A DNA stretch of 36,980 nucleotides from Caldifarciminota bacterium (GCA_003645615.1 QNBE01000006.1:1-36980); one strand, 5' to 3'; positions 1 through 36,980 are shown, numbered from the stretch's first letter. Program-made: numbers and translations. Notes: generated by a model from the letters alone, not told the origin.

Positions 1-214
1 CAATCGGCAGGGTAAATGGTTCCACCACCAGCCCCCGGGCCCGATTGGGTATCTTCCTGATCCTCCCTTCCCGGGCGAGCCCATCGAGGTGAAACTTGAC
101 CGCCTTGGTGCTCTTGAGCCCTACCCCTCTGGCGATCTCCCGCACCGTGGGTGGATAACCGTGTTCGGCGATGAAGTGGCGGACAAATGCCAGGATCCGA
201 TCCTTTGTAAACAT
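1..214 (-). CDS. lexA: LexA repressor, N-terminal DNA-binding domain (partial, runs off left edge)
   Basis: The reading frame from ATG at 214 to the left edge gives 71 residues. It begins MFTKDRILAFVRHFIAEHGY and continues PPTVREIARGVGLKST. This is the winged helix-turn-helix of LexA: the YPPTVREIA and GLKST blocks and the HLDGLAREGRI wing are typical. The C-terminal autoprotease half (Ser/Lys dyad) lies outside the window, so cleavage competence cannot be judged. LexA represses SOS genes and is inactivated by RecA-stimulated self-cleavage. The start is fixed by a consensus promoter whose -10 ends 8 nt before the ATG, so the mRNA is predicted to be leaderless. An 18-bp palindrome covers the start codon and suggests autorepression. 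A different LexA-like regulator is possible, but the N-terminal match is good. Confidence 0.88.
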   Translation of the reverse strand, partial: MFTKDRILAFVRHFIAEHGYPPTVREIARGVGLKSTKAVKFHLDGLAREGRIRKIPNRARGLVVEPFTLPI

Positions 215-223
215 ATGTTTACA
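206..223. promoter_or_regulatory. Probable LexA operator (SOS box) overlapping the lexA start codon
   Basis: TGTAAACATATGTTTACA is a perfect 18-bp palindrome. Its core AACATATGTT equals the core of the Firmicute (Cheo-type) SOS box. It touches the last base of the -10, spans the predicted transcription start and contains the lexA ATG (214-212). Binding there would block both initiation and clearance. The autoregulatory role is inferred from position and from LexA biology. Confidence 0.75.
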
Positions 224-250
224 TTATAAGGAGCTGGCAAAATTTGTCAA
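223..250 (-). promoter_or_regulatory. lexA promoter, leaderless type
   Basis: On the minus strand a perfect -35 TTGACA (250-245) and a perfect -10 TATAAT (228-223) are separated by 16 bp. The ATG at 214 begins 9 nt after the end of the -10, about where transcription should start. No ribosome-binding site can fit. Confidence 0.8.
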
Positions 251-315
251 GTCCGGATGATCGCGGAGAGGTGTAAACGGTTACGGCTGAGGAAGACGGA
301 GGACGTGACCGCTGA

Positions 316-331
316 ACGAAACGGGCTTCGT
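316..331. other. Small hairpin in the lexA upstream intergenic region
   Basis: The interval 251-409 carries no gene that I can support. It contains a 5-bp inverted repeat ACGAA (316-320) and TTCGT (327-331). It also has an imperfect palindrome GTAAACGGTTAC near 273-284 and the word AGGATAATC near 341-349, which recurs in the intergenic spaces near 30158 and 31902. Function unknown. Confidence 0.3.
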
Positions 332-409
332 AACCGCAGGAGGATAATCGTGTTTGTATGGTAATATAGAGCTTGACTGCAATGAGATTGCATTGTATGA
401 TAGGATGTA

Positions 410-842
410 TTGTGGGATGAATTACCTGTTCTTAGAAGTAAAAATCGGGAGGATGGATTGAAAGGAAGAGAATTTTACAACCGGGTAACCAACTCCTCCA
501 CCGACATCATTGAGGAGTTTCTCAATCTACTAAATGAGGAGCAGATAGATTATGTGGTGATCGGTGGTATGGCGGTTAATGCCTATTGTGAGCCAATGGT
601 GACGCTCGACTTTGACTGTGTTATCGAAATGGCGCGAGTGGAAGATTTGAGAAGGTGAGATTCATGAAGTATTGGGCTACCGAATGAAGGTTGCGAATAA
701 GGAAGATCTGCTCTATGGAAAACTTTTGGCCCTGAGGGATAAGAGCCGAAGCAAAATTAAGCGGGAGAAGTATCGACTTGATATCCATCATCTAATTGAG
801 CGATTTCCGGAGCTGAAAAGATTGATCAAAAATCTAAGGTAG
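410..842 (+). pseudogene. Remnant of a nucleotidyltransferase-fold protein (minimal NTase/AbiEii-like), internally deleted and frameshifted
   Basis: The 5' part reads FLNLLNEEQIDYVVIGGMAV followed by an LDFDCVIEM block. This is the GG/D-x-D signature of small nucleotidyltransferase-fold proteins. It stops at 656-658 just after EDLRR. In another frame, from about 651 to the stop at 840-842, the expected C-terminal part follows (ANKEDLLYGKLLALRDKSR, then KREKYRLDIHHLIERFPEL). The middle of the domain (about 50 codons by comparison with the family as I remember it) is missing and the frame changes, so no intact protein can be made. The only initiator for the first part is TTG at 410, preceded closely by a stop, so the original 5' end may also be lost. 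The stretch is more AT-rich than its neighbours, which suggests acquired DNA. Its end overlaps the convergent OmpA-like gene by 9 bp. Confidence 0.65.
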
Positions 843-3029
843 GATCCGGAACTCAACCCTCCGATTGAGCTCTCTTCCAGAGAGGGTTCGATTATCTCCT
901 ACGGGGAGGCTCTCACCATAACCACGGGCATAGATTCGGGCTGGTTCCACCCCCTGGCTGATGAGATAATCCCGGACGACCTCGGCCCGTCGCTGGGAGA
1001 GGATAAGGTTCTGGAGTTCGGGACCGACGCTGTCGGTATGGCCCCGAATCTCGATCCGCTGATCACGATGCTTCAGAAGATAGGCAGCAACCCGGTTGAG
1101 ATAATCGATATCCTCATATCGATACTGGGTGGACCCATAATCGAAATAGATCGGACGGAAGCTGGGGATGGAAACCTCCCTCTTCTCCCTTCGGGCGAGG
1201 TAGAAGGTGAGAACCTCAATCTCACCGGCCTCAAGTTCAACCTTGGCCTTCGGCGTCTCAAGCCCATCACTCCGCACCGAGACATAATACTCACCCGGTT
1301 CAGTCTCGATCCGGAAGATGCCGGTCCTGGGATCGGTGGTGACGGAACTAACCTTCCTCCCCTCAATGATAACCTCAGCCACCGCCGGTTCCATCGTCTC
1401 CGCCTCATAAATCGACCCGATAATCACCCCTTTTGGGCGCTTCCGGACTAAGAAGAAGTCGAGCAGGATATCACTACCCTCCTCCACCTCGACCACTCTT
1501 TTCCCCGGTCGGTAGCCATCTGCCTCCACCTGGACCAAGGGTTTCCCGGCGCCAACCTCAAGCTCATAATAACCCATCTCATCGGTCATCACCTCCCTCC
1601 CCCCTGCCCTCACCCTCGCACTTATCGGCTGTTCCGTCTCTTTATCCCGGATAAAGCCGGAGATCTTGCCCAGTCCACCCGGTATCGGAGCCTCCTCTCT
1701 GAGATAGAAATCCGCCTGAACCTCCTCACCCTCTTCCTTCACATAGATGATCTTCCCGGCCGGGCGATAACCTGGGGCATGGACCGCAACCTCATAACGG
1801 CCCGGTTCCACCTCGATCAGGAATTCACCCCCTTCAGCTCTCACCTCGGGAACATCAGCACCGAGCACTTCAACCTCACCATCGATCGGCTCCTCCCTCT
1901 CACTGAAGATCCTCCCTCTTATCCTCCCGATCGGCTCCTGATAACCCCGACTCGGTGTGAGGGCAACATCGAAGATGAGTTCGGATCCGGCCGATACCTG
2001 GATCGGACGTTCCTTGGGTCGATAGCCCGAGGCCTGAACCAGAATCAGATAGCCACCAGGGGGAAGCTCAACCCGATAGCTGCCATCGGGTCTGGTCATG
2101 GTCGACCGGACATCACTACCCGGGAAGGAGATAACCGCCAGAAGCGGTGTCTGCGTCTCCATATCCACCACCCTGCCGGAGATCACCGCCCCCTTCTTCA
2201 CCTGGGGCGTGATGGTGGAGAAGATCGAAAGTCCGGCAGCAACCCGCCACTGGGAATCGGAAAGACTTCGCTTAAAGAAGATATCAAAGGTGGAGTTGGG
2301 AAAGAGGCCGAGCTTCAGACCCCCGGTAAAGTGGGAACTGTCACCAAGGGTATAGATCTCACCGAAGAGCCAGGTCCGATTCCGGACATTGAGATCGAGT
2401 CCAAGACCATAGATACCGAGATCGGGACGATCCAGCAGGGTATTCCGGTCCCGACCCCGGATGATCTGGCCCAGATTTAAATTCAACCCCAAGGCCCCGA
2501 ATTCGAGCGTGGTCAGGAATCTCAGATCATAATCGGGGCTATGATTCTCAGGGGGAGGGAAACCACGATTGATCAGGGTATCATAATTTTGAGGTGGGTT
2601 GAAGGAGGCGGTGATCGCAGCCCTCCCACCGATTATAAGAGAAAATGGAAAGCCATCCACGATCGGATAACCGAGTTTCACCCCGCCACCAAAGGATCGA
2701 GAGCCATAGACATAGGCATCTTTTCTCGCCCGGATCGGGATCTCTATGGGCTCCACCTTCTCGTCATAGTGGAGAAAACCGGTGAGATGACCGAAGAGCT
2801 CAAAATAAGGAAAGGGGGCAAAGGTGAGGGTGAGCCAGCCCGATCCAAAATGGCGACGGTCATGGAAGGTATCGGAATCAGCGGTATCTATATAACCCTG
2901 ATAGTAATAGTCGGCGATGAGATCAAAGGCAAAGTTACCGAACTCAACTGTCCGGGCATTAAATAACTCATAACCGCCTCTCCCACCATAAAGGGAGGTG
3001 AGGCCGATAAGGATCGTCACCATCATCAT
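834..3029 (-). CDS. OmpA-family outer-membrane protein with four carboxypeptidase-regulatory-like repeats
   Basis: The protein has 731 residues from the ATG at 3029, with a signal peptide MMMVTILIGLTSLYGGRGG. Residues about 20-280 are rich in alternating aromatic and glycine strands and look like a beta-barrel. Residues 280-618 hold four repeats of about 80 residues of the transthyretin-like/CarboxypepD_reg type, each with a pattern like DGSYRVELPPGGYLILVQASGYRP. Residues 619-731 are a clear OmpA peptidoglycan-binding domain: FDYGSTQYRYEDIDYLN, then IEIRGHTDSVG, then RIYARGYGES and NRRVEF. It probably links the outer membrane to peptidoglycan. The reading frame stays open upstream to a TTG at 3062, but that TTG is the -35 box itself. 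The true start is the ATG triplet run at 3029/3026/3023, and the mRNA is predicted leaderless. The gene is transcribed divergently from 3108. Confidence 0.85.
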   Translation of the reverse strand: MMMVTILIGLTSLYGGRGGYELFNARTVEFGNFAFDLIADYYYQGYIDTADSDTFHDRRHFGSGWLTLTFAPFPYFELFGHLTGFLHYDEKVEPIEIPIRARKDAYVYGSRSFGGGVKLGYPIVDGFPFSLIIGGRAAITASFNPPQNYDTLINRGFPPPENHSPDYDLRFLTTLEFGALGLNLNLGQIIRGRDRNTLLDRPDLGIYGLGLDLNVRNRTWLFGEIYTLGDSSHFTGGLKLGLFPNSTFDIFFKRSLSDSQWRVAAGLSIFSTITPQVKKGAVISGRVVDMETQTPLLAVISFPGSDVRSTMTRPDGSYRVELPPGGYLILVQASGYRPKERPIQVSAGSELIFDVALTPSRGYQEPIGRIRGRIFSEREEPIDGEVEVLGADVPEVRAEGGEFLIEVEPGRYEVAVHAPGYRPAGKIIYVKEEGEEVQADFYLREEAPIPGGLGKISGFIRDKETEQPISARVRAGGREVMTDEMGYYELEVGAGKPLVQVEADGYRPGKRVVEVEEGSDILLDFFLVRKRPKGVIIGSIYEAETMEPAVAEVIIEGRKVSSVTTDPRTGIFRIETEPGEYYVSVRSDGLETPKAKVELEAGEIEVLTFYLARREKREVSIPSFRPIYFDYGSTQYRYEDIDYLNRVAAYLLKHRDQRIEIRGHTDSVGPELQNLILSQRRAEVVRDYLISQGVEPARIYARGYGESLPVGDNRTLSGRELNRRVEFRILP

Positions 3030-3034
3030 ACTTA

Positions 3035-3062
3035 AGTATACCGGAGGGGTTGAGCCTGTCAA
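3035..3062 (-). promoter_or_regulatory. Promoter of the OmpA-like gene, leaderless type
   Basis: TTGACA (3062-3057) and TATACT (3040-3035) are 16 bp apart on the minus strand. Five nt then separate the -10 from the ATG at 3029. The -35 of the divergent 3108 promoter begins only 11 bp away, so the two polymerase sites lie back to back. Confidence 0.75.
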
Positions 3063-3072
3063 GCGACATCAT

Positions 3073-3101
3073 TTGACAGATCAGATTATAGTAATTAGAA
3101 T
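3073..3101 (+). promoter_or_regulatory. Promoter of the 3108 gene, leaderless type
   Basis: TTGACA (3073-3078) and TAGAAT (3096-3101) are 17 bp apart. Six nt follow before the ATG at 3108, with no ribosome-binding site. Confidence 0.7.
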
Positions 3102-3107
3102 CTTCAC

Positions 3108-3743
3108 ATGTCTAAATGGTTCCTCCTTTTCCTCCTTACCACCGGCTGTCCGGTCCTGACAACAATGGAGACCGCCCGGATCAACCGCCGGCCATTCGAT
3201 CGCGATCCTTCCCATACCGCTGATATAAGTCAGATCAACTTCTTTGGCACGGTGATGACAGACACGCTCAATAATTATAGTATCTGCCCCTATCTCATCG
3301 AAGGCTGGCTGAGATGGATTGTCTTCGATGAGCGGTTGGAGCTCGGGGTCAACTGTGGCACCTCCGGGATCGGTGGTGCCTCCAAGCTTCTCATTATCAA
3401 ACGGCCGGTCTATGTTGCCCTGCGGGGCGGTATCTCTGGTCTACCCTGGATCTTCCTCACCAACCCTTCTGGTGGTCTCTACTCCGATCTGATTATGAGT
3501 ATGGATTTGGGAATGGATGAACTATACTGGGGTGGCAAGATTATCTACTGGGTCAGATCACCCAATCCCAAATCCCAGGAGCGATTTCTTGCGGGTGGTG
3601 GTTTCCTCGGCTTCCGTGTGAAGAAGATGATCCTGGAGGCGGGCTGTTACCGTGTGCTAAAGACCGGTATCGGATTCAACCCCTGGGGAGTTGAGGGATA
3701 CATTCCGGTCCTGGGGATCGGATTCATAACTGGAGCATCTTGA
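3108..3743 (+). CDS. Small secreted or lipid-anchored protein of unknown function
   Basis: The 211-residue protein has an N-terminus MSKWFLLFLLTTGCPVLTTM. This is a hydrophobic signal segment ending in a possible lipobox LTTGC, although Thr at -3 is unusual, so lipidation is uncertain. The mature part has glycine- and aromatic-rich alternating stretches (LRGGISGLPWIFL; FLAGGGFLGFRVKK) that resemble amphipathic beta-strands. This fits a small outer-membrane-associated barrel or sandwich. I recognise no family. The start is supported by a leaderless-type promoter 6 nt upstream. The 3' end overlaps the convergent isochorismatase-like gene by 20 bp, with no terminator between them. Confidence 0.6.
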   Translation: MSKWFLLFLLTTGCPVLTTMETARINRRPFDRDPSHTADISQINFFGTVMTDTLNNYSICPYLIEGWLRWIVFDERLELGVNCGTSGIGGASKLLIIKRPVYVALRGGISGLPWIFLTNPSGGLYSDLIMSMDLGMDELYWGGKIIYWVRSPNPKSQERFLAGGGFLGFRVKKMILEAGCYRVLKTGIGFNPWGVEGYIPVLGIGFITGAS

Positions 3744-4347
3744 TAACCTCATCAGTAGTAGTGATATAGGCAAAGCCATAGGCAAGGTTCAGGAGCGAGG
3801 CGAGATGGAATTCCTGATTTGCGGCTGCGGTGGCATCAGCAAGGAAGAAGACCCGATAGTCACGCATATAGGCATCCCGGGCCGTGGTCTCGCAGCAGCA
3901 GTTGGTGAGGAGACCGGTAATCACAAGATCCTCCGCCTGATAACCCTTAAGGATTAACTCCAAATCGGTCTGATAGAAAGCGGAATAGCGATGTTTGTGG
4001 ATCACCTTCTCCCTACGGCGCGGTTTAAGCTCCGAGCAGATCTCACTCTCCTCGCTCCCTTCCACAATCATCCCATCCCACCACCAGCCCAGGATCCCGA
4101 CATCGATCCGATCCGGATGGTGGCCGTGGCGGGTATAGATCACCGGCCGCTTGATCCGGCGGAATGCTCGAATCAGCCTTCTTATGCGAGGGATGATCTT
4201 TCGACCATCCGGGGCGAATGCGGGGGATCTGGGATCGAGGAAGAAATTCTGCATATCGATGACGAGGAGAACCGCCTTCTTAGATCTCAATCTCATCCGG
4301 TGCCGGTTATAGGCACCGATTAGCTCTAACCACTGCTCAGTCGCCAT
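3724..4347 (-). CDS. Isochorismatase-family cysteine hydrolase
   Basis: The protein has 207 residues, the normal size for the family, with a Rossmann-like alpha/beta core. The catalytic triad is visible: Asp31 in VLLVIDMQNFF, Lys118 in IHKHRYSAF, and Cys151 in the GLLTNCCCETTARDA block at the usual nucleophile position. The family hydrolyses isochorismate, nicotinamide or ureido/amide substrates. The exact substrate cannot be told from sequence, so no gene symbol is given. Its ATG lies 14 bp after the stop of the BNR propeller gene, so it is probably the last gene of the 6292-3724 operon. No strong ribosome-binding site is visible. A run of three cysteines at the active site is slightly unusual. 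Confidence 0.85.
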   Translation of the reverse strand: MATEQWLELIGAYNRHRMRLRSKKAVLLVIDMQNFFLDPRSPAFAPDGRKIIPRIRRLIRAFRRIKRPVIYTRHGHHPDRIDVGILGWWWDGMIVEGSEESEICSELKPRRREKVIHKHRYSAFYQTDLELILKGYQAEDLVITGLLTNCCCETTARDAYMRDYRVFFLADATAAANQEFHLASLLNLAYGFAYITTTDEVIKMLQL

Positions 4348-4361
4348 AGCAGAGCTACACC

Positions 4362-5792
4362 TTACCAGATGTTCACCACCTTCTTAAGCTCGGTTCGATC
4401 GGAAAGCTGGCAGCGGAGGAAGAGGATCCCTTCGGGAAGATCAACACTCTTTAACCGGATCACCTTCTTGCCCTCGGTCTCGATCCTCCGCACCAGCCGA
4501 CCGAGTCCATCATAGACGGAAATCCGCACCAAGGGATGGGTGGATTTGAGCACAACCTCACCATGCCAGATTGAGGGGATGGTGAAGGAGCGAGATCTGG
4601 CGACCGGGCTTCTCTGCTCCGGACAGCTCACCTCGGAGATCTTTGCCTTGGAGAAGTAGAGATCATTATCATCGCCATTCCGGCCCGAGGTCCAGATCGC
4701 ATAGACATACTCACTATCAGCCCTGATGATATGATACTCACCGGTAAACTCATCCAGGCTCGGAGCACAGGTATCCGAGACCCGAACGCTGGGATAGAAG
4801 GTCTGACCCGAATCCGGTGAGTATTGATACCGGAGGGAGAAAGGGGTGGTGGGTCCGGTGGGCCAGTAGGGGCAGTGGTAGTAGATCACATGGAGGCCAC
4901 CATAGCAGTCGAAGAGTGCCCAGCCTTTGAACTGCCCACCAGCCGTGGAATCGTTGACCACAAATCGGTTCGACCAGGTATTTCCTCCATCGGTCGATCT
5001 CATCCCCATCACATCCCAGTTGCCATTACGGGAGTCGACCCAGGTCATGAAGATGGCATTGCCATGGGCGGTGATGGAGTTGATCGGGCAGCGATCACCA
5101 TACCCGCTCCGGTAGTAATAATTGGAGAGGTATTTCTCTTGGGTCCAGGTCTCCCCCTTATCGGTCGACTTCCGATAGTAGACCCCATCCCCCCAGGCGA
5201 CAAGACTGAGGTGGAGATTCTCATTCTCATCCATACAGAGGGCAGTAACTCCTGTTTTATAGGAGATCCGCTTTAAGGTAAAAGTCCGTCCATAATCGGT
5301 GGACTTGGCAAACCAGATCCCGGTCTGGCCCGAGGTCTGCTGCCAGACAATATAGATCTCATTCTTATTGACCACCATCCAGGGTTTGTCCACCCCATAG
5401 CTGGAGGTGACCGTTGTGGTATCAGACCAGGTATTACCACCGTTAGTTGAGAAGTAATGGTTGAGACGACTGATCGAAAACTGGATGAGCATATGGATGT
5501 GACCGGAATCGTCGACTTCGATCACCGGATCGGTATGCCAGGTGATCCCGGTTGCCGAGTCGGTGAATGGGACCTGGGTGAAGCTAACACCACCGTTGAA
5601 GGAGTAGGCAAAGGGAGCGATCGGGACCCGACTCCTCTGTGCGGTGTTACAGATCGAGTAGATCGAGTCGCCCCAGACCGCAAAACAGGATTCACCCTGA
5701 TCGAGCGTATCCCAGGGGGTCTCAACGCTCACCCTCACATTGGGTGCCCAGGGATAGTTGGCAATGATGAGAAGCACAACCGGCAGCATCAC
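4362..5792 (-). CDS. Secreted BNR/Asp-box beta-propeller with C-terminal sorting domain
   Basis: The 476-residue protein has a short signal peptide (MMLPVVLLIIANYPWAPN). At least five Asp-box motifs follow at roughly regular spacing: STNGGNTWSD, STDYGRTFT, STDKGETWT, STDGGNTWSN and SPDSGQTFY. They mark blades of a sialidase-like propeller. I do not see the arginine triad or FRIP motif of true sialidases, so enzymatic activity is not supported. The last 80 residues (VRISVYDGLGRLVRRIE, then LPEGILFLRCQL, then KKVVNIW) form a type IX-like sorting or anchoring tail. Its start overlaps the stop of the preceding gene as ATGA, with a GGGGGAG ribosome-binding site just upstream, so translation is coupled. 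Confidence 0.75.
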   Translation of the reverse strand: MMLPVVLLIIANYPWAPNVRVSVETPWDTLDQGESCFAVWGDSIYSICNTAQRSRVPIAPFAYSFNGGVSFTQVPFTDSATGITWHTDPVIEVDDSGHIHMLIQFSISRLNHYFSTNGGNTWSDTTTVTSSYGVDKPWMVVNKNEIYIVWQQTSGQTGIWFAKSTDYGRTFTLKRISYKTGVTALCMDENENLHLSLVAWGDGVYYRKSTDKGETWTQEKYLSNYYYRSGYGDRCPINSITAHGNAIFMTWVDSRNGNWDVMGMRSTDGGNTWSNRFVVNDSTAGGQFKGWALFDCYGGLHVIYYHCPYWPTGPTTPFSLRYQYSPDSGQTFYPSVRVSDTCAPSLDEFTGEYHIIRADSEYVYAIWTSGRNGDDNDLYFSKAKISEVSCPEQRSPVARSRSFTIPSIWHGEVVLKSTHPLVRISVYDGLGRLVRRIETEGKKVIRLKSVDLPEGILFLRCQLSDRTELKKVVNIW

Positions 5793-6292
5793 TCCCCCTT
5801 TAGTCTCAGGATCTCAATCCGGTCGATCTCGACCTCGAAGCTACCGGGGAGGGCATTCTCGATGAAGAGGAAGAATGGCGTCTTCTTTCCAGGGGTGAGG
5901 GCCCAGGGAAAGTTACTGGAGTAGAAGGGTTTGGCGCAGATGAATGGGATGGTGACCACCTGCCAGTTCTCCGATCGGGAGATGAACTCCTCTTCGGCAT
6001 AATAGACCCTTCCTTCCTCAGCAAGATAGAAGTAGCGGAGTCTCACCTTGTTGTCCTTCACCCTGATCCTCAACCTCAGGATATCATCCCTGGTGAACTC
6101 AATCTTATCATCGATCGCCATCCAGGCCGAGGCGAAGCCTTCAAACCGCGGATTGGCGGTAAGGATCAGCTTCCCATCTCTGTTCTCAATCTTCACCTCA
6201 TACTCATGGAGCTGGGAAAAGTCTCCCACCCCCTTATCAAACTCCTCCTGCCATAGAACCGTTGTGGCACAAATCAGGCCGATCAGAATCAT
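5789..6292 (-). CDS. Secreted single-domain beta-sandwich protein (carbohydrate-binding-like)
   Basis: The 167-residue protein starts with a short signal peptide MILIGLICATTVLWQ. One domain follows, opening with the pattern W-EEFD and VKIENRDGKLILTA and closing with VEIDRIEILRLKGE. This resembles galactose-binding-like or CIA30-like jelly rolls that recognise sugars or protein partners. The assignment is by fold pattern only. The ATG at 6292 follows AGGAGG by 5 nt. It is the first gene of a three-gene operon with the Asp-box propeller and the isochorismatase-like hydrolase. Confidence 0.6.
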   Translation of the reverse strand: MILIGLICATTVLWQEEFDKGVGDFSQLHEYEVKIENRDGKLILTANPRFEGFASAWMAIDDKIEFTRDDILRLRIRVKDNKVRLRYFYLAEEGRVYYAEEEFISRSENWQVVTIPFICAKPFYSSNFPWALTPGKKTPFFLFIENALPGSFEVEIDRIEILRLKGE

Positions 6293-6310
6293 GACAACCT
6301 CCTAAGGATC

Positions 6311-6338
6311 ATTATAGTGGGATGGGGTTGGATGTAAA
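6311..6338 (-). promoter_or_regulatory. Promoter of the 6292-3724 operon, leadered type
   Basis: TTTACA (6338-6333) and TATAAT (6316-6311) are 16 bp apart. Transcription should start near 6304, immediately before the AGGAGG ribosome-binding site at 6303-6298, giving a leader of about 12 nt. Confidence 0.7.
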
Positions 6339-6351
6339 GCGATGAAAAGGG

Positions 6352-6379
6352 TTGACCGTTTTTTCGTAATCGCTAAAAT
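6352..6379 (+). promoter_or_regulatory. rpsT promoter, leaderless type
   Basis: TTGACC (6352-6357) and TAAAAT (6374-6379) are 16 bp apart. The ATG at 6388 comes after 8 nt, with no ribosome-binding site. Confidence 0.7.
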
Positions 6380-6387
6380 CCTTCCGT

Positions 6388-6642
6388 ATGCCGAAGTCGA
6401 AGAGTGTGCTCAAACGGATCCGCCAGAATCGGAAGCGGTATCTCGAGAATCGTTCCAAGAAAAGGCGGCTCCGGACAATGATGAAAAAACTCCTCACCAC
6501 CGATAAGCGTGAGGAGGCCCAGAAGCTTTTGCCGATGGTCCAGTCGATCATCGACAAATCGGTCCAGGATAGAATTATACATAAAAATACTGCAGCGAGA
6601 TATAAAAGGAAACTTTACCATCACTTAGCTTCCCTCCCCTAA
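6388..6642 (+). CDS. rpsT: 30S ribosomal protein S20
   Basis: The 84-residue, very basic, helical protein opens MPKSKSVLKRIRQNRKRY and ends with IHKNTAARYKRKLYHHLASL. This is the S20 pattern: an N-terminal K-x-R-x-RQNxK block and a C-terminal H-N-A-R-K/S-L helix. S20 binds 16S rRNA early in 30S assembly. It stands alone in its transcription unit, between a -10 box 8 nt upstream and a strong terminator right after the stop. A leaderless message for a ribosomal protein gene is notable: initiation would not depend on Shine-Dalgarno pairing. Confidence 0.92.
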   Translation: MPKSKSVLKRIRQNRKRYLENRSKKRRLRTMMKKLLTTDKREEAQKLLPMVQSIIDKSVQDRIIHKNTAARYKRKLYHHLASLP

Positions 6643-6644
6643 AA

Positions 6645-6690
6645 GCAGCCCCGGTGTCACCCCTCCCCGCCGGGGCTGCACCTTTTTGGT
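6645..6690 (+). terminator. Rho-independent terminator of rpsT
   Basis: GCAGCCCCGG (6645-6654) pairs perfectly with CCGGGGCTGC (6670-6679) around a 15-nt loop. A run of five T follows at 6683-6687. Confidence 0.88.
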
Positions 6691-6822
6691 CTTTCTGGTC
6701 TATCTGGTTTATCTGGTTTGTTTGGTTTGTTTGGTTTATCTGGTTTGTTTGGTCTATCTGGTTTGTCTGGTTTATCTGGTTTGTTTGGTCTATCTGGTTT
6801 GTCTGGTTCATCTGGTCTATAT
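6688..6822. repeat. Tandem 9-bp repeat array, about 15 units
   Basis: Fifteen consecutive units of consensus GGTYTRTYT run without a gap (for example GGTTTATCT at 6769-6777). Because the unit is three codons long, both strands stay open, as W-F-I/V repeats on plus and N-Q-T/I repeats on minus. Neither looks like a real gene: there is no start context and no homologous domain. The array begins inside the T-run of the rpsT terminator. Confidence 0.85.
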
Positions 6823-6858
6823 CTATCTGTAGGAGCGGTTTCCTAACCGCGAAATTTT
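6823..6858. repeat. REP-like palindrome interrupting the 9-bp array
   Basis: A GCGGTT (6835-6840) / AACCGC (6845-6850) hairpin with a TCCT loop is preceded by TAGGA and followed by GAAATTTT. The GTAGGAGCGG start resembles Pseudomonas-type REP elements. At 6859 the 9-bp unit resumes (GGTCTATCT, GATTCATTC, GGTTTGGTT), so the element appears to sit within the array. Confidence 0.6.
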
Positions 6859-6887
6859 GGTCTATCTGATTCATTCGGTTTGGTTTA

Positions 6888-6935
6888 AGTCATTGGGTCA
6901 TTATGTCATTGAGTTATTGAGTCATTGGGTTATTA
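6888..6935. repeat. Tandem 8-bp repeat array, six units
   Basis: Six contiguous 8-mers follow the pattern AGTCATTG: AGTCATTG, GGTCATTA, TGTCATTG, AGTTATTG, AGTCATTG, GGTTATTA. A polypyrimidine stretch follows to about 6985. Confidence 0.8.
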
Positions 6936-7075
6936 AGTTTCCTCCTCCCCTTTTCATCTCCCCTTCTCCCTCTCTCCTATTCACATTAGGTTGTCCATCT
7001 TCACCTTTTCGAAATTGTAAGAAGTGAAATTAAGACTCCCCGGCAGAAGATTGAAATGAGCCATCACCTTTCATC
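6936..7075. other. Gene-free end of the rpsT-ARPP-1 intergenic region
   Basis: After the tandem repeats there is a strongly pyrimidine-rich tract (about 6938-6985) and then unremarkable sequence up to the ARPP-1 promoter. I see no ORF with coding character and no RNA gene. Confidence 0.5.
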
Positions 7076-7103
7076 TTGACGGAAGGGATCGGCCAATTAT
7101 CAT
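7076..7103 (+). promoter_or_regulatory. Promoter of the ARPP-1/kinase-helicase operon, leaderless type
   Basis: TTGACG (7076-7081) and TATCAT (7098-7103) are 16 bp apart. Five nt separate the -10 from the ATG at 7109. Confidence 0.72.
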
Positions 7104-7108
7104 AAACT

Positions 7109-7957
7109 ATGGTCAAGGTTGGTGAACCGATCTTCTTAAGCAACATCCTCCTATACCCTCTAACCGGTGAGAATCAGACTGATGGCCTCTTCACCCTTGA
7201 TGAGATCTCAGATCGGGTTGTGATCGAGGAACTCCCTCAGGCCCGGGTTGAGGAGATCGTGATGGAGAACAGGGCCGATCGCCCCTTACTCATGATCGAT
7301 GGTGAGGAGGTAATCGGCGCCCTCCAGAATCGGATCGTGGCCACCAGCCTCATCTTGGAGCCGAATAAGCGGACCAGGATCCCGACCACCTGTGTGGAAC
7401 GGAATCGGTGGGAGGGTGAGTCGAGGTTTGCTCCGGGTCGGACCTGCTCCTTCCCATCCATCCGCGCCATCATCGCCGAGGCCACCGTTCGGGGTCGCCC
7501 TTACCAGGAGCAGGTCTGGCGATCGATCGATGAGAAGCTGAGGTCGACCCGAACCCTCTCCAAGACCTCATCGATGCATGACATCTATGAGAACCTGACC
7601 GATGAGCTCAACCGTTATGTTAGTGAGATGGAGCCGATCCATGCCAATGGGATGGTGATCGTCTGTGGCGATCGGATCTTGGGCCTCGACTACTTCTCCT
7701 CCCGGGAGATCTTCGATAAGTTCAAGCCGAAGCTGATCCAGAGCTATGGTCTGGAGGCGATCGACTATCACCAGCCGACCCGGCGGATCGAGATCGAGCC
7801 CTTCCTGAACCACATCTTCAACGGTAAGAAGCGATGGAAAAGGACTAAGGGTGGTGGTCAGGGTAGGGTTATGGCCCGCCTGGGGAAGGGCTATGTTGCC
7901 CGGGCCCTCCGCTATCAGGACTCTCTGATCCACCTCGCCGCCTTTCCGATTGATTAA
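7109..7957 (+). CDS. ARPP-1 family protein (DUF6569-like)
   Basis: The 282-residue protein matches the ARPP-1 family as I know it. The N-terminal half has LLMIDGEEVIGALQNRIVAT followed by IPTTCVERNRW. The middle has the SMHDIYENL block, then GMVIVCGDRILGLDYFSS and IQSYGLEAID. The C-terminus is the GYVARALRYQDSLIHLAAFP block. The biochemical function of the family is not established to my knowledge. The name comes from proposed association with ADP-ribosylglycohydrolase and rhodanese/phosphatase domains in predicted conflict systems (recalled, not checked). There is no signal peptide, so it is cytoplasmic. Its start is fixed by a leaderless-type promoter. Its last eight bases overlap the start of the kinase-helicase gene, so the two are co-transcribed and probably made in linked amounts. 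Confidence 0.78.
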   Translation: MVKVGEPIFLSNILLYPLTGENQTDGLFTLDEISDRVVIEELPQARVEEIVMENRADRPLLMIDGEEVIGALQNRIVATSLILEPNKRTRIPTTCVERNRWEGESRFAPGRTCSFPSIRAIIAEATVRGRPYQEQVWRSIDEKLRSTRTLSKTSSMHDIYENLTDELNRYVSEMEPIHANGMVIVCGDRILGLDYFSSREIFDKFKPKLIQSYGLEAIDYHQPTRRIEIEPFLNHIFNGKKRWKRTKGGGQGRVMARLGKGYVARALRYQDSLIHLAAFPID

Positions 7958-10442
7958 GACCAGATTCGGAAAATACCGGATCATCCAGTGGCTGGGGGGT
8001 GGTTCCTTCGGCGATGTCTTCTTAGCCGAGGATACCATCCTCAAGCGGCAGTTCGCCCTCAAGGTGGCCCGGATGAGGGAGGAGGATGTCCGGATGCTGG
8101 AGGAGGAGGCCCGGCTCCTTGCCTCCTTAGAACACCCGGCCATCGTCCGGTTCTACAGTGTCGATATCATCGAGGGGAGGCTGAGCCTGGCCATGGAGTA
8201 TGTCCCGGGTCAGTCCCTGAGGAGGATACTCAACAAGAAGCGGTGTCTCGATCTGGTCACGGCGGTAAATATTATTGCCCGGGTTGGTGAGGGAATCGGC
8301 TATGCCCACCAGCGATCGATCATCCACCGGGATCTAAAGCCGGAGAACATCATCGTCTCAGATCGGGGGGAGCCGAAGATTACCGATTTCGGTCTGGCCC
8401 GATTCTTAAAACCGGGCTCCCTCTCCCTCTCGACTGCGGGGACACCGGTCTATATGGCACCAGAGGCATGGTCCGGCCACTATTCGGACCGGACCGACAT
8501 CTGGGCATTGGGGGCCATTCTCTATGAGATCATCTCGGGTAACCCCCCCTTCCTCGCCGACAACCTTGATGAGCTGAAGCGGCTGATCAGTAAAGGGGAG
8601 GTGAAACCGACCCGCCGTTTTCCGGATCGGCTCTTCCGCCTCATCACCCGGGCACTCAATCCAGACCCGGAGCAGAGGCCGGGTATCCAGGAGTTCTGTG
8701 ATGAGCTGATCGGTGGGAGCGGGGTTGAGGTGAAGGAACGGGTGAGGATACCAAAGATCTCCACCACCGAGATCGAGCTGACCGAGATCCAGAGGGAGGC
8801 GATCGAATGGGATGGACCGGTCCTCCTCCTCGGATCGGTTGGGACCGGTAAGACGACCACCCTCACCTATGCGGTTGCGGATCGGATCCAGAAAGGGGTC
8901 GACCCCAAACGGATCCTGGTCTTCACCTTCACCAATCGGGCGGCTGAGGATCTGAAGACACGGCTCCAGCATCTGATCCAGCGGGAGCTAAAGGATCTCT
9001 GGATCGGAACGATCCATTATATTGCGATGAGATTCCTGAGACGGGACATCTACCGCCTCGACTATCCCGAGGATTTTGAGATCCTCTCTCCGGAGGAGGG
9101 GTTGAGGATCCTCTCCCGATGGGGGCTGGGAAAGAATCAGGCACGGGGGATAATGCGGCAGATCAGTCTGCTCAAGGCCCAGGGCTATCGTCCCGGGGAT
9201 CTGGCCGAGGAGACCAAGTGGCAGAGGAAGGTGAAGGGCATCTACACACGCTATCAGGACTACCTGAAACGGGAGGGTTATCTCGACTATGACGATCTCA
9301 TCAATCTGGTGGTTCGACTCCTCAGAGAACACGATGATCTCCGTTCCTATTATCAAAGCCTCTTCGATCATATCTTCTTAGATGAACTCCAGGACATCAC
9401 CCCGATCCAGTATCAGTTTGTCAAACTCATCTCACGCCAGAACCTCTTCCTCACCGGCGATGAGGACCAGTCGATCTATGCCTGGCGGGGGGCAAAAAGG
9501 GAGATCATCTATCAGGCAATGAAGGAGCTTGATGGCCTGAAGACCTTCCTCCTCACCCGGAGCTTCCGGGTTCCGGAACGGATCGGTCATCTCGCCTTAG
9601 CCCTCAAGGAAGGGACCGGAGGGCTATTGCCAAAGGATGCTCCGGGAAGGGTCTCGGTCTACACCGCTGGAAATGAGCTCGATGAGGCAAACTATGTCGC
9701 CGGAACAATCAGCAAGCTGGTCCGTTCCCGCTACAGCTATTCTGATATTGCCATCCTCTTCCGGAATAATGCCCAGTCCCGGGTGATTGAGGAGGCACTG
9801 GTAAGGTCCAGCATCCCCTATCAGGTGGTTGGTTCGGAGAGATTCTATGAGCGGGAGCGGGTCCAGGCCCTGACTCAATATCTCCAGGCCCTGATCCGGA
9901 AGGATGTCGGAAGGGCAACCCGTGCTCTCAAATCGATCCTGAAGGCGAGGGTCCCCAAGGCGATCGCCAACCTCCTCATCAATCAGATCAAGGAGGTCGA
10001 CCACCTCACCCCCTATGCGATCCTCGATGGCCTCCGTTCGGTATCAAAATCGATGGCCCGTGCCCTCAGCCATGAGGAGGCGACCGAGTTCTTAGAGTTT
10101 GCCCGCAGTTTTGGGCCCGGTCAGACCCGGGAGCTCTTAGAGCAGGTAGTCCTTTTGGAGAGTCTCGATCTGGTCGACTGGGGCAGGAATACGGTCCGAC
10201 TCATGACCATCCATTCGGCCAAAGGGCTCGAGTTCAAGGTTGTCTTCCTGATCGGGATGAATGAGGGGATCCTGCCATCGATGCGGGGGACGGTCGATCC
10301 GGAGTCGCTTGAGGAGGAGCGGAGGCTCTGCTATGTTGCCATCACCCGTGCCCTCCAGGAGCTCTATCTCAGCTACCTCAAATACCGGTATCGGAAGCCG
10401 ATCCCGCCCTCCCGTTTTCTGCTCGAGATGTTCCAGCGGTAA
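7950..10442 (+). CDS. Fusion protein: Hanks-type Ser/Thr kinase + UvrD/PcrA-type superfamily 1 DNA helicase
   Basis: One uninterrupted frame of 830 residues. Residues 1-255 are a complete protein kinase: glycine loop LGGGSFGDV (15-23), Lys38 in FALKVAR, HRDLKPEN with Asp128 and Asn133, DFG at 146-148, a Ser/Thr-rich activation loop, APE ending at 172, and Arg243. Residues about 275-830 are a 1A helicase: Q-motif Gln281, Walker A GSVGTGKT (Lys301), motif Ia FTFTNRAA (325-332), motif II LDELQD (477-482), motif III TGDEDQSIYAWRGA (502-515), motif V TIHSAKGLEF, and motif VI EEERRLCYVAITRA near the end. Kinase and helicase are joined by only about 20 residues, with no transmembrane segment. The helicase part (about 555 residues) is shorter than typical PcrA. 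The only start that keeps the glycine loop is TTG at 7950, overlapping the ARPP-1 stop. I know of no standard bacterial protein with this arrangement. Confidence 0.9.
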   Translation: MIKTRFGKYRIIQWLGGGSFGDVFLAEDTILKRQFALKVARMREEDVRMLEEEARLLASLEHPAIVRFYSVDIIEGRLSLAMEYVPGQSLRRILNKKRCLDLVTAVNIIARVGEGIGYAHQRSIIHRDLKPENIIVSDRGEPKITDFGLARFLKPGSLSLSTAGTPVYMAPEAWSGHYSDRTDIWALGAILYEIISGNPPFLADNLDELKRLISKGEVKPTRRFPDRLFRLITRALNPDPEQRPGIQEFCDELIGGSGVEVKERVRIPKISTTEIELTEIQREAIEWDGPVLLLGSVGTGKTTTLTYAVADRIQKGVDPKRILVFTFTNRAAEDLKTRLQHLIQRELKDLWIGTIHYIAMRFLRRDIYRLDYPEDFEILSPEEGLRILSRWGLGKNQARGIMRQISLLKAQGYRPGDLAEETKWQRKVKGIYTRYQDYLKREGYLDYDDLINLVVRLLREHDDLRSYYQSLFDHIFLDELQDITPIQYQFVKLISRQNLFLTGDEDQSIYAWRGAKREIIYQAMKELDGLKTFLLTRSFRVPERIGHLALALKEGTGGLLPKDAPGRVSVYTAGNELDEANYVAGTISKLVRSRYSYSDIAILFRNNAQSRVIEEALVRSSIPYQVVGSERFYERERVQALTQYLQALIRKDVGRATRALKSILKARVPKAIANLLINQIKEVDHLTPYAILDGLRSVSKSMARALSHEEATEFLEFARSFGPGQTRELLEQVVLLESLDLVDWGRNTVRLMTIHSAKGLEFKVVFLIGMNEGILPSMRGTVDPESLEEERRLCYVAITRALQELYLSYLKYRYRKPIPPSRFLLEMFQR

Positions 10443-10450
10443 CCCACCAT

Positions 10451-10478
10451 TGACACTACCCGGATCGACCCTATCATA
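10451..10478 (+). promoter_or_regulatory. Promoter of the mgtC-like gene, leaderless type
   Basis: TTGACA (10451-10456) and TATCAT (10473-10478) are 16 bp apart. Five nt follow before the ATG at 10484. Spacing and -10 are identical to the 7109 promoter. Confidence 0.75.
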
Positions 10479-10483
10479 ACTCA

Positions 10484-10897
10484 ATGGAACTGAAGGTGAT
10501 GATTCTCCGACTTCTGATCTCGATCCTGGTTGGTGGTGCGATCGGCCTGGAGAGGGAGATTGAGCATAAGCCGGCCGGACTCCGGACCATCATCTTGGTC
10601 TGTCTCGGGTCGACCATCTTTATGATCCTCGGCCTCCACTTCCTCGATCTCGGCTTCGACCTCGACCGGATTGTGGCCGGGGTGATCACCGGGATCGGCT
10701 TTCTCGGAGCCGGTGCGATCATCCGGGCCCGGGGCGAGGTCCATGGTCTCACCACGGCAGCAACGATCTGGCTGGTCTCCGGCCTCGGTCTGGTTATCGG
10801 GGCTGGCTATTATCTCCTGGCGATAATTGCCAGCATCTTCATCCTCATTGTGCTGCGATTGCTCGGGGTGATTGAGAAGGCGCTGGCCAAGAAGTAA
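10484..10897 (+). CDS. MgtC/SapB-family inner-membrane protein
   Basis: The 137-residue protein has four to five hydrophobic helices. The MgtC N-terminal signature is present: LLISILVGGAIGLEREIEHK followed by PAGLRTIILVCLGS, then GVITGIGFLGAGAIIR and the GLTTAATIWLVSGLGL block. This is the short form, without the C-terminal ACT-like cytoplasmic domain of Salmonella MgtC. In pathogens MgtC modulates ATP synthase and phosphate or magnesium homeostasis. In free-living bacteria the role is unclear, so no symbol is assigned. Its stop overlaps the next start as TAATG, so it is coupled to the radical SAM gene. It begins 41 bp after the helicase fusion but has its own promoter. Confidence 0.85.
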   Translation: MELKVMILRLLISILVGGAIGLEREIEHKPAGLRTIILVCLGSTIFMILGLHFLDLGFDLDRIVAGVITGIGFLGAGAIIRARGEVHGLTTAATIWLVSGLGLVIGAGYYLLAIIASIFILIVLRLLGVIEKALAKK

Positions 10898-12183
10898 TGC
10901 GCGCCCTCATCATCAACCCGTGGATCTATGACTTTGCCGCCTATGACCTCTGGGCCAAGCCGATCGGGCTGTTCAAGCTGATCTACATCCTCGACCGGTT
11001 AGGTTTCGTGATCGACTATATCGACTGTCTCGATCGGTTCCATCCCCGGCTAACAAGCTGGCCCAAACCGTCTCGCTATCTCACCAGGTATGGGGATGGC
11101 AAGTATCTGACCGAGGTGGTGGCAAAGCCGGCTCTCTATCGAGATATCCCAAGGCGTTATAAAAGGTATGGTCTTCCCATCCAGATCTTCGATCAGATCC
11201 TCCAGGAAATCGAACCCCCGGACATCATCTTCGTCAACTCAGGGATGACCTACTGGTACTTGGGTCCATTTGAGGCGATCCGGAGGGTGCGCAGTAGATT
11301 CTCCGCCCCGATCGTCCTCGGTGGTGTCTATGCCATCCTCTGTCCCGAACATGCCGAGGAGAATAGTGGGGCCGATATCGTCTTCACCGGTGCGGAGCAA
11401 GAACTGATCGAGATGATCAATCAGGTGTTGGGGAAGAGATTCCCTCCGGTTGAGATCACCGGTCTCGACTACTACCGGATCGGCTACCGATACTACGCGG
11501 AGCTGAGATACATCACCCTCCGGACCTCACAGGGCTGTCCTTTCCGCTGCCCCTATTGTGGCTGGTATCGGATCAGCCCTCACCTCCATCGGGAGGATCC
11601 TGAGGCGGTCGTCGATCTGATCACCGAGTTCCACCAGAAGGGTATCAGGGATTTCGCCTTCTATGATGATGCCCTCCTCTATAGGAGTGAGGAACACTTC
11701 CTTCCCATCTTCGCTAAGTTACTGGAGATGGGGATCAGGGCCCGTTTCCACTCTCCCAATGGCCTCTACTTTGAGGATATCACCGAACCGGTGGCCGAGG
11801 TGATGTATCAGGCCAGATTCATCAAGCCGAGAATCGGCTTTGAAGACCTCCGCCTGAGAAGTGGTGATGGGCTCATCCAGGCGGTTGAGCGACTCACCAG
11901 GGCAGGATACCGAAGGGAAGAGATCTATGCCAATATCCTGGTAGGACTTCCGGATCAGACCGTAGCCGATGTCTACCGGACGATCGAGTTTATCCAGGAA
12001 CTCGGGATCGGGATCCACCTCGAGGAGTATTCGCCGGTCCCGGGATCAGCAACATTTACCGCCGCCGGACTGTCCCGATCCGATGATCCCCTCCGACACA
12101 ACAATACCGCCTACCTCCTCACCCACCCCATCTTTGGCCCACAGATCGATCGGATCAAGCAGTCGATCCGGAGGACTACCTGA
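10897..12183 (+). CDS. B12-binding-domain radical SAM protein
   Basis: The 428-residue protein has two parts. Residues 1-175 have the beta/alpha pattern of a cobalamin-binding Rossmann domain (MRALIINPWIYDFAAYDLWA, then PDIIFVNSG, then IVLGGVYAILCPEHAEENSG, then ADIVFTG). A radical SAM barrel follows, with Cys214-x3-Cys218-x2-Cys221 in SQGCPFRCPYCGW. Such proteins methylate unactivated carbons or rearrange carbon skeletons in lipid, cofactor or natural-product pathways. The substrate is unknown. It shares one base with the stop of the mgtC-like gene, so it is translationally coupled. The pairing with an MgtC-like membrane protein gives no clear pathway hint. Confidence 0.85.
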   Translation: MRALIINPWIYDFAAYDLWAKPIGLFKLIYILDRLGFVIDYIDCLDRFHPRLTSWPKPSRYLTRYGDGKYLTEVVAKPALYRDIPRRYKRYGLPIQIFDQILQEIEPPDIIFVNSGMTYWYLGPFEAIRRVRSRFSAPIVLGGVYAILCPEHAEENSGADIVFTGAEQELIEMINQVLGKRFPPVEITGLDYYRIGYRYYAELRYITLRTSQGCPFRCPYCGWYRISPHLHREDPEAVVDLITEFHQKGIRDFAFYDDALLYRSEEHFLPIFAKLLEMGIRARFHSPNGLYFEDITEPVAEVMYQARFIKPRIGFEDLRLRSGDGLIQAVERLTRAGYRREEIYANILVGLPDQTVADVYRTIEFIQELGIGIHLEEYSPVPGSATFTAAGLSRSDDPLRHNNTAYLLTHPIFGPQIDRIKQSIRRTT

Positions 12184-12348
12184 GCTTCACCACACCATCG
12201 ATCACCGAACAGTTACGATCTGGTATGATGAAAAGCCGGTGTGGGGAAGGTGAAAATCGCCGCTATCTGGCCCGGGTGAGTTTTGAGAACGATGTAAAAA
12301 CTGATATTTAATTATAGTTTGGTTAGAGAATAAAATATCCTATAAGTG
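12184..12348. other. Intergenic region upstream of the secreted-protein run
   Basis: It contains an inverted repeat CCACACC (about 12190) / GGTGTGG (about 12239) with a long loop and no T-run, so I do not call it a terminator. An AT-rich stretch (about 12290-12345) must hold the promoter of the next gene. Candidates such as TTGAGA-N16-TATTTA are weak and I cannot choose among them. Confidence 0.35.
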
Positions 12349-14223
12349 ATGGGTGTGATTATAGCCCTACTCCTCTCAGCCACCTATTATGTCGATAAGG
12401 ATGGGGTCCATGGCACCAAAGGTAATGACAACTACTCCGGACGCTCCTGGCAGGCGCCCTGGGCCACCCTCACCAAGGCGGCCAATACGCTGACTGCTGG
12501 AGACTCGGTGATCATTGCCCGGGCGGTCTACCGGGAGGAGGTCCAGCCCAGAAACTCAGGATCTCCAGGCAACTGGATCACCTACCTGGGTGAGGATGGG
12601 GTTGAGGTATCCGGTGGTGAGCCGGTTGATGAGACCAGATTCACCAAGGTCTCCGGTTACAACTACACCTATCGTCTCACCAATCCCGGGGTAAAGATCC
12701 AGACCGTCTATCAGCTCAAAGGGCCTTACGATGTCCAGTATCGTCCCTTCTTCGAAGGCTTTCCCTGCGGACCGGGTGAGGACGACACCCTCCCCCCACC
12801 GGTCGATCCTGACCCCTTCGATCCAGTATCATCCTTAGCCGAGGTCGACTATATCAAACACAACGGCTCCTGGTGGTTTGACTCCACCCATAATGTCCTC
12901 TACATCCATATGCCCGACCATCAACCACCCAGCGAATCACTCCATCAACTCGAATTCGGGGTCAGGGATGCGGTCCTCACTATCGAAGGGAAGAGTTATA
13001 TCCGGATTGAAAACATCACCTTCCGCCACGCCACAAGATATATGGCCAATGTCTACGGTTTCTATCTCACCCACTGCAGCAACATCGAACTCCACAAGGT
13101 AAATATCATCGGCACCGCCTCCCGCTTTGCCGACTGCTCCGATATCACCCTTACCGAGTGTAAGATCGGCCGGGTCTGGCGGACCGGCTATGACTACAAC
13201 AATGACTACAACCAGCGATCCATCCCCCACGGCTCGGGCATCTCCCTCTTCAACACCCACCGCTTCCTGGCCCAGGATGTCTATATCGAGTATATCAGCG
13301 ATGTCTCAGGGATCAAAAATGACTGTCAGGATATCACCTATGAGCGTTGCCGATGGTATGCCTGTGACAACCATGGGGTGGTGATCAAATCAGAAGACCC
13401 CCATACCCTCCCGGTTCCAACCAATATCACCTTCCGCAGATGTGAGGGTGGGGCGAGATGCCAGGAAGGGATTGTCATCAATGCGGTCCACAACCTCCTG
13501 ATTGAGAACTGCGACCTCACCTATATCATGGATAACGGCTGGGTCTATACCCCTCCCTTCATCAGCACCAACATCCGGATCTGGAATACCATGCTCCACT
13601 GGCCCAGACTGAGATCTGGTGCGCTCCTCTGGTTGAGAGAGGAGTCGATCGATGAATACCACTTGGATTACAACTGCCTCTATCAGCCCTGTCAGCCGAA
13701 TATCTGGGTGATGGTCCGACCCTCAGGTGGTGGCACCTCACAGAAGATGACCCTAACTGAGTGGCAGGCCTATAGTGGCGAGGATCAGCATTCGATCAAT
13801 CTCGACCCCCTGGTGGTAAAGGTTGACTCCGGTCCTGGCTCACCCTGGGCCGACTACTACCTCACCAAGAACTCCCCCTGTATCGATGCGGGTGACCCCT
13901 CCTACCAGCCCCCACCTGGTGGCGGTTCCAGGATCGACATCGGCGCCTACGAGTATCTCAAAAACCGGGTCAACGAAGGGAAGAATACCTCAGATCGACC
14001 GATCATCCTTCCATCACCCATCCGTCCTGGTGGTCTCCTCAGGTTTAAGAACAACTTCACCGGAGTTCTGAAAATTGCCGATGTTTCGGGGAGAATTATC
14101 ATTAAAAAGGGTCTGGACCGGTGCGGTGAGCTCCCACTTGGAAGCCATCTTCGCAGTGGCATCTACTTCATCATTCTTGATGGTAATCAGCGATGGCAGG
14201 AGAAGATCCTGGTTATTGATTAG
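12349..14223 (+). CDS. Secreted right-handed parallel beta-helix protein with sorting tail (paralog 1)
   Basis: The protein has about 624 residues. A short hydrophobic signal MGVIIALLLSATYYVDKDG leads into the block GTKGNDNYSGRSWQAPWATL, typical of DUF1565/pectate-lyase-like beta-helix proteins. The middle has many short N-x-x-I/F-x-x-C rungs (RIENITFRHA, NIELHKVNIIG, DITLTECKIG, NLLIENCDLTY). A conserved SPCIDAGDPSYQPPPGGG region follows, and then a C-terminal tail LKIADVSGRIIIKKG ... SGIYFIILDGN ... KILVID. It probably binds or cleaves polysaccharide outside the cell; no catalytic residues can be assigned. GTG at 12346 is an alternative start. It shares nearly identical ends with the gene at 15525. 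Confidence 0.75.
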   Translation: MGVIIALLLSATYYVDKDGVHGTKGNDNYSGRSWQAPWATLTKAANTLTAGDSVIIARAVYREEVQPRNSGSPGNWITYLGEDGVEVSGGEPVDETRFTKVSGYNYTYRLTNPGVKIQTVYQLKGPYDVQYRPFFEGFPCGPGEDDTLPPPVDPDPFDPVSSLAEVDYIKHNGSWWFDSTHNVLYIHMPDHQPPSESLHQLEFGVRDAVLTIEGKSYIRIENITFRHATRYMANVYGFYLTHCSNIELHKVNIIGTASRFADCSDITLTECKIGRVWRTGYDYNNDYNQRSIPHGSGISLFNTHRFLAQDVYIEYISDVSGIKNDCQDITYERCRWYACDNHGVVIKSEDPHTLPVPTNITFRRCEGGARCQEGIVINAVHNLLIENCDLTYIMDNGWVYTPPFISTNIRIWNTMLHWPRLRSGALLWLREESIDEYHLDYNCLYQPCQPNIWVMVRPSGGGTSQKMTLTEWQAYSGEDQHSINLDPLVVKVDSGPGSPWADYYLTKNSPCIDAGDPSYQPPPGGGSRIDIGAYEYLKNRVNEGKNTSDRPIILPSPIRPGGLLRFKNNFTGVLKIADVSGRIIIKKGLDRCGELPLGSHLRSGIYFIILDGNQRWQEKILVID

Positions 14224-14269
14224 TATTTAGTTAGAGTGATTGATATCATAGAATTGAAAGGAGGTGGTG

Positions 14270-15514
14270 ATGATCTGGATCATTCTGATCGCAGCAGAAT
14301 TTCAGATCTGTGGAGCGAATGGTAATCAATACAATCGTGACATCGCCTTTGATGGCACAAACTTCCTGACGATCTGGCGGGATCATCGGGTGAGTTCGGT
14401 CGTCTATCATCTCTATGGGGCGAGGGTCACACCCCAGGGTCAGGTCCTCGATCCCAATGGCCGCCGTTATGCCTCCCAGTATGATACGGTGATGAATCCT
14501 ACCGTTGCCTCTGGTGGAGGGACCTATCTCATTGCCTTCCGTGACCATTGTTGAAGTGATGCTGATCTGGTCGGTGTGCGGGTCACACCTTCAGGCAATC
14601 CAGGAACCCCATTTGTCATCTGCAACCGGTCTGAGCGTCAGGCCAACCCTGATATCACCTTTGATGGGACCAACTTCATAACGGTATGGACCGATGAGAG
14701 TTACTCGCCCACGGCAATCTGTGGGGCAAGGGTCACCCCATCAGGTCAGGTGCTTGATCCCAATGGCAAACCACTCATCACCGGCTCGGCAACCTGGGGA
14801 AGTCCCAAGCTCGCCTTTGATGGAACCAATCTCATGCTCGCCTATCGGGAGGTGAACCTCACCTCGGGAACGGTCTATGGTCAAAGGCTTACCACATCGC
14901 TTCAGAAGATCGGCAACCCCTTTGCCATCTCCACCTCTACACTAAGGAAATATGATGTCCGGATCGCCTACAGCGGCAGTAACTATCTCGTAACCTGGCT
15001 GGAAGGGAATTTCCTCTCCGCCAAGATCCTGGGACGGATTGTGAACAAGGATGGCTCGCTACCCGGGAGTGAGTTTACCATCGTATCCGGTCTAAGTCAG
15101 AGCGCCACCTTTGACCTCTGTTTTGATGGCACCTATTATCTCCTGATCTTCTCCAATGGGACCCAGGTTAAGGGTCAGCGGATATCCACCTCTGGACAAC
15201 TGGTCGGTTCGGCCTTTTCGATCGGCTCGGGAATCGATCCTGCGGTCTGCTACTCCTCTGGTGATATGCTCATCACCTATTCCAAGCGGATCTCCGACTA
15301 CGATATCTATGGGACCGTAGAATACTCGAATATCGGGACCAGACCCGCGACCAGACTCTCCCATCCGGTTCAGACCCTCTATGGGGATCGGTTCCAATTC
15401 CAGCCTGGAGATCGGGTATATGATTCCGCCGGAAGGAGGGTTGTTCACCTCAGCCCCGGGATCTATTTCTTACGCCGGGGTGATCAGCTGATCAAGATCA
15501 TCAAGGTCCGTTAA
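14270..15514 (+). pseudogene. Secreted repeat protein with sorting tail, interrupted by an in-frame TGA at 14552
   Basis: Repeats of about 60 residues run through the protein, with units such as DIAFDGTNFLTIWRD and GARVTPQGQVLDPNG repeated as DITFDGTNFITVWTD and GARVTPSGQVLDPNG. They probably form a beta-propeller. The frame reads AFRDHC-stop-SDADLVGVRVTP: both sides belong to the same repeat and the same frame. A single-base change (TGG or GGA to TGA) or a sequencing error would explain it. The start is ATG 14270, 5 nt after GGAGG; the signal segment is MIWIILIAAEFQICG. The C-terminal tail (VYDSAGRRVVHLSPGIYFL ... KIIKVR) is a sorting domain and looks intact, so the damage is recent or apparent. 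Selenocysteine insertion is a remote alternative. Confidence 0.7.
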
Positions 15515-15524
15515 GGGAGGAGTA

Positions 15525-17258
15525 ATGAGAAAGGTAATACTCCTTTTTGCCCTTCCCCTCCTCGCAACCACCTATTATGTCGATAAGGATGGGGTCCATG
15601 GCACCAAGGGTAATGACAACTACTCCGGACGCTCCTGGCAGGAGCCCTGGGCCACAATCGCAAAGGCAGCGAGTACGCTGACTGCTGGAGACTCCGTGAT
15701 CATTGCCCGGGCGGTCTATCGGGAGCGGATCCGGCCTCAGAACTCGGGAACCTCAGACAATCCGATCGTCTACTATGGCGAGACCGGTGCCGTGATTGCA
15801 GGCAGTGTCCCTATCGACGAGTCGAAGTTTGTTAAGGTCCCTGGCTACACCAACCTCTATGCCATCCACTTCCCCGATTTTCAGATCAAGGGGGTTGTCC
15901 AGCTTGCTGGCAATGACTCCATCATCCTCCGTCCCTACTTTGATATCGCCAAAAGCTTAGAGGAGGTAGATGATACTGCCGGCTCCTTCCTCCAGAGAAA
16001 CGACACCGTCTACATCCACACCGTTGACCATCAGAAGCCGGATTCTGCTCGGCACGATCTCGAATTTATCAGAGAGACCTTCGGCATCGATCTACGGGGA
16101 AAGAGCAATCTTATCTTCCGGGGCTTTACCATCCGGAGCCAGTCAGATCTCGGCAGTGCTGGATTCTCCATCTATTTAGATAACTGCCGGAACCTCAAAT
16201 TTATTGGTGATACCGTGATCGGTGGTGTTATCCGGGGAAGATTGAATTCCAACATCCTGATCGACAGCTTTTCGGTCAATCGGATCTGGCGGATATCCAG
16301 TCCTTTCGGCTATGGGATGCTCCCCCATGGTATGTCCGGCATCTCGTTTCTAAGCACCGATACCCTCATCATCCGGAATGGTGAGATATGGTGGCAGACC
16401 GATGTCGCCAATATTGATGGCGACTGTGACAGTGTTGTAATCGCCGAATCGAAATGGTGGGGCTGTCCCAACCACGGTGTTAAGATCACCGGCTCCCAAT
16501 CTGGGCCAAGACCCAATAATATCATCTTCCACCGGTGTGAGGCCGGTGCCGAATGTCAGGAGGCGGTCTATATCTACTATGCTGATAGCATCCTGATTGA
16601 GAACTGTGACTTCAATGTCGTTCGACAGTTCTATCTCGAGTCCTCCGGTCACAGCCGGGCAATAAGGATGGTCAACACCATCATCACTGAAAAATTCTGG
16701 ATCGCTCAGAGCTCGATCAACGAATACCGGACCGATTATAACTGCATCTATGATCCCTCCCATCCGAACCGGTTCATCGAGGTGGGGACCACCTACTACA
16801 CCTTGAGTGAGTGGCAGAATCTCTCCGGCAATGACTATCACTCATTAAACCAGGATCCCTTGGTGGTCAGATGGGGCAAGGGTCCAGGCCATCCCGATTC
16901 AGACTTCTATCTCACCAAGAACTCTCCCTGTATCGATGCCGGTGACCCCTCCTACCAGCCCCCACCTGGTGGTGGTCCCAGGATCGATATCGGGGCCTAT
17001 GAGTATACCGGTCCTGGTATCTCGGTTCTGAGTGGCGATACTCAGACTACTTACCGGGTTGCCTTCATCAACCCGGCCTATCTCCCTAAATTCCCCAATG
17101 CCGAGTCAGTGGCGATCCTCGACCCTTCCGGTCGAAAGATCCGCCAGATCAAATTGGGATCATCGGAAAGGGTTACCATCCCTCCCCTCCCGACCGGGAT
17201 CTATTTCTACCGGTATGAGCCAATCGGGGTGGCGGGGAAATTCATAGTTCTCAGATAA
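15525..17258 (+). CDS. Secreted right-handed parallel beta-helix protein with sorting tail (paralog 2)
   Basis: The 577-residue protein has a signal peptide MRKVILLFALPLLATTYYVD. It then has the same opening block as the 12349 protein (GTKGNDNYSGRSWQEPWATI, then TAGDSVIIARAVYRER). Beta-helix rungs fill the middle (NLIFRGFTIRSQ, NLKFIGDTVIGG, NILIDSFSVNRI, SILIENCDFNV). The shared SPCIDAGDPSYQPPPGGG region follows, then a C-terminal tail SVAILDPSGRKIRQIK ... PTGIYFYRYE ... KFIVLR. It is translated from ATG 15525 after GGGAGGAG, 10 bp behind the interrupted gene. Likely role: extracellular glycan binding or degradation. The middle differs clearly from paralog 1 while both ends are almost identical. 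Confidence 0.78.
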   Translation: MRKVILLFALPLLATTYYVDKDGVHGTKGNDNYSGRSWQEPWATIAKAASTLTAGDSVIIARAVYRERIRPQNSGTSDNPIVYYGETGAVIAGSVPIDESKFVKVPGYTNLYAIHFPDFQIKGVVQLAGNDSIILRPYFDIAKSLEEVDDTAGSFLQRNDTVYIHTVDHQKPDSARHDLEFIRETFGIDLRGKSNLIFRGFTIRSQSDLGSAGFSIYLDNCRNLKFIGDTVIGGVIRGRLNSNILIDSFSVNRIWRISSPFGYGMLPHGMSGISFLSTDTLIIRNGEIWWQTDVANIDGDCDSVVIAESKWWGCPNHGVKITGSQSGPRPNNIIFHRCEAGAECQEAVYIYYADSILIENCDFNVVRQFYLESSGHSRAIRMVNTIITEKFWIAQSSINEYRTDYNCIYDPSHPNRFIEVGTTYYTLSEWQNLSGNDYHSLNQDPLVVRWGKGPGHPDSDFYLTKNSPCIDAGDPSYQPPPGGGPRIDIGAYEYTGPGISVLSGDTQTTYRVAFINPAYLPKFPNAESVAILDPSGRKIRQIKLGSSERVTIPPLPTGIYFYRYEPIGVAGKFIVLR

Positions 17259-17269
17259 AGGAGGTAAGG

Positions 17270-19555
17270 ATGAAGCATGGTATCGCAGTCATACTTATGG
17301 TCTCGGTGATTGGTCTCTATGGAGGAGAAAAGATTATCGAGATCAATGGTGAACCGGCCCAGCTCAGGATTGAGAGTGATGGGTGCTACGACCATCTCTC
17401 CTATTCTGGTGGTATCAGAACCGGCCCTCCGGGTGCACCCGGCCTCCCTCTGGTTCCGATCGTGGTTGTGCTCCCCCAGGGAGCGGAGAAGGTGAACTTA
17501 GAGATCATCCAGATAACCGATGAGGAGGTCCCGGGCTACTACCGGCCCTTCCCCTATCAGAAGCCGATCCCCCTCAACCAGAATGGAACCTTCACCCCAC
17601 CGGACCTGAAGACCTACCAGTCTCAATTCCCGGCCCAGCCGGTCCAGCTGACCGGGGTGGGTAATCTCTATGGCTACCGTGTTGCCTCACTCCTCTTCTA
17701 TCCAGTGCGGTATGAACCAGAAGGAAGACTTTATCTCCACCGAAGCATCCGGCTCCGACTGAGCTACCAGATCGGTGGTGAGATAAATACCGCCTCAGTT
17801 GATCAGCTCCGGAGTGCAAAGACGAACCTGAGGCGGATGGTCTTAAATCCCCAGGATCTCGACATCTATGGGCCGGCCACCTTTGATCGCGATGGCTACC
17901 GGGAGGTCTTCATCACCGCCCAGGACCTCGTCTCCAGCTTGGAACCGCTCCGCTACTGGCGAACCAAGCAGGGTATCCCCTGCACTACTGTTGTCGCTGC
18001 TGACATCCAGAATCAGTATCCTGGCTACGATGGTCCGGAGAAGCTGCGCAACTTCATCATCGATGTCAAGGATAAGTGGGGTGCGGAGTATTTCCTTATG
18101 GTCGGCGATGTCGGTAAGATCCCCTACCGGTTTCTGGGAACTCCAGACTCAAGCATGCCCTCAGACCACTACTTTGCCGACCTTGATGGCGACTGGGATG
18201 CCAATGGCAACCACATCTATGGGGAGTGGCCTGATGACTCGATGGACATGTATCATGATGTCTTTGTCGGCCGATTCTCGGTCGAAACCCCGAGTGAGTG
18301 TCAGACTGTAGTCAACAAGATCCTCACCTATGAGAAGAACCCGCCTTCCGGTTATCTGAAGAAGGCCCTCTTGCCTGCGGTTCTGCTGGGCGGACATCAG
18401 TGGGGAGATGAGGTGAATGACTCGATCGCCAACTGCACCCCGCCGGGCTGGCAGGATATCAAGCTCTATCAATCCCAGAACAATCTCACCCGGTCCGCAG
18501 TGATCAACGAGATCAACTCCGGTGTCGGTTTCGTCCACTACGCTGCCCATGGTAATGAGAATGGGACCTACTGGGCCGGTGGTGTCGATACCGTCCTCCA
18601 CTCCACCGATGTTTTGAATCTCACCAATGGCAACAAGCTCGGTATCCACAATGCGATCGCCTGTATCTCCGGTGGTTTCGACCTTGGTGAGGTGAACAAC
18701 GACTGCTTCGCCGAGCATCTCCATAACCATTCCGGTGGTGGTGCTGTAGCGGTGATCATGAACACCAGGGTCGGATTCTTCTATCCCAGCGGTGGAATGG
18801 GACCTTCAGAATATCTATCCTTCGAATTCTACCGGAAGGCATTCCGGGAGCAAATCTTCCGAATCGGAGAGACCCATTTCTTCTCCAAGGATGTCTATGT
18901 GCCGACCAACGATTTCTTCTACATGTTCTGCATCTGTGAGCTGACCCTCTTCGGAGATCCAGCAATGCCGATGTGGTTTGATGAGCCTAAGAATCAGACC
19001 GTCACCCATCCTGACTCAATCCCCTTGGGAAACCAGAACTATACTGTCACCGTAACTGATGGCTCGAGCCCGATCGAGGACGCCCTTGTCTGTATCATGA
19101 CCAAGAAGGGTGAGATCTACCAGTATGACTATACCAATGCCAGTGGCCAGATCACCTTCCAGATCAACCCCACAACCCCGGATACGATGTGGGTCACCTC
19201 GACTGCACTGAACTTCAAACCCTATGAGGGCTTTACCGTGATCGGACATCCCCAGGTTGGTGAGGCACGATCCCACCGCTCACTCTCCTTCCACCTCAGC
19301 CTTGCCCCCTCCATCCTGACCGATCGGATGACAATCTCCTATGGGCTTACCCATACCACCCATCTCACCCTTTCGGTCCTCGACATCGATGGTCGGGTCC
19401 TGGCCAAACTGATCGATCAGGATATCTCACCGGGCCACCATCAATTCCAGTGGGATGGAACGATCAACCATACCCGTCTTTCCAACGGCATCTATTTCCT
19501 CCGATTGGAGGCTGGCAATGAGTATCGGCTGAAGAAATTAATCATTATGAGGTGA
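17270..19555 (+). CDS. Gingipain-type peptidase (family C25) with C-terminal sorting domain
   Basis: The 761-residue protein has a signal peptide MKHGIAVILMVSVIGLYGG. A propeptide-like region follows (about 20-195; GAPGLPLVPIVVVLPQGA, then YGYRVASLLFYPVRY). The C25 catalytic domain runs from about 205 to 565: REVFITAQDLVSSLEPLRYW, then YFLMVGDVGKIPYR, the acidic block SDHYFADLDGDWDANGN, the catalytic His427 in VHYAAHGNENG, and Cys465 in NAIACISGGF. An immunoglobulin-like module and a type IX-like tail (LSVLDIDGRVLAKLI ... LSNGIYFLRLE ... KKLIIMR) close it. It is a secreted cysteine endopeptidase, possibly processing the co-transcribed surface proteins. The ATG follows AAAGGAGG. It is last in its run, before a strong terminator. 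Confidence 0.85.
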   Translation: MKHGIAVILMVSVIGLYGGEKIIEINGEPAQLRIESDGCYDHLSYSGGIRTGPPGAPGLPLVPIVVVLPQGAEKVNLEIIQITDEEVPGYYRPFPYQKPIPLNQNGTFTPPDLKTYQSQFPAQPVQLTGVGNLYGYRVASLLFYPVRYEPEGRLYLHRSIRLRLSYQIGGEINTASVDQLRSAKTNLRRMVLNPQDLDIYGPATFDRDGYREVFITAQDLVSSLEPLRYWRTKQGIPCTTVVAADIQNQYPGYDGPEKLRNFIIDVKDKWGAEYFLMVGDVGKIPYRFLGTPDSSMPSDHYFADLDGDWDANGNHIYGEWPDDSMDMYHDVFVGRFSVETPSECQTVVNKILTYEKNPPSGYLKKALLPAVLLGGHQWGDEVNDSIANCTPPGWQDIKLYQSQNNLTRSAVINEINSGVGFVHYAAHGNENGTYWAGGVDTVLHSTDVLNLTNGNKLGIHNAIACISGGFDLGEVNNDCFAEHLHNHSGGGAVAVIMNTRVGFFYPSGGMGPSEYLSFEFYRKAFREQIFRIGETHFFSKDVYVPTNDFFYMFCICELTLFGDPAMPMWFDEPKNQTVTHPDSIPLGNQNYTVTVTDGSSPIEDALVCIMTKKGEIYQYDYTNASGQITFQINPTTPDTMWVTSTALNFKPYEGFTVIGHPQVGEARSHRSLSFHLSLAPSILTDRMTISYGLTHTTHLTLSVLDIDGRVLAKLIDQDISPGHHQFQWDGTINHTRLSNGIYFLRLEAGNEYRLKKLIIMR

Positions 19556-19567
19556 ACCACCTCCTTT

Positions 19568-19610
19568 CCCCCCACCGGGTGCTCCTCCCTACCGGTGGGG
19601 GGATTTTTGT
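19568..19610 (+). terminator. Rho-independent terminator after the C25 peptidase gene
   Basis: CCCCCCACCGG (19568-19578) pairs perfectly with CCGGTGGGGGG (19592-19602) over 11 bp, with a 13-nt loop, followed by ATTTTTGT. The tail abuts the -35 of the next promoter at 19610. Confidence 0.9.
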
Positions 19611-19637
19611 TGACCTTACCACCCCTGCGGTTATCAT
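19610..19637 (+). promoter_or_regulatory. Promoter of the agmatinase-family gene, leaderless type
   Basis: TTGACC (19610-19615) and TATCAT (19632-19637) are 16 bp apart. Seven nt follow before the ATG at 19645. Confidence 0.72.
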
Positions 19638-19644
19638 CTCGAAG

Positions 19645-20481
19645 ATGTCTTTTGCCGGGATCAAGGATCATGATGATCCGCAGGTGATCATCCTCCCCAT
19701 CCCCTATGGTGGGACCGTCTCCTTCGGCCCCTCGGTCCGGAGCGGTCCGGAGCGGATCCTCACCGCCTCCCAGAATCTGGAGGATTATGATGAGGAGCTC
19801 CTCATCCCGATCGATCAACTACGACTTCAGACCCTCCCTCCCCTGCCGATAACTGCCCGTGGCCCAGAGGATATGGTGGAGAGGATTGCAACCAGGGTTG
19901 CCGATCTCTTCGATCCCGGTCGGCTCCTCATCACCATCGGTGGTGAGCATACCATCACCATCGGGGTGATCAGGGGTATCAAGAGGAGGATAGACCGTCT
20001 CTCGGTCATCATCTTTGATGGACATGATGATCTCAGATCCGAATATCAGGCAAGTGGTTACAGCCATGCCTGTGTTGCCCGGAGGATAAGTGAAGAGGCC
20101 CCGGTGGTAATTCTTGGGGTGAGGGGGATCTCACTCCTGCCGGAATCAAGGCCCAGAGGGGTCGAGGTCCTGACCCCTTCCGAGCTGAGGAAGGGTGAAA
20201 GGTGGAAAGGGATAATCGATGAGCTGAGTGACCCGGTATATCTCTCGATCGATCTCGATGTCCTCGATCCTGCCCTTATGCCGGCGGTCGGATCACCAGA
20301 GCCGGATGGCCTGAGCTGGCATCAGCTCACCACCATGATGAGATATATAATTGAAAAGAGGGAGGTTGTCGGTGGCGATGTGGTTGAGCTGGCCCCGCTT
20401 CCCGGCCTTCTCACCCCGGACTTCATTGCCGCCCGGCTGATCATGAAGCTGATCGTCTACTGGGTGGCAAGGAGCCGTTGA
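19645..20481 (+). CDS. speB: Agmatinase/ureohydrolase-family enzyme
   Basis: The 278-residue protein carries the binuclear manganese ligands of the arginase/agmatinase family: His102 in GGEHTIT, Asp125, His127 and Asp129 in FDGHDDL, and Asp203 and Asp205 in SIDLDVLDP. Agmatinases hydrolyse agmatine to putrescine and urea; a formiminoglutamase or guanidinobutyrase role cannot be excluded. The motif has Gly where most members have Ala (D-G-H for D-A-H). The frame is open further upstream to a TTG at 19552, but that extension contains the previous terminator and this gene's promoter. The ATG at 19645 is therefore the start. Its end overlaps the convergent STAND regulator gene by 25 bp. Confidence 0.82.
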   Translation: MSFAGIKDHDDPQVIILPIPYGGTVSFGPSVRSGPERILTASQNLEDYDEELLIPIDQLRLQTLPPLPITARGPEDMVERIATRVADLFDPGRLLITIGGEHTITIGVIRGIKRRIDRLSVIIFDGHDDLRSEYQASGYSHACVARRISEEAPVVILGVRGISLLPESRPRGVEVLTPSELRKGERWKGIIDELSDPVYLSIDLDVLDPALMPAVGSPEPDGLSWHQLTTMMRYIIEKREVVGGDVVELAPLPGLLTPDFIAARLIMKLIVYWVARSR

Positions 20482-23303
20482 ATCCCATCCCCTCCGAGCT
20501 GGAGAAGCTGACCCATCAACCTTTCTCTTTCCCTTTCAAACTCATCAATCACCGGCTCCACCCAATCATCATATAGATCGGCAAAGATCCTTCCCCGGAT
20601 GAGCCGGCTGGCATATCTGATCCGGGCCTGGGCAAGATCCCGTCGGGAGGCCTTAAGATCGGCCAGACCCTGCTTGAGGGTATTGAGACACTCGTCGGAA
20701 TCGAGGATAAAATAGAGGGCGGGATCAAGCTGATAGTGGCCGGAGTGGTAGACAACGACCTCCCGGTTGAAGATCTGTCTAATGCGGTGGAGGCCATTGT
20801 GGAGGAGCTGGGTCGCCTTCTTCAGCTCCAGATCCGGCCAGAAGACCGCTATAATATCATCCCGCCGCTTCGGTTCCTTCCGATTGATCAAAAGATAGGC
20901 GAATAAGGAGAGGTTCTTGCGCCAGCCCCACTCCCGGCCTGAGACCCTCCTCCCCTCAATCCAGACCTCGACTGGACCGAGGATGAGGAGCTGAAAGCAG
21001 TCCTCCTTAGGTGGTTGGGGGAGGGTGGTCAACACCCGCTTCCTCAGGGCAAAATCGAGAAGATCGGGCCGTTCATTCAGATAGCGGTAGAGGAGGAAGT
21101 GGTAGCGGAAGCGGTGGCAGATATCCATCCCCTCCTTGAGATAGTCGAGGGCCTTGGTCTCATTTCTCTGGAGATAGAATCGGGCGCAATCGAATAGGAC
21201 CTCAGCAAGACGATAATAATAGGGGTAGCGGTAGTGGTGGCGGAGGGCGATCCTGAGATAATCCTCCTTCGGGTAGACCATCGCCCGGAGCTGGAGGAGT
21301 CGGCCGGTGACCTGGATCTCTCTCTTTCTCATTCGTGAGAGGGCATCATCGACCACCAGTCTTGCCTCCTGATAATTACTTAGTGCCAGGAGGGCCCTGG
21401 CCTTCGCCTCGACCACCTGAGAATAGGGGATGAGATCGGCTCCAGCCTTAGTCTGGAGATCGTGGAGCTGGATATGATTGAGGACCTGACGGTATTCGCC
21501 CCGAAAGAGGTAGTAGTAGGCCTGGGCGATATCCTTCCAGAGGATGGCGATCTGGTTCGGGCTGATCTGATTGATCCACTCCAGCTCCTCCAGTGCCTCC
21601 CAGGCCCGGTTGAATCGGCCGAGATAGAGATAGACCCAGATCCTGGGGATGGCGATCGATCTCCGCTCATAGAGCGAGATCGGCTGACTGAGGATCTTAT
21701 CTAAGGTCCGATCCGCATAGTGGAGATCACCATACTGGCCTGAATACACCGCTAAGTCGGTAAGCAACTTCAGCCTTTGGGGTGAGGATCTGGGAATTAT
21801 CTTCAGGCACTTCTTCAATACATCAATCGACTCCTTCTTCTTGTGGAGTTGACTATAGGCGGAGGCAAGACCATTAAGGACCATCGCCCTCAGCTCACCC
21901 CGGATCTGATACTCCTTTAAGAAACGGGAAACCCTCCTTTTGATTCTGATCGGCCGGCCAAAATATAGATCGATCCTGAGTAGGGAGGCAAACGCCTTGG
22001 CCACCCCCTCAATATCACCCTGACGCCGAAAGCCGAGATAGGCCTTTCTCAAAAGGCGCTCAGCGGTCTCCACATCATCCTTGAGTAATCTGATCTCGCC
22101 CATAATAAACTGGCCAGCCGGGGTGGCCATCACCTCCTCTGGTATCCGCTCACACCATGCCTCAACCCGGGGATAGCGCTGATAGGCAAGGAGATGCTCG
22201 GAGTTGGCCATGATCTTACTCAGGACGAGCTCAAAGTCGAGACCCTCAATCAGATGTTCGATTCCGAGTGAGAACTGACCGCTCCTTAAGAAGTATCGAC
22301 CGAGCTTCCGGTTGACCCTGATAAACTTCGGGAGGTTGGTATCCTTCAATCGGCTGAGGAGATAACTCTTGAAGAGAGGATGGAAGATATGGTTCTTCCT
22401 GTCCAGAAGGGTGATGAGGAAGATTCCTCGATTTAGGATCTTCTTCAGGAGCCTCTCGCCATCCTTATCGATGAGGGAGACCAGCCGGTGGTTGAGATGG
22501 GGAAGGAGGGAAGCGGTTAAGAGGAAATCCTGTTCTACTTCAGGTAGATCGCGGATGATCTCATCGAAATAGTCGGTAAGATTGACCAGCAGAGACCTCC
22601 GACCAGCCGCAAGGGCATTGAGCCCATTCACCACCGCAATCGCCCAGCCCCGGCTCTCCGTATTAAGGACCCTTGCCTCAGCCCGGGAGAAACCCCGATA
22701 GCCAACCAGTCTTGCCAATTGAACCATCTCATCGATCCTAAACCTCAGCTCCTTCTCAGTAATGATGAGACCACCGAATTTGGTCAGGGTATAACCAATC
22801 TTCCCTTCCGGACTCATCCGGGTCGAGAGGAATAAGGAGAGGTTGGGCGGCCTCCTTTTGATCAGATGATCGATAAGTTCAAGAATCTTGGGCTCATCCT
22901 GGACATGGTGGAGATCATCGAGGACCAGAAAGACCGGATCAGAGATCCGGCTGAGCTCATTGATCAGGGTATCAAGGAGGAGGTGCTGATCCCGAACCCA
23001 GCCGTCAAAGACCATCCGGGCTGTCTCGGTGCCAAACTTAGGATAGCTCCTTTTGATGGAACTGATCAGATACTGGAGGAAGATACCAAAATCCCGGTCA
23101 TTCTCATCGATTGTGAACCAGGATGGCCTCCGCTTCCGGAAATAGCCGGCCAGAAGCGAGGTCTTACCATAACCGGCCGGAGCAGAGATATATACCAGAC
23201 CCTTCCGCTCTCCTTGGGCAAGAAGACGGTAGAGGTTTTTCCGATCAAGCAGCAACCTTGGATTTGGGGGGACGATCTTACTTACCGATAACCTCGCCTC
23301 CAT
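20457..23303 (-). CDS. STAND-type ATPase transcriptional regulator with TPR region and C-terminal SARP-like (OmpR-wHTH + BTAD) domain
   Basis: The 948-residue protein starts with a P-loop NTPase: Walker A APAGYGKTS (41-49) and Walker B VFLVLDDLHHVQD, with the sensor motif LSLFLSTRMSP. This is the MalT/LuxR large-regulator arrangement. Residues about 330-760 are helical TPR-like repeats. The C-terminus is not a LuxR helix-turn-helix: it starts near 770 as FQLLILGPVEVWIEGRRV, with WRKNLSLFAYLLINR and DDIIAVFWPD, then a BTAD-like helical tail (about 865-948). This is the DNA-binding and activation module of SARP activators. It probably binds a ligand and ATP and oligomerises to activate transcription. 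The ATG at 23303 is chosen because a leaderless-type promoter sits 6 nt upstream. A TTG 6 nt further up overlaps the spacing. Confidence 0.82.
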   Translation of the reverse strand: MEARLSVSKIVPPNPRLLLDRKNLYRLLAQGERKGLVYISAPAGYGKTSLLAGYFRKRRPSWFTIDENDRDFGIFLQYLISSIKRSYPKFGTETARMVFDGWVRDQHLLLDTLINELSRISDPVFLVLDDLHHVQDEPKILELIDHLIKRRPPNLSLFLSTRMSPEGKIGYTLTKFGGLIITEKELRFRIDEMVQLARLVGYRGFSRAEARVLNTESRGWAIAVVNGLNALAAGRRSLLVNLTDYFDEIIRDLPEVEQDFLLTASLLPHLNHRLVSLIDKDGERLLKKILNRGIFLITLLDRKNHIFHPLFKSYLLSRLKDTNLPKFIRVNRKLGRYFLRSGQFSLGIEHLIEGLDFELVLSKIMANSEHLLAYQRYPRVEAWCERIPEEVMATPAGQFIMGEIRLLKDDVETAERLLRKAYLGFRRQGDIEGVAKAFASLLRIDLYFGRPIRIKRRVSRFLKEYQIRGELRAMVLNGLASAYSQLHKKKESIDVLKKCLKIIPRSSPQRLKLLTDLAVYSGQYGDLHYADRTLDKILSQPISLYERRSIAIPRIWVYLYLGRFNRAWEALEELEWINQISPNQIAILWKDIAQAYYYLFRGEYRQVLNHIQLHDLQTKAGADLIPYSQVVEAKARALLALSNYQEARLVVDDALSRMRKREIQVTGRLLQLRAMVYPKEDYLRIALRHHYRYPYYYRLAEVLFDCARFYLQRNETKALDYLKEGMDICHRFRYHFLLYRYLNERPDLLDFALRKRVLTTLPQPPKEDCFQLLILGPVEVWIEGRRVSGREWGWRKNLSLFAYLLINRKEPKRRDDIIAVFWPDLELKKATQLLHNGLHRIRQIFNREVVVYHSGHYQLDPALYFILDSDECLNTLKQGLADLKASRRDLAQARIRYASRLIRGRIFADLYDDWVEPVIDEFERERERLMGQLLQLGGDGIQRLLATQ

Positions 23304-23309
23304 AGCCAA

Positions 23310-23337
23310 ATTCTACTACTTCATAAGTCCGGGTCAA
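23310..23337 (-). promoter_or_regulatory. Promoter of the STAND/SARP regulator, leaderless type
   Basis: TTGACC (23337-23332) and TAGAAT (23315-23310) are 16 bp apart on the minus strand. Six nt follow before the ATG at 23303. The TGA inside the -35 hexamer (23336-23334) is the stop codon of rtcA. Confidence 0.72.
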
Positions 23338-24344
23338 TACCGGCCCATCACCTCAACTACCGACCCCTTGATCCTGACCCGATCCGGCAGAAAACGGTTG
23401 ATGATCCAGATGCCCGTCTTTAAGTGATTTGTAACCTGGGAGGTCTTAAATATTGATTTACCGTCTGAATTTATTAAATAGATCAGAATCTGATCGGAGA
23501 GGTGGTGGTCGATCCCGCTCTGCTTTTCAAAGTTCAGAAACTGATCCAAGCACTCCTTCCCTACCACTTCGGCCGGCTTCCCTTTTCTACCCAAGGCGGA
23601 GAAGCCGGCAATCGTCCTCTCATATTCCGCTTTAAGGAAGATATAGGTCCCGGGCCCTTTCGATCTCACCACCTTCACCTCGGTCTCGAGTGGTGATAGT
23701 CTCTCCCTCAGTGGATTGAGCTGGCGGAGGGCGATCGACTCGGGCAGGTTTGCAACCACTGAAGTCGCCTTAAGTCGGACCCTCCCCCCTCTCTCGATCA
23801 GTTCGACCGGTCTCGTCCTTCCTCCCCGGATCAGAACCTCAATCTCACCACCACCTTTGGGATAGAAGCCATAGCTTTTGATCTGGCACCTAAGATCGAG
23901 GCCGAGCTGGATCAGAAAGGGAAAGAGGACCGAGTCGAGGTAGTCATAGATGGGAGCAAATGGGACATGGGTCCCCCCTTTGATTATCACCCTTGACTTC
24001 TCCGGGATCGAGGCAAGGATGGGCAGGACCGCCTGGAGGACCAAGGCGACCGAGCCGGCCGACCCTCTCTCTTCGGCAACATCGAATGAATACTCACCGG
24101 CCTGGACCGGACCGGGTCGGAAGACAAGCTCCAATGAGCCATGCTCATCCCCTGCCACCTCACCCCGTGTGATCTCCTTTACCGCCCGGACCGAGGCGAG
24201 GTGCTGGGGCATAAGCCCAGGCTTCTTTCTCCCCTTCCGGATATTGAAGATCCGGAATGGTGTCCGGGTCAGTCCGGCTAAGGCAAGGCTGTAGCGGAGG
24301 ATCTGACCACCCCCCTCCCCATAACTGCCATCAATCTCAAGCAT
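23334..24344 (-). CDS. rtcA: RNA 3'-terminal phosphate cyclase
   Basis: From ATG 24344 the protein has 336 residues, the family norm. It opens MLEIDGSYGEGGGQILRYSL, the RtcA signature. It continues with GLMPQHLASVRA, GSAGSVALVLQAVLP, GGTHVPFAPIYDYL and YPKGGGEIEV, and near the C-terminus DHHLSDQILIYLI, which carries the nucleotidylated histidine. RtcA converts RNA 3'-phosphate to 2',3'-cyclic phosphate using ATP, via a covalent AMP-histidine. The frame is open 82 codons upstream but that part is mnmA in another frame. The ATG overlaps the mnmA stop by 8 bp, with GGAGG 10 nt before it. There is no rtcB or sigma-54 rtcR in the window; the neighbour downstream is a STAND/SARP regulator. Confidence 0.9.
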   Translation of the reverse strand: MLEIDGSYGEGGGQILRYSLALAGLTRTPFRIFNIRKGRKKPGLMPQHLASVRAVKEITRGEVAGDEHGSLELVFRPGPVQAGEYSFDVAEERGSAGSVALVLQAVLPILASIPEKSRVIIKGGTHVPFAPIYDYLDSVLFPFLIQLGLDLRCQIKSYGFYPKGGGEIEVLIRGGRTRPVELIERGGRVRLKATSVVANLPESIALRQLNPLRERLSPLETEVKVVRSKGPGTYIFLKAEYERTIAGFSALGRKGKPAEVVGKECLDQFLNFEKQSGIDHHLSDQILIYLINSDGKSIFKTSQVTNHLKTGIWIINRFLPDRVRIKGSVVEVMGRY

Positions 24345-25302
24345 CGATCCAGCCTCCTCCAAGGATCCTCTCCCCTTTAGAGAAGACCGCAAGCTGTCCA
24401 GGGGTGATGGCAAAGTGGGGCCGATCAAGGAAGACCTCACCACCAGATCCCACCTCACCCGGGATCGGCTCTGACTGGTAGCGGACCCTGACCTCGACCC
24501 GGATCGGAAGCCTGGGCGGGGTGGAGATCCAGTGGATCCCACCGACCCGAAATCGGGTGGTGAGGAGCTCCTCCCTGCTGCCGACCACAATCCGGTTCTC
24601 CTGACACTCCTTGGCTATCACATAGAATGGGGTCCCGCCCCCAATCCCGAGACCATGTCGTTGACCGATGGTATAGAAGTAATAGCCCCGATGGCGGCCC
24701 AGAACCCTGCCGTTCCGATCGACCACCTCACCAGGTCTTTCCAGGAGTTCTGGATCGAAGCAGATCTCCTGACTTGAGAGGAACTCACCACCAATCCCCC
24801 TCCCAATCTCTTCCACCTCCTCCCGCATCAGATCACCGATCGGAAAGATGATCCGATCCAGGATCCTCTGATCGATAAGGGCTAAGAAGTAGGCCTGGGA
24901 TACCCTGAGATCCTTGGCCTCCAGAAGCTCCCACCCATCACCTCTCCTCTTCCGGGCATAATGGCCGGTGGCAAAGAGATCGGCGCCGATCTCATCCGCA
25001 ATCCTCAATCCGGTTAGGAACTTTATCCTCAGATTACACTCCGGACAGGGGTTGGGGGTCAGGCCGGTATAGAGTCGCTTCTTATAGGTCTCAATAATCT
25101 CGGTTCGAAACCTCTCCTTAAGATTATAGACATAGTGGGGGATTGAGAGGCGGCCACAGATCCTCCGGGCCAGTTCAAGCTGGCAGCACCTGTTGTCACC
25201 GAGGTCAAGGGTAACCCCGACCACCTCGGCACCCCGATCGACCAGGACCCTTCCTGCTGCCGCGCTGTCGATCCCTCCGCTTAAGAGGAGAACAACCCTC
25301 AC
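24337..25302 (-). CDS. mnmA: tRNA-specific 2-thiouridylase
   Basis: The 321-residue protein has the PP-loop SGGIDS (8-13). The two catalytic cysteines are Cys86 in NPCPEC and Cys181 in SSQEICF, separated by the GADLFATGHYARK block. The GRHRGYYFYTIGQRHGL block is typical of MnmA. The enzyme adenylates and thiolates U34 of Lys, Glu and Gln tRNAs. The protein is shorter than E. coli MnmA (about 370), mainly at the C-terminal beta-barrel. The start is GTG at 25302, overlapping the previous stop as GTGA. It lies between the thiamine-binding-protein gene and rtcA, so RNA thiolation and RNA end-repair are co-expressed. Confidence 0.92.
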   Translation of the reverse strand: MRVVLLLSGGIDSAAAGRVLVDRGAEVVGVTLDLGDNRCCQLELARRICGRLSIPHYVYNLKERFRTEIIETYKKRLYTGLTPNPCPECNLRIKFLTGLRIADEIGADLFATGHYARKRRGDGWELLEAKDLRVSQAYFLALIDQRILDRIIFPIGDLMREEVEEIGRGIGGEFLSSQEICFDPELLERPGEVVDRNGRVLGRHRGYYFYTIGQRHGLGIGGGTPFYVIAKECQENRIVVGSREELLTTRFRVGGIHWISTPPRLPIRVEVRVRYQSEPIPGEVGSGGEVFLDRPHFAITPGQLAVFSKGERILGGGWIDA

Positions 25303-25595
25303 AGCTTGGTCTCTACCGACCGGATCTTCCCCTCCATGGTCAGTTCCTTATCTCTCCGATCATCGATGTCGATCCTGGTGATAACCCGCTCCACCCCCAT
25401 CTTGAAGATCTCATTATGGACCTTGAGGATGAGGGCCACAATCCTATCCAGGTCACCCTCAAGAACGGTAGCCATCGGGGTGAGCCGGTGCTTGATACCG
25501 GATGACCTGATGATCTCCTCGGCCCGAACCACATACTCACTAACCGATGGCTTACCGGTGCCAATGGGCACAACACTAAACTGAACCACTGCCAT
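25299..25595 (-). CDS. MTH1187-family thiamine-binding protein
   Basis: The 98-residue protein opens MAVVQFSVVPIGTGKPSVSE and has VRAEEIIRSSGIKHRLTPM, the ferredoxin-like fold of the thiamine-binding (formerly DUF77) family. Members bind thiamine or related pyrimidines and form tetramers; their cellular role is uncertain. The ATG is embedded in the end of lipA (20-bp overlap), with AGGAGG inside the lipA coding sequence. Its own stop overlaps the mnmA GTG. Confidence 0.82.
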   Translation of the reverse strand: MAVVQFSVVPIGTGKPSVSEYVVRAEEIIRSSGIKHRLTPMATVLEGDLDRIVALILKVHNEIFKMGVERVITRIDIDDRRDKELTMEGKIRSVETKL

Positions 25596-26460
25596 AATCC
25601 CTCCTCAGTTGATGATAGATCTCAGCGGCCTTATAGGAGGAACGGACCAGTGGACCGCTCACCACCTTAAGGCCCAGTTCGGTCCCGATCCGCTGATAAC
25701 GGCTGAAGGTATGGGGCGGGATATAGGCCTGAACCGGGAGATGATTCCGGGTCGGCTGGAGATACTGGCCGATCGTGAAGATATCGACCCCGGCCGATCT
25801 GGCATCCCTCATCGCCCTGATCACCTCCTCTTCATCCTCACCCAGCCCGACCATCAGCCCGGTCTTGGTTATGAGCCCTGGTTTCAGCCTCCTGGCAATT
25901 CTCAGGACCTCCAAGGATCGGTCGTAGCTGTGGCGGGGATCCCTCACCTCAGGGGTAAGTCTTGCCACGGTCTCGAGATTGTGGGCGAAGACCTGAGGAC
26001 CTTCATCAACCACCCTCTTGATCAGCTCCTCCTTGGCATCGAAGTCCGGAACCAGCACCTCAACCTCAACCCCTTGTTTTCTGACCAGCTCCACCACCCG
26101 GGCAAACTGGGAGGCGCCGAGATCAGCCAGATCATCCCGATCAACCGAGGTGATCACGAGATAGGAGAGGCCGAGCTTAGAAGCAGCGGTTGCGATCCGC
26201 TCCGGCTCTTCAGGATCAACCGGCTCCGGCCTTCCGGTCTTGACCGCACAGAAACGGCAGGAACGGGTGCAGATCGAACCGAGGATCATAACCGTTGCCG
26301 TCCCTTTAGCCCAGCACCGGCCGAGGTTGGGACATCGGGCCGCCTCACAGACCGTATTCAAACGGTAGCGCCGGAGCAGACCCTTCACCTTCCGGAACTC
26401 GCCCCGACCGGGCAGGATCGTCTTAAGCCAGCTCGGCTTGGAAGTGGCTGATAACCCCAC
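25576..26460 (-). CDS. lipA: Lipoyl synthase
   Basis: The 294-residue protein contains both [4Fe-4S] clusters: the auxiliary C38-x4-C43-x5-C49 (NTVCEAARCPNLGRCW) and the radical SAM C64-x3-C68-x2-C71 (CTRSCRFC). It ends with the RSSYKA serine ligand block. It inserts two sulfurs into octanoyl groups on carrier proteins. The likely start is GTG 26460, with TTG 26454 as an alternative. Either lies within the 3' end of lipB (38-bp overlap from the GTG). lipB directly upstream confirms the pathway. Confidence 0.93.
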   Translation of the reverse strand: MGLSATSKPSWLKTILPGRGEFRKVKGLLRRYRLNTVCEAARCPNLGRCWAKGTATVMILGSICTRSCRFCAVKTGRPEPVDPEEPERIATAASKLGLSYLVITSVDRDDLADLGASQFARVVELVRKQGVEVEVLVPDFDAKEELIKRVVDEGPQVFAHNLETVARLTPEVRDPRHSYDRSLEVLRIARRLKPGLITKTGLMVGLGEDEEEVIRAMRDARSAGVDIFTIGQYLQPTRNHLPVQAYIPPHTFSRYQRIGTELGLKVVSGPLVRSSYKAAEIYHQLRRDYGSGSV

Positions 26461-27043
26461 TCTTCACCGCCTCCCAGTCGAGCATTCTCCCCAGGACCTC
26501 CTGCATTGAGGTCATCACCATCCCCGCATGGCCACAGGGGTTGATGATGGCAAAGTCCTGGGCCCGGTTATTGACATTGAGGGCAAAGCCATGGAAGCTG
26601 ACCCAGCTCCGGACCGCAATCCCGATTGAGAGTATCTTCCGGTCCTCAACCCAGAGCCCGGGATGGGGACCGGGCTCGGCCTCGATCCCGAAGTCGGCAA
26701 GGACCTTCCCGATCACCCGCTCGATCATCCTGATAAACGGTCTGATCCCGGCAAAACCCCGCTTTATCTCAAAGATCGGATAGCCGACGAGCTGACCTGG
26801 TCCATGATAGGTGATATCACCACCCCGCTCGATCCGGTAGAGTTCAATCCCCCTCTTCTTAAGCTCTGCCTCTGGAATCAGGAGGTTCTTAATACTACCA
26901 CTCCTGCCGATGGTGACGACCGGATCATGCTCGACCAGGATCAGGGTATCTCCAGCCCGGCCCGCCACCCGATCCTTATGGACTTGGAGTTGAAGTTCCC
27001 AGACCTCCTTATAACCCCTTCTCCCTAAGTCGATTACCTCCAT
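26423..27043 (-). CDS. lipB: Octanoyl-[acyl-carrier-protein]:protein octanoyltransferase
   Basis: The 206-residue protein has the LipB core: RGGDITYHGPGQLVGYPI, Lys136 in DRKILSIG, and the acyl-accepting Cys170 in INPCGHAG. It transfers octanoyl from ACP to the E2 and H proteins, which LipA then thiolates. The ATG at 27043 is 3 bp behind the stop of the LVIVD-repeat gene. A TTG directly before it (27046) is less likely. No strong Shine-Dalgarno is visible, so coupling to the upstream gene is probable. Confidence 0.92.
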   Translation of the reverse strand: MEVIDLGRRGYKEVWELQLQVHKDRVAGRAGDTLILVEHDPVVTIGRSGSIKNLLIPEAELKKRGIELYRIERGGDITYHGPGQLVGYPIFEIKRGFAGIRPFIRMIERVIGKVLADFGIEAEPGPHPGLWVEDRKILSIGIAVRSWVSFHGFALNVNNRAQDFAIINPCGHAGMVMTSMQEVLGRMLDWEAVKSGVISHFQAELA

Positions 27044-27046
27044 CAA

Positions 27047-29116
27047 CTACCGCAACCGGACCACTTTCCCCAGATGGAAGTCCCCACCGGTCCTGATGGT
27101 GATGAAGTAGACACCAGCGGGTAGATCCCTGATCCATATCCGGTGTCTGGAATCTGGAGGGTGGAAAAGGACCAATCGACCGAGGATGTTGTAGATCCTC
27201 ACCTCCCCCTCAAATGGTAGCGTCAGATAATCGCCGGTCAGGATCGTAGGGATGGGAGGGTATCCTGGCCCCTTCCTCTCGACCTCGCTTATCCCGGGAT
27301 AGGTGAAGTGGTAGATCTGGACCCCGGCCCAGTCGCAGGCAAGGAGTATGTCATCGCCATCGTAGCAGAGGCCATAAGCATCAGCCGGGCTAAGATAATA
27401 GCCCACCTCGAAGATGTTGGCGGTATCGGCGATATTGAGGACCCTGAGGCCGGCAGAACCATCGGCGACATAACCGATGGAGTCGGTGACCGTAATCCCA
27501 TTAGCAGAACCGGTGGTATTGTAGCCACCAACCTTCCTCGGATTGGCTGGATCGGAGATATCGACGATACCGATCCCCTGGCTTCCTCCAGCCACATAAC
27601 AGTAACCATTGTAGTAGACCACATCTAATGCGGTCCCGAGGCCGGTAAGGGTGCTGATCGATTTTGGGTTGGTGGGATCGGAGACATTGATGATCATGAG
27701 GCCATTGGTCCCGTTGGCAATCAGGGCTAAGGTATCGACAACCCAGACATCATAGGCTGACCTGGGATCCTCACAGAAACCGAACTCGGCTGGATTACTG
27801 GGATCACCAACATAGATCACCCTCAAACCTTTGGTCTTATCCGCCACATAGGCATAGTTGGTGGCGACAAAGACCGAGAGCGCTTCGCCAGGGGTATCGC
27901 AGGAACCTATCTCCGTGGGGTTGGAAGGGTTGGAGACATCGACGACCCTTAATCCCGAATCAGCATCGGCAATATAGGCATAATTTCCGGATAGGAAGAC
28001 CCCTTTGGCCGAATCCGGGGTGTTATAATAACCGACCTCGGTCGTCTGGAGCGGATTGGAATAGTTGAGAATCCTCAGGCCATCATTCTCAACCAGATAG
28101 ATGTATTGGCCGGAGACAACAAGCTCTTGGGACTTCTCAGGGGTATCATGGCCACCGATCTCGGTTAGGTTGAAGCTATCATCGAAGGCGACAACCCTGA
28201 AGGACCCAAAACCACAGGCAAGAAAGACGATGGTATCGGCAAGGTCGAGTGAATAGGTGATTCCAGGTGGACGATAGTAGTTGATCTCGGTAGGGTTTTG
28301 GGGATCAGCAATATTGATGAGTTCCAATCCCCGATTCCCATCGGCAATAAAGGCGACGGTATCCCTGAGCCTCAGTGTCCAGCTATAACCGTAGGTGTCA
28401 TAGTAACCGATCTCGGTTGGGTTCATCGGATTGGAGATGTCGATTATCCTCAGCCCACGGTCGCCATCGGCGACATAGGCATAGGGTGGAACAACTACGA
28501 CATCACGGGCGGTCCCTGGGGTATTGGAGTAGCCCAATCCGAAAGGATGGGCGGGGTCAGCAACATTGACGACCCTGAGGCCATTGAGACCATCGGCAAG
28601 ATAACCAAGGGTGTCGACGATATAGATCCCATAGGCCTGGCCTGGACTGTCATAGCGTCCGACCGGATTGGGTTGGGAAGGGTTTGAGATGTCGATGACA
28701 TAGAGGCCGGAATCACCACAGGCGAGATAGAGATAATTCCCTTTCACCATTGCCCCATAAGCAGAATCTGGTCCCCTCCAGCTCCCCAGCTTCTGGGGAT
28801 GGGCCGGATCAGAGACATCCCAGATCCCGAGGCCATCAGAACCGGAGGAGGTATAGAGGCTGGTGCCTGAGTAGGTGAGATATCTCACCCGATCCCGGGC
28901 CCGGATCTGCTCAGATCGCTTGATGGGCGACTGGGGATTGGTAAGGTCGAGGATGTAGACACCACAGCCGGAACCGAGGAAACCGATCTGCTTGGAGGTG
29001 TCATAGGAGATTGCAAAGGCATAACCGAATGGCCAATGGCCAACAAAGTTGACATTGGAGGAGTCTGCCCCAATCAGCGGGACGGTGAAGAGAATGAGGA
29101 GGATCAATCGATACAT
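27047..29116 (-). CDS. Secreted LVIVD-repeat beta-propeller with C-terminal sorting domain
   Basis: The 689-residue protein has a signal peptide MYRLILLILFTVPLIGADSS. About thirteen repeats of 41-45 residues follow, with the LVIVD pattern: for example GNYLYLACGDSGLYVIDISN and PSNPTEIGSCDTPGEALSV. This pattern is common in surface proteins of bacteria and archaea. The C-terminus (VRIYNILGRLVLFHPPD ... PAGVYFITIRTG ... KVVRLR) is a type IX-like tail. The start is ATG 29116, 6 nt after GGAGG; an in-frame extension upstream runs through the ribosome-binding site and is rejected. It sits second in the operon with lipB-lipA, an odd partner with no clear functional link. Confidence 0.8.
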   Translation of the reverse strand: MYRLILLILFTVPLIGADSSNVNFVGHWPFGYAFAISYDTSKQIGFLGSGCGVYILDLTNPQSPIKRSEQIRARDRVRYLTYSGTSLYTSSGSDGLGIWDVSDPAHPQKLGSWRGPDSAYGAMVKGNYLYLACGDSGLYVIDISNPSQPNPVGRYDSPGQAYGIYIVDTLGYLADGLNGLRVVNVADPAHPFGLGYSNTPGTARDVVVVPPYAYVADGDRGLRIIDISNPMNPTEIGYYDTYGYSWTLRLRDTVAFIADGNRGLELINIADPQNPTEINYYRPPGITYSLDLADTIVFLACGFGSFRVVAFDDSFNLTEIGGHDTPEKSQELVVSGQYIYLVENDGLRILNYSNPLQTTEVGYYNTPDSAKGVFLSGNYAYIADADSGLRVVDVSNPSNPTEIGSCDTPGEALSVFVATNYAYVADKTKGLRVIYVGDPSNPAEFGFCEDPRSAYDVWVVDTLALIANGTNGLMIINVSDPTNPKSISTLTGLGTALDVVYYNGYCYVAGGSQGIGIVDISDPANPRKVGGYNTTGSANGITVTDSIGYVADGSAGLRVLNIADTANIFEVGYYLSPADAYGLCYDGDDILLACDWAGVQIYHFTYPGISEVERKGPGYPPIPTILTGDYLTLPFEGEVRIYNILGRLVLFHPPDSRHRIWIRDLPAGVYFITIRTGGDFHLGKVVRLR

Positions 29117-29129
29117 ACCCCCTCCTTTA

Positions 29130-30062
29130 TTAGAGTGGTTCAAACCTGGTCGTCCCCTCAATTTTGATCGGAACGGCGGTCGGTTTACCACTCGGCCCAC
29201 CGGTGATCTTCATCTCACCGGAGAAGACCTGATTGGTCCTTCCGCTCTTGGTGAGGCCGGATTCGAGGTCGAGCACCAGCTCCCCCTCCATCTTCCCGGA
29301 GAACTGATACTCCATAGACATACCACCAAAGGTGAGGGGACTGGTCTTTGGATTGGAACCGATCTCAGCACTCAGGCTGATATGGGCCTCATTCTCCTTT
29401 ATCGACTGGAGGGTATAGCGGGCATCGATGACCATTGGATAGACCGACCTCATCTCGATCCGCTTCCTCCAGGTTCCACCGATCGGGATCGAATCCGGAG
29501 GGAAGATGTTGAAGGTCTGGCCCAGCATCTCCTTGGTTGCATCATCACCAAACTGCTTCTTCAGTGCGGCAACGATCTGCTCCCGGGCATTGGCTGCCTG
29601 GGGAGGCAGGTCGAGATCATTGAGAACCTGTGCCAACATCTGGTCCAACCCCCTCAGCTCCCTCACCTCGCCCTTCGGGCTTATCACAATGGTGAAGCCC
29701 TTGCCGATGAGGGCGGCAAAGCCGAGAGCCGGAGGGGGGATCTTGGCCGGAGGGTTATCCGAGTCATACTCAAAGGTCCCAATCATCGGGTTGTAGAACC
29801 GGTAACCGGTCCGCTTATAAGTAACCTCGATCTCAGCATCACCATTATCAAGCACCCTGACGACATTGAAGTCTAAACCGATCTTCATCGTCTGATCCAG
29901 CTCCATCTTCTGACCCTGGATCTCCTGGGATATCTTCTGATCGGTCGTCATAAGTAGGCCATAGTGTTTCCCCTCCTTGAAGTTGAGCTGGAGCAGAACC
30001 TTCTTCTCAACCTTACAGGTGGTAAGGATTAGCACAACCAGAAAAAAGGATAACTTCTTCAT
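29130..30062 (-). CDS. DUF6263-like putative lipoprotein
   Basis: The 310-residue protein starts MKKLSFFLVVLILTTCKVEK. This is a lipoprotein-like signal with Cys16, although Thr at -1 is not canonical. The body alternates KISQEIQGQKMELDQTMKIG, LDNGDAEIEVTYKRTGYRFY, ALGFAALIGKGFTIVISPKG and GGTWRKRIEMRS blocks. It resembles DUF6263 proteins, which are beta-rich envelope proteins of unknown role. The ATG follows GGAGG by 4 nt. First gene of the seven-gene operon ending with rtcA. Confidence 0.7.
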   Translation of the reverse strand: MKKLSFFLVVLILTTCKVEKKVLLQLNFKEGKHYGLLMTTDQKISQEIQGQKMELDQTMKIGLDFNVVRVLDNGDAEIEVTYKRTGYRFYNPMIGTFEYDSDNPPAKIPPPALGFAALIGKGFTIVISPKGEVRELRGLDQMLAQVLNDLDLPPQAANAREQIVAALKKQFGDDATKEMLGQTFNIFPPDSIPIGGTWRKRIEMRSVYPMVIDARYTLQSIKENEAHISLSAEIGSNPKTSPLTFGGMSMEYQFSGKMEGELVLDLESGLTKSGRTNQVFSGEMKITGGPSGKPTAVPIKIEGTTRFEPL

Positions 30063-30078
30063 GTCACCTCCATAGGAT

Positions 30079-30106
30079 AGGATAACCACACGAGGAGCGA
30101 TGTCAA
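30079..30106 (-). promoter_or_regulatory. Promoter of the 30062-23334 operon, leadered type
   Basis: TTGACA (30106-30101) and TATCCT (30084-30079) are 16 bp apart. The predicted start near 30072 is just before the GGAGG ribosome-binding site (30071-30067), giving a leader of about 10 nt. Confidence 0.7.
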
Positions 30107-30191
30107 CTCAATGTGTAGGCATTAACGGGCATCGTTTCCACTTGAAATAGTGCGGTGAGGATAATCAGATCGAGGGATCGTTAGGATCGCA

Positions 30192-30229
30192 CGCTTCAGG
30201 CTGAAATCGAAGCGGAATTACCGGCTTCG
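30192..30229. other. Two mutually exclusive hairpins in the 30063-30254 spacer
   Basis: CGCTTC (30192-30197) can pair with GAAGCG (30209-30214). The overlapping CGAAGC (30208-30213) can pair with GCTTCG (30224-30229). There is no T-run, so this is not a standard terminator. The region also shares GAGGATAATC with the spacers near 341 and 31902. I see no gene here. Confidence 0.4.
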
Positions 30230-30254
30230 TTAGCCAGGGATTCGGTCCGCTATA

Positions 30255-31820
30255 TCACCTCAATAAGATGAGGCGTTCGACCCCCTTATAGCCTTCAACC
30301 TCCATCTGGATGAAATAGACCCCAGAGGGGAGATCGAACTTGAAGTTTTTGGTATGATAACCCTTGGTAAATCTCTCATCGATCAGAGGCTCGATCCCTC
30401 GACCGGTGATATCATAGAGGCCAAGCCTCACCCGACCCTCCTCCCCCAGCGTGAATCTGACCCTCACCCCATCACGGGCCGGGTTGGGATAGATATCGAG
30501 CAACCTGGTGGCCACAGGGCTTGGTGGAGGTGTTTCCTCCACTCCGATCCGTCGGGTCCGGACCACATAGCACCGCCACGGGTTTTTGGTCTCTTCCCCC
30601 TGATTATGTGGGATCGAGCCCGGATCCTTATCCTCGATATAGGTGATGATTAAGGACCTGCCGCTGTCGGGGAAGTCGACCACATAGGGGTGGACCGAAT
30701 GCCACTCCTCATCCTCACCCTCACCCGGGGTATTGGTCAGGTTGACACCGGTATCACCGGGGGCCTGAGAGCCCCAGGTCTGACCATTGTCGGTCGAGAC
30801 CATCCCGTAGAGCTCGGCATTGTAGAAGCCGTTCTGGGCCTGGTTCTCATCCCTGAAGCCGTGGTAGATGCAGTAGAGGTAGCCATTGGTCGTATCAACC
30901 GCTAAGGTCGGGTCATTGCAGGAGAGGCACCATGCCTGGGGCTGACCCGAGACCTCAAAAGGCCCGGCCACCTTGGTAAGGCCGGTCGATGGCGACCAGT
31001 GCATGATCCAGGATTTGACATAGAGGTTGGGGTGCTGGTAGTAGCCAGCGGTGAAGACGACATGTGGGTCACCGTTTTTATCAAAGATCGGTCGGCAGTC
31101 GGCAAAGGCGACCATCGTATCCGAGGTGGTGAAGTTGGTGATGTTCTGTCTACCCTGCCAGGTCTCGCCGTTGTCGGTCGAGACGTTGATCCAGACATTC
31201 TGGCCGATCTGGCTCCCGGGTATCTTCTCCAGCCAGACCATCATCACATAACCTGGACTGTTCCACCGGTCGGCAAAGATGTCATAGGCCGGAAGCGGGG
31301 ACTGTCCAGGGGTGTTGACCAGCACCGTATCGGTCCAGGTATAACCATCATCGGTCGACCTCAGGTAGTAGATACTATCCTCACCCTGGTAGACGCCCAG
31401 GAAGTGGAAGTAGTCCCGATCATCGACCGCGAGGGCTGGCCAAACGTAGGGGCCGACATAATGCCCGGTCCATAGATACTGGCCTGGACCCTCACCGACC
31501 GCAACCCATGAGCCATCAGTGGTTTGAAAGGTGATAACCGCCGCATTGTTCGACTTCACCCCGACAGCACAATAGCCCGATCTTTTTGATGAGACCGGAT
31601 CATCACCATACCATCCCCCACCAGCCTTCTTAAAGTTGTAGGCACACTTCCGATCCGGCCAGGGGCTGGTCTCATGGGCACGCGTGAAGACGGCATGGAT
31701 GTTGCCGAGACCATCGAACCAGACCATCTGCCTGATGTTGCCGACCCACTGGAGGTCATAATAGGTCCAGCCGATCGAATCCCCTGGAGAGATGATCAAG
31801 AGTATCACCATCACTTCCAT
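30255..31820 (-). CDS. Secreted BNR/Asp-box protein with type IX-like sorting domain
   Basis: The 521-residue protein has a short signal segment MEVMVILLIISPGDS. Asp-box motifs STDDGYTWTD, STDNGETWQG and STDNGQTWGS are separated by blade-like strands. The C-terminus has the full sorting pattern: LDIYPNPARDGVRVRF, then LGLYDITGRGIEPL, then LPSGVYFIQMEVEG, and ends RLILLR. Probably an extracellular or surface propeller. No catalytic signature is visible. It has its own leadered promoter and a GAGGAGGGATT ribosome-binding site before ATG 31820, and is divergent from the alpha-2-macroglobulin gene. Confidence 0.78.
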   Translation of the reverse strand: MEVMVILLIISPGDSIGWTYYDLQWVGNIRQMVWFDGLGNIHAVFTRAHETSPWPDRKCAYNFKKAGGGWYGDDPVSSKRSGYCAVGVKSNNAAVITFQTTDGSWVAVGEGPGQYLWTGHYVGPYVWPALAVDDRDYFHFLGVYQGEDSIYYLRSTDDGYTWTDTVLVNTPGQSPLPAYDIFADRWNSPGYVMMVWLEKIPGSQIGQNVWINVSTDNGETWQGRQNITNFTTSDTMVAFADCRPIFDKNGDPHVVFTAGYYQHPNLYVKSWIMHWSPSTGLTKVAGPFEVSGQPQAWCLSCNDPTLAVDTTNGYLYCIYHGFRDENQAQNGFYNAELYGMVSTDNGQTWGSQAPGDTGVNLTNTPGEGEDEEWHSVHPYVVDFPDSGRSLIITYIEDKDPGSIPHNQGEETKNPWRCYVVRTRRIGVEETPPPSPVATRLLDIYPNPARDGVRVRFTLGEEGRVRLGLYDITGRGIEPLIDERFTKGYHTKNFKFDLPSGVYFIQMEVEGYKGVERLILLR

Positions 31821-31841
31821 AATCCCTCCTCTGCTAACTTA

Positions 31842-31869
31842 ATCATAGCGAAAATTTCTCACTTATCAA
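31842..31869 (-). promoter_or_regulatory. Promoter of the 31820 gene, leadered type
   Basis: TTGATA (31869-31864) and TATGAT (31847-31842) are 16 bp apart on the minus strand. AGGAGGG lies between the predicted transcription start and the ATG. Confidence 0.65.
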
Positions 31870-31941
31870 GTCGTCGATGTAAACGTTAACAGTCATCGTC
31901 GGGGATAATCAGAAGACGGAAGAGATGTTTAAATATTGCAA

Positions 31942-31969
31942 TTGACATCGGCCTCCTCCCTATTATCAT
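31942..31969 (+). promoter_or_regulatory. Promoter of the alpha-2-macroglobulin gene, leadered type
   Basis: TTGACA (31942-31947) and TATCAT (31964-31969) are 16 bp apart. The predicted start is near 31976. The leader of about 14 nt carries GGAGG (31980-31984), 5 nt before the ATG at 31990. Confidence 0.75.
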
Positions 31970-31989
31970 AATGGAATGAGGAGGATGAT

Positions 31990-34900
31990 ATGAAACGGAC
32001 CTATCTTGTGTTGATCATTGTCGGTGTCATCGCAATCGCCCTCTTCTCTCACTTCCAGTCACTCTCGATCAGGCGGGAGCGGGAGAAGGAGGCTGCCGGA
32101 CTGATGGTGAAGATCCAGCCCCAGGGTGAGCTGGAGGATTTCCCCGATGAGATGATCTTCCGCTTCAGGGAACCATTTCCAGGTGCAGAAGGGGTTGTGA
32201 TCCCTCCGGAGAGTATCAGGAACTTCTTAAGGATCGAGCCCGAGCTCAAGACCTCCGGACACTGGGTCTCAGAACAGACCTTCGAGCTTAAGCTTTCCGG
32301 ACTCAGACCGGATCAGTGGTATGAGGTCACCCTCTTCCGCATCCCATTGGTGAGTCAGGAGGAGTCGATCCCGCCCCAGCAGGTGAGGTTCAGGACACCA
32401 CCGTTTGCCCCCCTGACCGCAACCCTGGTCTCCCTGAGACGGGGCGAGGCCGAGATTGCGGTCGAGTTCAATCTCCCTCCGGATCCGGCCGGGATCGGTG
32501 AGTTCATCCAGGTCGTCGACTCCCGCCGGAAGGAGGTGAGGATCTCCAGCATCACCCCGGTAAGGGATAATAAGAAGATCATCCTCCTCAAGACACCGGT
32601 CCTTAGAGCACCCCAGCAGTATCAGGTTGTTCTGAAGAAGGGGCTGATCTCGGATCAGGGCTTCCCCCTCACCCGTGATTTTAGCCTCACCGTCCCGATC
32701 GGCTTTCCGGCCAATCCGCTCGGCTTTAATCGCTATGAGATCGAGGAGTCCGAGGAGGGCTATCTCGTCACCATCAGGATGTCCACACTAAGAGAGCCGA
32801 GATGTGAGATCGATGAGGAGGGTCTGAAGCAGCGGATCCGGATCCGACCCCAGCTCCCTTTCCAGGTCTCGGCCTCAGGGAGGAATATCTTCATCTTTGC
32901 CGATTTCATCCCGAAGAAGAGCTATGAGATCACCCTCAAGGCCGGGATCAGAACGAAGAAGAAGAGCAGGCTCCTGAGCGACCATAAATTCACCCTCACG
33001 GTTCCCGAGCCGAGGGAGGTGCTCCGTTTCCTCTATCAGGGGAGATATTTTGGCAAGGCCGGCTCCTGGCGACTTCCGGTCAGGGTCTCCCAGCTCGACA
33101 CCCTCAGGCTCAGCATCATCTATATGCCCCCGGCCAATCTCCTCTTCTGGCACCGGAAGGACTGGGGGAGGAAGTGGTCGATCCACAGCTATGGTGAGCC
33201 GGTGATCAGTGACCGGTTGATCCCGATCGAGGCCAGCCGCACCCGGGTGGTCTGGATCGATCTCAAGGAGTATCTCCCCACACCAGCCAAAGGGGTCTAT
33301 CTGGTCCAGGTCGAAGGGAGGACAAGGAAGAAGCGCTATCTCTCCGACCGGATTGCGGTGGTGATATCCGATCTCGGCCTGGTGGTGAAGTGGTCCGGCC
33401 AGGTGATCAATGTCTGGGCATTCGATACTAAGACGATGGAGCCGGTTGAGAATGTCGATATCGAGGTCCGGAGCCGGAAGAATTTCATCACCGGATCAGG
33501 CCGGACCGATGGCACCGGTTTTACCGCCATCCCGATCCAGAAGAAGGGAAGGGATGTATATCTGGTGACCGCAACCAAGGGGAAGGAGTGGACCTATCTC
33601 CTCGCCCCGGATCTGAGGCTTGCCCGGGAGGATTTTGATGTTGCCGGTGAGGATCCCGAGATCCCCTATCTCGGCTATCTCTATCCGGAGCGTGACCTCT
33701 ACCGGCCTGGTGAGGAGGTCCACTTTGCGGTTGTGGTCCGGGAGCCCAGGACCTACCATGGGGTATCGATACCGATCCGGGTCCTGATCCGGGATCCCAA
33801 GGGGAGCGACTGCTTAGCCCTTACCGGCAGGACCGATGAGTCCGGTCTGGCCCGGTTCACCTTCCCGACCAGCCCCTCAGCACCGACCGGTAAGTATCTC
33901 CTGATCCTCAAGGCGGGAGAGAGGACCCTCCACACCGGTGCGGTCTTTGTCGAGACCTTTGTCCCGGAGCGGATGAGGGTCGAGCTGAAGATTCCGGAAG
34001 AACCGGATATCTATACCGGCTTCCCGATTGAGCTCAGTGCTGAATACCTCTTCGGGGCCCCGGCCTCAGGTGAGGAGTATCGCATCCGGCTTGCAGCTGA
34101 GGAGATCAGGTTCCGGGCCCCGGGTTATTATGGCTATGCCTTCGGACCCTATCGGACCGATCAGACCAGGATCCCCTCCTATCGGATGGAACCGGTTACC
34201 GGAGAGCTCGACAATGAAGGCCGGGCTAAGGTGATGGCCAAGGTCGATCCTTCGGTCGTCTTCCAGGGTCCGGTCCAGCTCACCATCAATGCGACCGTGA
34301 GTGAGGGGGCGAGTGGCCGGGTGACATCGAAGACCATAACCAGGACCGTCCATCTCCGCCCCTTCTATATCGGCCTCAGGTCTGACCACCGGAGGATCTT
34401 CGAGGACTCACCGATCCGGATCAAGGGGGTCCTGCTCCGTCCGGATGGCTCACTCTATAAGAAGAAGACCGGGCTCAGATACCGGATCTACCGGCTCTCC
34501 TGGTCCTACAGCTACCATTATTATGAGGATTACAGCTGGGATGAGAGGCTCCAGCGGATCCCGGTCACCGAACTGAAACGGATCACCGCCCGGGATGGGA
34601 AGTTCTCCTTCACCTTCACTCCGAAGAGCTCCTACCACGACTATCTGATCGAGGTGGTCGATCCTTCAGGATTGACCCTGACCCAGCTCCGGCTTGCCGG
34701 CTGGGGATGGTGGTATGAGGAGGAGAAGGTGGAGTCGCCTGAGGTGGTCCGGCTCCGTCTCAATAAGAAGGTCTATGAGCCCGGTGATCTGGTTGAGGTG
34801 GAAGCGCTCCTCCCCTTTGAGGGTAAGATCCTCTGGACGGTCGAGCTCGACTCGATCTACCGGTCTGAGCTGACCGAGGCAAAGGGTGAGGTTGCCCGGT

Positions 34901-36980
34901 GGTCCTTCCGAGCCCCCTCAGGCCTCTCAACCGTCTATGTCTCCGCCCTCCTGCTCCGATCCGGAGGTAATTATCTGATCCAGCGTGGTTTCGGTCTGGA
35001 GCGGGTCAGGATCAGGCCGGGATCGGTCCGGCTCGGTCTGAAGCTCGATCTGCCCGAGCGGATCAGACCGGGTGAGGAGCTGGTGATCCGGGTGAAGGGC
35101 AGTGAGCGGTTTGAAGGGACGATTGCGGTGGTCGATGAGGGTATCCTCCAGATCACCAACTTCACCACCCCTGACCCCTATGAGAGGATCCTGAGGGATC
35201 TCAGGCTCCTGATCAACACCGCCGAGTCCTTCGGCTGGATCGTCCGGAAGTTCCTTGAGAAGACCGGTGGTGGTCTTTATGAGCGGGAGGAGGAGTTCCC
35301 CCAGCCGAGATTCGCCCGGATCGTCTCCTTCTGGTCCGGTATCCTGAAGAGCGATGGTAAAGGGAGGCTAACCTACCGGGTCCAGATCCCGCCCTATCAC
35401 GGCCGGCTCCGGGTGATGGTTGCCGGTGTGAATGAATCCCGGCTCGGTTCCGCTGAGGGCGAGGTCGTGGTTCGCTCCGATGTCGTCATCACCCCCACGA
35501 TCCCCAGATTCCTCCACACCGAGGATCGGTTCAGTTTCCCGATCACCCTGATCAACACAACACCTTCATCCCGAGAGACCAGGCTCCAGGTGAAGCTGAC
35601 CGGGGCAAGGATCGGGCGCGACCGGTTTACGGTCAAGCTTCCACCTCAGGGGAAGGAAACGGTCTGGATCGAGGGCAGGGCACTCGATCTCCCCGGTTCG
35701 GTCACAATCGAGATCACCGGCCGGACCGGATCAGAGCGGTATCAGGAGAGCTTTGAGATCCCCCTCTATCCCAACCTCCCCTACATCACCGGGTCGGAGT
35801 ATCTTGAGGTCAAACCGGGCCGGACCGATCTCAGCCCCCATTTCCAGGACTGGTATCCCAGGGCCCATCTTGCCCATCTCATCCTGGCCCCGATCCCGGC
35901 CCTCTCCCGCCTGAACCATCTCAGATATGTGATCCACTACCCCTACGGCTGTATCGAACAGACCTCAACCTCGACCTTCCTCCTCCTCAACCTCTCCCCC
36001 CTCCTCCCGGTGATCGATCCTGAGCTCAGTCAGGCCCGTTATCAGGATATGGTCAATTCCGGGATCCGGCGGATCATCTCGATGCAGACCCCATCCGGTG
36101 GTTTCGCCTTCTGGCCAGGAGGTGGTCGACCCCAGCCCTGGGCAAGTGGTTATGCAACCTTGGTCCTGATCGAGGCGAAGGAGGCCGGGTTCTTCATCCC
36201 CAAGGGGGTGATCGATGCCGCCCTCAACTATCTCGATGCCCTGCCTGAGAAGAGCGGGTTCATCTATTATGTCCTGGCCCGGGGTGGCCATCTCGCCCGG
36301 AGGCCGACCGTGGTGGATCGGCTTGTGGCCCGGGCCCGGAAGGAGGAGTTTGCCATCCCGAGCGGACTCTGGATCTGCGGTGCCATCCACTTTGCCGGAA
36401 GGACAGGGGCAGCAGGCCGTTGTCTTGAGGCGGTCCTTAAGAAGAGGGCACCGGTCGGGAGGAGATATTCCGGTGATTTCTACAGCCAGCTCCAGTATCA
36501 GGGGATGACCCTCTACCTCCTCCTCTCCATCGATCCGGAGCATGAGGCGGTGGCCGACCTCCTGACCAGGATCGCAACCGCTCTTGCCGGCAGGAGCTAT
36601 TATTACACCACCCAGGAGCTGGCCTGGTGTCTGGCCGGGATCGGGCAATATGCCCGGAAGGTCAGGGGTGAGTATCAGGCAAAGCTCAGGGTCGATGGCA
36701 AGCTCCGGCCGGCTAAGGAGAAGAACGGGATCTTCGCCTGGCATCTGAAGAATTGTGGCGGAAAGAGGGTTGAGCTGGAGCTGAAGTCAGGGTCCCCCCT
36801 CTTTCTGGGGATCGAGAATACCGGCTTCTCCCGGAAGGTGAGATCATTCCAGCCGGTCTTCAACCGGCTCTATCTCGAGAGGCGCCTCTACTCCTATACT
36901 GGCAAACCGGTCTCATCAGCCCGGACCGGTGATCTCCTGGTGATGAGGGTGAGGGTGCGGGGCAGTGGCTACTATCAGAA
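31990..36980 (+). CDS. Bacterial alpha-2-macroglobulin family protein (partial, runs off right edge)
   Basis: 1663 codons are present without a stop. The N-terminus MKRTYLVLIIVGVIAIALFS is a signal anchor with no lipobox cysteine, so it is probably tethered to the inner membrane rather than lipidated. Macroglobulin domains follow, with the hallmark GYLYPERDLYRPGEEVHFAV around residue 563. The alpha-2-macroglobulin domain DVVITPTIPRFLHTEDRF lies near 1160. The thioester motif GCIEQTS has Cys1321 (codon at 35950) at the start of an alpha-helical toroid. These proteins trap foreign proteases in the periplasm through bait cleavage and thioester attack. Often a penicillin-binding protein 1C gene follows, but the window ends first. 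Start chosen by GGAGG 5 nt upstream. Confidence 0.9.
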   Translation, partial: MKRTYLVLIIVGVIAIALFSHFQSLSIRREREKEAAGLMVKIQPQGELEDFPDEMIFRFREPFPGAEGVVIPPESIRNFLRIEPELKTSGHWVSEQTFELKLSGLRPDQWYEVTLFRIPLVSQEESIPPQQVRFRTPPFAPLTATLVSLRRGEAEIAVEFNLPPDPAGIGEFIQVVDSRRKEVRISSITPVRDNKKIILLKTPVLRAPQQYQVVLKKGLISDQGFPLTRDFSLTVPIGFPANPLGFNRYEIEESEEGYLVTIRMSTLREPRCEIDEEGLKQRIRIRPQLPFQVSASGRNIFIFADFIPKKSYEITLKAGIRTKKKSRLLSDHKFTLTVPEPREVLRFLYQGRYFGKAGSWRLPVRVSQLDTLRLSIIYMPPANLLFWHRKDWGRKWSIHSYGEPVISDRLIPIEASRTRVVWIDLKEYLPTPAKGVYLVQVEGRTRKKRYLSDRIAVVISDLGLVVKWSGQVINVWAFDTKTMEPVENVDIEVRSRKNFITGSGRTDGTGFTAIPIQKKGRDVYLVTATKGKEWTYLLAPDLRLAREDFDVAGEDPEIPYLGYLYPERDLYRPGEEVHFAVVVREPRTYHGVSIPIRVLIRDPKGSDCLALTGRTDESGLARFTFPTSPSAPTGKYLLILKAGERTLHTGAVFVETFVPERMRVELKIPEEPDIYTGFPIELSAEYLFGAPASGEEYRIRLAAEEIRFRAPGYYGYAFGPYRTDQTRIPSYRMEPVTGELDNEGRAKVMAKVDPSVVFQGPVQLTINATVSEGASGRVTSKTITRTVHLRPFYIGLRSDHRRIFEDSPIRIKGVLLRPDGSLYKKKTGLRYRIYRLSWSYSYHYYEDYSWDERLQRIPVTELKRITARDGKFSFTFTPKSSYHDYLIEVVDPSGLTLTQLRLAGWGWWYEEEKVESPEVVRLRLNKKVYEPGDLVEVEALLPFEGKILWTVELDSIYRSELTEAKGEVARWSFRAPSGLSTVYVSALLLRSGGNYLIQRGFGLERVRIRPGSVRLGLKLDLPERIRPGEELVIRVKGSERFEGTIAVVDEGILQITNFTTPDPYERILRDLRLLINTAESFGWIVRKFLEKTGGGLYEREEEFPQPRFARIVSFWSGILKSDGKGRLTYRVQIPPYHGRLRVMVAGVNESRLGSAEGEVVVRSDVVITPTIPRFLHTEDRFSFPITLINTTPSSRETRLQVKLTGARIGRDRFTVKLPPQGKETVWIEGRALDLPGSVTIEITGRTGSERYQESFEIPLYPNLPYITGSEYLEVKPGRTDLSPHFQDWYPRAHLAHLILAPIPALSRLNHLRYVIHYPYGCIEQTSTSTFLLLNLSPLLPVIDPELSQARYQDMVNSGIRRIISMQTPSGGFAFWPGGGRPQPWASGYATLVLIEAKEAGFFIPKGVIDAALNYLDALPEKSGFIYYVLARGGHLARRPTVVDRLVARARKEEFAIPSGLWICGAIHFAGRTGAAGRCLEAVLKKRAPVGRRYSGDFYSQLQYQGMTLYLLLSIDPEHEAVADLLTRIATALAGRSYYYTTQELAWCLAGIGQYARKVRGEYQAKLRVDGKLRPAKEKNGIFAWHLKNCGGKRVELELKSGSPLFLGIENTGFSRKVRSFQPVFNRLYLERRLYSYTGKPVSSARTGDLLVMRVRVRGSGYYQ

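Follow-up and report, generated by a model that had tools for sequence, protein, structure and literature searches.

A protein kinase–UvrD helicase fusion retained across a bacterial phylum, with a possible role as a DNA-engaged kinase

Bacterial DNA-damage signalling is usually described through RecA/LexA proteolysis, and DNA-linked Ser/Thr kinases are, to our knowledge, limited in bacteria to scattered examples, such as YabT. A gene at positions 7950..10442 (+ strand) of a 36,980-nucleotide stretch from a Caldifarciminota bacterium (GCA_003645615.1 QNBE01000006.1:1-36980; hereafter referred to as the window) encodes a Ser/Thr kinase and a UvrD-type helicase in a single reading frame. Is this join real, how widely is it kept, and what might a kinase and a DNA motor do in one chain? 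A literature search, performed mostly without subscription papers and thus weak evidence on this point, yielded no description of a kinase–UvrD fusion, in agreement with the original remark that this is not a standard architecture. The parts are known; their combination and its phylum-wide conservation appear to be new.

Two complete domains in one chain

The gene begins with a TTG codon, contains no internal stops and encodes 830 amino acids. Its start lies inside TTGATTAA, the stop region of the upstream gene, with an overlap of 8 bp. The two activities had been predicted to reside in one polypeptide, and this single open reading frame does match Pfam Pkinase, UvrD-helicase and UvrD_C along its length. 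The Hanks-type Ser/Thr kinase domain occupies residues 9–251 (7974..8702, + strand; PF00069 Pkinase, E 3.9e-55). It is followed by a linker (residues 252–276; 8703..8777, + strand) and a UvrD-like SF1A helicase (residues 277–827; 8778..10430, + strand; PF00580/PF13361), in which the UvrD-helicase match covers residues 277–526 (E 3.7e-62) and the best UvrD_C stretch residues 726–811 (E 5.3e-46). The motifs originally read from the sequence, namely the G-loop, K38, D128, D146 and APE of the kinase and Walker A K301, DELQD, GDEDQSIYAWRGA, AKGLEF and YVAITRA of the helicase, were each recovered at the expected position.

A structure prediction for the full chain, initially proposed as a check, was obtained with AlphaFold2 from 23 homologues (mean pLDDT 81.8, pTM 0.60), and contained two folded domains joined by a linker with pLDDT values below 50 at residues 257–261 and 263–273. 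In Foldseek searches, the N-terminal part resembled PknB, Stk1 and Aurora kinases, and the fold of the C-terminal part matched UvrD, PcrA and Rep, with E values down to 1.4e-39. The protein is predicted to be soluble. With a pTM of 0.60 and a disordered linker, the model contained no confident contact between kinase and helicase, and the direction of any control between them is therefore not visible in it.

Conservation was assessed in an alignment of 49 full-length fusions, drawn from the home class as well as other classes of the phylum. The kinase half has the G-loop, VAIK-type lysine, alpha-C glutamate, HRD, DFG, APE and C-lobe arginine of Hanks-type enzymes, and residues K38, E53, H126, D128, K130, N133, D146, F147, G148, T165, E172, D183 and R243 were present in all 49 sequences. 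These include the catalytic Asp128 of the HRD motif (8325..8333, + strand) and Asp146 of the DFG motif (8385..8393, + strand). Arg127, which defines an RD-type kinase, was found in 45 of the 49, a signature suggestive of regulated activation. The activation loop does contain the Ser/Thr residues originally proposed as sites of autophosphorylation, but only T165, in the P+1 loop, and S161 (43/49) are well conserved. A search limited to the PP2C_2 family of phosphatases found no member in the window's genome.

The helicase half has the complete SF1A motif set (Q, I, Ia, Ic and II–VI), with Q281, K301, T302, D478, E479, Q507, R513, R540, G759 and R800 invariant in the 49 sequences. Lys301 lies in motif I (Walker A; 8832..8864, + strand), D478 and E479 in motif II (DELQD; 9381..9395, + strand) and R800 in motif VI (EERRLCYVAITRA; 10314..10352, + strand). 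The DELQD spelling of motif II was rejected as a family marker; it is common in the home class and absent from some fusions. The helicase is shortened in two places. Motifs III and V are 252 residues apart in the window (median of 258 for the fusions), whereas the median for 78 standalone UvrD/PcrA-type helicases is 310, a difference from UvrD/PcrA of about 58 residues in the window that falls at the 2B subdomain, within the region between motifs IV and V (9570..10205, + strand). The tail after motif VI is also reduced, to 31–44 residues in the fusions, versus a median of 120 in standalone helicases. In some fusions of other classes, the motif IV–V region is up to 261 residues long, against 213–219.

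Among the fusions, the kinase parts shared a mean pairwise identity of 53% and the helicase parts one of 41%, and the invariance of both active sites despite such divergence indicates that the two activities have been selected together. The catalytic residues thus bear out the original reading of a complete kinase and a complete SF1A helicase; both halves look catalytically competent and, judged on their residues, neither is decaying. Also conserved is the junction, from R243 to Q281, which spans 36–46 residues in all 49 homologues; a linker of nearly fixed length throughout the phylum hints at coupling between the halves.

The window is one contig of an assembly fragmented into 186, and the join might have been created by misassembly, or by a frameshift, from two adjacent genes, which would then be found separately in related genomes. 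Relatives were searched for such separate genes and proved to be fused: both halves were in one open frame in 34 of 61 genomes (the window's own and the 60 nearest), and 29 extracted homologues had 41–46% identity to the window protein. The identical join, with a near-identical linker length, recurs in tens of independent genomes, six of which are single-contig (G004, G022, G028, G040, G044 and G050), leaving an artefact with a negligible probability.

Distribution and inheritance

In a search of 147 genomes of the phylum, 66 gave a match at E <= 1e-60. Three of these matched by the helicase alone; the remaining 63 have the fusion and span 19 families in more than one class. The kinase domains of the fusions formed one group relative to 12 other kinases (support 98/99), and, in a quick tree, 49 fusion helicases were separated from 51 standalone UvrD/PcrA-type helicases, sampled by similarity and not exhaustively (SH-aLRT 88). 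The distances of the two halves were correlated (r = 0.93), a value reached in none of 2000 permutations. Subgroups of the fusion followed families, and the main families have retained it in most of their members. The simplest reading of these sequence comparisons is that a single fusion arose early in the phylum, near its base, and was then inherited mainly vertically, as a unit.

UvrD/PcrA-type helicases are encoded elsewhere in the same genomes, and most of the relatives' own standalone helicases grouped with UvrD/PcrA in the helicase tree. Given this coexistence, the fusion is not the general repair helicase of these genomes, and the possibility of a UvrD/PcrA orthologue to which a kinase was merely added was ruled out, as the UvrD/PcrA-type copies coexist with the fusion and group elsewhere.

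Outside the phylum, no fusion was detected at E <= 1e-72 in 1,214 genomes of five other phyla, each phylum defined by one of its genomes (that of a Planctomycetota genome, 294; of a Poribacteria genome, 85; of a Geobacteraceae genome, 297; of a Dehalococcoidia genome, 301; of an Actinomycetes genome, 237), with 3–11 candidates scored per genome; these searches had no positive control of their own, but the same query detects the fusion in the home phylum with six candidates scored. In 22 named genomes from many phyla, only helicase matches were obtained, starting at residue 243 or later. Restriction to one phylum is a provisional conclusion, the nearest sister phyla lying outside the sample. 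A mobile or phage origin was also rejected: no plasmid or phage record covered at least 80% of the fusion query, and viral contigs matched the helicase only or the kinase only. A contig scan with two short motifs returned ordinary helicases only, among the matches listed, and has no bearing on distribution.

The ARPP-1 gene and the neighbourhood

The upstream gene (7109..7957, + strand), which overlaps the start of the fusion gene by the 8 bp mentioned above, encodes a 282-residue ARPP-1 protein (PF20208, E 7.3e-60), in which Gln73 (7325..7327, + strand) and Cys95 (7391..7393, + strand) are invariant in 33 aligned members. Of 35 fusion loci in the window's class, 34 have an adjoining ARPP-1 gene, usually immediately upstream, and mostly with an overlap or a spacing of a few bases, extending to about 320 bases in some genomes. 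The two proteins are probably made from the same transcript. Most fusions outside this class have no ARPP-1 gene beside them, although one is found upstream in genome G141 and downstream in G122 and G121, so ARPP-1 is not essential to the basic mechanism. A second, unlinked ARPP-1 gene, usually with a signal-peptide-like start and with no conserved neighbours, was present in most of the fusion-bearing genomes of the class.

The portions consulted of Iyer et al. 2022 (PMC9503650) present ARPP as a possible enzyme acting on sugar moieties, propose SRAP-like covalent chemistry for it, and describe its occurrence alongside ADP-ribosylglycohydrolase systems and also in two-gene pairs, where its partner is a HIRAN protein, a WYL regulator or a deacetylase. 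The pair studied here resembles those systems in placing ARPP, with its conserved Cys and Gln, in a conserved pair, but the HIRAN partner there is a 3'-end-binding protein, and a kinase–helicase pairing is not among the pairings described in those portions of the source. The predicted fold of ARPP-1 is confident (pLDDT 95.8, pTM 0.93) and had no PDB match at E <= 0.001. An SRAP-type fold was thus rejected, and SRAP-like chemistry is unsupported by the fold.

The fusion has ARPP-1, MgtC and radical SAM genes as neighbours in the window. Elsewhere in the class, as read from the sequences, the neighbours are TsaB- and RimI-like, methionine adenosyltransferase, adenosylhomocysteinase-like, DprA-like, TonB-dependent-receptor-like and DedA-like genes, and in other classes they are AAA_26/DRTGG, HAD, Mur-ligase, glutamyl-tRNA synthetase and peptidase genes. 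The locus is a housekeeping setting and not a defence island. Por_Secre-type secretion tails are also present in the window and would fit a phylum belonging to the FCB group.

A possible DNA-engaged kinase and its alternatives

We infer DNA binding, activation of the kinase by DNA, the substrates and a role for ARPP-1, and the reading that we prefer, tentatively and at a little less than an even chance, is that the fusion is a soluble DNA-engaged protein kinase, with the motor sensing or tracking DNA and the kinase providing the output. The C-terminal SF1A motor would bind single-stranded DNA or a junction, such as a stalled fork, a gap or a blocked lesion, and its ATP-driven translocation would alter the RD-type kinase at the N terminus, in its state or in its local concentration. 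The kinase would be turned on by phosphorylation of its activation loop and would then phosphorylate genome-maintenance proteins on or near the bound DNA. The likely partner in the window's class would be ARPP-1, which could be phosphorylated by the kinase or could itself act enzymatically at the DNA, on sugar or abasic moieties. A more far-reaching version, doubtful but not implausible, would have this protein serve as a DNA-damage or replication-stress kinase throughout the phylum, with an SF1A sensor gating a Hanks kinase and, in one class, ARPP-1 modifying or cross-linking DNA sugar moieties: a single-chain prokaryotic checkpoint kinase.

The closest functional parallel is YabT of Bacillus subtilis, whose single chain likewise pairs a Hanks-type Ser/Thr kinase with a DNA-binding element; the enzyme is activated by DNA, particularly single-stranded DNA, and phosphorylates RecA and SsbA (PMC3708118, PMC6333020). 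YabT binds DNA through a short basic region and has a membrane helix, whereas the fusion has a complete SF1A motor and is predicted to be soluble; a YabT-type juxtamembrane basic region and C-terminal transmembrane helix are absent from it, the helicase beginning about 25 residues past the kinase and running to the C terminus. Activation by DNA has been demonstrated for YabT, whereas for the fusion we infer it. The fusion might thus be a YabT-like enzyme in which a motor replaces a simple DNA-binding tail and, in principle, a bacterial counterpart of damage-signalling kinases. A motor helicase and a kinase in one chain, both with invariant active sites, would link DNA transactions directly to phosphorylation signalling, and retention throughout the phylum suggests a bacterial route from DNA trouble straight to a phosphorylation signal. 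At 830 residues, the fusion is small enough for simple biochemistry; through it, the unassigned ARPP-1 family gains a stable DNA-related partner, making its function testable.

The main rival to a DNA-engaged kinase reverses the direction of control: the kinase would switch the helicase on the same chain, releasing or imposing inhibition through autophosphorylation within the linker or the shortened 2B region, and would replace the regulation that UvrD, PcrA and Rep receive from a full 2B subdomain and partner proteins. It is favoured by the reduction of precisely the regulatory parts, 2B and the C-terminal tail, where the kinase has been added, the 2B subdomain being known to control helicase activity in UvrD-family enzymes and to be targeted by activators, MutL among them (PMC13238157). 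Perhaps this regulation has passed to the kinase, or perhaps a different kind is needed here. The longer motif IV–V region of some other-class fusions shows, however, that loss of 2B is not strictly tied to fusion, and no conserved phosphosite was identified in the linker; on balance, we consider this reversal rather unlikely. Still less probable is a kinase that is constitutively active and simply carried along the DNA by the motor, phosphorylating and releasing the proteins it meets without gating. The flexible linker and intact motor motifs would suit such a vehicle, as would the aid given by Rep and UvrD to replisomes passing protein roadblocks, reported in the portion consulted of PMC2807033, but the nearly fixed linker length and the RD-kinase signature point instead to coupling and to regulated activation.

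We attach a similarly low probability to anti-phage defence, in which a UvrD-type sensor of phage DNA intermediates, comparable to GajB, would trigger a kinase effector comparable to PD-T4-6 and Mad6. The top PADLOC matches were indeed GajB (261 bits) and the Mad6/PD-T4-6 kinases (252/209 bits), and some predicted NAD/ADP-ribose conflict systems contain ARPP domains (PMC9503650). However, the homologous helicase and kinase domains of Gabija and MADS are on separate chains, their partner genes are absent from the fusion locus and the fusion is not mobile. The OLD-family nuclease GajA is not adjacent to it in the window, no nuclease recurs near the fusions of relatives, and no ADP-ribosylglycohydrolase (ARG), Macro, NADAR or nuclease gene was found among the scanned window genes or the relatives' recurrent neighbours. 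The score for the Mad6 equivalog was 155.6 bits against a cut-off of 460, and these scores, together with the missing partners, ruled out membership of Gabija, MADS or ARG systems. Defence is made less likely by the inheritance of the fusion, which follows families within one phylum and is mostly kept in the main ones, unlike that of typical defence systems, and by its housekeeping context.

The fusion also differs in layout from the enzymes that its halves most resemble. It shares its kinase domain type and fold with PASTA kinases of the PknB/PrkC/StkP type, but has no PASTA match in Pfam, scored 187.7 bits against a cut-off of 450 for the PASTA kinase model NF033483, and leaves no room for a membrane segment, the helicase holding the position of the sensor. 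With UvrD, PcrA and Rep, it has the full set of SF1A motifs and its general fold in common, but it missed the cut-offs of the PcrA and UvrD equivalogs TIGR01073 and TIGR01075 (394 versus 911 and 354 versus 1144 bits) and is set apart from these helicases by its separate group in the tree, its shortened 2B subdomain, its lack of a long C-terminal tail and its N-terminal kinase.

Genes downstream of the fusion and the kinase complement

The kinase-helicase fusion gene is followed on the same strand by genes encoding an MgtC-family protein (10484-10897, +) and a radical SAM protein (10897-12183, +). These two genes may lie on the same transcript as the fusion, because all three are on one strand, the gap between the fusion and the MgtC-family gene is only 41 bp and the MgtC-family and radical SAM genes overlap. 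Comparison of neighbouring genes indicated that this order was not kept at the loci of the relatives. The whole genome encodes six Hanks kinases above the Pfam cut-off, and a search of the same genome for a PP2C_2-family phosphatase identified none.

ARPP-1 and its second copy

The predicted structure of the ARPP-1 partner (7109-7957, +) was very confident (pLDDT 95.8), and its comparison with solved structures yielded no significant match; on this model, ARPP-1 is a fold with no solved representative. A second ARPP-1 copy (G000:C137:334-1191; equivalents L205-L252 in the relatives) was present in most of the fusion-bearing genomes of the class, with no conserved neighbours. Most of these second copies have a signal-peptide-like start, and a purely DNA-related role for ARPP-1 would sit oddly with an exported copy.

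A standalone helicase from a relative, and further genes of the window

In the helicase tree, the 602-aa standalone helicase L299 (G007:C18:436-2091) formed a long branch close to the point where the fusion helicases part from UvrD/PcrA, and it could represent a distinct SF1A lineage.

In the window itself, a 950-aa protein (20457-23309, -) carries an AAA ATPase domain at its N-terminal end, the long remainder having no assignment. The gene for the RNA 3'-terminal phosphate cyclase RtcA (23334-24590, -) adjoins MnmA and lipoate synthesis genes. The Por_Secre_tail sorting domains of a gingipain-type C25 peptidase (17270-19555) and another protein (30255-31820) make it probable that the source organism uses type IX secretion.
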